Made by a program: the position numbers and the translations under genes | Origin: Chthonomonadales bacterium | GTDB taxonomy: Bacteria; Armatimonadota; Chthonomonadetes; Chthonomonadales; CAJBBX01 | Direction: 5' to 3' | NCBI GenBank assembly: GCA_027459625.1 | Contig: DAIDHP010000001.1 | Coordinates: 186,001 to 250,000, forward strand | Length of the DNA: 64,000 nt | Shown: one piece after another, positions 1 through 64,000 of the stretch | Position numbering within the stretch: position 1 is the first letter of the stretch | Layout: each line of letters begins with the position of its first letter | The notes under the pieces: generated by a model | What the model saw: only the letters and a program-made list of their open reading frames with translations | Database searches by the model: none | What the model was told of the DNA's origin: nothing

Positions 1-319
1 TGGACACCCTCACCTTCAAGAGCCATGCCGTATTATACGGATCCTTGTTGATTGTCTCGGTTGCGTCGCACAAAGGCGCGTTGGTTTCAATCACCTCTCC
101 GCTCACAGGGCTATAGAGTTCCGATACGGCTTTGACAGATTCGACCGTACCAAATACCTCCTCCTTTTGTAAAACCCTGCCCGCTTCAGGTAGTTCAAGA
201 TAGACGATATCCCCCAACTCAGCCTGGGCGTGATCGGTAATACCTATTGTGGCTACATCACCATCAATTTGCAACCATTCATGTGAATTCGTATATTTCA
301 GGTTTTCAGGGATACTCAT
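1..319 (-). CDS. gcvH: Glycine cleavage system H protein (3' end missing)
   Basis: Lipoyl carrier protein that shuttles the aminomethyl group between the P, T and L proteins of the glycine cleavage system in the cytoplasm. The translation begins MSIPENLKYTNSHEWL and carries the family pattern GDIVYLELPEAG followed by the lipoylation segment VESVKAVSELYSPVSG, in which the Lys of ESVKA is the lipoylated residue. About 106 residues are present; the family is usually near 125-130, so only the C-terminal end lies outside the window. The ATG is preceded by AAAGGAGATTAAG, a strong ribosome site lying in the last codons of gcvT, so the two genes are translationally linked. Identity is secure. Confidence 0.95.
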   Translation of the reverse strand, partial: MSIPENLKYTNSHEWLQIDGDVATIGITDHAQAELGDIVYLELPEAGRVLQKEEVFGTVESVKAVSELYSPVSGEVIETNAPLCDATETINKDPYNTAWLLKVRVS

Positions 320-321
320 TC

Positions 322-1431
322 TTAATCTCCTTTGGATAATGACAACATCTTATGCTTTTCAATCGTGGAAACCGGATATAATTTGCCTCGAATCTCCACG
401 AAGACTGTCCTGCCAGCTTTTGCGTAAGGTGCGTTAACTCTCACACAGCCCACGCCGCATTTAAGAGTTGGGGAATACGTTCCGCTCGTTACGAAGCCAA
501 CTTCATGCTCATCCGCAATGATGGGATACCCTTGGCGCGGGATGGTTTTATCCGTTGCCAAAATCCCGATAGATCTTTTCTCGGCTTTTTCACGATTGTT
601 TTCGATAATCGCATCCGAGCCGATGAACTTTCCTTTATCTATAATTACCGCCCAAGCCAAACCCGCCTCTCGCGGGAATACATCCTCCTCAATCTCATGC
701 CCGTATAATGGAAATCCCGCTTCGATGCGCAATATGTCCCGGGCGCCCAAACCGCAAGGTGTCACACCGAGTTCCATTATCTCGCGCCATAGGATCAATG
801 CAAAATCGGCCGGCGCCGTGATCTCGCATCCATCCTCGCCGGTATATCCGGTGCGGGAAACGAGGAGATTTTGGTTTTTATAACTCAGCTTTTTGATTTG
901 ATACCGCTCCAATGGCGGATAGTATAGTTTGAAAAGTGAGGCGCATTGCTTTAACGCATCCGGTCCCTGCCATGCGATCATCGCCGTCTCACGGGTGATA
1001 TCCTCAAGTGATACCGAGGCTGGCTTATGTGATAGTATCCAATCCAAATCCTTCCTGGCGTTCCCGGCGTTAAGAATCAGAAAATACTCCTCTTCAGATA
1101 TTCTAAATTGAAGGATATCATCCTTGATACCACCTTGATCGTTTAGTAACAAGGAGTATTGCCCCGTTCCATTCGTTAGCCGATGGGAATCATTCGATGT
1201 AAGATATTGGATGAAATCGCCCGCATCGGATCCTAGGATTCGAACCCTGCACATATGGCTTACATCAAAAAGTCCGCTATGTTCGCGAACCCCTGTGACC
1301 TCATTCAAGATACCGGAATATTGCAGAGGCATTTCCCAGCCGGCGAAGGGTGTAATTCTGGCTTTCAAATCGGTATGCACCGAATACAATGGGGTTCTTA
1401 GAAGAGATTCGTTGATTTCCGTAATATCCAC
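322..1431 (-). CDS. gcvT: Aminomethyltransferase, glycine cleavage T protein
   Basis: Tetrahydrofolate-dependent aminomethyltransferase, which releases ammonia from the H-protein-bound aminomethyl group and forms methylene-THF. The 369-residue length is normal. N-terminal motifs TPLYSVHTDLKARITPFAGWEMPLQY and SGLFDVSHM are typical of GcvT, as are SRTGYTGEDGCEI and the C-terminal barrel with VGFVTSGTYSPTL. The start is a GTG (GTG GAT ATT) after GGAAGCGG; no in-frame ATG exists between it and an upstream stop. It lies directly upstream of gcvH, two bases apart. No glycine riboswitch consensus was seen in the 226-base leader, which does hold an AT-rich TATAAT-like block near 1570-1580. Confidence 0.95.
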   Translation of the reverse strand: MDITEINESLLRTPLYSVHTDLKARITPFAGWEMPLQYSGILNEVTGVREHSGLFDVSHMCRVRILGSDAGDFIQYLTSNDSHRLTNGTGQYSLLLNDQGGIKDDILQFRISEEEYFLILNAGNARKDLDWILSHKPASVSLEDITRETAMIAWQGPDALKQCASLFKLYYPPLERYQIKKLSYKNQNLLVSRTGYTGEDGCEITAPADFALILWREIMELGVTPCGLGARDILRIEAGFPLYGHEIEEDVFPREAGLAWAVIIDKGKFIGSDAIIENNREKAEKRSIGILATDKTIPRQGYPIIADEHEVGFVTSGTYSPTLKCGVGCVRVNAPYAKAGRTVFVEIRGKLYPVSTIEKHKMLSLSKGD

Positions 1432-1657
1432 CCGCTTCCATTCGATATTTTCTTGTAACTTGAGCTAATCGCAAAATTCGTAAAAGAAAGGCTAAAATCG
1501 CCTATTCTGCGCACATGGAAAAAGCGTCAAAAACGATTCTTGCAATCACTTGGCTCTCGATAATACACCTATAATTATATCTGTTTCATTCGCATTTGAG
1601 ATGGTTGTCAGGAAAAAATGGCTTCTCGATAAAAGGAGCGAGTGAGAAATGCCCAGC

Positions 1658-2044
1658 CTATTCCAATCCGTTGACTGATTCCGCCCATATACGCGCTTCA
1701 TGCAAAATGGCTCTCAGGTCTCTTCCGGCATCCAATGCGTACGACCACCAATCTCTAATTCCCAAAGTTCTATGAGCATTCCAACAGATCGCTTTCAGAT
1801 GCATGTTCCCGGGACTACCAGTCAAGGTTAGATTGGCTTGGATCATGTGTCTATTCCTCCACTTAATCAGGCATTGCGGTGCGGCGAGGGAATTTTGGGG
1901 AATATCCAGTTGAATATCCATCCCATATTCACGTGCGAATTTTTCCATGATAGGTATCAAGGAGGCAAAACGTAGCTTATGATGATCCGCAAGCACCTGA
2001 AGCCTTGACCGGCGCGGGGGGAGATACCTTCTTCGCCGCAACAT
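1658..2044 (-). CDS. Hypothetical protein at the end of the liv operon (128 aa)
   Basis: Unrecognised protein of 128 residues, basic at the N-terminus (MLRRRRYLPPRRSRLQ), with no signal peptide or membrane segment. The ATG lies two bases beyond the livF stop, so it is almost certainly co-transcribed with the branched-chain amino-acid transporter and may be translationally coupled to it. The middle contains a hydrophilic alpha/beta-looking region and the C-terminus contains DLRAILHEARIWAESVNG. It has no ligand-binding or nucleotide-binding motif that I can see. A role linked to the transporter is an inference from position only. Confidence 0.7.
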   Translation of the reverse strand: MLRRRRYLPPRRSRLQVLADHHKLRFASLIPIMEKFAREYGMDIQLDIPQNSLAAPQCLIKWRNRHMIQANLTLTGSPGNMHLKAICWNAHRTLGIRDWWSYALDAGRDLRAILHEARIWAESVNGLE

Positions 2045-2046
2045 AA

Positions 2047-2754
2047 TTATTCTCCAAGGTACGCGTTTTTCACGCCTTCGTCAGCAAGCAAAGATTGAGT
2101 ATCGTTTTCCATTACAACACTACCGGTTTCCAACACGTACCCTCTCTGCGCGATTCTTAACGCCTGCCATGCATTTTGCTCCACCAGCAGGATTGTCACA
2201 CCCTGTTGATTAATATCTTGCAATATATCGAATATCTGACGCACCATAATGGGAGCCAAGCCCAGAGATGGTTCATCCAGCATTAAAAGTCTCGGTCTGC
2301 TCATCAACGCTCTTCCAATCGCCAACATCTGTTGCTCGCCACCGGATAGGGTGCCTGCGGATTGATTCAAACGATCCTTAATTCGCGGAAACAACGATAA
2401 TACCCGATCGTAATCCTCTCGAATCTGTCTCTTGTTCCGATGATGAACATACCCTCCCAATTCCAGATTTTCGCGAACGGTCATATTCGCGAAAATCCTT
2501 CTCCCCTCCGGAGATTGGCATATTCCCATTTCAACCAGTTGATGTGGAGGTACCGTGGTGATATCCTCATTTTCAAAAAACACTTTGCCGGATCTGGGAC
2601 GTATCAATCCGCTGATGGCTCGAATCATAGTGCTTTTGCCAGCTCCGTTCGCACCTATCATGGTGACGATCTCGCCCAGTTCCACTCTTATATTGATACC
2701 ATTGAGAGCGCGTATGGAACCATAATAAACTTCGAGATTTTCGAGTTGGAGCAC
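2047..2754 (-). CDS. livF: Branched-chain amino-acid ABC transporter ATPase LivF
   Basis: ATP-binding subunit of the high-affinity branched-chain amino-acid importer, acting with LivG on the inner face of the membrane. It has Walker A GANGAGKS (about residues 34-41), signature LSGGEQQMLAIGRAL, Walker B LLMLDEPSLGLAP and the LivF-typical ending. A GTG start at 2754 gives 235 residues, the usual family length, with MLQLENLEVYYGS at the N-terminus and AGAAAGG upstream. A longer reading starts with TTG at 2802, overlapping the livG stop, and would add 16 residues of no known domain; I prefer the GTG. It is the fifth gene of the liv operon. Confidence 0.93.
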   Translation of the reverse strand: MLQLENLEVYYGSIRALNGINIRVELGEIVTMIGANGAGKSTMIRAISGLIRPRSGKVFFENEDITTVPPHQLVEMGICQSPEGRRIFANMTVRENLELGGYVHHRNKRQIREDYDRVLSLFPRIKDRLNQSAGTLSGGEQQMLAIGRALMSRPRLLMLDEPSLGLAPIMVRQIFDILQDINQQGVTILLVEQNAWQALRIAQRGYVLETGSVVMENDTQSLLADEGVKNAYLGE

Positions 2755-2791
2755 GTGATGTAAAGCCTTTCTCAGCAATGCATGTGAAGAA

Positions 2792-3550
2792 TCACTCGCC
2801 AAGGTAGGCGGATAGCACTTGGGGATCCTTTCGAATAACCTCCGGTTTACCCTCCGCTATCAATTCTCCGTAATCCAGCACGTAAATCCGTTCGCATATT
2901 CCCATTACGACTCTCATATCGTGCTCTATGAGTAATATCGTAAGATGAAAATCCCTGCGAACGCAGCGAACCAGTTCCATCAATTCGACTTTTTCCTGAG
3001 GATTCATCCCGGCGGCGGGCTCATCTAGCAACAAAAGCTTCGGTTTCGTGGCAATCGCTCTTGCAATTTCCAACCTTCTTTGTAATCCGTATGGCAAATC
3101 GGAGGAGCGTTGATCCGAGACATCCTCCAATTTAAGACTACGCAAAATCATCAGTGAAAACTCCGTTAATTCTCGGTCGTTATTTAAGAGCCTGGTATTG
3201 CGTAAGATGGAATCCAATAAATTCGCTTTCGTATGCAGATGCGTCGCTATTCTCACATTATCCAACACATTCAACTGCTTGAAAAGTCGTATGTTTTGGA
3301 ATGTTCTGCAAATTCCGAGAGATGCAATACGGCATGATCTCAAACCATTCAAACGCCTCCCCTGAAATATAACATCCCCGCTACTCGGTTTATACACACC
3401 TGTAATGAGATTGAACACGGTGGTTTTACCCGCCCCGTTTGGTCCGATAAGTCCAAGCAATTCCCCAGGCTCAATGATGAGATTCAGCCCGCTGACCGCC
3501 GCCAAACCACCGAATTTTTTTGTAACGTCACGTATTTCCAAAACGGACAT
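2792..3550 (-). CDS. livG: Branched-chain amino-acid ABC transporter ATPase LivG
   Basis: Second ATPase of the branched-chain amino-acid importer. It shows Walker A GPNGAGKT at residues 36-43, the LivG-type long insertion after it (QNIRLFKQLNVLDNVRIATH), a signature-like DLPYGLQRRLEIARA and Walker B LLLLDEPAAGMNPQEK. The ATG at 3550 overlaps the livM stop as TAATG, a classical coupling arrangement, and gives 252 residues, the normal family length. A reading 14 residues longer exists upstream but overlaps livM and has no merit. Identity is secure by motif and by neighbours. Confidence 0.95.
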   Translation of the reverse strand: MSVLEIRDVTKKFGGLAAVSGLNLIIEPGELLGLIGPNGAGKTTVFNLITGVYKPSSGDVIFQGRRLNGLRSCRIASLGICRTFQNIRLFKQLNVLDNVRIATHLHTKANLLDSILRNTRLLNNDRELTEFSLMILRSLKLEDVSDQRSSDLPYGLQRRLEIARAIATKPKLLLLDEPAAGMNPQEKVELMELVRCVRRDFHLTILLIEHDMRVVMGICERIYVLDYGELIAEGKPEVIRKDPQVLSAYLGE

Positions 3551-4569
3551 TATGCGGATCGCCCCTCCGTCTTCGGCTGTTTGCGCCTCCATTTGGGAAA
3601 TCCTATCTCCTTGGTGCCGAATATTCCCTGCGGGCGCGTGAGCATCATTACAATCAAAAGAACTGAGTAAATCACCATCCGGTCGTTTTTCAGGAAGCGG
3701 AGCATCTCAGGAAGAACAATCAACACGGTCGCCGCTATAACCGAACCGGTCACACTCCCGGATCCGCCAAGAACCACCATGGTGGTTATGAGGATGGATG
3801 TATTCATGCTAAAGATATCCGGAGAAATCCCCGTCAGGAAATGCGCATAGAGCACACCAGCCGCCCCTGCTAATGCTGATCCAATTACAAACGCGGTGAC
3901 CTTAACTTTCGTGGTGTCCACCCCCATCGCATCTGCAGCAATTTCATCCTCTCGCACGGATAACCAAGTGAGACCTCTCACGGATTGCATGATGTTCCGT
4001 GAAAGTACAATGGAGATAATTACGAATAAAAATATCCAGAAAAGCGCAAGATTCCCCGAGGAGATGAGGGTTGGAATGCCATTAAGCCCCCTCGCTCCCC
4101 CAACGGAATTGATATTGAGCAGAAGTACATAGATCACCTCCGCGAAGCCAAGCGTGGCGATGGCTAAATAATCCCCCCGCAGTCGCAAAGATGGAAGTCC
4201 TACGACGAAACCCGCCATGCCTGCCGAGATCATTCCCAACACTAAGGCAATCAACAGATTCAGGATGTCACCATGAAGCGTCCCCATTTGCAAAAAAGAG
4301 TAGCGTCCAACAACCATGGGTTGCCAGATCATGGTCCAAGCGGCTCCCACATAAGCCCCCACCGCAAAGAAGCCTGCGTGACCGATGCTGAACTGGCCGG
4401 TTATACCGTTTATAAGGTTCAAGCTGACCGCAAGAATGATGTACACCCCGCACTCGATCAGCACCTGAAAATAATAGGGGTCCATCTGATATGTGACGAA
4501 TTGGCTCAGCATGTATAACCCAATGAATGTCACCAGTATCGCGATCACTCTGAGCAATAAAATACGCAT
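3550..4569 (-). CDS. livM: Branched-chain amino-acid ABC transporter permease LivM
   Basis: Integral membrane permease subunit of the LIV importer. The 339 residues contain about eight to ten hydrophobic segments and the LivM hallmark regions LNLINGITGQFSIGHAGFFAVGAYVGA near the N-terminus and LRLRGDYLAIATLGFAEVI in the middle, followed by the ATPase-contacting loop SVREDEIAADAMGVDTTKVKV. The C-terminal part VLGGSGSVTGSVIAA is also typical. The gene starts three bases after livH and ends overlapping livG, so the permease and ATPase subunits are made from one transcript. Confidence 0.95.
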   Translation of the reverse strand: MRILLLRVIAILVTFIGLYMLSQFVTYQMDPYYFQVLIECGVYIILAVSLNLINGITGQFSIGHAGFFAVGAYVGAAWTMIWQPMVVGRYSFLQMGTLHGDILNLLIALVLGMISAGMAGFVVGLPSLRLRGDYLAIATLGFAEVIYVLLLNINSVGGARGLNGIPTLISSGNLALFWIFLFVIISIVLSRNIMQSVRGLTWLSVREDEIAADAMGVDTTKVKVTAFVIGSALAGAAGVLYAHFLTGISPDIFSMNTSILITTMVVLGGSGSVTGSVIAATVLIVLPEMLRFLKNDRMVIYSVLLIVMMLTRPQGIFGTKEIGFPKWRRKQPKTEGRSA

Positions 4570-4572
4570 CCG

Positions 4573-5706
4573 CTATACCTTTTCCGCGACATTCCTGCCA
4601 AGCAACCCCGCCGGGCGAACCAAAAGAATGATGATCAGAATGGTGAAAGCTATCGCGTCCCTATATGTGGAAAAACTCGACCCCCCCACGAACGCCTCCG
4701 CCACCCCCATGATGATGCCACCTAAAACAGCTCCGGGTATGTTTCCGGGCCCCCCTATCACCGCCGCCACAAAAGCCTTGATTCCAGGGAGCAAGCCAAA
4801 CAGAGGGGTTATCTGCACATGAGTCAAAACACCCACCATCATTCCGCCAGCTCCCGCCAGAGCACCTCCTATTGCAAAAGTGACGGAGATTACCTTATCC
4901 GTGTTAATTCCCATCATTTTTGCTGCTTCGATATCGTGTGAGATTGCTCTCATCGCCTTTCCCGTTCGCGTGTGTAAGACGATATGGCGCAAAATCAGCA
5001 TTAATATGAGGGAAATCACCAGAATGGCAAGCTGGGAACTGTTTATAATGACCCCTCCCAATATTTTGAAATTTTTTTCCGGCACCATGGTTCCGATAAA
5101 CTCGGGATTAGGACCAAACACAAGCCATCCGCCGTTCTCAAGCAACAAGGATACACCGATGGCCGTGATGAGCGCATTTAATCTTGAGGGGGAAAGAACT
5201 GTCCTAAGGCTAATCCAACGAATCACAGGGCGCAAAGCGTAACCAACGATCACCCCAATGAGTAGGAACCACATAATCCCGAATAGAAATCTCCCCGCCC
5301 CATCGGATACTTTATGAAACAGATGGAAGTGGAATGCGACAGGCAATGAGAGGGCGAAACCCCAAAAATGAGCGTCCGTGATTCCCAAACCGTTTCTCAA
5401 TGGGCGATATGCGAAACGCTCGATTACCACGCCAAGCGCTCCGCACATCAGCATGGATAACAGCAGCACGACGACGGCAAGAACGATATTCATCACTGCG
5501 GCATGGGGATCGGCGGATATGCGCTGGAACGGAAGCCAATAGGTGCATGCGTAAAACCCAATGTACGCCCCCACCATATATACATCTCCGTGAGCGAAAT
5601 TGATAAGGCTCAGGACTCCATAAACCATGGTGTAGCCTAAGGCGATCAAAGCGTATAAGCTACCGAGTTGAATACCGAATATCAGTTGCTGGATGAAAAT
5701 CCGCAT
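4573..5706 (-). CDS. livH: Branched-chain amino-acid ABC transporter permease LivH with an insertion
   Basis: Second permease subunit of the LIV importer. Conserved parts are QQLIFGIQLGSLYALIALGYTMVYGVLSLINFAHGDVYMVGAY at the N-terminus, RLNALITAIGVSLLLEN, the ATPase-coupling loop RAISHDIEAAKMMGINTDKVI and GGPGNIPGAVLGG. The family is usually about 290-310 residues; here it is 377. The excess sits at roughly residues 105-173, between FAYRPLR and RLNALITAIG, which are normally adjacent, and includes two hydrophobic stretches (about 113-130 and 139-158) that could be an extra membrane hairpin. The ATG is three bases from the livK stop. The reading frame is intact. Confidence 0.94.
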   Translation of the reverse strand: MRIFIQQLIFGIQLGSLYALIALGYTMVYGVLSLINFAHGDVYMVGAYIGFYACTYWLPFQRISADPHAAVMNIVLAVVVLLLSMLMCGALGVVIERFAYRPLRNGLGITDAHFWGFALSLPVAFHFHLFHKVSDGAGRFLFGIMWFLLIGVIVGYALRPVIRWISLRTVLSPSRLNALITAIGVSLLLENGGWLVFGPNPEFIGTMVPEKNFKILGGVIINSSQLAILVISLILMLILRHIVLHTRTGKAMRAISHDIEAAKMMGINTDKVISVTFAIGGALAGAGGMMVGVLTHVQITPLFGLLPGIKAFVAAVIGGPGNIPGAVLGGIIMGVAEAFVGGSSFSTYRDAIAFTILIIILLVRPAGLLGRNVAEKV

Positions 5707-5709
5707 GCG

Positions 5710-6888
5710 TTATTGATCGATCTCCTCGGGAGTATATACTTTATAGAGCACCTTTTTCTCTCCGACGATTTTCATGATGATGGCCGCCTTACGGGCGTTG
5801 CGATTCGCATCAATGGTTATCTTTCCCGTAATGCCGGGAAAGTCCTTTGTGGTGGCTATTGCATCACGCAGGTCAGCGGGCGTTAGAGATTTCGCTCTTT
5901 TAAGTGCATCCACCAGCAAATTACCCGCATCAAAACCCAAAGCCGCCAATGCATCCGGACTGTAACCGTATTTCGCCTTATAGTCCGCAAAGAACTTTTG
6001 CATCGCCGGGTCCTTGATATCCTTGGAAAAATAGTGATCGCTAAAATAACATCCGTTAAGAGCGTTCCCGGCGGCCTGGATGAGTTTTGGCGAATCCCAC
6101 CCGTCGCACCCCAGGAGCGGCACGTTTAATCCAATCTCGCGAGCCTGCCTCGCGATAGTCCCTACTTCGCTGTAATATCCAGGTATGAGCACTGCATCGG
6201 GATTCTGCCCCTTGAGTGAATTCAACTGAGCCTTGAAATCGGTATCGCCTTCCTGATAGGTCTGCTCCCCGGTAATCGTGCCTCCCAGGTTCGTGAATTC
6301 CGCCTCGAATATCTTGGCGATGCCCATGCTGTAGTCATTGCGGATATCCTTGAAAACCGCAACTCGCTTATACCCCTGATCGCGGGCGAAATGCGCCATG
6401 ACTGCCGCTTGGAAATCATCCGTGAAACAGGTTCGAAAAATATAATCCCCTTTTTGCGTAACGGCCGGGTTAGTGGATGCCGGAGTGATCATGGGTATTT
6501 TATATTGCTGACATATGGGTGCCGCTGCGAGACTTCGAGTACTTGCCACCTCTCCGACCACGGCAATCACGTGATCCTCGGTTATTAGCTTGGTAACCAC
6601 GGTTCTCGCGACATCCGGCATGCTTTGGTCATCCTCCGTATATAGCTTTATGGGCAGATCCTTCACTCCTCCTGCCGCATTCGCCTGCTCAATAGCGAGC
6701 GCCAAGCCATTGTGAGTGGAAGTGCCAAACGTCGCGGTGTCTCCCGTAAGAGATGAAAAGTCTCCGACGGGTATCTCCTGCAACCCTCCAGGACCGCCAA
6801 TCTTCACTCCGTGGCTTCTACAACCGCAACCGCTAAGAATCAATCCCACGCCAAGTATCCCCGCGACAAGCCTATGAATACCCTTCAT
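5710..6888 (-). CDS. livK: Branched-chain amino-acid binding lipoprotein (LivK/BraC type)
   Basis: Periplasmic-facing substrate-binding component of the LIV importer, built as a lipoprotein. The N-terminus is MKGIHRLVAGILGVGLILSGC with the lipobox LSGC and the lipidated Cys at residue 21. The mature part follows the peripla_BP_6 pattern: IPVGDFSSLTGDTATFGTSTHNGLALAIEQ, then VVGEVASTRSLAAAPICQQYKIPMITPASTNPAVT, and DAVLIPGYYSEVGTIARQAREIGLN. At 392 residues it is complete. It is the first transporter gene after the CBS-domain gene, 44 bases downstream, with AGGAGA before the ATG. The exact ligand (Leu/Ile/Val or another amide or amino acid) cannot be fixed from sequence alone. Confidence 0.92.
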   Translation of the reverse strand: MKGIHRLVAGILGVGLILSGCGCRSHGVKIGGPGGLQEIPVGDFSSLTGDTATFGTSTHNGLALAIEQANAAGGVKDLPIKLYTEDDQSMPDVARTVVTKLITEDHVIAVVGEVASTRSLAAAPICQQYKIPMITPASTNPAVTQKGDYIFRTCFTDDFQAAVMAHFARDQGYKRVAVFKDIRNDYSMGIAKIFEAEFTNLGGTITGEQTYQEGDTDFKAQLNSLKGQNPDAVLIPGYYSEVGTIARQAREIGLNVPLLGCDGWDSPKLIQAAGNALNGCYFSDHYFSKDIKDPAMQKFFADYKAKYGYSPDALAALGFDAGNLLVDALKRAKSLTPADLRDAIATTKDFPGITGKITIDANRNARKAAIIMKIVGEKKVLYKVYTPEEIDQ

Positions 6889-6932
6889 TCTTATCTCCTG
6901 AAAAAGCTATGATCAAAATTATGATGCGGTTA

Positions 6933-7370
6933 TTATATTTGTCCTTCTAAAACCGCTTGACAAATATCAATTCGGCTTATGATACCCACCAACTTACCCT
7001 TATTGGTTACGGGAAGTCGTTTTATTCGTTTTTCAAGCATCACAGACGCCGCCTCAAGCACATCCGCTGCGTCATCAATGGAAATCGCCGGCTTGGACAT
7101 CGCCTCGCCAACCGTTTTGTTTTTTATTCTCTCCACTCGGTCGTGCAGTCCAACCCATTCCGAACCGGACTCCTTTTTGACTACATGATATTCCGGAAGC
7201 AAGGCTTGAATGATGTCATACTCCGTTATTACACCGACCAAATCTCCTTGAGAATCCACCACAGGCAAACCGCTTATCTGATACAGGTCCAACATATCTA
7301 CTGCATCCTGTAATGACGCCTCTGGGTTTGTTTTGATCACATGGCTTTTCATAAGTTCAAGAACATGCAT
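6933..7370 (-). CDS. CBS-pair domain protein
   Basis: Small cytoplasmic protein of 145 residues made of two CBS motifs (about 8-60 and 84-141), the tandem fold that binds adenine nucleotides such as AMP, ATP or S-adenosylmethionine. Visible patterns are MKSHVIKTNPEASLQDAVDML, ISGLPVVDSQGDLVGVITEYDI and, in the second copy, GEAMSKPAISIDDAADVLEAASVMLEKRIKRLPVTNKGKLVGIISRIDI. No catalytic domain is attached. It ends 44 bases before livK on the same strand with no visible terminator, so it may be the first gene of the liv operon and might report energy state to it; that role is inferred. Confidence 0.88.
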   Translation of the reverse strand: MHVLELMKSHVIKTNPEASLQDAVDMLDLYQISGLPVVDSQGDLVGVITEYDIIQALLPEYHVVKKESGSEWVGLHDRVERIKNKTVGEAMSKPAISIDDAADVLEAASVMLEKRIKRLPVTNKGKLVGIISRIDICQAVLEGQI

Positions 7371-7534
7371 AGTTATTTCTCCTTGCTTCCCACGGAAAAC
7401 TACATTCTCTTTTCACAATACGGTATTCGCAAATATCATGACCATCTTATTTTTATATCATCAATCACCGAAGGTAATAGAGTGGCTTAAATTCCCACCT
7501 ATATTTTATCCTCTAAACTCTCAGGTTATGATTA

Positions 7535-9745
7535 TCAATATATCGATGTATGGTCATATGGTATCCATCTTTTTCCGCAACATTTCACATACGCACCAAA
7601 ACCCAATCCCATTGATATCAACAAACCACCGATCAATGAGAGATACAGGGCGAAGCGAAATATAAAAGGCTTATATTCAAATGTGATATGATGCATCCCT
7701 GGAGGCACTTTTAATCCGAGATAGGCGTAATCCGTTCGGTATATCGGAGTGTGTTTCCCATCCACATACCCTTTCCATCCCGGATAACAAGCCGAACTCC
7801 AAACCAACCATTTCGGACTAGTGCCCGCATCGACGTAACATACGAACTCGCCATGTTTGGGCATAGCGCTGTAAATCACCTTGCCTCGATGATACATAGC
7901 CTTTGTGTCAATATATCCGCTTTCCGGATAAGCAATGGGAATGCCCTTTCCGCCGCTCACGATTGCCGTGGTTCTCGGATCAAAATGCGGGTCCAACACC
8001 GCCGCCAGGCTATCCTTACGCGTATCCTTCCTGATGGTGTGACTCACCAACCAACATGGATTCACCGTTTCCTTGTTCACATAGATGGAAACGCCTAGAT
8101 GCGACTTCAAGGACGATAAGTATTTTGCATCTTCTCCGATTGGAATAACGTCACCATCCGGATATCTCGTGTAGATCGGAAACAGGATGAATTTAACATC
8201 CATCAGGTAAAGCCATGATGCAAGCCTTGGCGATTGATCCACTATCGCGAGTCGGGTGGCGGCGGCTACATCGGAACTCTCTTCCAAGGGCACAGGTTCA
8301 TATCCATTCGCCTCCTCCCAGCCGTATCTCATGCCGAAATTGGGGGTGAGAGTGTCAGTGAAATTTTGCATGTAGCGTTTCGTATTGGGCCCATAATCAT
8401 CATAATTCACATAGCGGTGCCAGGTTAAAGTGTGCAGCACGGAGAATGTTCTCCCATTTCCAGGCAAAGGCAGGTATTTAAGAGCGACCGGCTTGCATTC
8501 CAAAGCGGATAAACTTACTCCGGGATTGATATCTGAACTGAACCAAACCAAATTGATCGCTGAAAATATAAAAAGTGCATATCTTATATTCGCGGACACA
8601 CCAAAATCTCTAAGTTTACGCAAGCCTATGGCGGAAAGAACGGCTAATGCGAAAGTGGATACAAAGGCGAATCTGGCGGGGTCATGGAAATTGGATATGC
8701 CTGGCACAATGTGGTAAGCAATCCAGAACAACCCGCCGAACTTGCCAAGCGCCAGCCACACGGAAATCAGCGCCGCACCTGCAAAAAACCTGGTCGCCAA
8801 TCGTTTATTAGATCTCCAAATGGCGTATCCGACAAGAAAAAGTGGAATGATGCCAACGTAAACGCATGGCTCCCAAAAATTGCCCGGTCCCCAATAATCC
8901 CCCCTGGCAGGATTACCGAAATAATGGGGCAGTATAAAATTAACCAAATCTCTTGGCCATAGGGTGAAACGGTTGGCTTGAAGCCACCCCATACTCCCTC
9001 TGGGTGACCATTTGAACAACTGGATGGTAGGCAAAAGTTGAATGCTGGAGGTCAGAATTCCAATCAAAAAAGCGGTTAGCATTCTCCAGAACGCCAACCA
9101 AGCGCGACCCCGGTGACGGTGAAGGTGCATCAATCGAGCTATCGCATAAATCCCGGCGCATGCGAAGCTCATATAGGCTATTTGGGCGTGCGCCGCCAGC
9201 AACTCCAAAGTGACCACAAGCGAAAGCAATGAGGCGTACCAGATTCGCGGGCGATCAATCATTCGATCCACAAGCAACATCATCCAAGGCAGCCATGCCT
9301 CGGCTTGCAACATCGGGGGAAATTGAGCCCTTGCAATGAAAAACCCGCTTCCAGCATATACGATCGCCCCCAATTGCGCCGCTAAACGATCTCCGCAAAG
9401 CCTTCTAAGGAAAAGATACGCCCCCAATGCCGCAATTAGCGTATGAAGGATGGTGTTCAGAGTAAGATATTCCGCAGGGGACATCCAACGAAGAAGCAGC
9501 GTTCCTGGATAAAAAAGCCAAACCTGCGGGTTTCCAACCAATGGTTGACCGCTAGATATGAATGGGTTCCAAAGCGGCAAAAGCCCTCTCACGAGGTTAT
9601 GCTTCTCAAGAGTGACTAGGGGAAGAAAATAGAGAGAGACATCCCCCCAATAAAGGTTCCAGCCATGAAAGATAATAGGGTAAAAAACCGCGACAGTAAA
9701 ACATGTCAATACAATAAAAGGACCTAATCGCCGCAGTTTGTTCAT
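7535..9745 (-). CDS. YfhO-family multi-pass membrane protein
   Basis: Integral membrane protein of 736 residues with about twelve hydrophobic segments across the first 420 residues and near the C-terminus, and a large soluble portion (about 430-690). The early motif PIIFHGWNLYWGDVSLYFLPL, then LVRGLLPLWNPFISSGQPLVGNPQVWLFYPGTLL, is characteristic of the YfhO/GT-C-like family, where an acidic residue in the first outer loop resembles the active site of lipid-linked sugar glycosyltransferases. The C-terminal VWSSACYPGWKGYVDGKHTPIY is also typical. Family members are implicated in envelope glycan or teichoic acid decoration; the substrate here is unknown. It stands alone, with 384 gene-free bases upstream. 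Confidence 0.85.
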   Translation of the reverse strand: MNKLRRLGPFIVLTCFTVAVFYPIIFHGWNLYWGDVSLYFLPLVTLEKHNLVRGLLPLWNPFISSGQPLVGNPQVWLFYPGTLLLRWMSPAEYLTLNTILHTLIAALGAYLFLRRLCGDRLAAQLGAIVYAGSGFFIARAQFPPMLQAEAWLPWMMLLVDRMIDRPRIWYASLLSLVVTLELLAAHAQIAYMSFACAGIYAIARLMHLHRHRGRAWLAFWRMLTAFLIGILTSSIQLLPTIQLFKWSPRGSMGWLQANRFTLWPRDLVNFILPHYFGNPARGDYWGPGNFWEPCVYVGIIPLFLVGYAIWRSNKRLATRFFAGAALISVWLALGKFGGLFWIAYHIVPGISNFHDPARFAFVSTFALAVLSAIGLRKLRDFGVSANIRYALFIFSAINLVWFSSDINPGVSLSALECKPVALKYLPLPGNGRTFSVLHTLTWHRYVNYDDYGPNTKRYMQNFTDTLTPNFGMRYGWEEANGYEPVPLEESSDVAAATRLAIVDQSPRLASWLYLMDVKFILFPIYTRYPDGDVIPIGEDAKYLSSLKSHLGVSIYVNKETVNPCWLVSHTIRKDTRKDSLAAVLDPHFDPRTTAIVSGGKGIPIAYPESGYIDTKAMYHRGKVIYSAMPKHGEFVCYVDAGTSPKWLVWSSACYPGWKGYVDGKHTPIYRTDYAYLGLKVPPGMHHITFEYKPFIFRFALYLSLIGGLLISMGLGFGAYVKCCGKRWIPYDHTSIY

Positions 9746-10129
9746 CGTGTAAAAGGGGTCATATCATTTGGGGATCAAACTAATATAATCGGGCAATTGC
9801 CCTAAAATCATACATAGGCGCAAAAATCGCCCAGTGAATGCTTGTTATCTTCTTCAAAAAAAGACGGTTATTTTATATTACCGAATATTATGAGATAACG
9901 TCAAGCGACGGCGCGCGCAATTAACTCATGCGTTAAACAGCCCGTTCCGCAATCAAATCCAACCCAAAAAGCTTTAGCGACTCATAACGCAAATTGAAAT
10001 CTTGCCGTAACATTATTTGGGCGGTCGATAAGCGTAAAGATACAAACCATCGTATCGTTCATCCTCTTGCGTCGATCGCCCATTCAAGCTTTTGACATGC
10101 GTTTTAATGTTCGCATACCATATGGTGAA
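9746..10129. other. Gene-free stretch with palindromes
   Basis: No coding sequence or RNA gene is recognisable in these 384 bases between two minus-strand genes. A perfect 12-base palindrome GGGCAATTGCCC lies at 9791-9802, next to a TATAAT at 9784-9789 on the plus strand, and could be an operator for the YfhO gene. A longer imperfect inverted repeat has arms GTTATCT (9844-9850) and AGATAAC (9893-9899) around an AT-rich core. None of these matches a named regulator site that I know. Confidence 0.4.
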
Positions 10130-10987
10130 TTAAGAGTTGGTCATCCCCCTTAATAATCCTTTGCAATAGCCAACGCTTTCAGCCAAACCGGGAAGAGGAT
10201 CCGAGCCATCCTTTTCATATTCAAAGGATGCCAGATGCGAGTATTTAATCTGCAGTAAAGCCTGAAAAATCTCCTTCAAATTCATCACTCCTCTTCCAGC
10301 CTCCACAGTCTGTCCATCAGGGGCGAATTTGGTTTCATCCTTCAAATGCATATCATACAGACGATCTCTGTATTTCAACACATCATCGGCGGGATCCTCT
10401 CCCGCTCTAAGAGTATGACCAACATCAATGCATAGTCCGATGCGTTTGTCGTATCCCTTCACCAACTCCATGACATCCGATGGGCGGGGAAATCTTTTAT
10501 CACCTGGCCCATGGTTGTGGATCGCCAATCTAATATCATACTCCTTAACGAGCCCATTCAAAGTGTCAATGGAAGAAGGATCAAAACTGCATACGATTGT
10601 GGGGACCCCCAAGTCCTTGGCATATTCGAACGCGTTCCTCATCCCCGACTCGTCCGTGGGAAAATAGACTACACCGCAACTCAGGGGTGTAATGCCAGCG
10701 TCAAGAAATTGCTGCCGCACTCTCCTTCTCTCTTCCGGAGTGCTTTTCATGGGCAGATGCACGTCCTTGACGGATACATACTTCAGATCCACTCTTTGAA
10801 TGCCTTTGATGCAATCCGTCAATGAAAACTCACGAAAAGTATAGGACGCAACCCCGATTTTCAAACCATGCCAGCAATTTGCGTTGGAAACAGTCATTGG
10901 AGCCTCCGCATAACCCGTGGATTCGGACATAGCAAACATGGATGCCGCTATCCCCAATCCAAAGAATTGACGTCGATCCAGGTTCAT
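10130..10987 (-). CDS. Exported sugar phosphate isomerase/epimerase-like TIM-barrel protein
   Basis: Protein of 285 residues of the xylose isomerase-like TIM barrel superfamily. The N-terminus MNLDRRQFFGLGIAASMFAMS is a twin-arginine signal (DRRQFF), so it is probably exported folded. Barrel features include SYTFREFSLTDCIKGIQRVDLKYVSVKDVHL, the metal-ligand regions RLAIHNHGP, GLCIDVGHTLRAGEDP and YDMHLKD, and the closing Glu in LASFEYEKDGSDP. These Glu, Asp and His residues are the divalent metal ligands in this superfamily. Substrate is not predictable; similar proteins act on keto sugars or inositol derivatives. The ATG is followed directly by the Tat motif, supporting this start. Confidence 0.85.
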   Translation of the reverse strand: MNLDRRQFFGLGIAASMFAMSESTGYAEAPMTVSNANCWHGLKIGVASYTFREFSLTDCIKGIQRVDLKYVSVKDVHLPMKSTPEERRRVRQQFLDAGITPLSCGVVYFPTDESGMRNAFEYAKDLGVPTIVCSFDPSSIDTLNGLVKEYDIRLAIHNHGPGDKRFPRPSDVMELVKGYDKRIGLCIDVGHTLRAGEDPADDVLKYRDRLYDMHLKDETKFAPDGQTVEAGRGVMNLKEIFQALLQIKYSHLASFEYEKDGSDPLPGLAESVGYCKGLLRGMTNS

Positions 10988-11093
10988 GACTCACCTCGAA
11001 AATGAAATGGTGATACTGAGATTTATGAGATCGTTAGCTCATTAACAAACATTATGGGGATACTCGGGAGAGATGTCAAATGATAATAGAAAA

Positions 11094-11597
11094 TCATAAG
11101 CCAAGCGTTTCAAAACCTTCATCATGAGGCAAACCAGGCAGTTTGGCGCACGCCACCGCCAAACGATCGCAGTATTCGTTTTCATTCTCGTTGTTATGCC
11201 CTTTAATCCACTCGAATATCACCTTGCGTTCCTCGCATAACAGCAATAATTCCTCCCACAAATCAACGTTTTTCGCCCGCTCCTTATCCTTGTTCCTCAC
11301 CCAGCCGTTTTCTCGCCATCTTCGCGCCCACCCCTGATTAATCGCATTCGCCACATACTGGGAATCGGTGTAGACTTTTACTGCGACCCCCATTTTAAGG
11401 GCTTTCAATCCTGCGATCACAGCCATGATCTCCATACGATTATTCGTTGTTTGACGATATCCGCCGGACAACTCCTTGCGGCGTTCGCCATAAATAAGCA
11501 CTGCGGCGTATCCTCCCGGGCCGGGATTGCCAATGCATGCCCCGTCCGTATACATCACGACTTCCATGATTTGATTCATTTTAAGCGCATATCTCAC
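11094..11597 (-). CDS. rnhA: Ribonuclease HI
   Basis: Cytoplasmic endonuclease that cuts the RNA strand of RNA-DNA hybrids. All four acidic catalytic positions are visible: Asp in MYTDGACIGNPGPGG, Glu in NNRMEIMAVI, Asp in YTDSQYVANAI and Asp in NEYCDRLAVACA, together with the basic protrusion region GWARRWRENGWVRNKDKERAKNVDLW. At 167 residues it is slightly longer than the usual 150-155; the extra residues are at the N-terminus (MRYALKMNQIMEVV), so the true start may be the second or third Met (11579 or 11567). No ribosome site clearly decides between them. Confidence 0.94.
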   Translation of the reverse strand: MRYALKMNQIMEVVMYTDGACIGNPGPGGYAAVLIYGERRKELSGGYRQTTNNRMEIMAVIAGLKALKMGVAVKVYTDSQYVANAINQGWARRWRENGWVRNKDKERAKNVDLWEELLLLCEERKVIFEWIKGHNNENENEYCDRLAVACAKLPGLPHDEGFETLGL

Positions 11598-11651
11598 CGG
11601 AGATGATCATAGTTTAATTAAGCAAGTGATAAGAAAGAGAGGTATATATAA

Positions 11652-14117
11652 CTACTTCGGCGGATTTGGAGAACGCACCTTTTTCCTTCGGGAATCGTTC
11701 GTATCCGACACACAAGGACCCTCCAGCGCGATTTCCAATACCTGTTTAATATCGGAAACAAAGATGAACTCCATCTCGTTTCTCACCACCTCGGGTATCT
11801 CCTCGAGATAATCCTTGCGATTCTTCTCCGGGCAGATGACTGTCTTGATACCGGCGCTCCGTGCGGCCAGTGCCTTTTCCTTCAGCCCCCCAATGGGTAA
11901 CACGCGGCCTGAAAGGGTAATTTCACCCGTCATCGCAAGTTTTGGCCGAATGCAACGCCCGCTGAAAAGAGACGCCAGTGCGGTGGTGATGGTGATGCCT
12001 GCGGACGGCCCGTCCTTCGGTATGGCTCCTGCAGGAACGTGCATGTGAATGTCGTGCTTTTGAAAGAAATCCGTATCGGCTCCGATATCCTTTGCGTGAG
12101 CGCGCACATACGACAGGGCGGCTTGCGCCGACTCCTTCATGACATCCCCCAGTTGTCCGGTGATGATGAAGTTCGACGGTCGATTGGAGGGAGTTTCAAT
12201 AGCGGTGGCTTCTATGTAGATGATATCGCCCCCAACAGGAGTCCAAACCAGCCCGATCACAACGCCTGGAATTCGAGTGCGTTCATCGATCTCTTCACGT
12301 TCAAATCGAGGCGGACCTAGGTATTGAACCACTACGTCCGGAGTTACGTCCAAGTTCTCCATCAATCCCTCGGCGAAACCTCTGGTGGCTTTTCGGCATA
12401 CGTTAGCGATCTCGCGCTCCAAATTTCTCACGCCAGCCTCGCGCGTATATCCCTGAATGATCTTGGATACGCTCTCCTCGCTAAAATTAATGCGCCCCTC
12501 TATTCCATGCTCGTTTATTTGCTTTGGGAGTAGATGGCGCGTAGCGATAACCTTCTTCTCCTCCTCCGTGTATCCGGCGATCTCGATGATTTCCATCCTA
12601 TCTCTCAATGGAGGAAGGATCGTATCAAGAACGTTTGCCGTTGTGATGAAGAGTACTTTGGAAAGATCGAAAGGCACTTCAAGATAATGGTCGCGAAACG
12701 TGGAGTTCTGCTCGGGATCCAAAACCTCCAGCAAGGCGGATGATGGATCACCTCGAAAATCCGATGTCACCTTGTCTATCTCGTCAAGCATAAACAGCGG
12801 ATTATTGGATTCCGCGCGTCTGATGCCCTGGATAATCTGCCCCGGCAATGCGCCGATGTAGGTTCTCCTGTGCCCACGTATCTCGGCTTCATCACGCACC
12901 CCGCCGAGAGATATCCTTATGAACTTTCTGCCAAGCGCATGCGCAATGGATTTGCCGAGAGATGTCTTACCCACTCCTGGAGGTCCTGCAAAGCATAGTA
13001 TGGGATGACGTATCGAACCTTCCGACTTGAATTTTCGCACGGATAGATACTCAAGGATGCGATCCTTAACCTTTTCCAATCCGGAATGGTCGGCGTCCAA
13101 GGTTTTCTTAACATCGGTGATATCCAGATTGTCCATGGTGTTTATTGCCCAGGGAACCGCAACCAACCAATCAATGTAGGTCCGCGAAACCGTGTATTCG
13201 GGAGAACCTGGAGGAATACGCTGCAGACGATCCAGTTCATTCGACGCCGCCTTGTGAGCTTCGTCTGACATGTGAGCCTCTGCGATTTTGGATCTTAACT
13301 CCTCTATCTCCTGAGTTCGATCATCCCCTTCGCCAAGCTCTTTTTGAATGGCTTTCAATTGTTCCCGCAGGTAAAAATCACGTTGTGTTTTTCCGAGTTC
13401 CGAATTAACTTGGCTCTCCACTTTGTTGCTTAGTTCCAACACCTGCACTTCCCTCGCGAGGAAGCCGATCAATTTCTGCATGCGTGGAATTACAGGCAGG
13501 GTTTCAAGGATCTCCTGTTTCTCAGCAGTGGAGAACCTTGGAATTTGGGCGGTGATCATATCGGTGAGAATACGCGGATCATTTATGGATGTCGCCATTC
13601 CTTGCAGTTCATCCGACAGATCCCTCGATTGGCTGACAATCCGCTGGAAAAGGTTCGAAATGCTGCGTTTCAACGCCTCCACTTCAAGCGAATCGGCGGA
13701 GTCGATCTCCGGTTCTCGCAACACTCTCACATTGCACCTTAGGTAGGGAGTCTCCTGCACCGGTTCCAATATCTCAATTCTTGATATTCCTTGCACGATC
13801 AATCGTAAGCCGTCAGGCATTTGCCCCATCATGCGGATTGCAACCGCAGTGCCGATTTTGTGAATGTCATCAAAAGTAGGGTTCTCTATTGAGGGGTCTT
13901 TTAACGTGGCGACCGCTATTATTCGATTGCCTCCAACCACCGATTCATTGACCAGACGCACCGAATTCTCTCTTCCTACGCCCAACGGGGTAACCAACAC
14001 AGGAAAAATCACCCAGTCCCGCAATGGAAGAAGATTCAACTGATCGGGCAATTCTAGTTTGTCCGTGTCGTTCGTTTCCAAAGGTTCGAATATGTTTGTA
14101 AGCTCGGTATCTGACAT
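11652..14117 (-). CDS. lon: ATP-dependent protease Lon
   Basis: Hexameric AAA+ serine protease that degrades misfolded and regulatory proteins in the cytoplasm. The N-terminal substrate domain begins LNLLPLRDWVIFPVLVTPLGVG; the AAA+ module has Walker A GPPGVGKTS (about residue 377), ALLEVLDPEQN and the sensor region; the C-terminal protease has catalytic Ser in PKDGPSAG (about 705) and catalytic Lys in GGLKEKALAA (about 748). Length is 821 residues from the ATG at 14117; a GTG five codons earlier (14132) is less likely because the ATG is the conventional start after GAAAAG. It lies 158 bases downstream of hsp20 on the same strand, a sensible heat-stress pairing. Confidence 0.97.
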   Translation of the reverse strand: MSDTELTNIFEPLETNDTDKLELPDQLNLLPLRDWVIFPVLVTPLGVGRENSVRLVNESVVGGNRIIAVATLKDPSIENPTFDDIHKIGTAVAIRMMGQMPDGLRLIVQGISRIEILEPVQETPYLRCNVRVLREPEIDSADSLEVEALKRSISNLFQRIVSQSRDLSDELQGMATSINDPRILTDMITAQIPRFSTAEKQEILETLPVIPRMQKLIGFLAREVQVLELSNKVESQVNSELGKTQRDFYLREQLKAIQKELGEGDDRTQEIEELRSKIAEAHMSDEAHKAASNELDRLQRIPPGSPEYTVSRTYIDWLVAVPWAINTMDNLDITDVKKTLDADHSGLEKVKDRILEYLSVRKFKSEGSIRHPILCFAGPPGVGKTSLGKSIAHALGRKFIRISLGGVRDEAEIRGHRRTYIGALPGQIIQGIRRAESNNPLFMLDEIDKVTSDFRGDPSSALLEVLDPEQNSTFRDHYLEVPFDLSKVLFITTANVLDTILPPLRDRMEIIEIAGYTEEEKKVIATRHLLPKQINEHGIEGRINFSEESVSKIIQGYTREAGVRNLEREIANVCRKATRGFAEGLMENLDVTPDVVVQYLGPPRFEREEIDERTRIPGVVIGLVWTPVGGDIIYIEATAIETPSNRPSNFIITGQLGDVMKESAQAALSYVRAHAKDIGADTDFFQKHDIHMHVPAGAIPKDGPSAGITITTALASLFSGRCIRPKLAMTGEITLSGRVLPIGGLKEKALAARSAGIKTVICPEKNRKDYLEEIPEVVRNEMEFIFVSDIKQVLEIALEGPCVSDTNDSRRKKVRSPNPPK

Positions 14118-14275
14118 TATCTTTTCAAACACCTCTGAAAATAAAATCTGGAAATTGCATAATACACGATGGCGAAGCGGTTTTGAGTGCGACGAATATC
14201 ATTACTGCACACGGCTGATTTTTGGCACATTCCGGATATAAAAGGAAGAGTTGATCTGCAAGGAGACATCGTCCC

Positions 14276-14734
14276 TCATTCGGTAACAGGAATAGTGCGT
14301 AATTCAGATGTCACACCTTCACGTTTTGGAAGAGTGATGATGAGAAATCCATCGCGATAATTAGCAACTATGCCATCGCGATTGATCCTTACGTTATTAG
14401 GCAGGTAAATTTGCCGCTCGAACGGTCCAAAATATATCTCTAACTGGTAACACCGAATTCTGGATTCTCTCTCCTCATCCTCTTCATAACGCTCTCCGGA
14501 AATTGTCAGGAACCTATCGTCGTTAGAGATCGAGACACTCAGTTTATCGGTCTTCACTCCTGACACTTCCACTTTTATGACAATGCTGCTAACGGTCTCA
14601 TGGAGGTCCACTCTTGGTTGCCAGAACTTGTTCGGATTTGGAACCTCTCTGAGGAAACCCCGGAGGGTCTCTTCGGCGATTCGTTGCATTTCCGCATCCA
14701 TCTGTCTTAATATATCCTGATCCCTGTAATTCAT
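14276..14734 (-). CDS. Small heat shock protein, Hsp20/alpha-crystallin family
   Basis: ATP-independent chaperone that holds unfolding proteins. The alpha-crystallin domain spans about residues 40-140 and shows PRVDLHETVSSIVIKVEVSGV, DRFLTISGERYEE, RQIYLPNNVRINRDGIVANYRDGFLIITLPK, with the final A-x-x-x-n-G-v-L pattern in the form VANYRDGFLII. The ATG at 14734 follows GGGTGAG at proper spacing; a GTG three codons earlier (14743) is possible. A good vegetative promoter lies at 14765-14793. Divergent from the ECF sigma gene and upstream of lon. Confidence 0.93.
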   Translation of the reverse strand: MNYRDQDILRQMDAEMQRIAEETLRGFLREVPNPNKFWQPRVDLHETVSSIVIKVEVSGVKTDKLSVSISNDDRFLTISGERYEEDEERESRIRCYQLEIYFGPFERQIYLPNNVRINRDGIVANYRDGFLIITLPKREGVTSELRTIPVTE

Positions 14735-14764
14735 ATGGCTCACCCGCTTGGCTCACTTGGAATA

Positions 14765-14793
14765 AATATAACGCCATTTGTCAAAAATGTAAA
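14765..14793 (-). promoter_or_regulatory. Sigma-70-type promoter for hsp20
   Basis: On the minus strand a TTTACA -35 box (14788-14793) and a TATATT -10 box (14765-14770) are separated by exactly 17 bases. The -10 box lies about 30 bases from the hsp20 ATG. No CIRCE or HAIR repeat was found around it, so heat control, if any, is by another route. Confidence 0.6.
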
Positions 14794-14934
14794 CTTTGGA
14801 GTTAATATATATTACCTCATGTAACCTAACACATCTACGATACGTCAAAAGGATACATTCATGAAATGTTTGACATCTGAGAAGAGATACGAAACATGCA
14901 ACAGGAAATGTTCGCAGATCGCCGAAGGACTTCA

Positions 14935-15513
14935 ATGAAAGAGTTGGATGTCACTTCGAGCATTGACCCTGACATCCGGATGATCGTTCGATATCTGGAG
15001 GGGGATCAACGCGCATTCGATGACATTTTCTACAAATATCAAACTTACGTGTATAACATAATTCTTGGTATCGTCGGCACGGATGACGAGGCGCGCGACA
15101 CGACGCAGGAGGTTTTCCTTCAGGTACATCGATCCCTCCGCACATTTCGATTTCAATCACAGTTCTCGACTTGGTTGTATCGGATCGCCGTTAACCGCGC
15201 CATGGATGCTGCGCGAGCAAAAAAACGTCGGAACTGGTTCTCTTTCGAGCAAACGCCAAAGGAAACGACATCACCAAATCCCTCCCCGGAGGAGAGGGCT
15301 ATCGAGGAATCCGAACGTAAATCGATACGGGACTTACTTGCCATGGTACCCATTCAACACAGAGACGTGCTCGTCCTTAAGTATTACCAGGAGTTGTCAA
15401 TAGAAGAAATCGCTCAAACATTAGGATGCTCAGTTACTGCGGCAAAGGTAAGACTCCATCGTGCGCGACAATATTTCAAGGAAAGGTATACGGCGATCCA
15501 TGAAAACAAATAG
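14935..15513 (+). CDS. ECF-type RNA polymerase sigma factor
   Basis: Extracytoplasmic-function sigma factor with region 2 (RAFDDIFYKYQTYVYNIILGIVG, DTTQEVFLQVHRSLRTFRFQSQFSTWLYRIAVNRAMDAAR) and region 4 (LLAMVPIQHRDVLVLKYYQELSIEEIAQTLGCSVTAAKVRLHRARQYFKE), joined by a linker rich in Pro and Ser. It directs transcription in response to an envelope signal relayed by the next gene. An ATG at 14935 preceded by AAGGA gives 192 residues; an in-frame ATG at 14896 would add 13 residues with a weaker ribosome site. Its end overlaps the anti-sigma gene by 14 bases, the usual sigma/anti-sigma arrangement. Confidence 0.93.
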   Translation: MKELDVTSSIDPDIRMIVRYLEGDQRAFDDIFYKYQTYVYNIILGIVGTDDEARDTTQEVFLQVHRSLRTFRFQSQFSTWLYRIAVNRAMDAARAKKRRNWFSFEQTPKETTSPNPSPEERAIEESERKSIRDLLAMVPIQHRDVLVLKYYQELSIEEIAQTLGCSVTAAKVRLHRARQYFKERYTAIHENK

Positions 15514-16630
15514 CTCGCAAACGGTTCGCTGTAAGCGCATTAAACCTCTTCTTTCCTCGTACGTGGAGGGGGAGTTAACGGATGATGACAGATTGATGGT
15601 TGAGTCACATCTGAAAAACTGCGATGCGTGTCGTAAGGAGCAGATGGAGTATCGAAAGTCCCTCAGCGACCTGAAAAATGCCGCGCAGGTGCTTGTCCCT
15701 GATAATCTCATATCCGAATTTCACTCCAGATTATCCTCGCAGCAATCGAAAACAAGGCATCACGGATTCGCTTGGCAATTGGGTACGGTCGGCGTCGTTG
15801 TGCTTCTGGCGTTCGTTTTTCTAAAAGTATCTTGGCGCGTCAGCCCTGTTCCTCAACCCCATCATTCCATGCAGGAGATGAACTCGTCAAGGAACACCAA
15901 TTCAAATAAGATAGCAATGCTCCCTAAAAAAACCGATGGAATCACGCAAGACAAATCGCTGAAATCACATTATACGAAGATTCCCATCCCCATGCATTCG
16001 TCCATGCCGATTGAGCCTCGGAAAAAAACAGGAAATCACCTAACGACCAGGGTGGCGGAAAACAATACTGCGGGACTGCACCAAACGGAGCACAAAACAA
16101 CTATATCGAATACGACACGTCAAAAACATCATAACTCTAATCAGATATCCGCTCTAGCGATTGCGACGAATCTCTCTCGATTGGAACACGCCAAGCTTGC
16201 TCAAAAAATAGCAATGCTTAATCAAAGCCACACGCCTTTCGAGGAGGATGTTTTGCCTCCAGTTAAAGCCGCTTCGCCAAACCGCCCTATGATGACCATG
16301 ATGAGCGAATCCGTTCAGACGCCAGTATCAAGAGCTGAGGCGCCTGTATCAAAACCCATCACCGCAAATCCGCCGTCGGGAAATATACGGGGAATGGGGG
16401 GATTTGGCGGAGCCGGACGCCCGATGGAGGGAAAAACACTCTCTTCCAAAATCTCACCCATAGCACCCACACATTCCATGAGGTTACAGGGTGAAAATAT
16501 TCAGCGAGTCAATGAACTCATACGGTCAATTGATAGGGTCACCGTTCTCAAAGGCGAGAGAGGGGTAAACTCCTCCGGGGCATTGATGTGGATAAAGGTT
16601 GTGATTGAAACAATGCTGACGCCACATTAA
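15500..16630 (+). CDS. Zinc-finger anti-sigma factor, single membrane span, long extracytoplasmic part
   Basis: Predicted regulator of the overlapping ECF sigma factor. The cytoplasmic N-terminus is a zf-HC2/ZAS zinc domain with C11, then H37-x3-C41-x2-C44 (VESHLKNCDACRKE), the usual sigma-binding fold. A membrane helix follows at about residues 90-112 (LGTVGVVVLLAFVFLKVSW). The remaining ~265 residues are outside the cytoplasm, rich in Ser, Pro, Lys, Met and low in structure, with a Gly-rich segment (GMGGFGGAGRPMEG), and end in a short more structured region (IQRVNELIRSIDRVTVLKGE). The outer part is much longer than in most such proteins and is the likely signal-receiving or protease-sensitive portion. 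An upstream in-frame GTG at 15461 is less likely. Confidence 0.88.
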   Translation: MKTNSSQTVRCKRIKPLLSSYVEGELTDDDRLMVESHLKNCDACRKEQMEYRKSLSDLKNAAQVLVPDNLISEFHSRLSSQQSKTRHHGFAWQLGTVGVVVLLAFVFLKVSWRVSPVPQPHHSMQEMNSSRNTNSNKIAMLPKKTDGITQDKSLKSHYTKIPIPMHSSMPIEPRKKTGNHLTTRVAENNTAGLHQTEHKTTISNTTRQKHHNSNQISALAIATNLSRLEHAKLAQKIAMLNQSHTPFEEDVLPPVKAASPNRPMMTMMSESVQTPVSRAEAPVSKPITANPPSGNIRGMGGFGGAGRPMEGKTLSSKISPIAPTHSMRLQGENIQRVNELIRSIDRVTVLKGERGVNSSGALMWIKVVIETMLTPH

Positions 16631-16695
16631 TCACCACACAGAGCGAATGTGACCTAATCCAAATATAGCCTAACAAGCATTCTGCGGAGAGCATT

Positions 16696-17616
16696 ATGAA
16701 AAGTTATTTCATGATAGTTGTTTTAATTTGCGGCATCGTATGCGAGTATACCATTGCCAATAGCCAAACATACCCCGTGCTTAACAAAGCCTATCAAAAC
16801 ATTCGTTTGTCCGGCAAAGACAAGAACGGCGTTCCATTGTATAGCATGCAGGCTAATAATGCTGATATAACCAAGGTGTTAGCGGCTATTTTCAGTAAAT
16901 CGGGAGATCAGTTCCTTATCGATCAGGATGTAAGGGGAGCAATATCATTCTCGCTGAAAAAAATGCCGATTACGGAAATACTGCGCTTCGTCGAGATTGC
17001 CGCCAAACCTCCAATCCACGTTGAGCGGGGGGAAATTATTCATGTTACAAGGGAAATGTCGCTGCCAAGGACTACTTCTGAAGATACTGTTAGGGGAATC
17101 GGAAGTGCGCTTGGAGTCTACGGAGGGGCAAGGGAAAATCCATCCCACTCGATTCCCCTTGGCGCATCAAATCGGAACATGGTGAATTTGGTTGTTCCTC
17201 AAAGTCGTCCCATAACTCTTCAACAAGCCTTGCAAAAGATACAGGAACAGTCGAACATCCCTATTTCCATGTCAAACGAGATACCGAGAAACGTCCAATT
17301 CACCGGTCAAATCACAAACACGCCGGTGAACTTAGCGTTGGACGCAATCGCCAAAACTGCGGGATTAAAGGTCCTCCCCCTGCAAAATGGAGGGTTGTTG
17401 CTTACCTCCGGGAATAGCTTTCGCCTATTCATCGAAAAAGTTTTGATTGGGTCTTATCCTGATCATCCGTTGCTTTTTTGCACAAAATGCCATTATCCTC
17501 TCTCGCCCAATTGGGTCGTTTGTCCGAATTGCGGTCAGATAACGCCTCACGGCTATGAGTTATTGGAAAAAGCCAATGCAAAGAAACGTCAAGTGGGAGA
17601 TCAGCAGAATCGATAA
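16696..17616 (+). CDS. Exported STN-domain protein with C-terminal zinc ribbon
   Basis: Protein of 306 residues with a signal peptide (MKSYFMIVVLICGIVCEYTIANSQ). Two regions (about 52-118 and 172-238) look like secretin/TonB short N-terminal modules: the first reads ADITKVLAAIFSKSGDQFLIDQDVRGAISFSLKKMPITEILRFVEI, the second PITLQQALQKIQEQSNIPISMSNEIPRNVQFTGQITNTPVNLALDAIAKTAGLKV. The C-terminus has a C4 zinc ribbon: C262-x2-C265-x10-C276-x2-C279 (CTKCHYPLSPNWVVCPNCG). No secretin beta-barrel or TonB receptor barrel follows. It lies 66 bases after the anti-sigma gene on the same strand and probably belongs to that unit. It may be a sensor or adaptor of the envelope signal; this is inferred. 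Confidence 0.8.
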   Translation: MKSYFMIVVLICGIVCEYTIANSQTYPVLNKAYQNIRLSGKDKNGVPLYSMQANNADITKVLAAIFSKSGDQFLIDQDVRGAISFSLKKMPITEILRFVEIAAKPPIHVERGEIIHVTREMSLPRTTSEDTVRGIGSALGVYGGARENPSHSIPLGASNRNMVNLVVPQSRPITLQQALQKIQEQSNIPISMSNEIPRNVQFTGQITNTPVNLALDAIAKTAGLKVLPLQNGGLLLTSGNSFRLFIEKVLIGSYPDHPLLFCTKCHYPLSPNWVVCPNCGQITPHGYELLEKANAKKRQVGDQQNR

Positions 17617-17643
17617 GAGTGGGTGCGATGAATACATACCAAA

Positions 17644-17700
17644 GGGCTTGCTCTCTTCTTTGAAACCGAAGTAAACCACAGTAATAGAAGGAGCAAGCCC
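17644..17700. terminator. Hairpin between convergent genes
   Basis: GGGCTTGCTC (17644-17653) and GAGCAAGCCC (17691-17700) form a perfect 10-base stem, extendable inward by TTCT/AGAA, around a loop of about 37 bases. It lies between the convergent STN gene and PEP-CTERM gene. There is no strong T-run on either side, so it may be a weak two-way terminator or an mRNA-end stabiliser. Confidence 0.5.
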
Positions 17701-17720
17701 GGTAGTGAGATGGGATTTCC

Positions 17721-18245
17721 CTAATTCCGATGTTTACTTCTCAAAAACCATAAGCCGCTGAAACCCGAACATAGGAGCGTGCTTATAACTCCCGGTTCGG
17801 GAACATTGGTGCCCGGTTGTTTAGGTGATGGAGTAAACAAAGGGCTTGGATCATTCGGAGTTAAAACTGGAGTATTATCCCTGCTAGAGGAGCCGGATGG
17901 TGTCAACGTAGATCCGCCAGTAGGCGCATTATTGAACGACGCCCCGTTTCCGCCCCCGCCGGAAAAAGAAAACCCAAATATGGCGCTTAATCCCGCGCCA
18001 ATCAACAGTGAATCGAGTGTTTTGTTGTTACGATAGCTACTGTGTTGTCCTTGATCTGTTGTAAGGTAATTACCTCCCTGGTCATAAGATAGATTTGAGT
18101 AGTTTTGACTACCGCCCTGGTCCTTAATAATTGGGTACAGGGTGATTGCGGATGCCGGCAATACAAGCGACATGGCGCAAATGAGCACCACCCCTCTGAT
18201 AGCCATCCATCCTGTCCATCTTTTCTTTCCTTCATGCATTGACAT
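17721..18245 (-). CDS. PEP-CTERM sorting-tail protein
   Basis: Exported protein of 174 residues. The N-terminus MSMHEGKKRWTGWMAIRG plus a hydrophobic stretch ending LPASA is a signal peptide. The mature part is low-complexity, rich in Gln, Gly, Ser, Asn and Pro (KDQGGSQNYSNLSYDQGGNY). The C-terminus is a textbook PEP-CTERM: VPEPGVISTLLCSGFSGLWF followed by the basic RSKHRN, recognised by an exosortase/EpsH-type system usually tied to exopolysaccharide export. No enzyme domain is seen. The ATG at 18245 has AAGGAAG upstream; a start 13 codons earlier (18284) is less likely. No exosortase gene is in the window. Confidence 0.85.
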   Translation of the reverse strand: MSMHEGKKRWTGWMAIRGVVLICAMSLVLPASAITLYPIIKDQGGSQNYSNLSYDQGGNYLTTDQGQHSSYRNNKTLDSLLIGAGLSAIFGFSFSGGGGNGASFNNAPTGGSTLTPSGSSSRDNTPVLTPNDPSPLFTPSPKQPGTNVPEPGVISTLLCSGFSGLWFLRSKHRN

Positions 18246-18354
18246 GGCGTTACTTCCTTCCATTGATACATGCACAACAAACACTCAATATCTATTAATG
18301 CATATTGCATGCCAAAATAAAAGGAAAATGGCGTGATATGAAAAAAAAATTGGG

Positions 18355-21219
18355 CTATTTTATTTTTGTCTCATGCCAAAGACGTGATATATCATTCGGA
18401 TCTAACACATCATGCCACATTTCCACGTCGCCCACCCAACCTATATAAAGCGCCGGGGTATCCCCTTTGGGAGGATTACCGCCCCATGCCTCTCTGCCAA
18501 TGTACAGGGATTCGGTTGTATTGCTCACGGATTCCTTCACATCCTTCCGCCCCGCCTCCGCACCGTCCGCATATAAAACAACCCCTTCCCCATCTTTTAC
18601 TACCGCCACAATCTGGTGCCAAACATTGGGTTTTAAAGTTGTGTCGCACTGAAAGTTAAACGCCCAATTGCCATCGCCGTCCGTTGCCTCAAAGGTGGGA
18701 TGCCCGTCCGTCACACCAAGCACAAATGGTGTTTCCATACTCCCATATCGCTTGGAAAGCAAACCCCATCTCCCTTGAAGATCGCTTGATTTAAACCACA
18801 CGGAAATCGTAAAGGATTTAGGCATCAGGATGGGCGACCGTGACACAATAAGATAGGATTCACCATCCAATTTCACGCTGTGTCCGGCTGGCCCCTGGTC
18901 GGACAGCTTGCAGTCGCCCATGCACACGGCGTTAAAACCATTGCCAGTTTCATCGGGAAAGACATTGTCCGTCATATTGTCAAAGGTGATGTGAAGCAAC
19001 GGACCAGGTTTTGCCGCAAATCGTTCATACGCCTTTCTTAGAAGATAAGCCTCGGCGCCTTCGGAAGTGATATTTTGGGAGCAGTCGATAAAATGGTTGT
19101 CGTGAAGATAGACGCCCAAGGTGGATTTTGAAAGGAAAAGCCCCTCCTCGGCGTTTTTCACCGTGTTTTTCTCCGCCACCACCTCCTGTGTGTAGGGAAA
19201 TGTCACACTCTGCCCCGACGTATCCGTACCGCCGATTGTCAAATGTGCATTGTTATAAAGTACATTGCCTCTCATAACGCAGCATAATGTCAACGGGGCG
19301 TCCGGCGTAACGCCAGGGGGCAATGCCATAATGCCTAGGTGAGCCTCACCCATGGTGACGGACTGATCGTGCCCCCCGGCATAAGTATTGCCCTCAATGA
19401 TTTTATTGTCGAGCCATTGGTTATACCATGAGGGTTGAATTCCATCGTAATTCATGCCGAAGTTGTGGAACCCTCCGGTCCTTGCGGAAATGTTGCGGTA
19501 TGCGATATTTCCGATACTTGTGCCATACATCTGTATCGCTATTCCCGCATCCTCAAATCGGTTCTCGACGAACAGATAATTACGATGAAGCATAGTGATC
19601 GTGATTATGGAAGTGTTGTCAGGCGGAACAAGCCACGGGGAATCCACCGTCACATTGGAGCCATCATAAGAGGATATTCTCCTGTATTGCCCCTCCCCTT
19701 TGCCGCCAAGGATGAACAATCCGGTTCCCACCCAGTTTCGGTCATTCCAATTCGGATCGTTCTTCAAGTGAACCACCCTGCCATTCGAGCTATCAACGTA
19801 TCCGTAATAAGCCCCTCCGCCCGCATCGGTGGTAATCGCCTCACGATCCCAGCCAAACATGTTTTTAAATAAGTTTTTGGAGAAATAGATATCCTGGGAA
19901 TAACTTGTATCATAGCAGTTCGGCGAGCCACCGGTGGACATCAAACTGGCGCCAATAATATTGTTGCGTTCCATTAGCAGCCCGTCGGAACCGGTGAGGC
20001 AATACCATCCCCAACGACCGTTGTAAAAGGTGTTGTCATGCACCCAAGCGCCTGACGCCTGTTGCAGGTAAAGACTTCTTCCCCCGCCGTATATATCGCA
20101 TCCGGATATCTCTATGTCCTCTCCACCAAGGCGAAGCGAATCCGCACCTCCAGTGGAATACGTCATTGCTTCCTTGAATCTCTTTGCAACCTCTTCCTGA
20201 GTGATATGCCCTCTGTAAGGATCCATTCTCAGACGCACATTGATGATGTTAATATGCCCGCAAGTGGGTTTTCGCAAGTCCGAAACAATGCCGTGTTTCC
20301 AACTCATGCTGTAAAGTGTTAGATCCTTGATTTGAAAATGGTCGTATCCGCGAATCAGTTCCTCCGGAGGATTTTCCGTATCCGCCCAGCATAGAGCCGT
20401 CAGCACCTCTCCCGCGCCCTGAAGAGTAACGTTCCTCGGTATAACCAATCGTCCTGTTATCGCGTATCTGCCGCGAGGAAGATAGACAACTCCCCCGCCC
20501 GCATTGCCGGCCTTATCCAAGTTACGCTGTATTTCCATTGTGGTGTCCAAAGCTGACACAAATCCCGCCACTGACGGCACGACGTATTTTTTGGATGGAA
20601 AAACATAAGGTTTTACGATGGCAATGCCTGCCGGAGCGCTCCAATCCTTCAGATTTCCAACCCCCGAATGGACTTTCAGAACGTATTTGCCGGGTCTAAT
20701 GGAGGATGGAAGGTTTGCCGAAATTGAAAAGGGTTCAAATACGGAGGGATGAATTGTGTAGGAGCCACCATTTCCGATAATTCGAATTAGTGGCTTTTCA
20801 TTGCCAGTCATAAAACATTTACCCATAATCCGAAGTTCGCCGCCAGGCGAGGCGTATGTTCCCTGATCCCCTTGAGTCCACAGAATTTGAGGTCGGTTAA
20901 CAATGACACTTGCATCGCCGTTAGGTGTGCAAAGCGTCGCCTCATAGACGCCCGCTGGAAACGACCGGGGAATTTGGAATTTAACGCATCTCTCATCCTC
21001 TTGCACCGGTTTCAGCGAGGTAAAGCGCGTAGAGGTGTTCGAGGCGAGATTATTGGAATCGAGCGACACTTGAACTTTTTCGCACCCGATGAATCCTGTG
21101 CCGAAAACTATTACAGTATCCCCGGGGCCGACCGGATCCGAAGCCCAAAACACAACCGGTTTGGCGCCTGCATACAATCCCATGCATAGGAGCGATACTA
21201 TCATCCAAAAGGATCTCAT
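18355..21219 (-). CDS. Exported right-handed beta-helix protein with IPT-like and LamG domains
   Basis: Secreted protein of 954 residues. The signal peptide is MRSFWMIVSLLCMGLYAGA. An IPT/TIG-like beta domain follows (SDPVGPGDTVIVFGTGFIG), then a pectate-lyase-type right-handed beta-helix (about 220-750) that opens AGNAGGGVVYLPRGRYAITGRLVIPRNVTLQGAG and continues with turns such as DIEISGCDIYGGGRSLYLQQASGAWVHDNTFYNG. The last ~200 residues are a concanavalin-like LamG fold (LLHITFDN, KSFTISVWFKSSD, NVWHQIVAVVKDGEGVVLYADGAEAG). Such proteins bind or cut polysaccharides; no catalytic set can be named. The ATG at 21219 follows GGGGAGGT; the longer reading to 21291 is rejected. Confidence 0.85.
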   Translation of the reverse strand: MRSFWMIVSLLCMGLYAGAKPVVFWASDPVGPGDTVIVFGTGFIGCEKVQVSLDSNNLASNTSTRFTSLKPVQEDERCVKFQIPRSFPAGVYEATLCTPNGDASVIVNRPQILWTQGDQGTYASPGGELRIMGKCFMTGNEKPLIRIIGNGGSYTIHPSVFEPFSISANLPSSIRPGKYVLKVHSGVGNLKDWSAPAGIAIVKPYVFPSKKYVVPSVAGFVSALDTTMEIQRNLDKAGNAGGGVVYLPRGRYAITGRLVIPRNVTLQGAGEVLTALCWADTENPPEELIRGYDHFQIKDLTLYSMSWKHGIVSDLRKPTCGHINIINVRLRMDPYRGHITQEEVAKRFKEAMTYSTGGADSLRLGGEDIEISGCDIYGGGRSLYLQQASGAWVHDNTFYNGRWGWYCLTGSDGLLMERNNIIGASLMSTGGSPNCYDTSYSQDIYFSKNLFKNMFGWDREAITTDAGGGAYYGYVDSSNGRVVHLKNDPNWNDRNWVGTGLFILGGKGEGQYRRISSYDGSNVTVDSPWLVPPDNTSIITITMLHRNYLFVENRFEDAGIAIQMYGTSIGNIAYRNISARTGGFHNFGMNYDGIQPSWYNQWLDNKIIEGNTYAGGHDQSVTMGEAHLGIMALPPGVTPDAPLTLCCVMRGNVLYNNAHLTIGGTDTSGQSVTFPYTQEVVAEKNTVKNAEEGLFLSKSTLGVYLHDNHFIDCSQNITSEGAEAYLLRKAYERFAAKPGPLLHITFDNMTDNVFPDETGNGFNAVCMGDCKLSDQGPAGHSVKLDGESYLIVSRSPILMPKSFTISVWFKSSDLQGRWGLLSKRYGSMETPFVLGVTDGHPTFEATDGDGNWAFNFQCDTTLKPNVWHQIVAVVKDGEGVVLYADGAEAGRKDVKESVSNTTESLYIGREAWGGNPPKGDTPALYIGWVGDVEMWHDVLDPNDISRLWHETKIK

Positions 21220-21362
21220 GAAGACCTCCCCTGCCATCGGTGTAACGAGGTAATCGCCACAAACCTCTCGCATCGCGCTGAATATCTTCACTCATCGGAA
21301 TGATGGATAAGGAAGTGCGACCACCTCGTTCCATATTAATGACTCCCAAAGTAAGCTGATAA

Positions 21363-21770
21363 TCACAGTTCGTCGTTATGGAAAAACTCTATGATCTCCC
21401 CATTCGGACCTTTGCAAAATGCTATTCGAAACGTCAGCGGACGATCGCCGTTAATGGGCACATCCTTCGGCTCAGCGGTGATACGCGCCCCGGCGCTCAC
21501 TGCGTTTTTCAGTGCAGCGTCAACATCATCGGATCGCAGAGCCAGGTGCAAATACGCCCCCTCGGGAGAGTCAGGAGCGTCCTCGGACCCACCGGCGAAT
21601 AGCTCGATATAATTTCCATCCCCGAGGTCGAGAAGAGCCGTCTCCGAATCTCCCGAACCCCAACCGTATGCTCGTTTTAAACCAAGTCCCTTGGTGTAAA
21701 ACTCTATGCTTTTTGTAAAATTCTTAGCTTTAAGGGCTATATGATGAAAGCCCTTGACATTACCGGACAT
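21363..21770 (-). CDS. VOC (glyoxalase/bleomycin resistance) superfamily protein
   Basis: Small cytoplasmic metalloprotein of 135 residues made of two beta-alpha-beta-beta-beta modules. Likely metal ligands are visible in the conventional places: His in FHHIALKAKN, Glu in GNYIELFAGG, His in YLHLALRSDD and Glu in PNGEIIEFFHN. The overall layout (SIEFYTKGLGLKRAY, then KGPNGEIIEFF) is close to lactoylglutathione lyase-type members, but the superfamily includes isomerases, dioxygenases and resistance proteins, so the reaction is not assigned. AGGAGAGAGG before the ATG supports the start. Confidence 0.85.
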   Translation of the reverse strand: MSGNVKGFHHIALKAKNFTKSIEFYTKGLGLKRAYGWGSGDSETALLDLGDGNYIELFAGGSEDAPDSPEGAYLHLALRSDDVDAALKNAVSAGARITAEPKDVPINGDRPLTFRIAFCKGPNGEIIEFFHNDEL

Positions 21771-22182
21771 TATCCCTCTCTCCTTTTGGCGAATGCAAGT
21801 TGACGTCCTAATGGGAATTTCGTAATATCTATCAGAAGCAAAAAATGATCATGTCAAGCCCCGATAATTGATGCACATGAATTGGATTGATTGGAAATGC
21901 GCGAATGATTGCATCCCTTGTCCATCACCATTGAGGTAGTTCCGCACCCGCCTGTAATTTATTTGAATACTTTCCTTCTTTTTGCATCGCTTGATATGGA
22001 AACTCTTTAACACAAACAAGTAGGTTACTCTATTTTGGCAGTTATCCCTCGGTAAATCCAATATCAAACCTCGTTTCCAACAAAATAGCCCAAAACTTGC
22101 AGGGGAACATTATTTTCAAAAACCTGCGTAACAAATACAGAAAGCAAGAAAGTGTGGGAGTCCATACACAGGAGGTTAAGAG
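21771..22182. other. Gene-free divergent region between VOC gene and htrA
   Basis: No supportable gene in 412 bases. A perfect TTGACA occurs on the minus strand upstream of the VOC gene but lacks a good -10 box. On the htrA side a 5-base inverted repeat GCAGG/CCTGC (about 22109-22127) brackets an AT-rich segment, and GGAGG before the htrA ATG is clear. Short open frames on the minus strand here have no coding character. Confidence 0.35.
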
Positions 22183-23679
22183 ATGATGAAAAACGTGATA
22201 TCAAGGCGAAACACAATGATGGGCGTATTCGCCATGATGTTGATCGGAGCATTGGCATTTTTCGCGGTGGGTGCGATTCGAAATGTCTCCGTTGCGGAGA
22301 AATCGCACATTCCACCACCCATCCCGGAAAGCAAAATCGCAGGATTGGAGAGTTTACAAAACGGATTCACAGCCATCGCACAGAGGATTGAACCCTCCGT
22401 AGTGATGATTAAGGTTGAGAAAAAGGTGCAAGCGGTTGATGAGTCACCTGGTATCAACAATATGTTCCCGAATTTCCCTGACTTTGGGTTCCCGGGTTTC
22501 CAACAGACACCTCAAACCTATCTACAACAAGCGGCCGGTAGCGGCGTGGTGATACGTTCCGACGGTTGGATACTGACGAATGATCACGTTGTTAGCAACG
22601 CGGCGAAGGTTACCGTCTATTTCCAGGATGGCCGTCAATTGGAAGGGACCGTTAGAAGGGATTTCCGAAGTGACATTGCGGTTATCCACGTGAACGCCGA
22701 TGACCTTACGCCTGCGGAATTTGCGAATTCAGATAAGCTCAAAGTCGGACAATGGGCTGCGGCTTTTGGGGCGCCATATGAATTATCAAACACCATGACT
22801 CTTGGAATTGTTAGCGCTTTGCATCGGCAAACAGCAATTCAGGAAGGACCGGTGGGTAGATTCTATCCCAGTTTGATTCAAACGGACGCCGCCATCAATC
22901 CCGGAAACTCCGGCGGACCATTGGTGGACGTTCATGGCAGAGTGATAGGGATTGATGTTGCGATTAATTCACCCAATGGGGGAAGCGTAGGCATTGGGTT
23001 CGCCATTCCATCCAATCGCGCCATAGGCATAGCCAATGATCTCATTAACAATGGGAAGGTGGTTCGCGGTTATCTTGGAGTAGCCCCCGTCGCTCTCACC
23101 CCGCTGCAACGCCAACAATACGGCGTCTCCGAGGGCGGGGCTTTGATCGAACAGGTTTCCGATAACACTCCAGCGTCCAGAGCCGGTTTGCAGGTCGAGG
23201 ATGTGGTGCTTAAGATAGACGGCAAACCGGTAAAAAACGATGTGTCCTTGAGGGATATGATTGCAAACACACCTCCCGGAACTCGAATATCCCTGCTTGT
23301 TCGAAGGAACGGTAAGGATATCATGCTTTACGCCACTCTAGGCAAGCTTCCGGAGGAACTATCAACAGGGGAACCCGTTGCATCTTCCAACCCGAGTAAA
23401 TTAGGATTGAAAGTGGAAACGATTACACCCCAAATTGCCCAATCGTACAATCTCTCCAATATCACATCCGGAGTGGTTGTGACGGCAGTTCAATCGGGAA
23501 GCCCGGCGGATCAGATCGGCATACAGCCCGGAGATGTCATCACTCGAATCAATCAGGATTACATCCACAACATATCGCAGTATGACGCTGCCGTTTCAAA
23601 TCTGAAGAGCGGACAAAATGTGACGTTGGTGGTAAAGAGAGCCGACATGACAATGATGGTAACAACGCAGTTACCTTGA
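22183..23679 (+). CDS. Envelope serine protease of the HtrA/Deg family
   Basis: Membrane-anchored or periplasmic quality-control protease of 498 residues. An N-terminal hydrophobic segment (about 11-32, MMGVFAMMLIGALAFFAVGA) anchors or exports it. The trypsin-like triad is complete: H135 in LTNDHVV, D164 in FRSDIAVIHV and S243 in NPGNSGGPLVD. Two PDZ domains follow (about 285-375 with RGYLGVAPVAL, and 395-495 with SKLGLKVETITPQIAQ), which bind substrate tails. The histidine motif reads TNDHVV where TNAHVV or TNNHVV is commoner. GGAGGTTAAGAG precedes the ATG, and a strong terminator follows at 23700-23726, so it is transcribed alone. Confidence 0.95.
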   Translation: MMKNVISRRNTMMGVFAMMLIGALAFFAVGAIRNVSVAEKSHIPPPIPESKIAGLESLQNGFTAIAQRIEPSVVMIKVEKKVQAVDESPGINNMFPNFPDFGFPGFQQTPQTYLQQAAGSGVVIRSDGWILTNDHVVSNAAKVTVYFQDGRQLEGTVRRDFRSDIAVIHVNADDLTPAEFANSDKLKVGQWAAAFGAPYELSNTMTLGIVSALHRQTAIQEGPVGRFYPSLIQTDAAINPGNSGGPLVDVHGRVIGIDVAINSPNGGSVGIGFAIPSNRAIGIANDLINNGKVVRGYLGVAPVALTPLQRQQYGVSEGGALIEQVSDNTPASRAGLQVEDVVLKIDGKPVKNDVSLRDMIANTPPGTRISLLVRRNGKDIMLYATLGKLPEELSTGEPVASSNPSKLGLKVETITPQIAQSYNLSNITSGVVVTAVQSGSPADQIGIQPGDVITRINQDYIHNISQYDAAVSNLKSGQNVTLVVKRADMTMMVTTQLP

Positions 23680-23699
23680 TCGTGTATCGGTGACGCTGA

Positions 23700-23726
23700 G
23701 GGGCTCTGTGATGGAGCCCCTTTTTT
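23700..23726 (+). terminator. Rho-independent terminator of the htrA-type gene
   Basis: A perfect 7-base stem GGGGCTC (23700-23706) and GAGCCCC (23714-23720) with a 7-base loop is followed at once by six T residues (23721-23726). It starts 21 bases after the stop codon. Confidence 0.92.
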
Positions 23727-23987
23727 ATGCGCCTCAAGTAATGAGTTCTTGCATGCCTGCAACACCATTGAAAGTCCCGTAAAAATACAGTGCATATTAT
23801 TCCCGAACATACCGAAAATTGGGATGACATGATTAAGAATCGCTCATGGTAACAAGAAACCAAGGACATAGGTTTTGGAAAGAAAGTACCGATAATGTGG
23901 ATCGGACATGCACTCTTTGGCATTGCTTGGAGGTCACAATCGGATGGAAGAGAAGATTGCCTGAATCCACGATAGGAGGAAACATAA

Positions 23988-24335
23988 ATGGATTCATTAG
24001 AGGTGTTGGAGGATAGGAGAGAGGCGTTAAGGCAACCAAGCCAGGAATTGGAACTCGAAGTAACGTTTGAAAACGGTTTCATTGGCTGCGCTACTTTGAG
24101 GGATTTAAGCCGCACAGGTGTTCGGTTTAGAATGTCAAAATGGCTGAATATACACAGTTTCGTCACATTGCGTCCGCCTGCAGGTTCGGGATTGGACGCA
24201 TGTGAAGTTGAAATCATGCGCGGCTATGAGGTTGACGATGGAGGAGAGAAAGAGTATGAATTTGGCGCACGGTTCAAGGAACTAACAGGGTCTAATCGGC
24301 ACCAGTGGTTCCTCTCACTTCGAAAAGCCGCCTGA
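23988..24335 (+). CDS. PilZ-domain protein
   Basis: Stand-alone PilZ domain of 115 residues, the c-di-GMP-binding fold. Both signature parts are present: R11-x3-R15 in DRREALRQ and the D/N-x-S-x-x-G motif as D39-L-S-R-T-G44 in LRDLSRTGVRF. The C-terminal beta strands include EYEFGARFKEL. It has no membrane segment or partner domain, so it would act as a small c-di-GMP-responsive adaptor; flagellar or surface targets are possible given other c-di-GMP elements in the window. It has its own ribosome site (ATAGGAGGAAACATAA then ATG) and a terminator directly after it. Confidence 0.85.
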   Translation: MDSLEVLEDRREALRQPSQELELEVTFENGFIGCATLRDLSRTGVRFRMSKWLNIHSFVTLRPPAGSGLDACEVEIMRGYEVDDGGEKEYEFGARFKELTGSNRHQWFLSLRKAA

Positions 24336-24352
24336 TACCATACTATTTCTGC

Positions 24353-24383
24353 AAAAAAACCGCCGGCAACAATGCTGCCGGCG
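24353..24383. terminator. Two-way terminator between pilZ-type gene and ftsY
   Basis: The stem CGCCGGCA (24361-24368) and TGCCGGCG (24376-24383) surrounds a 7-base loop. On the minus strand it is followed by seven T residues (complement of 24353-24359), making a very strong ftsY terminator only a few bases after the ftsY stop. On the plus strand TGTTTTA follows, giving a weaker terminator for the PilZ gene. Confidence 0.92.
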
Positions 24384-24387
24384 TGTT

Positions 24388-25284
24388 TTAACCTTCCAGT
24401 AACGCCGCCACGAATTCCTCGGGATCGAAATCCTCAAGGTCGTCCAGCTTCTCACCTGTCCCAATAAATTTTATGGGTAGTTTCATTTCATCCACGATGG
24501 TGATGACAATACCTCCACGAGCGGTACCGTCAAGTTTTGCGAGAATCATTCCGGTCAGAGGTGTCGCTTTTACAAATTCCCTTGCTTGACTGATAGCGTT
24601 TTGCCCGGTAGTCGCATCCAGCACGAGCAATATTTCGTCCGCAGGTCTTCCCAGTTCACGCTCCAGTGTGCGGTTGATTTTACGCAACTCCTCCATCAAG
24701 TTATTTTTGGTATGCAATCTTCCCGCCGTATCGGCGATAACCACATCCGTATTCCTGGCTCGCGCGGCCTTTAACGCATCAAAAATAACCGCTGAGGGAT
24801 CGCTCCCCTCCCGATGACGGATTACATCCAAGCCCAAACGATCCCCCCATATCTGCAACTGTTCAATAGCCCCCGCTCTGAATGTATCCCCCGCTGCAAG
24901 GAGAGATTTTCTTCCTTCCTTCTTGAATCTGTTCGCCATCTTGGCTATCGATGTCGTCTTCCCCACCCCGTTCACTCCGACTATAAGAATGACCGTCGGC
25001 GGATTTTCGGAAAAATGAATGCCTCCCTCGGGCATTTCAGTGCTACGAAACACATTGGAAAGGCTTTCTTTCAGCCTATTCTTCACATCCTCCGCATCTT
25101 TCAAGCGATTTTCCCTGACCGAAGTCCGCAAATCATCCAAAACTGCAAGAGTGGTGTGGATGTTCACATCCGATTGAAGCAACGCGGCCTCAAGATCATC
25201 GAAAAGATCCTCATCAATTCTGCCTCTTCCGGTGATAACCGAATCAACCTTCTGAAAAATGCTTTTTATTATCCCAAATCGCAC
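24388..25284 (-). CDS. ftsY: Signal recognition particle receptor FtsY
   Basis: GTPase that docks the SRP-ribosome complex at the inner membrane. The N domain covers residues 1-85; the G domain has G1 GVNGVGKT (103-110), DTFRAGAIEQL, DTAGRLHTKNNLMEEL and LAKLDGTARGG, where the commoner form is TKLDGTAKGG. The C-terminus KFIGTGEKLDDLEDFDPEEFV is typical. At 298 residues it lacks the long acidic A domain of E. coli FtsY, like many other bacteria. A TATAAT lies on the minus strand at 25337-25342, about 55 bases upstream of the ATG, a plausible -10 box. It is not followed by ffh here. Confidence 0.96.
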   Translation of the reverse strand: MRFGIIKSIFQKVDSVITGRGRIDEDLFDDLEAALLQSDVNIHTTLAVLDDLRTSVRENRLKDAEDVKNRLKESLSNVFRSTEMPEGGIHFSENPPTVILIVGVNGVGKTTSIAKMANRFKKEGRKSLLAAGDTFRAGAIEQLQIWGDRLGLDVIRHREGSDPSAVIFDALKAARARNTDVVIADTAGRLHTKNNLMEELRKINRTLERELGRPADEILLVLDATTGQNAISQAREFVKATPLTGMILAKLDGTARGGIVITIVDEMKLPIKFIGTGEKLDDLEDFDPEEFVAALLEG

Positions 25285-25714
25285 ATGAATCTCCTGAATT
25301 GACCGTTAATGTCACATATGTTTTTAACATCCATTCATTATACCGCCCTCCTGCAAACCGATGCTTGATCTTCCGCTCTTTTAGCATCCCTCCGCTCCTG
25401 CCACCGGTGGTTAGCGCATGATTTCCAATTCTCCATTTCCGCACAGGATAATTGATTCGATTTTGTCCAAAAATCATACGCTGTAAGGGTTTTTTCAAGC
25501 GGCCAAGTTATAATGTCATCCGTCACTTTTGAATTATGTGGTTTCATTGGGTGCAATAAATCAACGAATACTCGGTAATAACTGGACGATAAGCCAAAAA
25601 ATCGCTTGCGAAGTAGGTAAACTGATTTAAAGTTTTGCATGCATCTCACTCATACAAGTATAATCCAGGCATCATAAGCGAAACCTGTATGTTACTAATT
25701 CAGGGAGGTCTTTT
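25285..25714. other. Gene-free divergent region ftsY / oxidoreductase
   Basis: The 430 bases hold no gene I can support. An open frame of 103 codons on the minus strand (25338-25649) overlaps the probable ftsY promoter, is Lys/Arg/Trp-rich and resembles no family, so it is not called. The plus-strand side carries the promoter listed separately. I looked for an SRP RNA next to ftsY and did not see its conserved core. Confidence 0.4.
25635..25664 (+). promoter_or_regulatory. Sigma-70-type promoter for the oxidoreductase gene
   Basis: TTGCAT (25635-25640) and a perfect TATAAT (25659-25664) are spaced by 18 bases, 51 bases upstream of the ATG of the following gene, whose ribosome site is GGGAGG. 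Confidence 0.6.
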
Positions 25715-26698
25715 ATGCGAACCGTCGCGATAGCAGGCATTGGTAAAACAGGACGAAGACACGCGTATACTTACACCAAAATACAAGGATGTGAATTAAT
25801 CGCGGTAGTGGATCCAAATGAGAAATCCAGGCAGGAAATCGCCTCGATGTTGCATTTGAAAGCTTACGAAGACACCGAAAGCATGTTGAAGGAGATTCAA
25901 CCGGATATCCTCGACATCTGCACTCCCACGCATACTCACGCTCAAGTAGCCCTTCATGCCGTTCGGTATCCTTTCAAAGCCATATTTATCGAAGGGCCTT
26001 TCGCTCGAACTCTTTCAGAAAGCAAGAAAATCGCCATCGACTTCGCGGATGCTAAAATCCCGCTCTATGTAGGTCATCCAACCAGATATTTTCCGTCATA
26101 CGCAACAGCGTACGGACAAGTGAAAAATGGGGCTGTAGGACAGAGCGCCGTTGTACGGACCAGCAGAAGCGGACCGACGCCTCATTCGACGGACGATTGG
26201 CAATGTGATTATTCTCTAAGCGGCGGGGTCACGCTGGATCTGCTTACTTCCGAATTTGACTGGCTGAGATGGTGTTTTGGTGAAGTGAAATCGGTGTACG
26301 CGAAGGGGTTATCTACGGGATTAGCTGAAGAACAACCCATGAAGATGGATTACACGCTCGTAACACTCAAATTCAAATCCGGTGTGCTTGCGCATGTCGA
26401 AGGCAGTTGGGCCGATCCTTCCGGTTACGGGATGAGCTTTGAGATCGCCGGAGACAAGGGCCTTTTGGAGTATAATTTCAACCTTCCCGCCTCTCCCGCC
26501 GCTGAGATACGCGATGAATCAGGAAAGAGAGTCTTGCTAACCGATGAAAATGTATATACGCCGATGATTAACGATTTTCTCCGCTCCTTGGATAGCGGTG
26601 ATCCCCCATGCTGCACCGTTTCCGATGCCATTGAAGCCATTAGGATTTCCGAGGCAGCATTGGAAAGCATCAAAACCGGAAACCCGATAACCCTTTAA
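25715..26698 (+). CDS. Gfo/Idh/MocA-family oxidoreductase with altered active site
   Basis: Rossmann-fold NAD(P)-dependent oxidoreductase-like protein of 327 residues. The nucleotide-binding start is VAIAGIGKTGRRHAYTYTKIQGCELIAVVDPN, followed by PDILDICTPTHTHAQVALHAV. Two family hallmarks are changed. The E-K-P motif with the catalytic lysine reads EGP (IFIEGPFARTL), and the G-G-G-x(5)-D-x(3)-H-x-x-D motif reads GGVTLDLLTSEFDWLRW, with Ser-Glu where His is expected. Both changes remove residues used in hydride-transfer chemistry, so it may be a binding or regulatory protein or use another mechanism. It has its own promoter and precedes the exported glycosidase gene by 56 bases. Confidence 0.85.
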   Translation: MRTVAIAGIGKTGRRHAYTYTKIQGCELIAVVDPNEKSRQEIASMLHLKAYEDTESMLKEIQPDILDICTPTHTHAQVALHAVRYPFKAIFIEGPFARTLSESKKIAIDFADAKIPLYVGHPTRYFPSYATAYGQVKNGAVGQSAVVRTSRSGPTPHSTDDWQCDYSLSGGVTLDLLTSEFDWLRWCFGEVKSVYAKGLSTGLAEEQPMKMDYTLVTLKFKSGVLAHVEGSWADPSGYGMSFEIAGDKGLLEYNFNLPASPAAEIRDESGKRVLLTDENVYTPMINDFLRSLDSGDPPCCTVSDAIEAIRISEAALESIKTGNPITL

Positions 26699-26754
26699 AT
26701 CAATCGTATCAACATATCAATAAGACCATGGCACCCTACAAGGATATAACATCC

Positions 26755-29700
26755 ATGCATCGAAATCTATTAACGTTTTTCATACTCATATCATTGAGTC
26801 TCTCAGCGAACGCATACGATCGTATCGTGCCGTTGCCTGTTTTGAACACCCCATCCCTCTGGAAAGTTCACCATGACGGAGGGGTGTCATGCCAATGGTT
26901 CAAGGATACGTCTCATCACGGCATGCGGGTTATCTACAAGGACGCCCCGCCGCACTGGGGAAATATTCAATGCGCCTGCACGGTGCCCGCGAATGCCACC
27001 GCATTGAAATTTCGCCTCTACAAATACTCCTCCAGTCCCACCGCTCAACTGCACATATGGTTATTCCAACCGAGTGGGGACGGATGGTTGCAACGCGTCA
27101 CCGTGGGTGGTATAGGCATGGGGTCGCTTTCGTCGGGCTGGCATGAAGTAAGCATGCCTATGAATGGCTTTCAATTTCAAAATCGCGGAACCGGCATGAA
27201 AGATATGCCCTCGGTCAATATGATCCTAATTGGTTGCAATTACGGAGATATGGAGTTCACGATGAGTTCAATGGAATGGGAAACAAGCGGTATGGGAGCA
27301 ACGCTTCCATCCGTCACACCCGGATTGAAAATCGAATCCGGCGTGCGTGGCAATATTGGCATATTAATTCTCTCCGATTTGCCGGACGGCTTTCAGACCT
27401 CAAACCCTCCGACCAAACTCGCAAAAATACTTCGTAAAGAGGGTTTTGGAGTCACTCTCCTATCGGCAGGAGATTTGGCGGATCCGAACATCCTCACGAA
27501 ATCTCATTTCGACGTAGTAATACTCCCCTATGGCCCCTATTTCCCCGCTGGAGCGCGGAACTCATTTATTTCCTATCTCAAGGGAACGGGGTGCTTTCTC
27601 ACCACGGACGGTTACGCATTTGACAACCTAATCTATTGGAATGGGAGCGGTTGGTCTGAAAACGCCGGGGTTACCGCGTCGGAGATGGATTCCAAATTGC
27701 CCGCCACCTCCCTCATGAACACGCGATATGGCTCCTCCGGTGATGCAATGACATTCACCCCTGAACAAATCGGGCTTTTCGATCCCTTGCATCGGATTCT
27801 ACGGAATGGAACTCTCAAGCTGAAATTGGATGATGCCCTCTCCGGAGCCGTCAAAGCAAACGCAGGAGATATTATCGGAACGGAGCCAATGGAAGGTTAC
27901 TCGGCATGCGGCATAATTGGAGACAACAATCCCGTATTTCCCCCCGTCTATCGTAGGTGGATTCCGTTGCTGTCCCTGTATGACAAGGAGAACCGTTTGC
28001 GCGGAACCGCACTATCCCTGATGCGTAATTTTGATGGTGTTTACAAGGGGTCCAGCTGGGCCTTTAGCGGTATTACCAATGGCAAGGATCTTTTTTTGGA
28101 TTCATTGGCGAAAAGACAAGTTCTAACCGCCGTGCTTGATGCTTTGGTGCGTAATGTTTTCCTTTATCAATTGGAGAGCGATTTCGCCAGTTACAAGCCC
28201 GGAGAAACCGCAACCATAACATCCCATGTAGCCAATTACGGGAAAAAGGATTTTAAAGGAATAGTGATTTTCCGTTACGCTGGACGAAACCTGAAGGAAA
28301 TGAATGTGGCTGTCGCCCCGAATACCGAGTGCTCCTTCAGCGCGACGGTGAAAGTGAAGCGAGGTGGAATCCTTCATTACTTCTCCGCTGAACTGCTTGG
28401 AGTGCAGAAGAAACGCGTCGATTATGAAACCGGAGCATTTTGCGTATGGAACCCAAAGGAGTTTTCCAATGGAGACAAAATTGCCTGGAAAAACAATTAC
28501 TTTCATGTCAATGGCAAGCCGCAATTTCTTATTGGCTCTAACCAAACGGGAATGATGTTCTATTCTTCGCACGAGAACCCGCAAACATGGGAACGCGATT
28601 TCGCCCGTATGGAGAAATATCATATGCACATCCTGCGGATCCTTCATTTCTCGCCTTTCGCCGCCAACGGGGAACAAGGGCAATCGGCCAACACCCCCTC
28701 GCAGCTTGCCAATCGACCTAAATTCCTGCGCCGAAAGCTGGATGCGATCGTGCAATTGGCGCATGCGCATAATATCGCGATTCTCCTGACATTGCATGAT
28801 TGGCAGCGGATGGACCTCACCGATCAGGAATTGCAGGACCAAAGGAACTGGGGTAAGTTCTGGGCGGAGAGATACAAGAACGAACCGGGAATATTCTTTG
28901 ACATCCAAAATGAACCGAATCTGGAAGTGGCGGACAGTCCGGATATACGCGCATTGTGGAACCAATGGCTTAAAAACAAATACGGGGATGATTCAAATCT
29001 ACGGAAGGCGTGGAGATTGAACCCGCCTGGAGCCGATATGCCGAACGTGCCTCTCGGAAACATGACGGATAATTGGGAGGATATGCACACTGCGGACTTA
29101 TGGCAATTCCGTGCTTTCCTGATCAACCGCTGGATCAAGGCGAATGTGCAAGGCGTCAAGGCGGGCGATCCCAACGCAGGGTGCACCGTGGGATTCATCC
29201 AGATGATGAGTTCCGCGGATAAAATCATTGGTTCCAAGCACCTTGATTTTGAGACCACGCACTATTACGGAGATCCCATTGATTATCCCTTGGAGATGAA
29301 ACTGATCGACCGTCGCTTTGAAGGCAAGGGGTTCAGCCTCGGTGAGTTTGGTGCGCAGGAAGCGCATGATGTGCGTGACAGAGGCGATACGAACCCCAAT
29401 ACAGCCGCAAACATACGTCGATTTGAAGATGTGGTGCACTATTGCGTAGGCCTGGGAGGTGCGTTTGCGCTTAATTGGGATCTAAAGGATTTCGACGAGA
29501 TGGTGTTCCCTTGGGGATTATTCCAACGTGAAGACGGGCTTCCCAAACCATGGGCTAAAACATACTCGGAATTAGGCGAGTTTCTCCAGTATTTCCATCC
29601 CTCCCCCGCCCCCTTGAAAACGATGCTATTGCTGCCGGATGAGAACAGACTGGGGGCGCTTTTTCATGATATCAACAACGCCTTGCTACGAAGTGTCGGA

Positions 29701-30480
29701 AGTCTCATGGATAACAATGTGAATTTCGGGGTGATCGACGAGGATTGCATCAGCCAAATGCCTTCGGAAACCAAGACGTTATTATGGGTTCTTCCATACT
29801 GCCCCACGGACGCTTGCTTTCAAAAGGTGGTGAACTGGGTGAGGGGCGGAGGAACGCTATATGTGTCCGGTGACGTGGCGTTCGACGACCTGCGCCGACC
29901 AACGCTGCTGGAACGTCGAGCGGAGATAGGCGTTCAAGACTCCACGCCCCCTGTATCGCCTTTTGAAGCGATCAAACATCCTTGGAACGGACGAATACTT
30001 AAGGCGAAACTTGGCAAAGGGAAGGTGTTCTATGTTCCCTATCCGATCGAACTGAGCGATTCCTCCGATAACAAAGCGATTTACGCCGAATTTCTCAAGT
30101 ATGCCGGAGTGAATCCCATACCCATCCAATCCTCTGACGCCTCGATCCGCGTTATGAGCATTCCATTGACGAACGGTGGCACACTATACTCGGTTGTACG
30201 AACCGACGGAGCGAACAACGTGATAACGGTTTCCTTGCCTTCCGCGAAAGTCAATGTTCAACTCAGACAATACGGTACGGCGTTTGTAGCAATGGACGCC
30301 AAAAATAATATTATCGGTGCGGAAAGCGAAGGGAAACTCTCCATAGGCGGAAAACTCGTCGCTACTGGAGATGGGCACTACGGCCTCGTATCCCTGGATG
30401 GGAGGGATTTGAGAACATCCCGGAAAATCCTCATCCTTCGTCATCAATTGAAAAAAGTGAATGTGGTAGAGACAGAATAA
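26755..30480 (+). CDS. Giant exported glycoside hydrolase (TIM-barrel, clan GH-A type)
   Basis: Secreted protein of 1241 residues with signal peptide MHRNLLTFFILISLSLSANA. Order of parts: a jelly-roll, carbohydrate-binding-like domain (about 25-180); a glutamine-amidotransferase-like Rossmann region (about 195-300, GILILSDLPDGFQTSNPP); a beta region; a (beta/alpha)8 barrel (about 580-910) starting WKNNYFHVNGKPQFLIGSNQ; a second amidotransferase-like region (about 955-1090, GGGTLYVSGDVAFDD); and a C-terminal beta domain. Clan GH-A catalytic glutamates are E720 (FDIQNEPN, acid/base) and E864 (FSLGEFGAQE, nucleophile). The barrel plus amidotransferase-like modules recalls GH42-like and GH5-like enzymes acting on beta-linked glycans; the exact family is not assigned. 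The ATG at 26755 has AAGGAT upstream. Confidence 0.85.
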   Translation: MHRNLLTFFILISLSLSANAYDRIVPLPVLNTPSLWKVHHDGGVSCQWFKDTSHHGMRVIYKDAPPHWGNIQCACTVPANATALKFRLYKYSSSPTAQLHIWLFQPSGDGWLQRVTVGGIGMGSLSSGWHEVSMPMNGFQFQNRGTGMKDMPSVNMILIGCNYGDMEFTMSSMEWETSGMGATLPSVTPGLKIESGVRGNIGILILSDLPDGFQTSNPPTKLAKILRKEGFGVTLLSAGDLADPNILTKSHFDVVILPYGPYFPAGARNSFISYLKGTGCFLTTDGYAFDNLIYWNGSGWSENAGVTASEMDSKLPATSLMNTRYGSSGDAMTFTPEQIGLFDPLHRILRNGTLKLKLDDALSGAVKANAGDIIGTEPMEGYSACGIIGDNNPVFPPVYRRWIPLLSLYDKENRLRGTALSLMRNFDGVYKGSSWAFSGITNGKDLFLDSLAKRQVLTAVLDALVRNVFLYQLESDFASYKPGETATITSHVANYGKKDFKGIVIFRYAGRNLKEMNVAVAPNTECSFSATVKVKRGGILHYFSAELLGVQKKRVDYETGAFCVWNPKEFSNGDKIAWKNNYFHVNGKPQFLIGSNQTGMMFYSSHENPQTWERDFARMEKYHMHILRILHFSPFAANGEQGQSANTPSQLANRPKFLRRKLDAIVQLAHAHNIAILLTLHDWQRMDLTDQELQDQRNWGKFWAERYKNEPGIFFDIQNEPNLEVADSPDIRALWNQWLKNKYGDDSNLRKAWRLNPPGADMPNVPLGNMTDNWEDMHTADLWQFRAFLINRWIKANVQGVKAGDPNAGCTVGFIQMMSSADKIIGSKHLDFETTHYYGDPIDYPLEMKLIDRRFEGKGFSLGEFGAQEAHDVRDRGDTNPNTAANIRRFEDVVHYCVGLGGAFALNWDLKDFDEMVFPWGLFQREDGLPKPWAKTYSELGEFLQYFHPSPAPLKTMLLLPDENRLGALFHDINNALLRSVGSLMDNNVNFGVIDEDCISQMPSETKTLLWVLPYCPTDACFQKVVNWVRGGGTLYVSGDVAFDDLRRPTLLERRAEIGVQDSTPPVSPFEAIKHPWNGRILKAKLGKGKVFYVPYPIELSDSSDNKAIYAEFLKYAGVNPIPIQSSDASIRVMSIPLTNGGTLYSVVRTDGANNVITVSLPSAKVNVQLRQYGTAFVAMDAKNNIIGAESEGKLSIGGKLVATGDGHYGLVSLDGRDLRTSRKILILRHQLKKVNVVETE

Positions 30481-30802
30481 ATGCTTTTAGGTGATCGCGA
30501 GAGGAATATCATACCCATCGCCAATACCTCATTATTGGTTCGAGGATAAAGGCTTATGTTTCAGCTTTATTCGCTCCTGCGTATAAGATTAAAAGGCGCA
30601 TGAATGACTTTATGGTCAATCTCGGAATATTGCGTAAATAATCCCTGACGCCTTTCATGGAAGCTATTCAATTTTAGTCCGCGCATCGAGGGGAAACCTA
30701 CGGGATTCCGTTTACAATATGCCTATGCATTCACATTTGCTTTCGAGATAAATCTATTGAAAGGTTGTTCCGTTACCTATCGAAATGCATGCATTGTCGT
30801 CT
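30481..30802. other. Gene-free stretch between convergent genes
   Basis: No gene seen in 322 bases. Candidate hairpins that could end transcription are CCAATA/TATTGG (30521-30538) and an imperfect stem ATAAAGGCT/AGCTTTAT (30546-30570). A wider inverted repeat has arms AAAGGCG (30592-30598) and CGCCTTT (30649-30655). None has a strong T-run, so a terminator is not called with confidence. Confidence 0.35.
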
Positions 30803-31552
30803 TTAACGGGAGGAATTGATTGCATGAATCGAATGCCGTTCACCGTTTACGTGTATCATTTGATCCTTCTCAATTTCATTCAAATCATTCTGATAGTTTC
30901 GTATGCTCCAGCTCGCTGGCTCTTCATGAAGGGCTATGGCGTATTGAGTCAACGCCTCCTTATGCCGTCCCATGTCCGCTAGAAGATTTGCGTAGGTTGT
31001 GTGAACAAGCGAGGAGCCTTTGCCAACCATTTTTAACAGTTTTCGATAATCACGGATACCCTCTTCATCCATATTATAAGAACGGCATTGCACCGCCATC
31101 ATCCAAAGTAAAATCGGATCATTCGGGTTGGCTTTCACTATACGACGAAGCAAATTCAAATTTTGATTCGCCGACAAACTTTGGTCCAAGTCCCAGACAC
31201 ATGCCGCGCATTGGCCATCTGGGGTTTTCGGATCCAGCTTTCGAACTGCATCCATCAAAGGTTCCGATAGTTCCGTATCAAATCGGCTTCGCATGCACGC
31301 TGCATAAAAGAAAAGCAGTTTTTGATCATTGGGATTTTGTTCCATCTCCTTCTCGGCGAGATCCTCCGCTTGAGCCTGATCGCCATTCTCCCAAACACTC
31401 AGAATGCGTTTATAAGCGTTGGGGTCAGGATGCGAATTGCTATCCGCCTCATTGATGATACGGCGTCCTACCGTAAAACAACCTTGCGTGGATATTAGAA
31501 GAATAAGTAAACTGATCAATAACATAGGGGAAACGAATAGCCTTGGTTTCAT
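30803..31552 (-). CDS. TPR-repeat lipoprotein
   Basis: Envelope protein of 249 residues with a hydrophobic signal (LLISLLILLISTQGC) and a probable lipidation Cys at residue 25; the lipobox TQGC is imperfect at -3 and -2. The mature part contains degenerate tetratricopeptide repeats, clearest in AYKRILSVWENGDQAQAEDLAEKEMEQNPNDQKLLFFYAACM and in ANLLADMGRHKEALTQYAIALHEEP. TPR lipoproteins act as scaffolds in outer-membrane or secretion complexes, but no partner is nearby. It stands alone, 147 bases before the end of the nfo gene. Confidence 0.75.
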   Translation of the reverse strand: MKPRLFVSPMLLISLLILLISTQGCFTVGRRIINEADSNSHPDPNAYKRILSVWENGDQAQAEDLAEKEMEQNPNDQKLLFFYAACMRSRFDTELSEPLMDAVRKLDPKTPDGQCAACVWDLDQSLSANQNLNLLRRIVKANPNDPILLWMMAVQCRSYNMDEEGIRDYRKLLKMVGKGSSLVHTTYANLLADMGRHKEALTQYAIALHEEPASWSIRNYQNDLNEIEKDQMIHVNGERHSIHAINSSR

Positions 31553-31699
31553 ATCCCATCTCGATGAAGTGAATTAAACCTTGCATGTCGTCTATTATAG
31601 AAAAAACAATGCGATTTGTCAATTGGGATTGGAAATTGCAGCGATTCATTAAATTAGGATGGCGTTGAGTGGGAAAATTCAATGACCATCCTTGGCAAA

Positions 31700-32569
31700 T
31701 TATCCCAAGAGGCAATCCTTCAATCTCTTCAAATTGACGGGATGCATCTTTTCGCTTTCAGGCGTCTCGATAATCACTGGGATATGAAATAGCTTAGGAT
31801 CGTTAACCAATCTGCAAAACATCTCCATCCCTATTTCCCCCTCGCCCAAGTGCTCATGACGATCCACATGACTGCCCAAAGGCTTCTTCGCATCGTTAGC
31901 GTGAATCACTTTCAAACGATTCAATCCGATTACCCTATCAAATTCATCGAACGTTTGCCGATACGAATCCTCATCCCGAAGTTCATACCCCGCCGCAAAA
32001 AGATGGCAGGTATCCAAACATACCCCTATGCGTTCGGATCCATCGCACAACTCTATCACCTTTGCCAGATGTTCGAACTTATAGCCAAGATTGGACCCCT
32101 GCCCCGCCGTGGTTTCCAAAGCCACTCCGTTGTGATAACCCTCGGTCTCTTTCAATATCTCATCTATGCTTCGGGATATGAGTTCCAAACCTGTCTCCTC
32201 TCCGGAATTCAGATGGGAACCCATGTGAGTCACCACCCAAGGGATACCCAAAGCTTCGGCGCGGTCCAGTTCACCTCGAAATGCATTCTTTGACCGAAGC
32301 AACACCGACGGGTCGGGGGCGCATAGATTGATAAGATAGGAATCATGAGCGACTGTAAACCGGATGCCTTGCTCCGTTTGTGTGCATCGGAAGAGTTCCG
32401 CCGCTTGCGTATCCACCCCGGGGGAGTTCCATTGCCGCGGACTGGCCGTGAAAAGCTGCACGGCGTTGCATCCAATGGATTTACCATTGATCAAACTGTT
32501 TTGCAACCCCCCAGTGGTGGGCATATGGGCGCCCAGAAGACGCTGCGAACTCTCCGATGTCGCTATCAT
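31700..32569 (-). CDS. nfo: Endonuclease IV (AP endonuclease family 2)
   Basis: Zinc-dependent repair enzyme that cuts DNA 5' of abasic sites. The TIM barrel shows LLGAHMPTTGGLQNSLINGKSIGCNAVQLFTASPRQW, the metal-ligand regions VAHDSYLINL, WVVTHMGSHL, VALETTAGQG, IGVCLDTCHLFAAGYELR, LKVIHANDAKKPLGSHVDRHEHLGEGEIG and VIIETPESE, all standard for Nfo. From the ATG at 32569 it has 289 residues; GGAAAG lies 8 bases upstream. This start lies inside the end of the mrp coding region's stop, a six-base gap, so mrp and nfo form one unit. The reading extended to 32608 overlaps mrp and is not preferred. Confidence 0.95.
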   Translation of the reverse strand: MIATSESSQRLLGAHMPTTGGLQNSLINGKSIGCNAVQLFTASPRQWNSPGVDTQAAELFRCTQTEQGIRFTVAHDSYLINLCAPDPSVLLRSKNAFRGELDRAEALGIPWVVTHMGSHLNSGEETGLELISRSIDEILKETEGYHNGVALETTAGQGSNLGYKFEHLAKVIELCDGSERIGVCLDTCHLFAAGYELRDEDSYRQTFDEFDRVIGLNRLKVIHANDAKKPLGSHVDRHEHLGEGEIGMEMFCRLVNDPKLFHIPVIIETPESEKMHPVNLKRLKDCLLG

Positions 32570-32574
32570 TTTGC

Positions 32575-33660
32575 TTACTTTCCTTCCCTTTCCTGTGCCC
32601 CCTCCCATGTCACCGAGCTGATCCGAGCCGCTATCTGTTGCGCTATTGCTCGAAACGCCTTGGAGGATTCCGATGCCGGGGCGCTGACCATGGCGGGCTT
32701 GCCGTTATCCCCCCCCTGGCATACCAAAGGATCAATGGGAACTGCGCCAAGAAATGGAATCCCCAATTCCTTCGCGGCTCTCTTCCCACCGCCTTGGCTG
32801 AAAAGATGTGTCACCGTACCGCAGTGCGGGCAAACGAATCCGCTCATGTTCTCAATAATACCAAGAATAGGGATATCCCGTTCCGTACTTTCCCGCATCA
32901 TTTGGAACATGATGATGCTCTTGTTTGCAATCTCCTTGGCGACATCCTGAGGAGTCATCACCACCACTACTCCGGTCAATGGAATCAATTGCGCCAAGGA
33001 CATGGGTGCGTCTCCGGTTCCGGGCGGTAGATCCACTACCAAATAATCCAAATCATCCCAAGCCACATCCGTAAGCACCTGCTGCAGATATTTCGCGATC
33101 ATCGGACCTCGCCAGAGCACGGCTTTGTCCGGATTGATAAAGAACCCCATGGACATCATCTTCACCCCGTACTTTTCCACGGGGATGATTTTATTGTCCA
33201 TCATGTAGGGTTCCTCGTTCACACCCATCATCATGGGAATGGAGGGACCGTAGATGTCGGAATCGAGCAATCCCACACGGGCGCCGGTATCCGCCAAGGC
33301 GATGGCGAGATTACAGGAAACAGTGGATTTGCCAACGCCACCCTTGCCGCTGGCGACGGCGATTATATTTTTCACATTAGGAATCAGGGGCCCCGTCGGC
33401 GCATAACCGCGCACTGCGGCGGTCATCCGAATTTCCACGCCTTTAACACCGGGAAGTTTGGAGACCTTCTCCTCCGCCTCCGATTTCATCTTATCCTTTA
33501 CAGGACAAGCGGGAGTGGTCAGTTCAATTTGGAAAGAAACATGCCCATTCTCAATTTTCAAATCCTTGATAAAACCAAGGCTTACTATATCTTTGTGCAG
33601 ATCGGGGTCCTGTATGGAGCATAAAGCCTCAAGAATCTGTTTTTCATTCACTTCGCTCAT
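32575..33660 (-). CDS. Mrp/ApbC-type iron-sulfur cluster carrier ATPase
   Basis: P-loop ATPase of 361 residues that carries or transfers Fe-S clusters. The N-terminal MIP18/DUF59 domain (residues 5-80) starts EKQILEALCSIQDPDLHKDIVSLGFIKDL. The ParA-like ATPase has a deviant Walker A ASGKGGVGKST (about 103-113), DSDIYGPSIPMMMG, and LDYLVVDLPPGTGDAPMSLAQ. The cluster-binding C-x2-C is present in GFVCPHCGTVTHLF. An 18-base palindrome lies about 65-80 bases upstream and may be its operator. It is followed at once by nfo. Confidence 0.95.
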   Translation of the reverse strand: MSEVNEKQILEALCSIQDPDLHKDIVSLGFIKDLKIENGHVSFQIELTTPACPVKDKMKSEAEEKVSKLPGVKGVEIRMTAAVRGYAPTGPLIPNVKNIIAVASGKGGVGKSTVSCNLAIALADTGARVGLLDSDIYGPSIPMMMGVNEEPYMMDNKIIPVEKYGVKMMSMGFFINPDKAVLWRGPMIAKYLQQVLTDVAWDDLDYLVVDLPPGTGDAPMSLAQLIPLTGVVVVMTPQDVAKEIANKSIIMFQMMRESTERDIPILGIIENMSGFVCPHCGTVTHLFSQGGGKRAAKELGIPFLGAVPIDPLVCQGGDNGKPAMVSAPASESSKAFRAIAQQIAARISSVTWEGAQEREGK

Positions 33661-33723
33661 TTTTGTATCCTTTTCCCGGAGGCGTTCTTTATCTTTACGT
33701 CCTATCGCCTTGGGAAGACGTGA

Positions 33724-33741
33724 TGATCACATGTGTGATCA
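33724..33741. promoter_or_regulatory. Palindrome upstream of mrp
   Basis: Perfect 8-base arms TGATCACA (33724-33731) and TGTGATCA (33734-33741) with a 2-base spacer. It lies 64 bases before the mrp ATG and 144 bases before the riboswitch on the other strand. The half-site TGTGA/TCACA and the TTGAT/ATCAA-like edges recall CRP/FNR family sites, but the spacing differs from both. It is a good candidate for a dimeric repressor or activator site for either divergent unit. Confidence 0.5.
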
Positions 33742-33884
33742 AATATAGCCCTACTAATAATATACCGCCAACCCTCCCTTTTCGATATCCCGAAAAGCAG
33801 GCATTTCAACGGGTGGGCATAAGTTCTTTTTCAATTGAAAACTCTATCGCGGGGGCGGAAAGAAGATGCAGCCATGCGATAGCT

Positions 33885-33977
33885 CCCGCCGAATGGGAAA
33901 AACCGATGAAAATCAACGGCGGAAAGCCAGGCATCTTACATATCTACAATGGAGAGACAACCGGGCTGCCGAAGCGG
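33885..33977 (+). promoter_or_regulatory. GEMM-I type cyclic dinucleotide riboswitch (aptamer)
   Basis: The stretch reproduces the order of conserved GEMM-I elements. GGGAAAAACC (33895-33904) is followed by a short stem with a GAAA loop (GATGAAAATC), then ACGGCGGAAAGCCAGG (33916-33931) as the conserved internal core, a variable arm, and ACAACCGGGCTGCCGAAG (33957-33974) as the 3' side. GGCGGAAAGCC and CCGGGCTGCCGAA match, from memory, the sequenced GEMM-I/Ib aptamers of Geobacter. P1 can form between CCGC (33886-33889) and GCGG (33974-33977). The key ligand-specificity position appears to be G, which favours c-di-GMP, but 3',3'-cGAMP is possible. It precedes a PEP-CTERM-type gene, a common target of such switches. 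Confidence 0.72.
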
Positions 33978-34009
33978 ATTCAGCAGGATATCCTGCAACA
34001 CAGAATCCG
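33975..34009 (+). promoter_or_regulatory. Expression platform hairpin of the riboswitch
   Basis: CGGATTC (33975-33981) and GAATCCG (34003-34009) form a perfect 7-base outer stem enclosing the palindrome GCAGGATATCCTGC (33983-33996). The first arm overlaps the 3' strand of aptamer P1 (33974-33977), so the two structures exclude each other. No T-run follows, so the switch probably acts on translation or by a non-canonical terminator; the ribosome site AAGGAA lies at 34021-34026. Confidence 0.6.
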
Positions 34010-34035
34010 TTATCACGAAAAAGGAACGAATAATA

Positions 34036-34758
34036 ATGAAGAAACTGAATAGCATTTTGCTGATTGCTTGCCTTGCAGCGTAGTCCGTCCCAAGTAGGGC
34101 GTGCATGTTAAATATGGGGTTAAGTTTGAAGTACGGATCAAACACGCACATAGTGAGTTTAACTTACAATAACATTACCTATAGTAACGTAGGTGCGGAC
34201 GCATTATCCGCGACACTGACATCGACCAGTGCATTGCCGAAGGGGTATCCGTCATCCTTTGACACCTATTGCGTGGATTTAAATGACGATATCACGGTTC
34301 CCACATCCTATTGCGTGAGCATGCAACCCGTCAACAGACTCGCCAATTGTGGAGGGGTGGCATGGTTATACAATCAGCATGCAAACAACTTAATGGGTTT
34401 GGGACAACCGTCGACCAATTCCAGCAACGATCAATCCGCAGGCTTGCAAATAGCCATATGGAAGGTTCTTACGGATGGAGAAAACACGAATTTGGGAGCC
34501 GGTAATTTCCAATACACACAACCGGATCAGATCGTTTCGGATGCAAACTATTAACTAACCTAATGGGCGACCAGCGGTTACCAAACTGCGGACGCCACTT
34601 GGTTGGTGGGCGGTACGTATAAGAACACCACGAACCATGCTCAAAACATAATCAGTCCTCCTGTGCCGAAATCGAGTGTTTTCTCCCTTATGGGAGCCTG
34701 CATGATCGGGCTTACAACCTTCGGGTGGAGCTTGAAAAAAAGACGAACAGCATCTTAG
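34036..34758 (+). pseudogene. PEP-CTERM-type exported protein interrupted by three in-frame stops
   Basis: One continuous frame of 240 codons from ATG (after AAGGAA) to TAG at 34756, broken by TAG at codon 16 (34081), TAA at codon 173 (34552) and TAA at codon 176 (34561). Reading through them gives a signal peptide (MKKLNSILLIACLAA), a middle domain with FDTYCVDLNDDI, GGVAWLYNQHANNLMG and SAGLQIAIWKVLTDGE, a pattern I know from PEP-CTERM surface proteins, and a tail PVPKSSVFSLMGACMIGLTT followed by basic KKRR. There is no frameshift. The simplest reading is a recent pseudogene; stop-codon readthrough or base errors are alternatives. Its riboswitch and terminator are intact. Confidence 0.75.
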
Positions 34759-34762
34759 GATG

Positions 34763-34792
34763 GAGGCGTCAACCATTGACTCCTCATTTTTT
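34763..34792 (+). terminator. Rho-independent terminator after the broken PEP-CTERM gene
   Basis: GAGG-C-GTCAA (34763-34772) pairs with TTGAC-T-CCTC (34776-34785) around a three-base loop, followed by A and six T residues (34787-34792). It begins four bases after the final stop and overlaps the end of the convergent NlpC/P60 gene. Confidence 0.75.
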
Positions 34793-35608
34793 CAATCTCC
34801 TAACCGATATCAATCTCTCCGCATAGGAATCCTCTTCAAGGTCGCTGATCATCACCCCGCCCTTTCCGCATGAGTGAATAAAACGAGACCCACCCAAGGA
34901 TATTCCCGTGTGAGATATCCGCTCATCAAAAGGGGTTGTTCCAGAAGAAAAATACAAGGTATCCCCTTGTCCCGGATTACGGATATCCGTAGGTTCAAAA
35001 CCATCCCACATCTCCTGTTGCCATGCGTCCCTAGGCAAAATGATCCCGCAAAGGTAATAGACCTTTTGGACGAATCCGGAGCAATCAATACCAAACGTAC
35101 TTCTGCCGCCCCATAGATAGGGCACTCCGATCATCCCTTTCGCAACCACCGCAACTTGATGACCGAGTTCCTCAATAGAGGGATACACCGGAATGATCAA
35201 AGAGTGGGCATAGACAAAACCGAATTGAAGACTGGGCATCTTGACAGCATAATAATCGGCGGTGGTTTCGTTTGTTGCAAATTCAACAACACTACCCAAT
35301 GTCAACAAGGAGACCCTTTCGGCGCGATGAGAGGGGGCGAAAAAAACGGGAAGAAAAAGGTCGGAAACCATTGCGGCTAACGTTGGATTAGGATATGTTT
35401 CTCCGGAATCCAACGGACGCAAAGCGTGTATGATAGTCCAGCCGTGGTAACCATCCAGAGTTTCGATTTGTCGGTAGTCATCCATCGAGTCATGGATTAA
35501 GACGGTTTCCCCGAATATCGCCTGGCTCACCCTTTCCGAGGATGAGTTTGGCTCCCTATGCATATCTACGACATTCCAGGTTATTACCCCAATCTCATTC
35601 ATATTCAT
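34784..35608 (-). CDS. NlpC/P60 cell-wall peptidase with SH3-like domains
   Basis: Cysteine peptidase of 274 residues. Two SH3-like modules (about 5-65 and 70-145: WNVVDMHREPNSSSERVSQAIFG and AVKMPSLQFGFVYAHSLI) precede the catalytic domain, which has Cys in STFGIDCSGFVQKVYYLCG (about residue 176), His in RISHTGISLGG and a third polar residue in FIHSCGKGG. The layout matches gamma-D-glutamyl-diamino-acid endopeptidases such as YkfC, which cut free muropeptides. No signal peptide is visible, so it probably works in the cytoplasm on recycled cell-wall peptides. It is divergent from the peroxiredoxin-thioredoxin fusion gene. Confidence 0.9.
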   Translation of the reverse strand: MNMNEIGVITWNVVDMHREPNSSSERVSQAIFGETVLIHDSMDDYRQIETLDGYHGWTIIHALRPLDSGETYPNPTLAAMVSDLFLPVFFAPSHRAERVSLLTLGSVVEFATNETTADYYAVKMPSLQFGFVYAHSLIIPVYPSIEELGHQVAVVAKGMIGVPYLWGGRSTFGIDCSGFVQKVYYLCGIILPRDAWQQEMWDGFEPTDIRNPGQGDTLYFSSGTTPFDERISHTGISLGGSRFIHSCGKGGVMISDLEEDSYAERLISVRRLKK

Positions 35609-35725
35609 AAGTCCTCGCTTTTACAAATATTACCTTGTGAAATGCTGAAATGTTTGATCATTGCGAAACATGTTCCCATAATAAACGTATCTTTATTTAG
35701 CTTGAATATTTTTAAGGAGAGAGAG

Positions 35726-36781
35726 ATGGTTCGCTTGAATCGATTGCATAATATCACATGGATGATGTTTGTGTTTCTGCTCGCCCTTCCGACATGGGCT
35801 TTGGCGTTAAGGATTGGTCAAAAAGCTCCTGACTTCACCCTCCCCGATCAAAACGGAGTGATGCACAGTTTAAATCAATATTCCGGGCATGTTGTGGTGT
35901 TGAACTTTTATCCAGCGGACATGACTCCGGGTTGCACATGTGAGATGAAATCCCTCCGAGATAACATAAATAAGTTACACGCGAACGGTGTGGTGATTCT
36001 TGGGGTGAGTGTGGATTCCGTTGCATCTCATAAGCAATTCGCCAAGGAGTTGCATCTCCCATTCCCCATCCTTGCTGACCCTGGCAAACATATGGTAGAG
36101 GAATATGGAGCGCTGGGTTCCAACGGCAGAGCGAACAGGATAACGGTAATCATCGACAAGAAAGGCGTTGTAAAGGATATTGACTGGGCGGTCAATGCAG
36201 AATACACTCAAGCTGGCGGAGAATTAATGACTTGGCATAGCGCCGACCTTGCATTAAGACTCTCCGATTGGAAAGCGAAAATAGGAGGGCTTATCCCTAA
36301 TTTCACGTTAATAACGGCAAGCGGGAAGGAATCAAGCCTATTCGATCCCGGTCAAAAAGGAGCCGTGGTCATGTTCATCGGTACGCATTGCCCCGTTTGC
36401 AAAGAGTATTTAGGCAGATTGGAATCACTTGCCAAATCCTCCTCATTTAAGGGCGTTCATTTTGTGGGGTTGGACTCGAACGTGAATGAAACGGAAAAAG
36501 CCGTATCGAACTACGAAAACAAATACCACCTCCCCTTCCCAATCTACAAGGACACCGGTGATGTGTTAGCGGATCATTTCGGAGCGACGCATACGCCGGA
36601 GGTTTGGGTGATTAACTCCCATGGGATTGCGATGTACCACGGGGCGATTGACGATAATATGGACCCAGCCAAAGTCAAAACGTCTTACTTGGAAAACGCG
36701 CTAAGGGAGATGATCAGCGGCCAATCGATAACTACAAAGGAGACGCATTCATTCGGATGCTCCATCCAGCGAGCGATGTAA
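35726..36781 (+). CDS. Exported peroxiredoxin-thioredoxin-like fusion protein
   Basis: Protein of 351 residues with a signal peptide (WMMFVFLLALPTWALA). The first domain (about 30-180) is an AhpC/TSA, BCP-type peroxiredoxin: GQKAPDFTLPDQNG, then FYPADMTPGCTCEMKSL with the peroxidatic C70 and an unusual second Cys at 72. The second domain (about 186-335) is a thioredoxin-like fold with GAVVMFIGTHCPVCKEYLGRL, a C222-x-x-C225 redox pair, and HTPEVWVINSHG with the conserved cis-Pro region. Possibly the second domain recycles the first, or the pair works on cell-surface thiols; this is inferred. The ATG at 35726 follows AAGGAGAGAGAG; the reading to 35558 overlaps the NlpC/P60 gene and is rejected. 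Confidence 0.88.
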   Translation: MVRLNRLHNITWMMFVFLLALPTWALALRIGQKAPDFTLPDQNGVMHSLNQYSGHVVVLNFYPADMTPGCTCEMKSLRDNINKLHANGVVILGVSVDSVASHKQFAKELHLPFPILADPGKHMVEEYGALGSNGRANRITVIIDKKGVVKDIDWAVNAEYTQAGGELMTWHSADLALRLSDWKAKIGGLIPNFTLITASGKESSLFDPGQKGAVVMFIGTHCPVCKEYLGRLESLAKSSSFKGVHFVGLDSNVNETEKAVSNYENKYHLPFPIYKDTGDVLADHFGATHTPEVWVINSHGIAMYHGAIDDNMDPAKVKTSYLENALREMISGQSITTKETHSFGCSIQRAM

Positions 36782-36803
36782 ATCCTCCCCGGTTTCGGAG
36801 GAT
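36782..36803. terminator. Hairpin between convergent genes
   Basis: A perfect 7-base stem ATCCTCC (36782-36788) and GGAGGAT (36797-36803) fills the gap between the peroxiredoxin fusion gene and the flagellar FlgN/FliT-like gene. There is no T-run, so termination strength is uncertain. Confidence 0.45.
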
Positions 36804-36804
36804 A

Positions 36805-37155
36805 CTATCCTATGCGGTTTATTTTGGCTATCTTTCTTCTATTTGGCGTTATGTAAGCCTTGCATGTTTGCAGCATACGGTGGCGCAATTTAAGTTGTTC
36901 GTCAATGGATTGCATTCTGTTTCGGAGATAGGATATGGTTTCGGTTTGCAATTGGCTTAGAGCATGGATTTCCCTTTGCAATGCAGGATTATTCCGTATG
37001 TATTCCGAATCCAGGCTTTTAATTGCGGATGGCAGAAGAGATGCGATTCTACATACCATTGCATTGTCATTGCGTAAAACAGCCAAACGTTCCTCCGACG
37101 CTAGTTGACGCAAACGTATTATCGCTCTCTCAGGATCAGTACAATTTGGTTGCAT
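36805..37155 (-). CDS. FlgN/FliT-like flagellar chaperone candidate
   Basis: Helical protein of 116 residues, last gene of the flagellar filament cluster. It is rich in Leu, Arg, Gln and Glu (AIIRLRQLASEERLAVLRNDN, then LSQLQTETISYLRNRMQSIDEQLKLRHRMLQ) and reads like a small coiled-coil export chaperone. Its place right after fliS is where FliT or FlgN-type chaperones are usually found. Sequence alone does not separate the two. The ATG at 37155 overlaps the fliS end by 20 bases and follows AGAGG; an ATG two codons earlier is possible. Confidence 0.65.
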   Translation of the reverse strand: MQPNCTDPERAIIRLRQLASEERLAVLRNDNAMVCRIASLLPSAIKSLDSEYIRNNPALQREIHALSQLQTETISYLRNRMQSIDEQLKLRHRMLQTCKAYITPNRRKIAKINRIG

Positions 37156-37564
37156 GAGCATCAGCCTCTCTGGATTTTTGTTGTTGCTTATCCACCTCAG
37201 CCCAGCTCTCGCGCAGATCCTTCAGCATGGAAAGCACAGTGTCGATGTTGCTCGACTTATTATATAAATTCGCTTCGACTAATTGCTCCAGCATGTATTG
37301 ATATATCCTGTGAAGGTTAACGGCGATTTCACCCCCTCTGCTTCGATCCAGAGAGGACATTAACTCCATGACTATCTTTTGAGCCTTGATTAGATGGATG
37401 TGTTTGCCTTCTATATCCTTTGCTATCATACGTTCCTTTGCACGATATAAGAAACGGATCGCTCCATCATACAACATAACAACTAACTGAGTAGGGCTGG
37501 CGGTTTCCACCTGAGTGCGTTGATACTGCTGAGCATAATTTCTGTATGACGCTGATAAGCCCAT
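37136..37564 (-). CDS. fliS: Flagellar export chaperone FliS
   Basis: Cytoplasmic chaperone of 142 residues that binds the flagellin C-terminus before export. Family motifs are YAQQYQRTQVETASPTQLVVMLYDGAIRFLYRAKERM, then KIVMELMSSLDRSRGGEIAVNLHRIYQYMLEQLVEANLYN and the ending SMLKDLRESWAEV. It follows fliD by 28 bases in the same operon and overlaps the next gene. The C-terminal QQKSREADAHATKLY tail is slightly longer than typical. Confidence 0.95.
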   Translation of the reverse strand: MGLSASYRNYAQQYQRTQVETASPTQLVVMLYDGAIRFLYRAKERMIAKDIEGKHIHLIKAQKIVMELMSSLDRSRGGEIAVNLHRIYQYMLEQLVEANLYNKSSNIDTVLSMLKDLRESWAEVDKQQQKSREADAHATKLY

Positions 37565-37592
37565 TTGATGTATTCCTAACCTTTATTTCATC

Positions 37593-39941
37593 TTATCCCG
37601 TGGTTGATGTACTAGTAGAAGACGTATTATTGGTTGACGACGAACTCGTCCCGCTTGATGATCCACCGGATCCCGAACTTGAGGAGGATGAGGTGGATCC
37701 GCTTAACCCCGCCAAGCTCGCTAAACTTGCCGCGGAAGCGTTCAGATTGGCTACGGCGGTGTCCATATTGGTGAACTCCTGTTCCAAAAACGCTTGTTGC
37801 GCATTCAAGTTCGTCTGCATATCGGATATTTGCGAACTTAAATCACTGATTTGGGAACCCAATGAATTGGAAAATTGCGTCAGGGTTCCATTGACGAAAT
37901 CGGTAACGGAGTTGGCGAAATTCGCAATTTGATCCGCAACACCTTGGGTGAAAATTACAGGTCCATGCGAGCCTGTGGTTGTGGATTGCACCAATAGTGT
38001 CAAGCCGTCCGTGGTGGCGTTTCCGGAATTGCCTGTCAGCAACTGGCCGTTTCCGGTAGCCGCCTCGCCGTTGATGGTTCCTGCAACATTCAATCCCTGA
38101 GCATTTAGAGCCGTTGTTCCAATTCCGCTGTTGTTCGAAGCGGCGGCTTCATTGGAAACCACGGAGAAATTATAATTGGAACCATACTGTTTTGCGGTCA
38201 GAACCAACTGATTATTGATATTTTGCGCGGTGATGTAGTTGGATAAGGTCTTATCCCCATTGATCTGCGAGATGATCCCACCCAGTGTGCTGTTGGGAGC
38301 CAGAAATAGATTGTAGCCATTCCCGAACATGTTGCCTGAAAATGTAAGAGTTTCCGTATTTGGATTATTATCGCTTGTGTGAGCTGTTCCAGCCGTAGCG
38401 GAAGCCTGCGTGGCAACTTGCGTGATGTTCACGGGGTACCCCGCCGATCCGCTGGGCTTTGTATTGCTGGTGGAATTCACATAACTGATGGTGTTATCCG
38501 TGCTTGTTCCAACCGCTTGAAAAATCTTCGCAACGGCTCCGAGGTTGCTTTGCAATGCGTTGTTAAGCGTTGAGCTATCTATGTTTAAATTACCGTTCTG
38601 ATCGAGTGTGATCCCGATTTGCGCCAATGTGGAGTTGGCTCCGCTAAGCCCGTTCACCTGACCGACGATTATGTTGGACACCGAATTCATCATATTCTCA
38701 ATAATCGAGTTCCCAAATAACGGACCAGCGACTTTTGTGGATGAATTATAGGTTGCCACGCCGTTTACCGCAGTGACGAGATTGTTATACGCGGTGACAA
38801 AATTAGAGATATTCCCGGATATCGTGTTGGTGTCGGATGTTATCGAGACATTGGATGCAGGCTGTCCGCTATCCGAAAGGAGATTAATGGTGACATTAGC
38901 GAGTGCGTCGGATATCGTATTGCTGCTTCTGGTGATATTTAGATTATCCAAGGTGAACTTGGCATCCTGTGCGCTCTGCAATAAGTTCGTGGGCGTATTC
39001 TGCACGATCCCAAGATTAGCCAGGATGTTATTGGAATCTGTCAGAGATGTGATTCCAGTCAATTGAAGCTGCTGTTCGGTGCCAGATCCGTTTGGATTCT
39101 GCACGGAGACAACATTCGCGGAGACGCCGGAGATACCCGCCGAGTTTATCTTTTGAGCTATCGTAGAGAGGGAATCCGTGGATAAATCGATGCTTACCCC
39201 CGTCCCGTTAATGCTGACCGTGCCGGATTGCGGTGAGGTCAAGCCAATCAAGGTTCCCATAGAGGTGGCGCTGTCGGAAAAGAGATTTGAAACCACTGCA
39301 TTGCCGGAAGTATTGTTTGTCGTGGTGGAACCTACCAACCCGAGTTTGTTTTGGACTATCGTTCCGCCAACATTGTCCGATATTGATATCGCATTGATCG
39401 TGCCGGAATTCGAACTGGTTAACACCATCGTGTAACTATTGGAAGTTGTGGAAATAATTGACGCGTTAACCCCGGCGTTAGCTGAATTGATATTCGACAC
39501 AAGCGATTGCAAGGTATCGGTGGAGGAGACATTCACCGCATGTCCGTCAATTATCAACTGCCCCGAAACACCTAAAGGGGTGGATGCGCTGGATTGGGCC
39601 GCCGACGCCATGCTCTCTGCTTGAGCCAGTTGGAGCACTTGAATCGTATGATTCCCCGTCTGCGCACCGTTCTGAGCGGTGACTGAGACAGCAGAAGTGT
39701 TTGAACTGGAAGCTTGCACTGCATTGAAGCTGCTTTGTCCGTCCAAAGCGTTTGATGCGGTTTGAAAGTTGGACATCGCCGAGGAGATAGTCTGTACTGC
39801 CGCCTGTTCCGTCTGCAACTGCGTTTGTTCCGCCTGCAGGTTCTTCAAAGGCAGGCTTTGCACAGCCATCAATTGATTGACAATGCTAGTGGTGTCAATA
39901 CCACTTCCCAATCCCGTAAATGTTATTCCGCTTGTACTCAT
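37593..39941 (-). CDS. fliD: Flagellar cap protein FliD with Ser-rich tail
   Basis: Filament cap and flagellin-assembly protein of 782 residues, exported by the flagellar type III system. The N-terminal FliD domain reads ITFTGLGSGIDTTSIVNQLMAVQSLPLKNLQAEQTQLQTEQAAVQ, and the C-terminal coiled coil DLSSQISDMQTNLNAQQAFLEQEFTNMDTAVANLN is conserved. It is long for the family (usually about 450-680), because of an extended central domain. The last ~40 residues are a low-complexity Ser, Gly and Thr tail (SSSSSSGSGGSSSGTSSS) after the coiled coil, unusual for FliD. The start is clear, with a ribosome site buried in a hairpin (39952-39980). Confidence 0.95.
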   Translation of the reverse strand: MSTSGITFTGLGSGIDTTSIVNQLMAVQSLPLKNLQAEQTQLQTEQAAVQTISSAMSNFQTASNALDGQSSFNAVQASSSNTSAVSVTAQNGAQTGNHTIQVLQLAQAESMASAAQSSASTPLGVSGQLIIDGHAVNVSSTDTLQSLVSNINSANAGVNASIISTTSNSYTMVLTSSNSGTINAISISDNVGGTIVQNKLGLVGSTTTNNTSGNAVVSNLFSDSATSMGTLIGLTSPQSGTVSINGTGVSIDLSTDSLSTIAQKINSAGISGVSANVVSVQNPNGSGTEQQLQLTGITSLTDSNNILANLGIVQNTPTNLLQSAQDAKFTLDNLNITRSSNTISDALANVTINLLSDSGQPASNVSITSDTNTISGNISNFVTAYNNLVTAVNGVATYNSSTKVAGPLFGNSIIENMMNSVSNIIVGQVNGLSGANSTLAQIGITLDQNGNLNIDSSTLNNALQSNLGAVAKIFQAVGTSTDNTISYVNSTSNTKPSGSAGYPVNITQVATQASATAGTAHTSDNNPNTETLTFSGNMFGNGYNLFLAPNSTLGGIISQINGDKTLSNYITAQNINNQLVLTAKQYGSNYNFSVVSNEAAASNNSGIGTTALNAQGLNVAGTINGEAATGNGQLLTGNSGNATTDGLTLLVQSTTTGSHGPVIFTQGVADQIANFANSVTDFVNGTLTQFSNSLGSQISDLSSQISDMQTNLNAQQAFLEQEFTNMDTAVANLNASAASLASLAGLSGSTSSSSSSGSGGSSSGTSSSSTNNTSSTSTSTTG

Positions 39942-39951
39942 TACGTTGCTC

Positions 39952-39980
39952 CCATCCTCCCCATGAAGGAGAAAGGATGG
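39952..39980 (-). promoter_or_regulatory. Hairpin covering the fliD ribosome site
   Basis: On the minus strand CCATCC-TT-TCTCC pairs with GGGGA-GGATGG around a TTCAT loop, an 11-pair stem with a two-base bulge. The 3' arm contains the GGAGG that lies before the fliD ATG, so folding would block translation. Its 5' arm shares two bases with the hairpin at 39979-40005, so the two compete. Confidence 0.5.
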
Positions 39981-40005
39981 GGTGAGTTATGTGTAAGCTC
40001 ACCCC
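39979..40005 (-). terminator. Hairpin downstream of the second flagellin gene
   Basis: GGGGTGAG and CTCACCCC form a perfect 8-base stem with an 11-base loop on the minus strand, about 17 bases after the flagellin stop. Only ATCCTTTC follows, so it is a weak terminator or a stabiliser of the very abundant flagellin message, allowing some read-through into fliD. Confidence 0.5.
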
Positions 40006-40021
40006 TGTGACTATTCCCGCT

Positions 40022-41485
40022 TTACTGCAAGAGTTTCAAGACCTGCTGAGGCGCCTGGTTTGCTTGCGCCAAAACAGACATGCCAGCCTGCTCGAGAATG
40101 TTGTATTTCGTCATGTTCACCACTTCCTGCGCCACATTCGTATCGGCGATGGATGAGTTCGAAGCCGACAGGTTCTCTGACGTAATTCCCAATGCATTGA
40201 TGGTGCTGTTCAAGGTGTTATCCTGGAAAGCACCCAATTGCGCCCTCATAACGGACACTTGGGAGAGCGCCTGCTGCACCATGCTGATGGCATCCGACGC
40301 CCCCTGTGCAGTGGTTACGTCAATGTTGCTGAGGTTCTTGCCTGAAATCACCGTGTTGCCTAATTGCGAAATAGCCATGTTACCAATGGACATGTTCACA
40401 AACTGTCCGGAATTGGCGCCAATCTGAAACTGCATCGAACCTGCGGATACCGTTGCGACGGTCGTGTTGGTATTCAACGCCAATTTGTTTCCCGCTTCGG
40501 TTAACAGAATACTGTTGCCATTCGTGTCCGTCAGTTGCAATCCACTGGCATTACTAGACTGCCCCCCAGTGAAAGTTTCCGTCACGGTACCGATCTGCAC
40601 CGTGGCGACTGCATTCACCCCTGCGGTTACAGTCACCGCACCGAGCATGGTGCTGCTTTCAGCGTAGTTGATTGAAAACTGAGATCCATAATTGGTCTGA
40701 GTTAATTCAACCGTTCCGCCGCTTGAACCGCTTACAAATTGCGCACTGACGCCGGTCGTGGAGGCAAGATTATTGATCTTATCCAGCATGTTTTGAACCG
40801 TGTCGCTTGCGCTTATCTGGATGGATTGTCCGTTTATGACAATCGTCCCGCCTGTGCCAGTTGATCCCCCGTTGACAGCCGAAACCAAGGAACTGGTGCT
40901 TGCATAGGTCGCCGATCCGGCGCCAATCGCCCTTGTCGCAGCTTGTGTCAACGACAGGGTTACATTTCCCGCCTGAGTGGTCCCCGATCCAAACGTGCCG
41001 CCGATGGATATTCCACTGAGGTCGGTGGTATCCGTAACCGCCGCGCTTACTCCGGAACTGCCATCAAGCAACCTTCTTGAACCGTATTGCGTATCGGCAA
41101 CTATTCGATTGATGCTCTGCAACGCGGATTGAATCTGAGTCTGATCCGCTTGCACCGACGCCGAATCGTTTGCACCAGTATTGGCGGCGGCTACAGCCAG
41201 TTGGTTGATTGACTGCAACAGATTCGTGATTTCGGAAAGCCCTCCGTCCGCAGTTTGGATCACGTTATTTGCGTCCTGCGCATTGGATATCGCCTGGTTC
41301 ATCCCGTTGATCTGTGCGGTGAGATTGGTTGATATGATCAATCCCGCCGGATCATCCGAAGCGCTGTTGATTCTCAAGCCCGATGAGAGCCTTTGAATGG
41401 ACGTCGAAAGACTGTTCGTGTTCTGCTGCAAATAGCGGAGCGCGGTTTCCGCAGTCACATTGGTGTTGATGTCGAGAAGAGACAT
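40022..41485 (-). CDS. Flagellin, second tandem copy
   Basis: Filament subunit of 487 residues exported by the flagellar apparatus. The conserved D0/D1 ends are INTNVTAETALRYLQQNTNSLSTSIQRLSSGLRINSASDDPAGLIISTNL at the N-terminus and STINALGITSENLSASNSSIADTNVAQEVVNMTKYNILEQAGMSVLAQAN at the C-terminus. The central domain has Gly, Ser and Thr-rich beta segments (INGQSIQISASDTVQNMLDKINNL). It is a paralogue of the copy at 41706-43169, with the same length and very similar ends. It has its own sigma-28-like promoter and a terminator-like hairpin in its leader. Confidence 0.96.
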   Translation of the reverse strand: MSLLDINTNVTAETALRYLQQNTNSLSTSIQRLSSGLRINSASDDPAGLIISTNLTAQINGMNQAISNAQDANNVIQTADGGLSEITNLLQSINQLAVAAANTGANDSASVQADQTQIQSALQSINRIVADTQYGSRRLLDGSSGVSAAVTDTTDLSGISIGGTFGSGTTQAGNVTLSLTQAATRAIGAGSATYASTSSLVSAVNGGSTGTGGTIVINGQSIQISASDTVQNMLDKINNLASTTGVSAQFVSGSSGGTVELTQTNYGSQFSINYAESSTMLGAVTVTAGVNAVATVQIGTVTETFTGGQSSNASGLQLTDTNGNSILLTEAGNKLALNTNTTVATVSAGSMQFQIGANSGQFVNMSIGNMAISQLGNTVISGKNLSNIDVTTAQGASDAISMVQQALSQVSVMRAQLGAFQDNTLNSTINALGITSENLSASNSSIADTNVAQEVVNMTKYNILEQAGMSVLAQANQAPQQVLKLLQ

Positions 41486-41502
41486 GATAATTATCCTCCG
41501 TG

Positions 41503-41527
41503 AAAAAAGCGAAATCGTGTATTTCGC
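41503..41527 (-). terminator. Terminator-like hairpin in the leader of the second flagellin gene
   Basis: On the minus strand GCGAAAT and ATTTCGC form a perfect 7-base stem with a five-base loop (41509-41527), followed by six T residues (complement of 41503-41508). It lies between the promoter and the ribosome site, ending only a few bases before GGAGGA, so it could stop flagellin transcripts before the gene. The stem is AT-rich, so efficiency may be partial. Confidence 0.65.
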
Positions 41528-41606
41528 ATCATCCCTGCATCCTGCATGGGTGTGTTACTATGAGATGTTACACAGACCGCGGTTTCTGTTGGAACACTCG
41601 GAGAAA

Positions 41607-41634
41607 TTATTGGCATAACGTATAAGGATCTTTA
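41607..41634 (-). promoter_or_regulatory. Sigma-28 (FliA/SigD)-type flagellar promoter
   Basis: On the minus strand TAAA (41631-41634) and GCCAATAA (41607-41614) are separated by 16 bases. The FliA consensus is TAAA-N15-GCCGATAA, so one base and one spacer position differ. It lies about 120 bases upstream of the flagellin ATG and downstream of the terminator of the first flagellin gene, which fits a class-3 flagellar promoter. Confidence 0.7.
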
Positions 41635-41650
41635 GATGTCTTAAATGGAA

Positions 41651-41684
41651 AAGGCGCCCAAGATATGAAAATCCCAGGCGCCTT
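41651..41684 (-). terminator. Terminator of the first flagellin gene
   Basis: AAGGCGCC and GGCGCCTT form a perfect 8-base stem on the minus strand, followed by TTCC within a CTTTTCC run. It begins 22 bases after the flagellin stop. The loop is about 18 bases. It separates the two flagellin genes into two transcripts. Confidence 0.75.
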
Positions 41685-41705
41685 GCAATCAAGCGGATAA
41701 GGTAT

Positions 41706-43169
41706 TTATCCTAGAAGTTTCAGCACCATCTGCGGTTCCTGGTTCGCCTGAGCTAAAACCGACATGCCCGCCTGCTGTAGAATGTTATTCTGGGTCATGT
41801 TCACCACCTCTTGTGCCACATTTGCGTCCGCGATGGATGCCTGAGAGGCTGTGAGGTTCTCGGATGTAACCCCCAACGCGTTGATAGTGCTGTTCAGTGT
41901 GTTATCCTGGAACGATCCCAGTTGAGCTCGAAGCACGGAAACCTGAGAGAGAGACTGCTGGACGATTTGGATCGCATTTTGAGCCCCTTGAGCCGTGGTG
42001 ACATCGATGGAATTCAGGGTTTGACCGTTCACCACGGTATTGCCCAGATTAGAGGTGGACATATCACCGATGGAGATGGAAACATTCTGTCCCGCGTTCG
42101 CTCCGATCTGGAAGGTGAGCGAACCTTGAGAGACTGTGCCCACGACCGCTGGAGTGGTGTGCAATTGCGTATTTCCTGCTTCCGTCAAGAGGATGCTGTT
42201 CCCTGAACTGTCCGTTAGCTGCAGTCCGGAGGAGCCAGTCGATTGACCTCCTGTAAACGTGGTGGTCACCCCGCCCACAGTGACCTGGGCTACTGCGTTC
42301 GCACCGGTGACGAATGTTTGCGCTCCCAGGATTGTGCTGCTTTCCGAATAATTGATATTGAAGTTTTGACCGTAATTTGTCTGGTCCAACTCGATGTGTC
42401 CTCCACTAGCGCCGCTCACGAACTGCGCACTCACACCGGTGGTGGAACTGAGATTGTTGATCTTGTCAAGCATGGTTTGAACGGTATCGCTGGCGGAGAC
42501 TTGGATGGATTGTCCGTTAATTACTATCGTGCCTCCACCAGTCCCTGTCGTTCCACCATTAACGGCGGATAGAAGCGAAGTGGTGGATGCATAGGTTGCA
42601 GCGCCGGCGGATGTGGCAAAACTCGCGGCGGTTGTCACATTTACCGTCACATTCCCTGCAACAGTCGCTTGTCCAGCGAATGTGCCGCCAATGGATATTC
42701 CGCCCAGATCAGTTGTATTCGTAACAACGGAAGTCACCCCGGATGTGCCATCCAGTAATTTCTTTGATCCGTACTGGGTGTCGGAGACGATTCGATCAAT
42801 GCTTTGGATTGCCGAGGATATCTGCGTCTGATCCGCTTGCACGGCGGTGGGGTCGTTTGCTCCGGTGTTGGCTGCGGCGACCGCAAGTTGGTTGATGGAT
42901 TGCAGCAGACTAGTGACTTCGGAGAGACCGCCATCCGCGGTTTGGATCACGTTATTGGCGTTTTGCGCGTTGGTAATGGCTTGATTCATTCCGTTGATCT
43001 GGGATTTCAAGTTTTCCGAGATGATCAAACCCGCAGGATCATCCTTGGCGCTGTTGATTCTCAAACCCGATGACAGTCTTTGGATGGATGTGGACAACGC
43101 ATCGCTGGTATTCTGCAAATTGCGAAGGGTTCCCATCGCGTCCGTGTTTGTGTTGATGTACAGTGACAT
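41706..43169 (-). CDS. Flagellin, first tandem copy
   Basis: Filament subunit of 487 residues with D0/D1 ends nearly identical to the downstream copy (INTNTDAMGTLRNLQNTSDALSTSIQRLSSGLRINSAKDDPAGLIISENL; STINALGVTSENLTASQASIADANVAQEVVNMTQNNILQQAGMSVLAQANQ). The central domain differs mainly by substitutions. The pair arose by tandem duplication followed by divergence of the exposed middle. Strong ribosome site GGAGGA at 43178-43183. The leader has a hairpin with an AGGAA loop. No clear sigma-28 promoter was found in front of it, in contrast to its paralogue. Confidence 0.96.
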   Translation of the reverse strand: MSLYINTNTDAMGTLRNLQNTSDALSTSIQRLSSGLRINSAKDDPAGLIISENLKSQINGMNQAITNAQNANNVIQTADGGLSEVTSLLQSINQLAVAAANTGANDPTAVQADQTQISSAIQSIDRIVSDTQYGSKKLLDGTSGVTSVVTNTTDLGGISIGGTFAGQATVAGNVTVNVTTAASFATSAGAATYASTTSLLSAVNGGTTGTGGGTIVINGQSIQVSASDTVQTMLDKINNLSSTTGVSAQFVSGASGGHIELDQTNYGQNFNINYSESSTILGAQTFVTGANAVAQVTVGGVTTTFTGGQSTGSSGLQLTDSSGNSILLTEAGNTQLHTTPAVVGTVSQGSLTFQIGANAGQNVSISIGDMSTSNLGNTVVNGQTLNSIDVTTAQGAQNAIQIVQQSLSQVSVLRAQLGSFQDNTLNSTINALGVTSENLTASQASIADANVAQEVVNMTQNNILQQAGMSVLAQANQEPQMVLKLLG

Positions 43170-43215
43170 TCTTCAATTCCTCCATGAGTTAAGAAGCTAT
43201 GCGCTTCGTTAGATA

Positions 43216-43232
43216 TCCGGCTTCCTGCCGGA
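43216..43232 (-). promoter_or_regulatory. Leader hairpin with AGGAA loop, possible CsrA site
   Basis: On the minus strand TCCGGC-AGGAA-GCCGGA forms a 6-base GC-rich stem presenting GGA in the loop, the shape bound by CsrA/RsmA. A second GGA lies in the ribosome site GGAGGA about 35 bases downstream. The pair resembles the two-site control of hag by CsrA in Bacillus. No csrA or fliW gene is in the window. Confidence 0.45.
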
Positions 43233-43421
43233 AGGATTTGCGCTCCCATATCAATCGTCTCTCGACGTGAGAGCGTTGAAAAGGTAGTTGAAGGAATGTT
43301 CCATACTCTTACACGGATTGGGACGGTTTTTTGCGAACATGAAGTCAAAACACCCAATATTTTTACAGGGTTCCATGCGGTTCAATTATTAGGGTCCCCC
43401 GGATGCATTCCAACGAAGTGT

Positions 43422-44393
43422 TCAATGGTGAATGGGTCCCATCCGCACCACTTCCAAGTCGCCGCCATTCACCTGTTTCAGCGTAGCCAGTTCCTCGTCG
43501 CTCCATCGGGGATCTGGGGAGCCGCTGATGAACCAATCGCCTCCGTTATCCGCAAGGATCATCCCGTATTTCTTGAGGGCGGTTAAAATAACCTTTGCCT
43601 GAGGCGGAAACTTGGAGATGTCAAAGGACGCTTTCAAACGCACCCTCATCCCCATTGGCGGCAGAAATGGATCATTGCTCCTGCTGGCAAAATGAGTCGC
43701 GGGATGTACATAGCCTCGTTGAGTTCTACTGCAAGTGAAACGCAATGCATGGTCGATTGCATGATTATCCATTACTTCGTCATAACGCACCAACCCGGGA
43801 AAAATCGGCAATCCAGCCGCATCGGCGGAGGTCCAACCATCGGGTCGAAGCTTGTTTGAATTCATGTTGAAAATTGCGCCGGAACCGGCTTTCCAGGATT
43901 TTCCCCCATCCAACGGGTATGCATCGAAAAGCTCATACAGCATCCAGTGGTCCCTATCAATAATGATCACATGCCGGTCGCCGGTGGATGAAGGCCCTCC
44001 CTCTATCGGAGCATTATGTGGAATCGGATAAGGGCCGGGGTCGCTCTCATCCGCATAGGTGAAGGTGACGGGTACCTTCGGCTGTTTTCCGGAAACAACC
44101 ATGTATGGGATTCCGTTAGGCGCGCCTCCCCAAACCGCACCGAAATCCGGATGCAACCCTTTGTGCAATCCGATGCTTCGAATATACGCCCCGGAGTGCG
44201 GATCAACCGGTAATTTGGAGATGTCTTCGTTCCAAGGATTATTTGGAGGGAACGGTCGTCTGCCATGCAGGCTCACATCAATCCCCAACGGTATCGTTTT
44301 TTTCATAGCCGTTGGCTTATGATTATTTTTCTTTGCGTACGCCGAGAAGCAAATCGCGAAGATAAGGAGTAAAATGGGAAATGAACGCTTCAT
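43422..44393 (-). CDS. Conserved exported protein of unknown function
   Basis: Secreted protein of 323 residues with signal peptide MKRSFPILLLIFAICFSAYA. The mature part has conserved-looking, aromatic and acidic patches: PFPPNNPWNEDISKLPVDPHSGAYIRSIG, LHPDFGAVWGGAPNGIPYMVV, DESDPGPYPIPHNAPIEGG, GDRHVIIIDRDHWMLYELFDA, RPDGWTSADAAGLPIFPGLVRYDEV and HALRFTCSRTQRGYVHPATHFAS. I recognise this pattern as a widespread family in soil bacteria and some fungi with no assigned activity. The repeated Asp, His and Tyr residues suggest an enzyme or sugar-binding fold, but no catalytic assignment is made. Confidence 0.8.
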   Translation of the reverse strand: MKRSFPILLLIFAICFSAYAKKNNHKPTAMKKTIPLGIDVSLHGRRPFPPNNPWNEDISKLPVDPHSGAYIRSIGLHKGLHPDFGAVWGGAPNGIPYMVVSGKQPKVPVTFTYADESDPGPYPIPHNAPIEGGPSSTGDRHVIIIDRDHWMLYELFDAYPLDGGKSWKAGSGAIFNMNSNKLRPDGWTSADAAGLPIFPGLVRYDEVMDNHAIDHALRFTCSRTQRGYVHPATHFASRSNDPFLPPMGMRVRLKASFDISKFPPQAKVILTALKKYGMILADNGGDWFISGSPDPRWSDEELATLKQVNGGDLEVVRMGPIHH

Positions 44394-44446
44394 GTTGAGG
44401 GAACCCTTCTATGAGATTTTTTGCCACTTAACTTAACTATAAATAC

Positions 44447-44463
44447 CTGTAATTTAAATACAG
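44447..44463. promoter_or_regulatory. Inverted repeat upstream of the GH4 gene
   Basis: CTGTA and TACAG arms (44447-44451, 44459-44463) flank ATTTAAA, a near-symmetric AT-rich element, 65 bases before the GH4 ATG and between two divergent genes. It could bind a dimeric sugar-responsive regulator. Confidence 0.35.
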
Positions 44464-44527
44464 TGCAACCATGTGGCTCCTATGATCAAGATATCTCGGA
44501 ACAAACCATTTGAAGGAGGATTATTTC

Positions 44528-46078
44528 ATGCCTATTAAAATCGCGATGGTTGGGGCGGGCTCAATCGGATTCACAAGAACACTCATTCGTGATATTTTAT
44601 CCGTGCCGGAGTTCTCAAACACCCATTTTGCTCTAACAGACATATCCGAACGCAATTTGGAGATGGTAACACAACTCTGCGAAAGAGATGTGCAAGCGAA
44701 CAACAGCCATGGGATTATCGAATCCACTTTGGATCGTCGCAAAGCGATTTCCGATGCTGACTATATCATCTCCACGATCCGGCAGGGCGGTTTGGATGCC
44801 TTTCAATTGGATATTGATATTCCTCTCAAGTATGGAGTGGATCAATGCGTCGGCGATACCTTATGCGCGGGTGGAATTATGTACGCTCAACGCACGATCC
44901 CGGCTTTACTCGAATTTTGCATGGATATAAGGGAGGTGGCGAAACCAAACGCACTACTCTTAAATTACTCAAATCCAATGGCGATGAACACGTGGGCGTG
45001 TAATTTATATGGCGGTGTGAATACCATCGGTTTATGCCATGGAGTGCAGGGAGCTCATTGGCAGATAACTGAATGCATTTCCAGATGGGCGAAACGGGAG
45101 GGATTGATACCTGAAGATTACAAAATGCACAGAAAAGAGGTCGATGTCATCGCTGCGGGGTTAAATCATCAAACATGGTTTATCAAGGTGTCGTGGCGAG
45201 GACGGGACATGATCGCGAAACTGCCTGAACTTTTCGCCACGCATCCGGAATTTTCACGCACTGAAAAGGTGCGCATCGATGTTCTAAACCGTTTCGGATA
45301 TTACAGCACCGAGAGCAACGGGCACCTTAGCGAATACCTACCCTGGTATCGCAAACGAACGGAGGAAATAAACAAATGGATCGATCTCGGAAGCTGGATT
45401 AACGGGGAGACGGGTGGTTACCTTCGCGTATGCACGGAAGGGCGCAACTGGTTTGAGACGGATTTTCCAAGCTGGATGAAAGAGGAGCCGCGAATATTCG
45501 CAGAGGAAAAACGAAGCGAGGAGCATGGAAGTTACATCATTGAAGCTTTGGAAACCGGGAGGACTTACCGCGGTCATTTCAATGTTGTCAACCATGGACA
45601 CATCACCAATTTACCGGATGGATGCGTCGTGGAAATCCCTTGCTATGTGGATAAGACGGGTGTTCACGCGCCAGTGGTGGGAGACCTGCCGCTTGCTTGC
45701 TCCGCGACCTGTTCCGCTAGCGTTCGAGTGCAGCAGATGGCAATGGATGCCGCCGTTCATGGAGATATCAACCTATTAAAACAGGCGATGCTCCACGATC
45801 CCTTGACTGGAGCGGTATGCAATCCGGAAGAGGTGTGGCAAATGGCTGATGAGATGCTCGTCGAGCAAGCCAAATGGCTTCCCCAATACGGGAATGAAAT
45901 ATCACTTGCGAAAAAAAGACTAGAGACTGCGCTGGAGGATGGAACACGAGTAGCGCTTAGGAAAACCGAAGGAGCCGCGCGTCTGCACACAAAAACGGTT
46001 GAGGAAATGAAGCGGGAAGCGAAACTCGCACGAAAAAACGCTGAGTCGGTGGACAAAGCCAATTTAACCAAATCCTAA
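44528..46078 (+). CDS. Glycoside hydrolase family 4, alpha-galactosidase/alpha-glucosidase type
   Basis: NAD- and metal-dependent glycosidase of 516 residues. GH4 enzymes cleave by oxidation at C3 and elimination rather than by acid/base hydrolysis. The NAD-binding start is IAMVGAGSIGFTRTLIRDIL; the family motifs are SDADYIISTIRQGG, LLLNYSNPMAMNTWA and TIGLCHGVQGAHWQI, where the Cys and the Asn coordinate metal. AAGLNHQTWFIKVSWRG is also typical. It has no signal peptide, so it acts in the cytoplasm on imported sugars. The ATG at 44528 has AAGGAGG nine bases upstream. The preceding 120 bases contain an inverted repeat; a terminator follows at 46110-46134. Confidence 0.92.
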   Translation: MPIKIAMVGAGSIGFTRTLIRDILSVPEFSNTHFALTDISERNLEMVTQLCERDVQANNSHGIIESTLDRRKAISDADYIISTIRQGGLDAFQLDIDIPLKYGVDQCVGDTLCAGGIMYAQRTIPALLEFCMDIREVAKPNALLLNYSNPMAMNTWACNLYGGVNTIGLCHGVQGAHWQITECISRWAKREGLIPEDYKMHRKEVDVIAAGLNHQTWFIKVSWRGRDMIAKLPELFATHPEFSRTEKVRIDVLNRFGYYSTESNGHLSEYLPWYRKRTEEINKWIDLGSWINGETGGYLRVCTEGRNWFETDFPSWMKEEPRIFAEEKRSEEHGSYIIEALETGRTYRGHFNVVNHGHITNLPDGCVVEIPCYVDKTGVHAPVVGDLPLACSATCSASVRVQQMAMDAAVHGDINLLKQAMLHDPLTGAVCNPEEVWQMADEMLVEQAKWLPQYGNEISLAKKRLETALEDGTRVALRKTEGAARLHTKTVEEMKREAKLARKNAESVDKANLTKS

Positions 46079-46109
46079 GAAATCAGATATCTAATCGCAC
46101 AATAAACAG

Positions 46110-46134
46110 ACTCCTCGTTCATATAACGGGGAGT
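46110..46134. terminator. Two-way hairpin between GH4 and permease genes
   Basis: ACTCCTCGTT (46110-46119) and AACGGGGAGT (46125-46134) form ten pairs with one T-G pair around the loop CATAT, followed by TGGTTT on the plus strand and TCTGTTTATT on the minus strand. It lies between convergent stops. Confidence 0.65.
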
Positions 46135-46138
46135 TGGT

Positions 46139-47344
46139 TTATTCCCATCGCAAAGCCTGAATCGGCTCCTGACGAGATGCGCGGATGGCCGGTCCCACAC
46201 CAAACACAATACCTGTAAGGAAACAGACACCAAACGCCATCGCCACGATTCCAACGGTGATAACTGGATGTAACACGGTACGCATCGATATAATACGGCA
46301 TATGATCTCCGCCAATCCAACCCCAATAGCGCCGCCCAACAAGGACAACAAAGACGCCTCCGTGAGGAACTGCAGGAATATATCGCTGTTTTTCGCCCCC
46401 ACGGTTTTCCTGATTCCTATCTCCTTCGTCCTCTCCGTCACAGTTACAAGCATGATATTCATAATCCCTATTCCAGCAACAATTAGGGAGATCAAACTGA
46501 TTCCAGCCAATAGGGCTGTGACGATATTGAATACTTTGAAGATCGCCGTCATTAACTGTTTTTGTGTCCAAACGGTGAAATCATCCTGGTTATGATGGTT
46601 CGCAAGGAGTGTGCGTTTCACTTGTTCAAGCGATATATCCGGATCGATACGAGGATCAGTCTCAATGATGATACGATTGATTTGAGTCCCCTTAAAAACG
46701 CGCATGCTTACATTCAAGGGGATGTAGACCATATTCGCAAATCCTCCTGCACCGAACAGACTGGGCTCCTCTTTGGTGAGCGTCCCAACAACCTTAAACA
46801 ATTTATTTTTGATCTGAACGCTTTTTCCAAGTGCGCTGCCTGAACCGAATATATTCTGTTTGGGTTCATTTGCGAGAACACACACAGGTTGATTGTCGTC
46901 ATTCGAGTTGAAATACACGCCTTCGCTGAGTGGTTTCTTAATGATGGTAAATAGATCCGGATTGGTGGCGATAACGAATGTGGAATATGTGGCGTAATCA
47001 TAGCCCACCATGCCGAATACAAAAGAGACGGGTGCGCACAGTCGCACGCATGGCAATTTCCGAAGTGAATTCACATCACGCTGAGTAAGAGTGGAAATTC
47101 CGAGGGAGTTCATCGGCCCTGGCTCACCGTGCGAATCCATTTTACCCGGGAGTATGAACGCCACATTCACCCCAAGGCTGTCAATTTGGCGAGTGATGTC
47201 CTCCTTGACCCCTTGACCGATGCCCACAAGAAGCGTAACGGAGCCCACCCCTATGACTATTCCCAAAATCGTCAAAATGGAGCGAACAAGATTCTGACGG
47301 ATGGCGTCCAATGCTATTCGAATATTGTTCAAAAGAAAATTCAT
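46139..47344 (-). CDS. MacB/FtsX-type ABC transporter permease
   Basis: Membrane protein of 401 residues with the MacB layout: one N-terminal membrane helix (AIRQNLVRSILTILGIVIGVGSVTLLVGIG), a long periplasmic region (about 45-275), and three C-terminal helices of the FtsX fold ending in VTVGIVAMAFGVCFLTGIVFGVGPAIRASRQEPIQALRWE. The motif RTKEIGIRKTVGAKNSDI before the third helix is typical. Such permeases use an ATPase and often a membrane-fusion partner to move macrolides, lipoproteins or toxins; neither partner is next to it here. The ATG at 47344 is chosen over 47377 because it starts the conserved helix region; the ribosome site is weak. Confidence 0.9.
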   Translation of the reverse strand: MNFLLNNIRIALDAIRQNLVRSILTILGIVIGVGSVTLLVGIGQGVKEDITRQIDSLGVNVAFILPGKMDSHGEPGPMNSLGISTLTQRDVNSLRKLPCVRLCAPVSFVFGMVGYDYATYSTFVIATNPDLFTIIKKPLSEGVYFNSNDDNQPVCVLANEPKQNIFGSGSALGKSVQIKNKLFKVVGTLTKEEPSLFGAGGFANMVYIPLNVSMRVFKGTQINRIIIETDPRIDPDISLEQVKRTLLANHHNQDDFTVWTQKQLMTAIFKVFNIVTALLAGISLISLIVAGIGIMNIMLVTVTERTKEIGIRKTVGAKNSDIFLQFLTEASLLSLLGGAIGVGLAEIICRIISMRTVLHPVITVGIVAMAFGVCFLTGIVFGVGPAIRASRQEPIQALRWE

Positions 47345-47585
47345 GGTTTCAACATTGCAAAATAGTATACCTGTCATTCAAAATAGAGTGATGGGATATA
47401 ATTCGCTCATCGCAAAAGATGAATTCCTACTGAAAACAGATATACTATATATGGATGGCCGCAAATGCTGTTATCAATATATTGCATCGATATCTATCCT
47501 ATTCGGCAATACCATGAACATGGAAACGCATTGGATTAGCCGAGAGTAACCGAATATTTTCCCAAATGATAGGCGGGTTAACAAT

Positions 47586-50500
47586 ATGTCCGGTCCTGGT
47601 TTTGTACATTTGCATACTCACTCCGAATTTTCCCTTTTGGACGGCGCGGCACAGATGGATCGTCTCATCCAACGCGCGATCGACCTTAACATGGAGGCGT
47701 TGGCTCTGACGGATCACGGCGTCATGTTTGGCAGCTTTGACTTCTATCAGAAATGCAAGCAGGCGGGTATAAAGCCCATTGTTGGCATAGAGGCGTATGT
47801 CACATCAGGCAGTCACCGCGATAAAACGCCTAGAACTGAAAAAAACGCCTATCATTTGATCCTTCTCGCCAAAAACGAAACTGGATATAAAAACCTCATG
47901 AAGCTTGCGACCAACGCCTCCGTGGAAGGTTTTTATTACAAGCCTCGCATCGACCACGATCTGATAAGGCAATATCATGAAGGGCTTATCGCCACCACCG
48001 CCTGCATTGGGAGCGAAGTCTGCGTGGCGTTGCTGAAGGATGATTACAAAAAAGCGCTTCAAATCGCAGGAGAGTACCGCGAAATATTCGGTGCGGATAA
48101 TTTCTTCATTGAACTCCAAAACCATCATCTTGCGGATCAACAAAAAGCGAACGAGGGTTTGCTATCCATCGCCAAGGATCTCAAACTTGGAATCATCTGC
48201 ACCAACGACATCCACTATCTTCACAAAGAAGATGCATACGCGCATGACGTCCTGCTGTGCATTGGAACCGGTGCAAACGTCACTGATCAGAACAGATTGA
48301 AATACGACGCCCAGGAGTTTTATATGAAGTCCCGGGATGAAATGCTGGAACTTTTTCAGCAATATCCCGAAGCTCTTGATAACACCGTAAAAATAGCGGA
48401 ACTCTGCAATATAGACATAGAAATCGGGCGTGCTCCGATGCCCGCGCCGGATATCCCCGAGAATCACAACGCCCAGTCCTACTTGCGTGAATTGGCTGAG
48501 GAAGGCTTAATAAGAAAGATCGGAAAAATCACCGACACATACAGCCAGCGTTTGGATTATGAAATGGATATCATTCAACAAACAGGCTTCGCGCAATATT
48601 TTCTCATCGTTAGAGACTTCGCCATTTTCGCCCGACGCAAAGGGATATATTACGGGGTGCGCGGCTCCGCCGCAGGTTCGCTGACATCCTTCTGCGTGGA
48701 TATCACGGACATAGATCCAGTGGATTACGAGTTAACGTTCGAGAGATTTCTCAATCCCGAGCGAATTCAGATGCCTGATATAGATATGGATTTCGAGGAT
48801 TCCAGACGGTCGGAAGTGATCGATTACGTTACGAACAAATATGGCGAGGATCACGTGGCGCAGATCGTTACTTTCGGCACCCTTGCCGCCAAAGCCGTTT
48901 TAAAGGATGCCGCCAGAGTGCTCGGTATGTCCGTTCAGGAAGCGAACAAAATTGCAACCATGGTTCCAAGCTTACCCCTGCACATCACGATTAAAAAAGC
49001 TATGGAAATCAACTCGGATTTCAAGGATTTGTATGATCAAAACGAGCAGGTTCGGGAATTGGTGGACACCGCAATGAGACTGGAGGGGATATCCAGGCAT
49101 TCATCCGTTCACGCTGCGGGAGTGGTTATCTCTCACGATCCGCTTGTGGAATACACACCGATGCATCGCTCATCGCAAAATGGCGGGCTTGTAACACAAT
49201 ATTCAGCCTCCAACCTCGAAAAACTCGGATTGCTAAAGATGGATTTTCTAGGACTTATCAACTTGGCCATTCTCGGAAGAACCATCGAAAACATTCGGAA
49301 ATCCCATGGCGTCAAGATAAATGTCAACGAGATTCCCATGGATGACGCAAGGACATTCGAATTGTTGGGTAGGGGTGAGACCACCGGAGTGTTTCAATTG
49401 GAGAGTTCCGGAATGCGCAGATACATAACCGAACTGAAACCAACCACCGTAAGAGATCTCGCAGCCATGGTGGCTTTGTACCGTCCGGGGCCAATGGCGC
49501 ATATTCCAACATTCATTCGTGCAAAACACGGACTGGAAAAAATCAAGTATCTTCATCCTTGGCTGGAGCCGGTGCTGAAGGAAACCTATGGAGTGATTGT
49601 ATATCAGGATCAGGTTATGAGGATCGCTCAAGTTATCGCCGGATACACCTTGGGGGCTGCGGATATCCTGCGTAGAGCCATGGGTAAGAAGAAAAAGGAG
49701 GAGATGGCTAAACAGAGGGAAAATTTCCTTGCAGGCGCGAAAGCGAAAGGTGTTGACGAGAAGACCGCCGGGGAGATATTCAATCAAATTGAGCCATTCG
49801 CGGGGTATGCGTTCAATAAGGCGCATGCTGTCTGCTACGCCAACGTCGCTTATCAGACAGCCTATCTCAAGGCGAACTATCCAGTGGAATACATGGCGGG
49901 GCTCCTAGCGTGTTACATACAGAAACCGGACAAGATCGCCACCTGCATGGAGGAGTGCTCCCGCATGAAACTGACCCTTCTCCCTCCCGATATCAACCTT
50001 TCCGATACGGATTTCAGTTCGGAAAACAGCGCAATTCGTTTTGGCTTGACGGCGATCAAGAACGTCGGTAAATCCGCAGTGGATGTGATTCTCAACGCAA
50101 GACGCGATGGCGGTAATTTCACATCGCTGCTTGATTTTTGTATCCGCACGTCACAGGAAGGCACCATATCCCGGTCCACAATCGAAGCTTTGATCCAGTC
50201 AGGAGCGTTTCAAGGAATACACTCCAATCGCAAAGCTTTAATCGAAGTATTGGATCAGGCTATATCCATATCATCAAAGATGAACAGGGATCGGGAATCC
50301 GGGCAAGGCGATTTATTCGGAAGCGATAGCGGAAATGTCATCGTCAAGGACGCCCAACATCTAACTATCCCAAATATTCAGGATTACACCACCGCTGAGA
50401 TTCTGCAATTCGAACGCACATTGCTTGGACTATATCTTTCAGAACATCCTTTATACAGGTATGTTCGTCAGATTAAGAAGAGAACACGGGATACGATAGA

Positions 50501-51068
50501 AAGATTATCCAAAAAGAATAACGGCGCGACGGTTACAATTGCTGGGCTGTTAAGCAATGTTCGTCCCCATCGATCGAAAAAAACGGGCAAATTGATGGCG
50601 TATTTAACACTGGAGGACATGACCGGCTCCGTATCGGTAACTGTGTTCCCATCAACTTATGAGGAATTCAAGGATAACATCGTTAAGGATTCGATTGTTT
50701 TTGTTACGGGTAAAATATCCGAGCAAGCCTCGGTTAGAGACGAGGAGAATGAAGAGAGGACCATTGAGATTCATGCGGACGCCATCACCCCGTTGGATAC
50801 TGAGGATACTCAATCATCACCTCAGCATGAGATTCACATCCGATTGAATTCTGAAATGATAAACAAAGCGATGAACATACGAAGGTTACTCTCCAAAGAG
50901 GAAGGCGATGATTCGGTAATTTTGCACGTAACAGATCAAGGAATGGAAAGAAAGGTGCTAAGCGGCTATAGTGTGAAGTATCATGATGACTTGATCATGA
51001 ACATCAAAAAAATCACCGGTGACAATTTCGTCTGGGTGGAGCAAGCAATCGAGCATAGTTTCTTTTAG
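47586..51068 (+). CDS. dnaE: DNA polymerase III alpha subunit
   Basis: Replicative polymerase catalytic subunit of 1160 residues. The N-terminal PHP domain opens FVHLHTHSEFSLLDGAAQM. The catalytic aspartates lie in MPDIDMDFEDSRR (about residue 395-398) and in LLKMDFLGL (about 552). The helix-hairpin-helix region and beta-clamp-binding part follow, and an OB-fold (GATVTIAGLLSNVRPHRSKKTG) lies near 975-1045. Length and order match DnaE1 of the DnaE family rather than PolC. A weak ribosome site (AGGCGGG) precedes the ATG. The leader is about 208 bases and shared with the divergent permease. Confidence 0.98.
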   Translation: MSGPGFVHLHTHSEFSLLDGAAQMDRLIQRAIDLNMEALALTDHGVMFGSFDFYQKCKQAGIKPIVGIEAYVTSGSHRDKTPRTEKNAYHLILLAKNETGYKNLMKLATNASVEGFYYKPRIDHDLIRQYHEGLIATTACIGSEVCVALLKDDYKKALQIAGEYREIFGADNFFIELQNHHLADQQKANEGLLSIAKDLKLGIICTNDIHYLHKEDAYAHDVLLCIGTGANVTDQNRLKYDAQEFYMKSRDEMLELFQQYPEALDNTVKIAELCNIDIEIGRAPMPAPDIPENHNAQSYLRELAEEGLIRKIGKITDTYSQRLDYEMDIIQQTGFAQYFLIVRDFAIFARRKGIYYGVRGSAAGSLTSFCVDITDIDPVDYELTFERFLNPERIQMPDIDMDFEDSRRSEVIDYVTNKYGEDHVAQIVTFGTLAAKAVLKDAARVLGMSVQEANKIATMVPSLPLHITIKKAMEINSDFKDLYDQNEQVRELVDTAMRLEGISRHSSVHAAGVVISHDPLVEYTPMHRSSQNGGLVTQYSASNLEKLGLLKMDFLGLINLAILGRTIENIRKSHGVKINVNEIPMDDARTFELLGRGETTGVFQLESSGMRRYITELKPTTVRDLAAMVALYRPGPMAHIPTFIRAKHGLEKIKYLHPWLEPVLKETYGVIVYQDQVMRIAQVIAGYTLGAADILRRAMGKKKKEEMAKQRENFLAGAKAKGVDEKTAGEIFNQIEPFAGYAFNKAHAVCYANVAYQTAYLKANYPVEYMAGLLACYIQKPDKIATCMEECSRMKLTLLPPDINLSDTDFSSENSAIRFGLTAIKNVGKSAVDVILNARRDGGNFTSLLDFCIRTSQEGTISRSTIEALIQSGAFQGIHSNRKALIEVLDQAISISSKMNRDRESGQGDLFGSDSGNVIVKDAQHLTIPNIQDYTTAEILQFERTLLGLYLSEHPLYRYVRQIKKRTRDTIERLSKKNNGATVTIAGLLSNVRPHRSKKTGKLMAYLTLEDMTGSVSVTVFPSTYEEFKDNIVKDSIVFVTGKISEQASVRDEENEERTIEIHADAITPLDTEDTQSSPQHEIHIRLNSEMINKAMNIRRLLSKEEGDDSVILHVTDQGMERKVLSGYSVKYHDDLIMNIKKITGDNFVWVEQAIEHSFF

Positions 51069-51415
51069 AAACAGAGGATGGATCATATTCAAAATCATAC
51101 GAACCATTGTCGAAAACATTCCGGGTCTTTACCCTTTAAGGTCGCGAGACAGGGATTGATTTGACTTATTGCATAGAATATCAATAAAATCAGGCATATG
51201 CACAATACGGTGTGACCATTTGGCCCAGCTTGGAATGAAGGATTTATCCACAATTTCGAAATGGCGATGATATCATAAAACATGATCGGTCAGGCATTTT
51301 CCATGATGCGTTTGCAATCAATGGGAAAATTCAATCCATTCGTTCGATTTTCCAAACCCAGGGATTACCAATTCCGCGTGACATCTAATTTGAAGCATGA
51401 TAAGAGACAAATCCA
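51069..51415. other. Gene-free stretch after dnaE
   Basis: No gene or clear RNA element in 347 bases. Nothing resembling a strong terminator for dnaE was found. A GAAAAT/ATTTTC partial inverted repeat occurs near 51325-51352. The promoter of the following TPR gene was not identified. Confidence 0.3.
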
Positions 51416-52552
51416 ATGATCAAAAATAACCGCTGTTACCGTTTCAAACATATCCTATTGCCACTCCTAACATGCCTATTAGCTCTATCTCTATCCATCT
51501 CCACCGCCTTCGCGCAATCGGAACAGGAGCATGTGCAGAACGGAATGAACTTGGTGCAACAAGGAAAACTCGATCAAGCCATCACTGAATTCCAAGCCGC
51601 CCTTAAAATGAACCCCAAGGATATCGCCGTTCATGTCATTTTAGGTCAGATATACGAGCAAATGGGAAGAAACGAGGAAGGCGTGGCGGAGATGCAAACC
51701 GCGGTAAATCTCAATCCCACGTCGCCTGATCTCTACAACGATCTAGGGTCGGCATATTTGAACGCCAGCATACCTAACAAAGCCGTAAACGCATTTCAAC
51801 ATTCCCTCGTTCTTAAACCCAATCAATCGGAACCGTATGTGGGCATTGGAGATGCATACAAGCAGATGAGGGACTTTCGTGATTCCGAAAACGCTTATAT
51901 CATGGCGTTAGGTATCAATCCCGATGAATCGATCGTGCCATTCGCATTAGGACAACTCTACGCCTATTTTCAGCGCCCGGAAAAAGCAATTCCCGAATAC
52001 GAAGCGGCGTTGAGAATCAAACCGGACTACCCATTGGCGAAAGCGGCGTTGATATCCGCAATGAATGATGCGAAACGCTATGACGATTCCATACAAACCG
52101 CCATAGCGTTCCTTAAAGAGACGCCAAATGATTCAAATATTCAGGAACAACTTGCATTCGCCTATAGCGGCGAAAAGAATTATCCTCTGGCATTGAAAAC
52201 TTACCAATCAGTCATCAACGCCGACCCTAAAAACCCTACAAGCTGGGGAAATTACGGTTGGCTTGAATACTTGGCAGGGAACATCAAGGATGCTATCGGC
52301 TTTAGTCTGAAGGCCTTGTCACTGAATCCAAAGCTTGCATATGTCAAATACAATTTAGGCTTGTATTACGCCGTCAGCGGCAATGAAAGTATGGCAATAC
52401 AGACTTACAAGGATGGATTCAACATCGCCAGCCAAGACGATACGTTGAATGCAATGCCCGATCTCAAGAAGGCGATAAAGATGCATCCGGATAACGAAAT
52501 CCTAAAAGAGGCCTTAGGTCTGTTGCAATCCCTATCCACAATCCATAAATGA
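51416..52552 (+). CDS. Exported TPR-repeat protein
   Basis: Protein of 378 residues with a signal peptide (HILLPLLTCLLALSLSISTAFA) and then about nine tetratricopeptide repeats filling residues 40-370. Representative repeats are GMNLVQQGKLDQAITEFQAALKMNPKDIAVHVILGQIYEQMGRNEEGVAEMQTAVNLNP and ALGQLYAYFQRPEKAIPEYEAALRIKP. TPR arrays bind partner proteins; no enzymatic domain is attached. It probably acts in the periplasm. It is 21 bases upstream of galU on the same strand, so the two could be co-transcribed; a role in polysaccharide assembly is possible but only inferred. Confidence 0.85.
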   Translation: MIKNNRCYRFKHILLPLLTCLLALSLSISTAFAQSEQEHVQNGMNLVQQGKLDQAITEFQAALKMNPKDIAVHVILGQIYEQMGRNEEGVAEMQTAVNLNPTSPDLYNDLGSAYLNASIPNKAVNAFQHSLVLKPNQSEPYVGIGDAYKQMRDFRDSENAYIMALGINPDESIVPFALGQLYAYFQRPEKAIPEYEAALRIKPDYPLAKAALISAMNDAKRYDDSIQTAIAFLKETPNDSNIQEQLAFAYSGEKNYPLALKTYQSVINADPKNPTSWGNYGWLEYLAGNIKDAIGFSLKALSLNPKLAYVKYNLGLYYAVSGNESMAIQTYKDGFNIASQDDTLNAMPDLKKAIKMHPDNEILKEALGLLQSLSTIHK

Positions 52553-52573
52553 AAAACTCGAAGGTTTGTACGA

Positions 52574-53548
52574 ATGAACAAAATTCGAAAGGCGGTCATT
52601 ACCGCTGCGGGACGAGGCACGCGCATGTATCCCGCAACCACCACAATCCAGAAAGAGATGCTTCCGTTGATGGATGTGGACGGACTTACGAAACCAGCAA
52701 TCCAAATCATCATTGAAGAGGCTCTCGAAAGCGGTATTGAGGAAGTCTGCCTTGTGGTGAACAAACATAACCGCGCTCAGATCGAAAGCCATTTCAAACC
52801 GATATCCAATGAAGAGATTCGCCTTTTCAAAGGCAAGGAATGGGCGTTGCTGGCTTCGGCTAAGGTGCAAAATATCGCATCAAGCCTTCATTTAGTTGAA
52901 CAATCTCAACCCGAAGGATACGGACACGCGGTATGGTGCGCCAAAGACTTTGTGGGGAACGAACCTTTCTTACTAATGCTTGGCGACCATATCTACACAT
53001 CAGGCAACGAGACACGATGCGCACGTCAAGTCATGGATGTTTATGAGAAATATGAGACAAGCGTATCGGCGGTTCAGCAAACTCCTGCGGAGTTATTACA
53101 TCTTTTCGGGACTGTTCGTGGTAAATTAATTCAACAAAATCCTCGAGTATATGACATTGATCTCATCACGGAGAAACCTACTTTGGAGTACGCCGAGGAA
53201 AAGTTGCGAGTCGAGGGATTGTTATGGGGGATGTATCTTTGCTTTTTCGGGATGCATGTCTTCACGCCTTCCATATTCGATAGTCTTCGTTACGCGATTG
53301 ATAACGATCTGCGCGAAAACAACGAGATACAACTCACCAGCGCCCATGAGCGTCTTCGAAGTGCTGGGGAGAGATATTTAGCATTGGAATCTATCGGGGA
53401 GAGATGGGATATTGGCATACCCTTCGGCTATGCACAGACGCAAGCGGCTCTGGCGGTGAATTCGGTTTTTCGCGAACAGATGCTCGCCGCATTGATAAAA
53501 ATGCTCGCCGTTCCGATGCACCACATCCCGGAAGCTTTTAAGGATTGA
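52574..53548 (+). CDS. galU: UTP-glucose-1-phosphate uridylyltransferase
   Basis: Nucleotidyltransferase of 324 residues that makes UDP-glucose from UTP and glucose-1-phosphate for envelope glycans. The nucleotide-binding start RKAVITAAGRGTRMYPATTTIQKEMLPLMD and the catalytic-metal region LMLGDHIYTSG are present, with KPAIQIIIEEALESGIEEVCLVVNKHN and the substrate part PEGYGHAVWCAKDFVG. GalU is usually about 290-310 residues, so this is a little long. Without an assay, related specificity (for example UDP-sugar variants) cannot be excluded. AAGG precedes the ATG. Confidence 0.9.
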   Translation: MNKIRKAVITAAGRGTRMYPATTTIQKEMLPLMDVDGLTKPAIQIIIEEALESGIEEVCLVVNKHNRAQIESHFKPISNEEIRLFKGKEWALLASAKVQNIASSLHLVEQSQPEGYGHAVWCAKDFVGNEPFLLMLGDHIYTSGNETRCARQVMDVYEKYETSVSAVQQTPAELLHLFGTVRGKLIQQNPRVYDIDLITEKPTLEYAEEKLRVEGLLWGMYLCFFGMHVFTPSIFDSLRYAIDNDLRENNEIQLTSAHERLRSAGERYLALESIGERWDIGIPFGYAQTQAALAVNSVFREQMLAALIKMLAVPMHHIPEAFKD

Positions 53549-53898
53549 TTCGTCATTTCAAGGGCATAGGTTGGTCGTATTAATGATATGGTTCATTACG
53601 CCAAACAGGGAAGCGATTAATACATCCCCAACGTATATTGTAATAATGCGTGACAATTCATTTACGTGTTTAATTTACGTGATGGCAGTGCATATTCGTG
53701 TGGCAACGCTCCATATGATGCTTCTGCTTGATTGCAAACCCGTTTTCTTAGCGAAGAAACGACGTGTCATTATTATCATTCGAGGTGATTGCAAAATAGA
53801 GTAAATGATGCTGGTATCGCTCATTTCACGCATGGTGATATCTTTGAAAAGGGCTTTTGCAATTACTTGATTTTACAAAAAAAACGGAGGAAGAGCCT
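53549..53898. promoter_or_regulatory. Gene-free leader of rex with tandem direct repeat
   Basis: The 350 bases upstream of rex contain no gene. Two direct repeats ATTTACGTG lie at 53660-53668 and 53673-53681, 13 bases apart, a spacing of about one helical turn plus two bases. No Rex operator (TTGTGAA-like, TTCACAA) was seen, so autoregulation by Rex is not evident. Confidence 0.4.
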
Positions 53899-54555
53899 TT
53901 GGGTAACAACCCTTCCGGTAAAGTTCCGGTGCCGACGTTGGAACGTATGGCTACGTATTTGCGCTATCTTCTGGATCTTGAACAAGATCATGTCGAAACC
54001 ATCGCCTCGTCTGATGTCGAGGAGCAAACGGGAATAAACGCCGCTCAATTTCGCAAGGATTTATCCTATTTCGGGGAATTCGGAAAGCCTGGAGTTGGCT
54101 ATAATGTGGCGGAGCTGCAAAATCGCATCACCAAAATCCTGAAGATTGACAGAGAGCAGCATGTGGTGATGATCGGAGCTGGAAATCTCGGATCCGCGCT
54201 TGTAGGCTATCCCGGTCTGAATGAGCATCATTTCAATCTTGTGGCGGTATTCGATAATAACTTCGCCAAGATTGGCAGGAAGTTATGGGAGTTGGAAATT
54301 TTCGACATATCTCGCCTGGCGGAAATCAACGCCGTGCTGAAGGCTAGGATCGGCATTCTCGCCGTACCTCGTTCCGCCGCTCAGGATGTGACGGAACAGA
54401 TGATTGATGCGGGCATCAGGGCGATTCTGAATTTTGCGCCAACCATTCTACGGGTACCCGATGATGTCGTTGTACGCAACGTATCGTTCGTACAGGAACT
54501 AGCGGTGCTTTCCTACCATCTCTCCACGGATATGGTTTTTAACGAGCAAGGATGA
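53899..54555 (+). CDS. rex: Redox-sensing transcriptional repressor Rex
   Basis: NADH/NAD-sensing repressor. The N-terminal winged helix reads VPTLERMATYLRYLLDLEQDHVETIASSDVEEQTGINAAQFRKDLSYFGEFGKPGVGYNV; the Rossmann domain shows VVMIGAGNLGSALVGYPGL, VAVFDNNFAKIGRK and AVPRSAAQDVTEQMIDAGIRAILNFAP. The last helix YHLSTDMVF is also typical. A TTG start at 53899 lies nine bases after GGAGG and gives 218 residues, the family length; an ATG at 53857 lies upstream with no ribosome site. The GAGNLG motif reads GSAL where GRAL is usual. It heads the tetrapyrrole gene cluster and overlaps the next gene by four bases. Confidence 0.95.
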   Translation: MGNNPSGKVPVPTLERMATYLRYLLDLEQDHVETIASSDVEEQTGINAAQFRKDLSYFGEFGKPGVGYNVAELQNRITKILKIDREQHVVMIGAGNLGSALVGYPGLNEHHFNLVAVFDNNFAKIGRKLWELEIFDISRLAEINAVLKARIGILAVPRSAAQDVTEQMIDAGIRAILNFAPTILRVPDDVVVRNVSFVQELAVLSYHLSTDMVFNEQG

Positions 54556-55175
54556 TACCGTTATTGATATCGCTTTCAGACAAGCGCTGCATCATCATAG
54601 GCGGGGGCGCGATGGCAACTCGCAGGATGCGGTCCTTGTTGAATGAAAAAGCCCAAGTCACAATTGTATCTCCCGAAGTAACCCCTGCTATCGAGGATGC
54701 AACGAAAACCTCCCAAGTGACTTGGATTCAGGATAGATACAACGAAACCCATATTGACGGTGCTTTTCTCGTCATCGCTGCCACGAACAATTCCGATGTG
54801 AATCGTGGGATCATGCGGGATGCTAAAAGACGTGGTATCCTTTGTAATGACGCGGGAGAAGCCGAAGAAGGCGATGTGATATTCCCCGGCTTTATCCAAA
54901 AAGGCGATTTATTAATCTCCGTCTCCACACACGGGGCGAGCCCCTCCATCGCCAAGGATATCCTTCATCAAATTGATGCATTCTATGGAGACGAATACGG
55001 TACACTCATGACAATTTTACGTGATGTGAGGAATGAGATCAAACTCAAGATTCCGGATCCCGATGAGAGAAAAAATGTGCTGAATCGCCTGGCGAAGGAG
55101 GATGTCCTGCTGGAGATGATACGGAAGGGTCGCGTCGAAGAGGCGCGTCAAACAGCATTCTCGTGTATTTGGTAG
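54552..55175 (+). CDS. Precorrin-2 dehydrogenase / sirohydrochlorin ferrochelatase (CysG N-terminal type)
   Basis: Converts precorrin-2 to sirohydrochlorin with NAD and inserts iron to make siroheme. The 207-residue protein has the NAD-binding start CIIIGGGAMATRRMRSLL, then VSPEVTPAIEDATK, AATNNSDVNRGIMRDAKRRGILCNDAGEAEEGDVIFPGFIQKGDLLISVSTHGASP, all standard for the CysG/SirC/Met8 N-terminal family. The ATG overlaps the rex stop as ATGA. It is coupled to hemA by a 13-base overlap and its substrate is made by the CobA-HemD fusion further downstream. Confidence 0.9.
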   Translation: MIPLLISLSDKRCIIIGGGAMATRRMRSLLNEKAQVTIVSPEVTPAIEDATKTSQVTWIQDRYNETHIDGAFLVIAATNNSDVNRGIMRDAKRRGILCNDAGEAEEGDVIFPGFIQKGDLLISVSTHGASPSIAKDILHQIDAFYGDEYGTLMTILRDVRNEIKLKIPDPDERKNVLNRLAKEDVLLEMIRKGRVEEARQTAFSCIW

Positions 55176-56500
55176 TTATTGGATTAAATCATAAGACCTC
55201 TCCCATTGAGATACGAGAGAAGTTGTCGATTCCGGAAAACAGATTGCCGGAAGCGTTATCCGTTCTTTCTCGTCATCCAAGCATTTCGGAATGCGCCATT
55301 CTGTCCACGTGCAATCGCACGGAGATCATCGCTCTTTCCCCGCAAAGTGATTTTCTTGAAGACCATCTTATTCGTTTCCTCTCGGAATTCCACAACATAC
55401 AACCGGAGATATTCCGATCGCACCTCTATTTTCACACCGGATCGATTGCCGCATCTCATCTATTCAGCGTGGCGGCCGGATTGGATTCCATGGTTTTGGG
55501 AGAGCCACAGATTCTGAAGCAGGTACGCGATTCTTTCGCTGCGGCATTATCCACGCAGAGCATCAGGCGCGTATTAAACGGTCTCTTCCGATCCGCCATC
55601 ATAGCCGGAAAAAGAGCCCGCACGGAAACCCAAATAGGAGCCGGTGGATTTTCGGTGGGTCATGCGGCAGTGGAACTGGCGCAATCGATATTCGGTTCGT
55701 TGAATAACGCATCCATATTGATTCTCGGCGCGGGGAAAATGAGCGAGTTAACAGCTAATCATCTGATTTCTAATGGCGCCAAGCTGATATTCGTCGCCAA
55801 TCGAACCCATGAGCGAGCTGTATCACTCGCGGAAAAACTAGGCGGCAACGCCATTCGATACGATGATTTTCCAGAGAAACTGCTTTCCGCCGACATCGTT
55901 ATTAGTTCCACATCCTCACCTCACTTCATTCTCCGCAAAGATGGCTTGGCTCAGATGATGCGCAAAAGACGCAGCAAGCCTATTTTCATGATTGATATCG
56001 CTTTGCCAAGAGACATTGAGCCGGAAGCTGGGAATATCGAAAACCTCTTCCTTTATGACATCGATGATCTCGAGGAGATCGTAAGCGACATGGTTCACGG
56101 ACGCGAAGTCGAAGTCCAAAAGGTTGAGCGGATTATTGAGGAGGAGGTTGTAAAGTTTATGGATTGGTGGAGATCCCTCAACGCAGCCCCAATTGTTTCA
56201 CAGCTTCAGCGAAAACATCACAGACTTAAGGAAGAGGAGTTGGCACGGTTAAGGCGTCAGCTCCCTGAACTTTCCGAACATTCCTGGGAGTGCATTGAGG
56301 CCGCCATGAAATCCTTGACAACGAAAATCACGCGCGATCCAATAGGGCGGCTTAAAGAGGCGGCGTCAACGGATGAAACATCAAAACAGTACACTCTTTT
56401 GGATGCCGCTCAGGAAATATTCGCTCTCCAAGAGGAAAACGATTCCTTTGACACGTATTCGCAATCTTGTGCGAACACCTCGGAGGACGCCGAATCATGA
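55163..56500 (+). CDS. hemA: Glutamyl-tRNA reductase
   Basis: First committed enzyme of tetrapyrrole synthesis by the C5 pathway, reducing glutamyl-tRNA to glutamate-1-semialdehyde with NADPH. The 445-residue protein has the catalytic Cys50 in LSTCNRTEIIA, the His-containing SHLFSVAAGLDSMVLGEPQILKQVR and the Rossmann segment ILGAGKMSELTANHL. The start is GTG (GTG TAT TTG), overlapping the preceding gene by 13 bases. The next gene starts inside its stop codon (ATGA), so translation is coupled. The partner hemL is not in the window. Confidence 0.96.
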   Translation: MYLVVIGLNHKTSPIEIREKLSIPENRLPEALSVLSRHPSISECAILSTCNRTEIIALSPQSDFLEDHLIRFLSEFHNIQPEIFRSHLYFHTGSIAASHLFSVAAGLDSMVLGEPQILKQVRDSFAAALSTQSIRRVLNGLFRSAIIAGKRARTETQIGAGGFSVGHAAVELAQSIFGSLNNASILILGAGKMSELTANHLISNGAKLIFVANRTHERAVSLAEKLGGNAIRYDDFPEKLLSADIVISSTSSPHFILRKDGLAQMMRKRRSKPIFMIDIALPRDIEPEAGNIENLFLYDIDDLEEIVSDMVHGREVEVQKVERIIEEEVVKFMDWWRSLNAAPIVSQLQRKHHRLKEEELARLRRQLPELSEHSWECIEAAMKSLTTKITRDPIGRLKEAASTDETSKQYTLLDAAQEIFALQEENDSFDTYSQSCANTSEDAES

Positions 56501-57306
56501 TAAGTGCAATCCTTCATAGCATCGTTCTTTTCGCCTATCTCGCGGCCGCGGTTCTTTATGGTGCCAATCTGGCATTAAAAGAACCCAAAAGGCTGCTTCA
56601 AGCGAGATATGTATACCTCACCGGATTTGCACTTCACACACTGGCGATCGGTCATTTTTGTGTCACCTATCACCAATCGCCATTTTCGAGTGCATTCGGC
56701 TCATTAAGTGTTTCAGCATGGGCGATGGTGTTGCTGTTTATTCCTATCGATTACTGGTACAAACTGCCTGCGCTTGGTTCCATCCTTATGCCTTTAAGTT
56801 CCGCGTTTATTTTTGGCGCGATACTGCGTTCGGACGAGGCTATTCGACAAAATCCTGAAATACAAGAGCATTTTATCAATTTACATATCATGCTCGTGCT
56901 TTTCTCTTTCGCACTGTTCGCTCTTGCCGCTTGTTGCGCTATTTGTTACTTATGGCAATACCGCTTCTTGAAACGACCCAATCGAAAAGCCATGTTTCTG
57001 CGTCTTCCCCCGCTGGAAAAATTGGATTCGATGGCGTTACATTTGATCGCTTTCGCATTGCCTCTGCTTACTCTCGGTCTGGCATTTGGAATAATCAAAG
57101 CTTTATCGGGCGGGCTCAAGGGCGACTGGATATGGGATCCCCACACAATCATCTCGTTTTTAGTTTGGCTGCTGTATGGGTCGTATTTGCTGCTAAGAAA
57201 TTTCACCGGATTCCGGGGGCCTAAATCGCATTTTCTTCTGGTGGTTGGTTTTTTCGTTTCGTTAATTCTGTTTATTATTCCAAGCGGGTCGCATCACTTT
57301 CGATAA
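56497..57306 (+). CDS. CcsA/HemX-family cytochrome-assembly membrane protein
   Basis: Integral membrane protein of 269 residues with about eight hydrophobic helices. It belongs to the CcmC/CcsA/HemX family, which handle heme at the membrane; a hemX-type gene is often next to hemA. The tail motif GGLKGDWIWDPHTIISFLVWLLYGSYLLLRNFTGFRG is typical, with conserved Trp-Asp-x-His where WxWDP-like motifs bind or pass heme. The ATG overlaps the hemA stop (ATGA), GGAGG ten bases upstream. Either heme export or regulation of HemA is possible; not separable from sequence. Confidence 0.85.
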   Translation: MISAILHSIVLFAYLAAAVLYGANLALKEPKRLLQARYVYLTGFALHTLAIGHFCVTYHQSPFSSAFGSLSVSAWAMVLLFIPIDYWYKLPALGSILMPLSSAFIFGAILRSDEAIRQNPEIQEHFINLHIMLVLFSFALFALAACCAICYLWQYRFLKRPNRKAMFLRLPPLEKLDSMALHLIAFALPLLTLGLAFGIIKALSGGLKGDWIWDPHTIISFLVWLLYGSYLLLRNFTGFRGPKSHFLLVVGFFVSLILFIIPSGSHHFR

Positions 57307-57449
57307 GGGTTGACAGCTCCATTCAATAAATAAGTTGCGGGAATTGCATCTCCAGCCAAGTCACTGACATCTTGAGATTTGCGTTTCCCAGATAGTACAT
57401 TCAATTTCATTCATTGCGGATAAGCTTCCTATCCCAACGGGTAAACTAT

Positions 57450-58352
57450 ATGAAAAGAACACTTAGGGTGGGCACTCGTGGCAGTGCACTCGCCATCGCT
57501 CAAACGAAACAAGTAATCGCACTCCTTGGAAAACTGAACCCTTCCTTGGATATCGAAACGATCATTATCCGCACCACAGGAGACACGCAAAGTCAACAAC
57601 AATCAAATAACATCATAACCAAAGGGGTCTTCGTTAAGGAGATCGAGGATGCGCTCCTCTCAAATAGCGTGGATTTTGCCGTCCATAGCTTAAAAGACTT
57701 ACCGAGTGAACTATCCTCGGAATTGGAAATAGCCGCAATTCCTAGTAGAGAATCGCCATGCGATGCAGTGGTTTCCCATTCCCTCTCTCTTAACGATCTT
57801 CCTTTCGGCTCGATCATAGGCGCCGGTGGCCCTCGAAGGATGGTTTTAATTCAAAACATTAGACCAGATCTCCGAATGGAACCTATTCGAGGAAACGTGG
57901 ACACTCGATTGCGCAAATGGCGGGAAGGGCGATACGATGCCATCATTCTAGCCGCAGCGGGACTGAAACGCCTTGGTTTGGAAGATAACATCGTGGAGGA
58001 ATTGGACCCTACCGAGTTCATCCCGGCTCCGGGACAAGGAGCCCTCGCCTTGGAGATTTGCAAGTGTTCCACTGATGTCCGTTCCATTTTGGAACCGTTG
58101 GATCATCCGCATAGCCACTTAACGGTCAATGCTGAGCGATGTTTTCAATCGGCGTTGGGCTCGGGTTGTTCCATTCCTGCGGGGGCATACGCGTCAATCG
58201 AAGGCGAAATGCTGATAATGCACGCTTTTCTTGCGACACCGGACGGCGTTAAAATCGTAAAAACTCATAGGAGTGATCATGTATCAAAAGCTCATGAGTT
58301 GGGTAATCGCATAGCGCGGGAATTGATGGATGGGATTGAGGGAAAAAACTGA
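57450..58352 (+). CDS. hemC: Hydroxymethylbilane synthase (porphobilinogen deaminase)
   Basis: Polymerises four porphobilinogen units into hydroxymethylbilane. From the ATG at 57450 the protein has 300 residues with RTLRVGTRGSALAIAQTKQ at the N-terminus, the catalytic Asp in VHSLKDLPSEL (about residue 83) and C240 in ALGSGCSIPAG, which holds the dipyrromethane cofactor. PAPGQGALALE is also typical. The usual GTSSLRR motif reads GAGGPRR here. A TTG start at 57414 is less likely. It is 143 bases downstream of the hemX-like gene, so a separate promoter is possible. Confidence 0.95.
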   Translation: MKRTLRVGTRGSALAIAQTKQVIALLGKLNPSLDIETIIIRTTGDTQSQQQSNNIITKGVFVKEIEDALLSNSVDFAVHSLKDLPSELSSELEIAAIPSRESPCDAVVSHSLSLNDLPFGSIIGAGGPRRMVLIQNIRPDLRMEPIRGNVDTRLRKWREGRYDAIILAAAGLKRLGLEDNIVEELDPTEFIPAPGQGALALEICKCSTDVRSILEPLDHPHSHLTVNAERCFQSALGSGCSIPAGAYASIEGEMLIMHAFLATPDGVKIVKTHRSDHVSKAHELGNRIARELMDGIEGKN

Positions 58353-58469
58353 GTCTTGTATTCGTACGCATCTTATCGGAATCGGATCAATCGTACTTTG
58401 TTAACGAACAGCACTGCGTCTATCCGATAGATGAACGATCTTACAGGACGGAAAGGACGCTTTTCCATC

Positions 58470-60083
58470 ATGAGGATATCTACCTCTTCAGTGGCTCAAA
58501 TAGTGGATTATCTTATCATAGGAAGCGGCGTAGCGGGTCTGACATTCGCAAGAAATGTTGCGCCTCATGGTTCCACGCTGATTTTGACGAAGAAAAGCAG
58601 GGCGGAATCCAACAGTAATTATGCTCAAGGGGGCATCGCCGGCGTGATGGATGAAAACGACGATGTTCATTTGCACATGGAGGACACCTTGATCGCAGGC
58701 GCCGGCATCTGCAAGGAAGACGCCGTGAAAACTCTCGTGACGGAAGGACCGGACCGCATCAGAGAGTTAATTGATTTGGGCGCTCAATTTAACATGATCG
58801 AAGATGAACTCGGAGGGCATCGACTTGCTTTGGGTAGAGAGGGTGGGCATTCAAGGAACAGAATAGTTCATGCGGTTGACCGCACAGGATACGAATGCGA
58901 AAGGGCTCTCCTTTCCGCCGTAAAGGACATGCCTAACCTCGAAATACTTGAGAATTACTTCGTTATCGATCTTTTGGTTGGAAATGCCGACGGTAAACGC
59001 CGCTGCGTCGGCGCCATCGCTTTAAATACGCAAAACGGGAAACTTTACGCTTTTTTGGCACGGATGGTGATGCTATCAACCGGAGGGTGCGGGCGCCTCT
59101 ACTTGCATACAACCAACCCCGAAATCGCCACGGGTGACGGTGTGGCGATGGCGTGGAATGCAGGGGCGGTGATTTCGAACATGGAGTTCATCCAGTTTCA
59201 CCCCACCTGTCTTTACCATACCAAAGGGGATTCTTTTTTAATATCCGAAGCTGTCCGCGGCGAAGGCGGGATTCTACGCACGCTTGACGGAGCCACCTTC
59301 ATGCATAAATATCACCCATTGGCAGAACTTGCTCCCAGGGACATCGTGGCAAGAGCGATACACGCAGAGCGTATCAAAAAAGGCGATCCGTGCGTGGTTT
59401 TGGATATTACCCACCTTGACGATGACTTTATCCGCAAGCGATTCCCAACCATCTACCAACAGTGTCTCGAATACGGAATTGACATCACCAAGGAGCCCAT
59501 ACCTGTGGTACCCGCAGCTCACTACATGTGCGGCGGCGTCAAGGCGGATCTTAACGGCTGCACGACATTAAACGGGTTGTACGCCTCCGGAGAAGTGAGT
59601 TGCACAGGGGTGCACGGCGCTAACAGACTAGCATCCAATTCCCTGTTGGAGGCGATGGTTTGGGGACACCGGTCAGCCATGCATGTCATTTCTTCCCCCC
59701 CTCCCCCGCTCCCTAAAAATATTCCTACGGAGGATATCCCGTTATCTGCCAAGATGGCTCCTTTGAACGAGATCCGCAACATGAGGAATGAATTAAGGCA
59801 TCACATGAATGATTTGGTGGGAATTGTGCGCACAGATAAGGATCTTGCAAGAGCGCAAGAATTACTTTGTGCAATGGACGCAACCGTTTCTCAATGGCTG
59901 AACGATTACGCACCCCACCCGGAGCTTTACGAGTTAAGGAATATGGTGACCCTATCCAAACTCATCGTAACATCCGCAATCGGGAGAAGAGAGAGTCGGG
60001 GATTGCATTATAACTTGGATTGTCTGGAGAGAGATGACATTAATTGGCACAAAGACACCCAATTAATCAATGAGGATGCATAA
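58470..60083 (+). CDS. nadB: L-aspartate oxidase
   Basis: FAD enzyme that oxidises L-aspartate to iminoaspartate, the first step of de novo NAD synthesis. The 537-residue protein has the FAD-binding start YLIIGSGVAGLTFARNVAPHG, NSNYAQGGIAGVMDENDD, HRLALGREGGHSRNRIVHA, LSTGGCGRLYLHTTNPEIATGDGVAMAWNAGAVISNMEFIQFHPT and CGGVKADLNGCT. The C-terminal fumarate-reductase-like helices follow. The ATG at 58470 has AAGGAC upstream; an ATG at 58431 has none. No nadA or nadC is next to it. Its stop lies one base before the cobA-hemD start. Confidence 0.95.
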   Translation: MRISTSSVAQIVDYLIIGSGVAGLTFARNVAPHGSTLILTKKSRAESNSNYAQGGIAGVMDENDDVHLHMEDTLIAGAGICKEDAVKTLVTEGPDRIRELIDLGAQFNMIEDELGGHRLALGREGGHSRNRIVHAVDRTGYECERALLSAVKDMPNLEILENYFVIDLLVGNADGKRRCVGAIALNTQNGKLYAFLARMVMLSTGGCGRLYLHTTNPEIATGDGVAMAWNAGAVISNMEFIQFHPTCLYHTKGDSFLISEAVRGEGGILRTLDGATFMHKYHPLAELAPRDIVARAIHAERIKKGDPCVVLDITHLDDDFIRKRFPTIYQQCLEYGIDITKEPIPVVPAAHYMCGGVKADLNGCTTLNGLYASGEVSCTGVHGANRLASNSLLEAMVWGHRSAMHVISSPPPPLPKNIPTEDIPLSAKMAPLNEIRNMRNELRHHMNDLVGIVRTDKDLARAQELLCAMDATVSQWLNDYAPHPELYELRNMVTLSKLIVTSAIGRRESRGLHYNLDCLERDDINWHKDTQLINEDA

Positions 60084-60084
60084 A

Positions 60085-61659
60085 ATGGATCAATCCATAG
60101 GTAAAGTTTATCTTGTGGGAGCGGGACCAGGAGATCCGCTTTTGATTTCATTACGAGCAGCGCAATGTCTCGCTCAATCCGACGTCGTGGTTTATGATCG
60201 TTTGGTCCATCGGGACGTTTTAAAACATGCCAAAAAGGATGCCGAGTTATTTTACGTTGGCAAGGAATCCTCTCGGCACACGATGAGACAGGAGCAAATC
60301 AATGAACTGATCGTGCAACACGCGCTGAAGGGGAAAACTGTCTGCAGGCTCAAAGGGGGGGATCCTTTTGTTTTCGGAAGAGGGGGAGAAGAGGCGATAG
60401 CGTGCAGAGAAGCTAATGTGCTATTCGAAGTGGTGCCTGGCGTGACCTCCGCAATAGCCGCCCCGGCATACGCGGGGATACCGGTAACGCATCGGAATAT
60501 CGCGTCCTCCTTCACTGTGATAACGGGACATGAAGATCCGCTGAAGAACGAATCCAGCATCCGTTGGAAAGAGATCGCCACAGGGGCGGACACACTAGTC
60601 TTTTTAATGGGAGTTGAAAATCTTCATGCGATAGTCAGTAAGCTGATCGAAAATGGCAAGTCGGAGGATACTCCGATTGCGCTTGTGCAATGGGGCTCAT
60701 GGAGCAAACAGCGTACGTTAATATCCACCTTGAAGGCTGTGGAGGAGAACGCGTATCTTCGCAACTTCACTGCGCCATGTGTAACGATAGTCGGTGATGT
60801 GGTGCGATTAAGTGATAACCTGAGATGGTTTGAAGACAAACCGCTGTTTGGAAAAAAGATCATGGTGACACGCGCACGGGAGCAGAGCAGCGATCTTTGC
60901 GATATGCTGCAAGACCTCGGCGCGGAGCCAGTGGAATATCCGATGATACGTATTCTGCCAATGGTGGATTTGTCATCTTTGGATCATGCCATCCATCTGT
61001 TTCCAAGCGTAGCGGGTCTTACGGAAAGCGGAGAAGCATCATCCAGTCTGTATTCATGGGTTATATTCACCAGCGCGAATGCGGTAACCATTGTGGCGGA
61101 CCGGTTAATTCAACTCGGATATGATATGCGATCAATGGCGGGGTTGCACATCGCAGCGATTGGACCTGGAACTGCTGAGGTTTTGCGCAAACATGGAATT
61201 CGAGCGGACTTCGTTCCCACCCGCTTTGTTGCGGAGGCTATTTTGGAGGAACTCCCCGATCATCTCATCAAAGGAGCCCGTATCTTGCTTCCAAGAGCGT
61301 CGGAAGCCAGGGAGATTCTTCCTCAAAGGCTTACGGAGATGGGTGCCGTGACCGATGTGACGCCAATTTACCAAACGGTTATGGATGATTCGGATAAAGA
61401 TGAAATCATTTCCGAATTGGCGGAAAAAGCGATCGACGTTATCACATTTGCAAGCTCATCCACGGTACACAATTTTATGCAGGCTATCTGTGAACAGAAC
61501 ATACCGGAACTCATTGGTGAAACCGTATTAGCCTGTATCGGTCCGATAACCGCGGACACGCTTCACACATACGGGTTCGCTCCGCAAATCGTGGCGTCGG
61601 AGCATTCCATTCCCGGATTAGTGAAGGAGATCGTCGCGTATTTCACCGCACGGAGGTAA
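60085..61659 (+). CDS. CobA-HemD fusion: uroporphyrinogen-III methyltransferase and synthase
   Basis: Two-domain protein of 524 residues. Residues 1-245 are a SAM-dependent uroporphyrinogen-III C-methyltransferase: KVYLVGAGPGDPLLISLRAAQCLAQSDVVVYDRLV, VCRLKGGDPFVFGRGGEEA, FEVVPGVTSAIAAPAYAGIPVTHR. Residues about 250-520 are uroporphyrinogen-III synthase (KIMVTRAREQSSDLCDMLQDLGAEPVEYPMI, then DVITFASSSTVHNFM). Making uroporphyrinogen-III and methylating it in one chain directs flow toward siroheme, while heme needs the unmethylated product. The ATG at 60085 follows GAGGA. HemB follows two bases later. Confidence 0.95.
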   Translation: MDQSIGKVYLVGAGPGDPLLISLRAAQCLAQSDVVVYDRLVHRDVLKHAKKDAELFYVGKESSRHTMRQEQINELIVQHALKGKTVCRLKGGDPFVFGRGGEEAIACREANVLFEVVPGVTSAIAAPAYAGIPVTHRNIASSFTVITGHEDPLKNESSIRWKEIATGADTLVFLMGVENLHAIVSKLIENGKSEDTPIALVQWGSWSKQRTLISTLKAVEENAYLRNFTAPCVTIVGDVVRLSDNLRWFEDKPLFGKKIMVTRAREQSSDLCDMLQDLGAEPVEYPMIRILPMVDLSSLDHAIHLFPSVAGLTESGEASSSLYSWVIFTSANAVTIVADRLIQLGYDMRSMAGLHIAAIGPGTAEVLRKHGIRADFVPTRFVAEAILEELPDHLIKGARILLPRASEAREILPQRLTEMGAVTDVTPIYQTVMDDSDKDEIISELAEKAIDVITFASSSTVHNFMQAICEQNIPELIGETVLACIGPITADTLHTYGFAPQIVASEHSIPGLVKEIVAYFTARR

Positions 61660-61661
61660 AA

Positions 61662-62636
61662 ATGTCCTCATATCCTGATTCTCGTCCCAGACGATTGCGA
61701 GCATCTGATAATATTCGCAGGTTGGTTCGTGAAACCCATGTCACTAAAGACGATTTGATCCAACCTCTTTTTGTGCACTCTTATGAAACCTCCCCTATTC
61801 CGTCAATGCCCGGAGTGTTTCGTTTCAGCGTGGACAATCTTTTGAAGGAGGTGGAGGAATTAATTCATCTCGGTGTCCCGGGAATAATCCTATTTGGCAT
61901 TCCGGATACAAAGGATGACATCGGTTCGGAAGCGTGGAACGTTGACGGCATCATTCCATCAGCCTTGCGCCGACTGAAGGCGACTTTTTCGGATCAGATA
62001 CTGTTAGCTGCGGATGTCTGTCTTTGCGAATACACTTCCCACGGACATTGCGGCGCTCTTAAGGATGGATGCGTGGACAACGACGCAACACTGCCTTTAT
62101 TAACCCGCATTTCGCTATCTTACGCGGAGGCAGGAGCGGATATCATCGCACCATCCGACATGATGGATGGGAGAATCGGCGCCATTCGCAAAGCGTTGGA
62201 TAAGAACGGGTTTTCCTCACGCATACTTATGTCTTACGCCATCAAACATGCGAGCGCTTTCTATGGTCCTTTCAGAGACGCGGCGGACAGTGCACCTCAG
62301 TTCGGAGACCGGAAAAGTTATCAGATGGATAGTTCCAATTCGCGCGAAGCGATGAAAGAGGCGGATATCGATTCGCAGGAGGGGGCGGATATCATTATGG
62401 TGAAACCTGCGCTTCCAAATCTCGACCTCATCTATCAAGCCCGGCAGTCCTGTCATCTTCCAATCGCTGCGTATAACGTCAGCGGAGAGTACTCGATGAT
62501 CAAAGCGGCGGCGGTCAACGGCTGGCTGGACGAGGAAAAAACAGTGACTGAAACATTAATCGCCATCAAAAGGGCGGGCGCGGATATCATATTGACTTAT
62601 CATGCGAAAGATTACCTGACTTGGATGAAGCGGTAA
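61662..62636 (+). CDS. hemB: Porphobilinogen synthase (delta-aminolevulinic acid dehydratase)
   Basis: Joins two 5-aminolevulinate molecules into porphobilinogen. The 324-residue protein starts RPRRLRASDNIRRLVRETHVTKDDLIQPLFV. The zinc-binding Cys cluster is present (LLAADVCLCEYTSHGHCGALKDGCVDND), marking the zinc-dependent type. The Schiff-base lysines are in SYAIKHASAFYGPFRDAA and IIMVKPALPNLD. GGAGG within the preceding gene's stop region is its ribosome site. It completes the route from glutamyl-tRNA except for hemL. Confidence 0.97.
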   Translation: MSSYPDSRPRRLRASDNIRRLVRETHVTKDDLIQPLFVHSYETSPIPSMPGVFRFSVDNLLKEVEELIHLGVPGIILFGIPDTKDDIGSEAWNVDGIIPSALRRLKATFSDQILLAADVCLCEYTSHGHCGALKDGCVDNDATLPLLTRISLSYAEAGADIIAPSDMMDGRIGAIRKALDKNGFSSRILMSYAIKHASAFYGPFRDAADSAPQFGDRKSYQMDSSNSREAMKEADIDSQEGADIIMVKPALPNLDLIYQARQSCHLPIAAYNVSGEYSMIKAAAVNGWLDEEKTVTETLIAIKRAGADIILTYHAKDYLTWMKR

Positions 62637-62670
62637 GGATTTTACAAACGACCTGGTTGAAAGGGCTTAG

Positions 62671-63798
62671 ATGATGATTATCGGCATTCCAAAAGAGATC
62701 AAGAACAATGAATATCGCGTCGCGTTAGTCCCCGCCGGCGCCGAGATATTGACGGAGGAGGGGCACACCGTCATCATCGAAAGCGATGCGGGCGCAGGTT
62801 CAAGTCTATGCAATGAGGACTACACCGCAATGGGGGCGGAAATCGCATCCTCGGCGGAGGAAGTGTATGGCAGATCCGACCTTATTCTTAAGGTCAAGGA
62901 GCCTCAGCCTTCGGAATATCCATTGATTCGCCCCGGACAGGTGATATTCACCTATTTCCATTTCGCCGCTAGCAAGGATTTGACTATTGCCATGATGAAA
63001 TCCGGAGCGGTTTGCATTGCGTATGAAACAATCCAGCTTTCGGATGGATCATTGCCCTTGCTGACTCCGATGAGCGAAGTGGCTGGACGTATGGCGGTGC
63101 ACGAAGGCGCGAAATACCTGGAAAAGCCCATGGAGGGCAGGGGTATTCTTCTGGGGGGGGTGCCCGGGGTCTTGCCGGCGAATGTAGTGATACTTGGCGG
63201 AGGAGTGGTGGGATCAAACTCCGCTCGCATGGCTGCGGGTCTAGGCGCGAATGTCATCATTTTGGATGTCAATTTGGATCGTTTGCGCCGTTTGGCGGAC
63301 ATATTGCCCCCGAATGTAAGAACGCTCTATTCCAACCGGCAAAACATTAGACAGTGCTTGGCGGATGCAGACCTTGTGATCGGTTGCGCTTTGAGCAGAG
63401 GCACGAAAACTCCGATACTCGTCACTCGCGAAATGCTGGGTTTAATGAAGAAAGGGTCAGTTATCGTGGATGTGGCGATTGATCAAGGCGGCGCTTTCGA
63501 TACATCTCGTCCGACCACTCACAGTTCGCCGACCTATATCGTTGACGGTGTGGTGCATTACTGCGTCACAAACATGCCTGGCGCCGTCGCCGGCACATCC
63601 ACGTTCGCATTGACCAATGTTACTTTGCCATACGCCGTGCAAATTGCTCGACATGGATGGCGGGACGCGGCAAGGAAGGACAAGGCGCTGATGCTGGGGC
63701 TTAATATCGCCGAAGGAAAAGTGTATCTGCCCGCGCTGGCGGAGTTGTTCTCAATAGAGAACGTCGGAAACGCGGAAAATATGAATAGTCTTTGTTAG
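62671..63798 (+). CDS. ald: Alanine dehydrogenase
   Basis: NAD-dependent enzyme that interconverts alanine and pyruvate plus ammonia. The 375-residue protein starts IGIPKEIKNNEYRVALVPAGAEILTEEGHTVIIE, with K-x-K in LILKVKEPQPSEYPLIRPGQVIFTYFHFAAS, and the NAD-binding GGGVVGSNSARMAAGLGANVIILDVNLDRL. The C-terminal RPTTHSSPTYIVDGVVHYCVTNMPGAV is typical. It follows hemB by 34 bases on the same strand. A NADH-linked enzyme placed in a Rex-headed cluster is consistent with redox control, though no operator was seen. No terminator was found after it. Confidence 0.96.
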   Translation: MMIIGIPKEIKNNEYRVALVPAGAEILTEEGHTVIIESDAGAGSSLCNEDYTAMGAEIASSAEEVYGRSDLILKVKEPQPSEYPLIRPGQVIFTYFHFAASKDLTIAMMKSGAVCIAYETIQLSDGSLPLLTPMSEVAGRMAVHEGAKYLEKPMEGRGILLGGVPGVLPANVVILGGGVVGSNSARMAAGLGANVIILDVNLDRLRRLADILPPNVRTLYSNRQNIRQCLADADLVIGCALSRGTKTPILVTREMLGLMKKGSVIVDVAIDQGGAFDTSRPTTHSSPTYIVDGVVHYCVTNMPGAVAGTSTFALTNVTLPYAVQIARHGWRDAARKDKALMLGLNIAEGKVYLPALAELFSIENVGNAENMNSLC

Positions 63799-63888
63799 TC
63801 CGATGGGATGGTTCGAGTTCCATACTTTATCGCGACGATATTGAGATTACAGGCTGATGGTTCATCTGGCGGTTGTCAAATCGCGAAC

Positions 63889-64000
63889 TCACGCCGCCTT
63901 GGCAATTTCCCTTTTCCGTATGATAGAGCTTTGGCGAATCGTTCCGACGAATATCCTTGCAAGCTTTGGGTCGAACTGCGTGCCATAACCCTTCTCAATT
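63889..64000 (-). CDS. C-terminal end of an HD-GYP-type protein (5' part outside window)
   Basis: A frame entering from the right edge gives 36 residues before TGA at 63889: IEKGYGTQFDPKLARIFVGT followed by IRQSSIIRKREIAKAA. The part YGTQFDPKLARIF matches the end of HD-GYP domains, where G-x-Q-F-D-P-x-L is standard, so this is probably a c-di-GMP phosphodiesterase or HD-domain response regulator. The catalytic HD and GYP motifs lie outside the window and cannot be checked. It is convergent with ald. Confidence 0.55.
   Translation of the reverse strand, partial: IEKGYGTQFDPKLARIFVGTIRQSSIIRKREIAKAA

Follow-up and report, generated by a model that had tools for sequence, protein, structure and literature searches.

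We find that an ECF sigma factor gene, a membrane anti-sigma factor gene and a gene whose exported product has two STN domains stand together as a genuine unit in Armatimonadota. The free STN protein probably holds the outer end of the membrane anti-sigma switch, and our best inference is that it relays a signal to the anti-sigma factor. We consider it on balance probable that the three genes form an envelope-stress circuit, in which the STN protein, seated on a conserved hairpin ('hook') of the anti-sigma factor, gates proteolysis of that factor, the resting state being protective. In known systems, STN domains form the signalling end of receptors or the entrance ring of secretins, and Armatimonadota have many unstudied ECF sigma factors.

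Three adjoining genes for a sigma factor, an anti-sigma factor and a free STN protein

The window analysed here is a 64,000-nucleotide stretch of DNA from a Chthonomonadales bacterium. The trio and its parts locate as follows:

14820..14846, + strand: candidate ECF promoter TGTAACC-N16-CGTC, 115 bases before the sigma start (pattern scan)
14935..15513, + strand: ECF sigma factor, 192 aa (ORF list, Pfam, NCBIfam)
15500..16630, + strand: anti-sigma factor, 376 aa, with zf-HC2, one TM segment and a 268-residue outer part (ORFs, Pfam)
15767..15823, + strand: predicted TM segment, anti-sigma residues 90-108 (hydropathy maximum)
16535..16627, + strand: conserved C-terminal hairpin (hook) of the anti-sigma outer part, residues 346-376 (sequence comparison)
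16696..17616, + strand: free tandem-STN zinc-ribbon protein with signal peptide, 306 aa (Pfam, AlphaFold, Foldseek)
16792..17055, + strand: first STN/N0-type domain (STN1), residues 33-120 (Pfam, AlphaFold)
17173..17415, + strand: second STN/N0-type domain (STN2), residues 160-240, kept in all compared family members (AlphaFold)
17473..17544, + strand: C-terminal zinc ribbon, residues 260-283, with C262, C265, C276 and C279 (Pfam, AlphaFold)

The sigma and anti-sigma ORFs overlap by 14 bases, and 65 bases separate the anti-sigma stop from the STN gene. A further in-frame ATG for the sigma factor lies at 14896, and an AAGGA lies just 5' of the ATG at 14935. Its product has region 2 and region 4 domains only (Pfam Sigma70_r2 and r4_2, E 1.1e-13 and 3.8e-15), which is the composition of an ECF sigma factor, and scores over the TIGR02937 cut-off of NCBIfam. 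In the anti-sigma factor, the zf-HC2 domain (Pfam E 1.8e-11) carries the motif H37-x3-C41-x2-C44. With this H-x3-C-x2-C motif, one TM helix and an adjoining sigma gene, the protein is assigned by its sequence as a class I (zf-HC2) membrane anti-sigma factor, and inhibition of the sigma factor is predicted. Pfam reports no FecR or STN match in it. An earlier note on this DNA had described a sigma gene overlapping a membrane anti-sigma gene and followed by an exported STN protein, and our analysis confirms this description.

Lon and Hsp20 genes (window 11652-14743) run divergently from the sigma promoter. We ruled them out as part of the unit, because only the window and its genus mate show this arrangement. 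After the trio, the other strand (17721-21291) encodes first a small protein whose end is PEP-CTERM-like, then a 978-residue exported protein, which by eye has a beta-helix plus LamG look.

The exported protein carries STN folds but no barrel or secretin

The STN protein matches the Pfam models Zn_Ribbon_1 (E 3.9e-6), FecR_C (5e-4) and STN (3.4e-5, below the curated cut-off of that model). At E up to 1, Pfam finds no secretin, plug or barrel domain and no MucB_RseB match. NCBIfam models of PilQ and GspD match at the N-terminal part only, with PilQ as the best. The AlphaFold structure, predicted from a 34-row alignment, shows two STN-type folds and the ribbon at a pLDDT of about 90, with disordered linkers between them, and Foldseek matches it to LspD, the PilQ N0 domain, a putative anti-sigma factor (4m0h) and the FecA signalling domain. 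Pfam, NCBIfam and the predicted structure thus agree with the earlier claim of two STN modules and a zinc ribbon, with no secretin or TonB barrel. In genus g7 (three species), STN1 is lost, and STN2 and the ribbon are retained.

Since the N-terminal part of PilQ gives the top NCBIfam match, the protein could instead help to assemble the envelope or pili as a PilQ-type N0 helper, with co-regulation as its only tie to the sigma factor. We regard this as very unlikely. The protein has no secretin domain, its gene still follows an anti-sigma-like gene at 25 of 25 loci that lack an adjoining sigma gene, and a natural fusion and STN segments in other anti-sigma factors of the same sigma lineage, both described below, speak against it as well.

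The trio recurs in four families of Armatimonadota

Relatives were searched in 61 genomes and then, with a profile, in 291 genomes of the phylum, and the matching stretches were fetched. A match was present in 222 genomes; 40 loci were taken, mostly best first among the matches listed. Among the matches listed, 53 proteins are of the free STN type, including that of the window. The sigma, anti-sigma and STN genes are consecutive in all 24 assessable loci among the matches listed, which fall into four families (f1, 11 loci; f3, 5; f6, 7; f33, 1); one of them (L037) has a gap of anti-sigma size that was not read in detail. In six of the seven f6 loci, the STN reading frame starts 101 bases within the anti-sigma gene. 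Comparing 15 neighbourhoods revealed that the trio are the only genes common to most loci. Apart from antisense shadows, the other recurrent ORFs there are a permease-like gene in four genomes and a further gene at four loci.

At 25 of 25 further loci, an anti-sigma-like gene lies directly before the STN gene, and no sigma gene was found in the fetched stretch (16 loci in f14, six in f28, one each in f29, f30 and f31). Three of these partners (L088, L097 and L101) were missed by the profile and recognised by reading, and the partner at L097 has lost its zinc ligands. A second copy in G003 (L040:6476-7207), with tandem STN domains and a zinc ribbon, is flanked by unrelated genes, with no sigma or anti-sigma gene near. 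The neighbourhood survey that the earlier note had proposed therefore recovers the trio at 24 of 24 assessable loci, but the idea of a trio everywhere is rejected on account of the 25 pairs without an adjoining sigma gene, and L040 lacks either partner.

Three loci at contig edges (L039, L041 and L111) enter the ribbon count below and not the adjacency count; at L111, the end of an anti-sigma-like partner is visible at the edge. Conversely, L089, cut by a contig end, enters the adjacency count and not the ribbon count. Six loci (L105, L106, L107, L112, L113 and L044), with one STN-type hit or split, or with other protein types, were left out before counting, and G004, whose sigma gene lies at a contig end, was not counted. 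At L113:671-2710 (G218), the same parts are arranged differently, a protein with one STN-type hit immediately preceding a sigma/anti-sigma pair instead of following it.

The outer part of the anti-sigma factor ends in a hook

The outer part of the window anti-sigma factor is long and, for the most part, low-complexity. To this extent it is the long disordered region of the earlier description, but it ends in a conserved hairpin. In the 25 pairs without an adjoining sigma gene, the outer part of the anti-sigma-like protein measures 114-278 residues, is low-complexity and closes in the hook pattern, such as V-E-V-F-D-x-x-G or I-R-V-Y-D-x-x-G. The pattern falls within the last 30 residues in 23 of the 25, versus 0 of 5000 shuffled outer parts, a control that gauges composition only, because the hook patterns were composed after the sequences had been inspected. 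The remaining two proteins have a shortened form of this ending.

Among the sigma-linked proteins of f1, f6 and f33, 18 of 18 examined have a related hairpin, in which a strand comes after D/N-x-x-G. The window protein is one of them, and there the hairpin forms the very end of the chain. This looser pattern occurs in 153 of 5700 shuffles, with those of the fusion protein included, and here too the shuffles measure composition. Only two of five f3 proteins fit it, most of this family having another ending, and the fusion protein does not match it. With the hairpin present in every compared sigma-linked protein of f1, f6 and f33, we rejected plain disorder as a description of the outer part.

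At L109, which belongs to a family whose pair does not adjoin a sigma gene, the two genes share a frame, and we folded them as one chain in AlphaFold with the intervening stop read as a residue. In this model, the hairpin (residues 194-211) has a pLDDT of 91-96, and the flanking linkers are at 39-57. Because about 20 residues are confidently folded between disordered linkers, the model suggests that the hairpin packs on a folded partner. VIA-align on the same model reported the two STN domains only, and nothing on the hook.

A natural fusion joins the anti-sigma factor and the STN domain

While seeking the sigma gene in families where the pair stands alone, we found a 440-residue protein in G195 (L173:164-1486), encoded by the next gene after a sigma gene, which consists of zf-HC2 (Pfam E 5.4e-7), a TM segment, a linker, an STN domain and a zinc ribbon. 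Its comparison with the 34-row STN alignment gives an hhalign E of 5.9e-15 across STN2 and the ribbon; the fusion keeps these two parts and is without STN1. With the fusion protein as query, no second fusion was found in the 291 genomes, the second match covering the zf-HC2 end only.

At the sigma loci of f14, five of seven proteins encoded after the sigma gene have an STN-like segment at the outer end. Compared as profiles, these five and the free STN proteins align over 82 columns with E 3e-9, and Pfam reports STN in one of the five. The corresponding f28 proteins have ends that look STN-like by eye; they were not counted because Pfam gave no STN match in the two tested. Judging from the fusion and the f14 segments, the sigma lineage appears often to retain an STN domain inside its anti-sigma factor or adjoining it.

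A candidate promoter may link the unit to exported proteins

GTAAC-type promoter forms lie upstream of 14 of 23 scanned sigma genes, and the pattern was not found before the other nine. In 15 chosen genomes, the exact form TGTAACCT-N15-CGTC occurs 17 times, versus twice for the reversed pattern. Five of the 17 sites lie upstream of the sigma gene itself, 11 lie 33-146 bases before an ORF with an exported-protein-like start (signal peptides judged by eye), and one (L147) is without a clear ORF downstream. Across different genomes, the candidate targets include macroglobulin-like (MG2/MG3/MG4), VIT/VWA and SIMPL proteins and a polysaccharide deacetylase. When one mismatch is allowed in the window's own genome, the pattern is not enriched (38 versus 67 reversed). 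Upstream of the sigma-less pairs (23 of 25 scanned) we found no promoter, bar one weak pattern running into the coding start. In G020, the ORF behind one site (L154:1577-2284) encodes an exported protein, STN-like by eye, with a glycine-rich end and no Pfam match.

The earlier note had proposed that the three genes make up one sensing module. Conserved adjacency, the natural fusion and the shared candidate promoter support this reading.

The zinc ribbon is an optional module

Among the fetched loci of the matches listed, 29 of 52 assessable proteins carry the zinc ribbon, a share biased upward because the search query itself contained the ribbon. It is present throughout f1 (12/12, L040 counted), f6 (7/7), f28-f31 (9/9) and f33 (1/1), where it keeps its W and CP motif. 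Conservation of the ribbon, which the earlier note had made a test of its reading, is therefore partial, as the ribbon is missing in f3 (0/7) and f14 (0/16), and we rejected it as a defining part of the unit. The ligands vary too. The f6 ribbons are C-x-C...C-x2-C. The window has the four cysteines of the C4 ribbon described earlier, but in 7 of 12 ribbon proteins of its own family, f1, the fourth cysteine is replaced by aspartate (C-x2-C...C-x2-D).

The conserved W and CP motif would fit a ribbon that senses periplasmic zinc or thiol redox state, with the STN domains only as an adaptor. This seems to us decidedly unlikely, as the seven assessable f3 and 16 f14 proteins without a ribbon keep the remainder of the protein, and aspartate takes the fourth ligand position in 7 of the 12 f1 proteins. 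The ribbon is an optional module, and we propose that it is either structural or a metal/redox sensor.

Relation to known systems

In GspC-GspD and PilP-PilQ, the N0 domains of secretins meet inner-membrane partners. We propose a comparable contact, in which an inner-membrane protein offers a small, tethered beta element to an N0/STN domain. Unlike those systems, no secretin is involved here, no pore domain following the STN domains of the window protein, and the partner is an anti-sigma factor.

In the RpoE-RseA-RseB system, RseB is encoded in the sigma operon. This soluble periplasmic protein sits on the outer part of the anti-sigma factor, and it must leave RseA before RseA is cleaved (PMC8103513). 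We propose a similar placement for the STN protein, whose sequence is unrelated to RseB and lacks the MucB_RseB domain.

The closest precedent is PUMA3 (VreA-VreR-VreI) of Pseudomonas aeruginosa. Its sigma/anti-sigma locus includes VreA, an STN protein that is mostly soluble and has no barrel (PMC2729926), and the window likewise encodes an exported barrel-less STN protein with an ECF sigma factor and a membrane regulator. VreA combines a single STN domain with a TolA/TonB-like domain at its C-terminus; the window protein lacks the latter and has two STN domains and a ribbon instead. Also unlike PUMA3, the order here is sigma, anti-sigma, STN, and the anti-sigma factor ends in a disordered tether with a hairpin. 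The earlier suggestion that such a layout is undescribed is too strong, because VreA is already an example of an STN protein standing free within a sigma locus. What is new relative to VreA is the tandem STN domains, the optional ribbon, the gene order and the tethered hairpin. Full-text literature searches returned no description of this layout; the ECF group catalogue, outside their reach, may already list the context.

By analogy with FecA-FecR-FecI, PupB-PupR and FoxA-FoxR, we propose that an STN domain acts on a membrane anti-sigma factor. Unlike these TonB-dependent transducers, which combine STN, plug and beta-barrel and face a FecR/STN-type outer domain, the window protein is without barrel, plug and TonB box, and the anti-sigma factor has no STN-type domain of its own. 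The older model of cell-surface signalling would make the STN protein an activator, binding the anti-sigma factor only after stimulation, with a separate outer-membrane receptor or secretin as the possible source of the signal. The parts and adjacency are identical to those behind the protective model, and STN domains also pair with each other (PMC11637429). Still, we think an activator unlikely: no receptor or secretin gene is conserved beside the trio in the 15 compared neighbourhoods, and recent work on FoxA and FoxR, in which the signalling domain of FoxA shields FoxR from proteolysis, points to binding at rest (PMC11637429).

A proposed envelope-stress circuit

In the protective circuit that we favour, the membrane anti-sigma factor would use its zf-HC2 domain to tether the ECF sigma factor at the inner membrane. 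The outer part would work as a fishing line, with a variable disordered tether and a conserved beta-hairpin as the hook. We propose that the exported tandem-STN protein grips this hook, with STN2 as the likeliest site, and that the contact is made by beta-sheet pairing, as for STN domains elsewhere. At rest, the bound STN protein would shield the anti-sigma factor from the first protease. An envelope change that removes or alters the STN protein would then lead to stepwise cleavage of the anti-sigma factor, and the freed sigma factor would transcribe its own operon and genes for exported proteins. The loss of STN1 with retention of STN2 and the ribbon, both in g7 and in the fusion, counts for this circuit. 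On the other hand, L040 without a partner, the nine of 23 sigma loci without the promoter, the lack of enrichment in the window's own genome once a mismatch is allowed, and the misfits to the hook pattern (f3 and the fusion) count against it, as does the fact that the L109 model comes from a family whose pair stands away from any sigma gene.

More tentatively, and with rather less than even confidence, we envisage a phylum-wide class in which the disordered line and terminal hairpin of an inner-membrane zf-HC2 protein complete the sheet of a free STN protein. The pair would already have existed early in the phylum, with one ECF sigma factor coupled to it in some families and standing apart in others, at least one fusion, and the ribbon as a sensor module gained or lost.

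If the circuit is true, it would show how cell-surface signalling can be built without a receptor, from a free STN protein and a tethered hairpin as its counterpart. It would also explain what a common gene pair of Armatimonadota does, and for this pair a clear binding test is possible.

Follow-up and report, generated by a model that had tools for sequence, protein, structure and literature searches.

The question raised by this locus is whether a riboswitch-like leader RNA in a Chthonomonadales bacterium still works as a switch. c-di-GMP-I riboswitches are bacterial RNA switches that sense the signal molecule cyclic di-GMP (c-di-GMP), and an earlier note on the stretch of DNA analyzed here (64,000 nucleotides, hereafter the window) had described such a switch in working order. 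That note placed the element in the right family (GEMM-I), on the right strand and at approximately the right coordinates; it overlooked the broken key pairs of the aptamer and the pseudogene that follows it. The element is very probably a riboswitch fossil that is decaying alongside its pseudogene.

In a covariance search, RF01051 (c-di-GMP-I) was aligned over its full length (model positions 1-87 of 87) to 33886-33973 of the plus strand, scoring 21.4 bits against a gathering cut-off of 35 bits. The E value was 0.058 in a permissive Rfam scan of 33660-34110, where RF01051 was the sole match, and 0.136 per genome in a genome-wide search, and Rfam at the gathering threshold returned zero matches across the complete window. 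Because the score lies below gathering and the per-genome E value is high, covariance alone leaves the window aptamer undecided. Searching 61 related genomes with RF01051 yielded many strong matches. Tandem c-di-GMP-I aptamers, two to three within a few hundred bases, also occur in relatives (G010:C283:2919-3182, G040:C93:57368-57570 and G040:C116:12661-12861).

The origin of the element is settled by its position. The sister species, the only other genome of the genus compared (G001; approximately 91% DNA identity across the locus), carries an aptamer at C206:61185-61272 that matches RF01051 with 61.2 bits (E 2.4e-11), above the gathering cut-off under which the window copy falls. Its best call in the permissive scan was RF03167 (c-di-GMP-I-GGC), at 59.0 bits exactly the cut-off of that model. 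The two contigs are syntenic, with 9.3 kb aligned around the aptamer at 90.7% identity, and the two aptamers superpose without a gap in a base-by-base alignment. In public records, the sister is the MAG MAS4.bin79 (JAJZOL010000238.1), and a scan of named genomes for further orthologs of the locus gave this MAG alone. The window element is thus descended from a true c-di-GMP-I riboswitch. The covariance search had been proposed in the earlier note, which counted the lack of a significant hit among its grounds for rejection; the full-length alignment was obtained and the score fell short, and rejection on that ground would have wrongly dismissed an element whose sister copy reveals true riboswitch descent. 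Aptamers of the RF03167 type are frequent across the phylum, with 105 of 201 genomes matching at E<=0.01. The window copy is absent from the RF03167 matches of the genome-wide search at E<=0.01 (gathering 59 bits).

A comparison with the sister sequence and the RF01051 alignment, in Vc2 base numbering (PMC3764141), gave the following features, all on the plus strand:

33886-33973, plus strand: degenerate c-di-GMP-I (GEMM-I) aptamer, full RF01051 length, ortholog of the sister aptamer.
33886-33891, plus strand: 5' strand of P1 (CCGCCG), the same in the sister and confirmed in the pairing check.
33896, plus strand: specificity base equivalent to Vc2 G20, a retained G of the c-di-GMP type as judged from the alignment.
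33898, plus strand: C22 replaced by A, destroying the conserved C22-G45 pair.
33905-33914, plus strand: tip of P2 (GAU-GAAA-AUC), retained by motif and pair check, with its GAAA tetraloop at 33908-33911.
33915-33922, plus strand: 3' side of P2, decayed, GGCGACGC in the sister and AACGGCGG in the window, with two P2 pairs gone.
33922, plus strand: C46 replaced by G, destroying the G21-C46 pair.
33960, plus strand: G83 replaced by A, destroying the conserved C44-G83 contact.

Much of the c-di-GMP-I architecture is still shared. The core motifs, including the GAAA-loop stem, stand in the order claimed in the earlier note; P1, the capped P2 and P3 are recognizable; the ligand-contact bases G20, A47, A48 and C92 are all retained; and the stretch from 33873 to 33897 has not changed at all between the two genomes. 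As in known members of the class, the element lies in a leader upstream of a gene for a secreted protein. It differs from them in its low score and in what its fold has lost. At the base of P2 the window has G-G and A-G where the sister has G-C (G21-C46) and C-G (C22-G45), and two further P2 pairs are missing. The C44-G83 contact keeps P2 and P3 alongside each other (PMC3764141). With C22, C46 and G83 gone, G21-C46, C22-G45 and C44-G83 cannot form in the window.

The changes are spread in the manner expected of random mutation. The aptamers differ at 17 of 88 positions, eight in the variable tip of P3 and nine in the structured core; at these nine core sites, the consensus base is found in the sister at eight and in the window at one (two-sided P 0.04). 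The window RNA forms 13 of the 22 consensus pairs, compared with 17 for the sister RNA, and the consensus pairing energy is +4.2 versus -11.2 kcal/mol. When 17 random substitutions were placed on the sister sequence, 4.1 broken pairs and 6.2 lost highly conserved positions were expected, compared with four and five observed; because the losses approximate the random expectation, no purifying selection on the window aptamer is apparent. The flgM c-di-GMP-I aptamer served as an internal control: between the same two genomes it differs at one of 101 positions, compared with 17 of 88 in the aptamer analyzed here (Fisher P 1.6e-5). The leader flanks are better preserved than the aptamer core (5 of 98 versus 9 of 54 differences; Fisher P 0.036). 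Recent decay is the simplest reading, with the difference due to chance or to an early loss of ligand binding, and residual constraint on, or function of, the leader could also be reflected. The window RNA has probably ceased to respond to c-di-GMP, and nothing here suggests an element that still works.

The flgM-leader riboswitch (contig C21:19292-19392 of the same genome; L001 1501-1601, minus strand; L033) belongs to the same class, and unlike the window element it is intact (72.3 bits), strictly conserved and at a separate locus. The product of its gene was identified as FlgM, an anti-sigma-28 factor, by PF04316. At six more loci in relatives (L011, L013, L015, L017, L024 and L028), the same order was confirmed, with a PF04316 FlgM protein behind an RF01051 match, which suggests that the timing of flagellar genes is under c-di-GMP control across the lineage.

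The sequence beyond the aptamer retains the candidate switching partner of P1:

33974-34010, plus strand: downstream hairpin with an outer stem of eight pairs (33974-33981 with 34003-34010), sharing 33974-33977 with P1.
34021-34025, plus strand: Shine-Dalgarno-like AAGGA, a putative ribosome-binding site.

P1 consists of six Watson-Crick pairs, 33886-33891 with 33970-33971 and 33974-33977. Because four bases are common to P1 and the outer stem, the two are mutually exclusive, and this part of the earlier note stands on paper. Its perfect 7-base hairpin stands in part: the palindrome (33983-33996) does form a hairpin, of five pairs closed by an AUAU loop (GCAGG-AUAU-CCUGC) inside the 8-pair stem. 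The hairpin region is nearly unchanged (34 of 36 bases at 33974-34009 are the same in the sister), and the conflict with P1 is present in the sister as well. In crude energies of isolated pair lists, the aptamer with P1 stands at -14.4 versus -10.4 kcal/mol for the hairpin in the sister, a balance that ligand could tip. The corresponding values in the window are -6.7 versus -16.9 kcal/mol, so by the same crude measure the hairpin should win.

A search of the window leader for terminator-like sites found none, and transcription termination at the downstream hairpin is therefore unlikely. The Shine-Dalgarno region of the sister, GGAGC (window 34023-34027), is complementary to a GCUCC just 5' of P1 (window 33882-33886). 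Taken together, the lack of a terminator-like site and this pairing favor translational control as the likelier mode of the intact switch. The window counterpart reads GGAAC, and this single substitution makes full pairing with GCUCC impossible; the Shine-Dalgarno site is predicted to be unpaired with a probability of 0.40 in the sister and of 0.81 in the window.

The gene behind the leader is broken as well:

34036-34758, plus strand: pseudogene of a PEP-CTERM protein with one TAG and two TAA codons in frame; the sister ortholog is intact (240 aa).
34081-34083, plus strand: premature stop TAG at codon 16, from the sister alignment.
34552-34554, plus strand: premature stop TAA at codon 173, from the sister alignment.
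34561-34563, plus strand: premature stop TAA at codon 176, from the sister alignment.
34663-34677, plus strand: ruined PEP sorting motif, reading PKS (VPKSS) here and PEP in the sister and in six of six outgroup homologues.

The sister protein, with which the pseudogene product shares 79% identity, has a signal-peptide-like N-terminal stretch and a PEP-CTERM sorting signal at its C-terminus, and it passes PF07589 (21.9 bits against a cut-off of 20.7). Judged by the marks of a PEP-CTERM protein (an intact reading frame, the PEP motif, a transmembrane stretch and a basic tail), the window gene fails, with its three stops and VPKSS, and the sister gene qualifies. The lost E and P of the motif, together with three glycines lost elsewhere, are invariant in all six homologues from other genera, and the residual open frame (34105-34554) lacks both the signal peptide and the sorting domain. 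PEP-CTERM proteins evolve fast, which makes the Ka/Ks of the pseudogene against the sister (0.31, at an ordinary Ks of 0.37; eight neighbors have 0.01-0.25 at similar Ks) weak evidence when taken alone. Protein changes number 11 on the window side and five on the sister side, a difference that is not significant alone (P 0.21). A loss of the entire PEP-CTERM or c-di-GMP system was considered as the cause of decay and ruled out; exosortases, other PEP-CTERM proteins and 9-10 GGDEF domains persist in both genomes. Elsewhere in the window, a weak PEP-CTERM motif lies at 17739-17804 on the minus strand (13.6 bits, below cut-off) within an open frame of 187 aa; the sister contig carries a counterpart at C206:77070-77135. 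No RF01051 match was found on the contigs that carry homologues of the protein in other genera (L044-L048 and L054), so the link between riboswitch and PEP-CTERM gene is seen only in this genus.

These observations lead to the following probable history. In the common ancestor of both species, a c-di-GMP-I (GEMM-I, -GGC-like) riboswitch would have led the gene of a secreted PEP-CTERM protein. Binding of c-di-GMP would have stabilized P1 and the aptamer against the downstream hairpin, four of whose bases also belong to P1, and the choice between P1 and hairpin would have set the expression of the surface protein, in a direction of switching that is itself inferred. In the window lineage, the protein gene would have been inactivated by three nonsense mutations and the loss of its sorting motif, and the switch, now useless, would be losing its fold through near-neutral mutation. 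The death of the gene probably preceded that of the switch or roughly coincided with it; the comparison, which comprises two species of the genus, does not date the order of the two losses.

Among the alternatives, a divergent c-di-GMP-I switch that still functions, perhaps with a changed ligand, and controls something like a shortened protein or a leader-derived small RNA is the one that survives best, and it is unlikely. It would account for the retention of G20, A47, A48, C92, the GAAA tetraloop, P1 and the downstream hairpin, and for flanks that are better conserved than the core. It would also have to accommodate the uncompensated loss of both P2-base pairs, two more P2 pairs and C44-G83, substitutions whose placement bears no relation to conservation, and a gene with three stops whose leftover frame encodes neither signal peptide nor sorting domain, all while the working flgM aptamer hardly changes between the same two genomes. 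A dead gene whose leader RNA is still under selection in a new role, such as that of a small RNA or an altered-ligand switch, is more doubtful still; the unchanged 5' strand of P1 and the preserved hairpin point in that direction. An assembly or sequencing error, with switch and gene in fact intact, is even less probable. The genome is indeed a draft in 114 contigs, but the neighboring genes are intact with normal Ka/Ks, and the broken gene is free of frameshifts; with approximately 107 point changes at the Ks of its neighbors, the damage is not error-like.

The fossil reading leaves the question of what the ancestral switch sensed. Base 20 is G in both the window and the sister, as the earlier note had correctly called it. 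A20 marks the cGAMP-selective GEMM-Ib riboswitches, and the A20G change turns a GEMM-Ib switch to c-di-GMP (PMC6456294). The retained G20 makes c-di-GMP the most likely ancestral ligand. The kinship with Geobacter GEMM-Ib sequences that the earlier note had suggested is not borne out: a functional 3',3'-cGAMP switch of the GEMM-Ib type is highly improbable, as the general GEMM-I architecture is all that is shared, base 20 is G where A would be expected (PMC6456294), and the sister copy fits the c-di-GMP-I and c-di-GMP-I-GGC models. 3',3'-cGAMP is unsupported as a ligand on the same grounds. A chance likeness without riboswitch ancestry, which the sub-gathering score, the per-genome E value and the finding that eight of 14 control genomes also give some RF01051 match at E<=10 might suggest, is refuted by synteny with an unmistakable aptamer at the orthologous position and has a negligible probability.

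The element is thus real and ordinary in kind: it descends, in degenerate form, from a riboswitch class already known. A literature search on riboswitch decay with pseudogenes found nothing specific in titles and abstracts. Its value lies in the comparison it affords: one locus in two species, with switch and gene intact in one and both decaying in the other, is a matched pair of riboswitch loss, and the intact flgM switch, also a c-di-GMP-I riboswitch, provides an internal yardstick. Other RF01051 matches below threshold, at about 20-21 bits, occur in relatives (G054:C6:278111-278186, G026:C165:9279-9400, G024:C165:5459-5522 and G023:C352:3694-3793), and some of these may be decayed riboswitches too. 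Riboswitch-like matches below threshold may be fossils, and synteny can resolve them where the covariance score cannot. Furthermore, the intact sister locus probably adds an exosortase-sorted PEP-CTERM surface protein to the genes under c-di-GMP riboswitch control.
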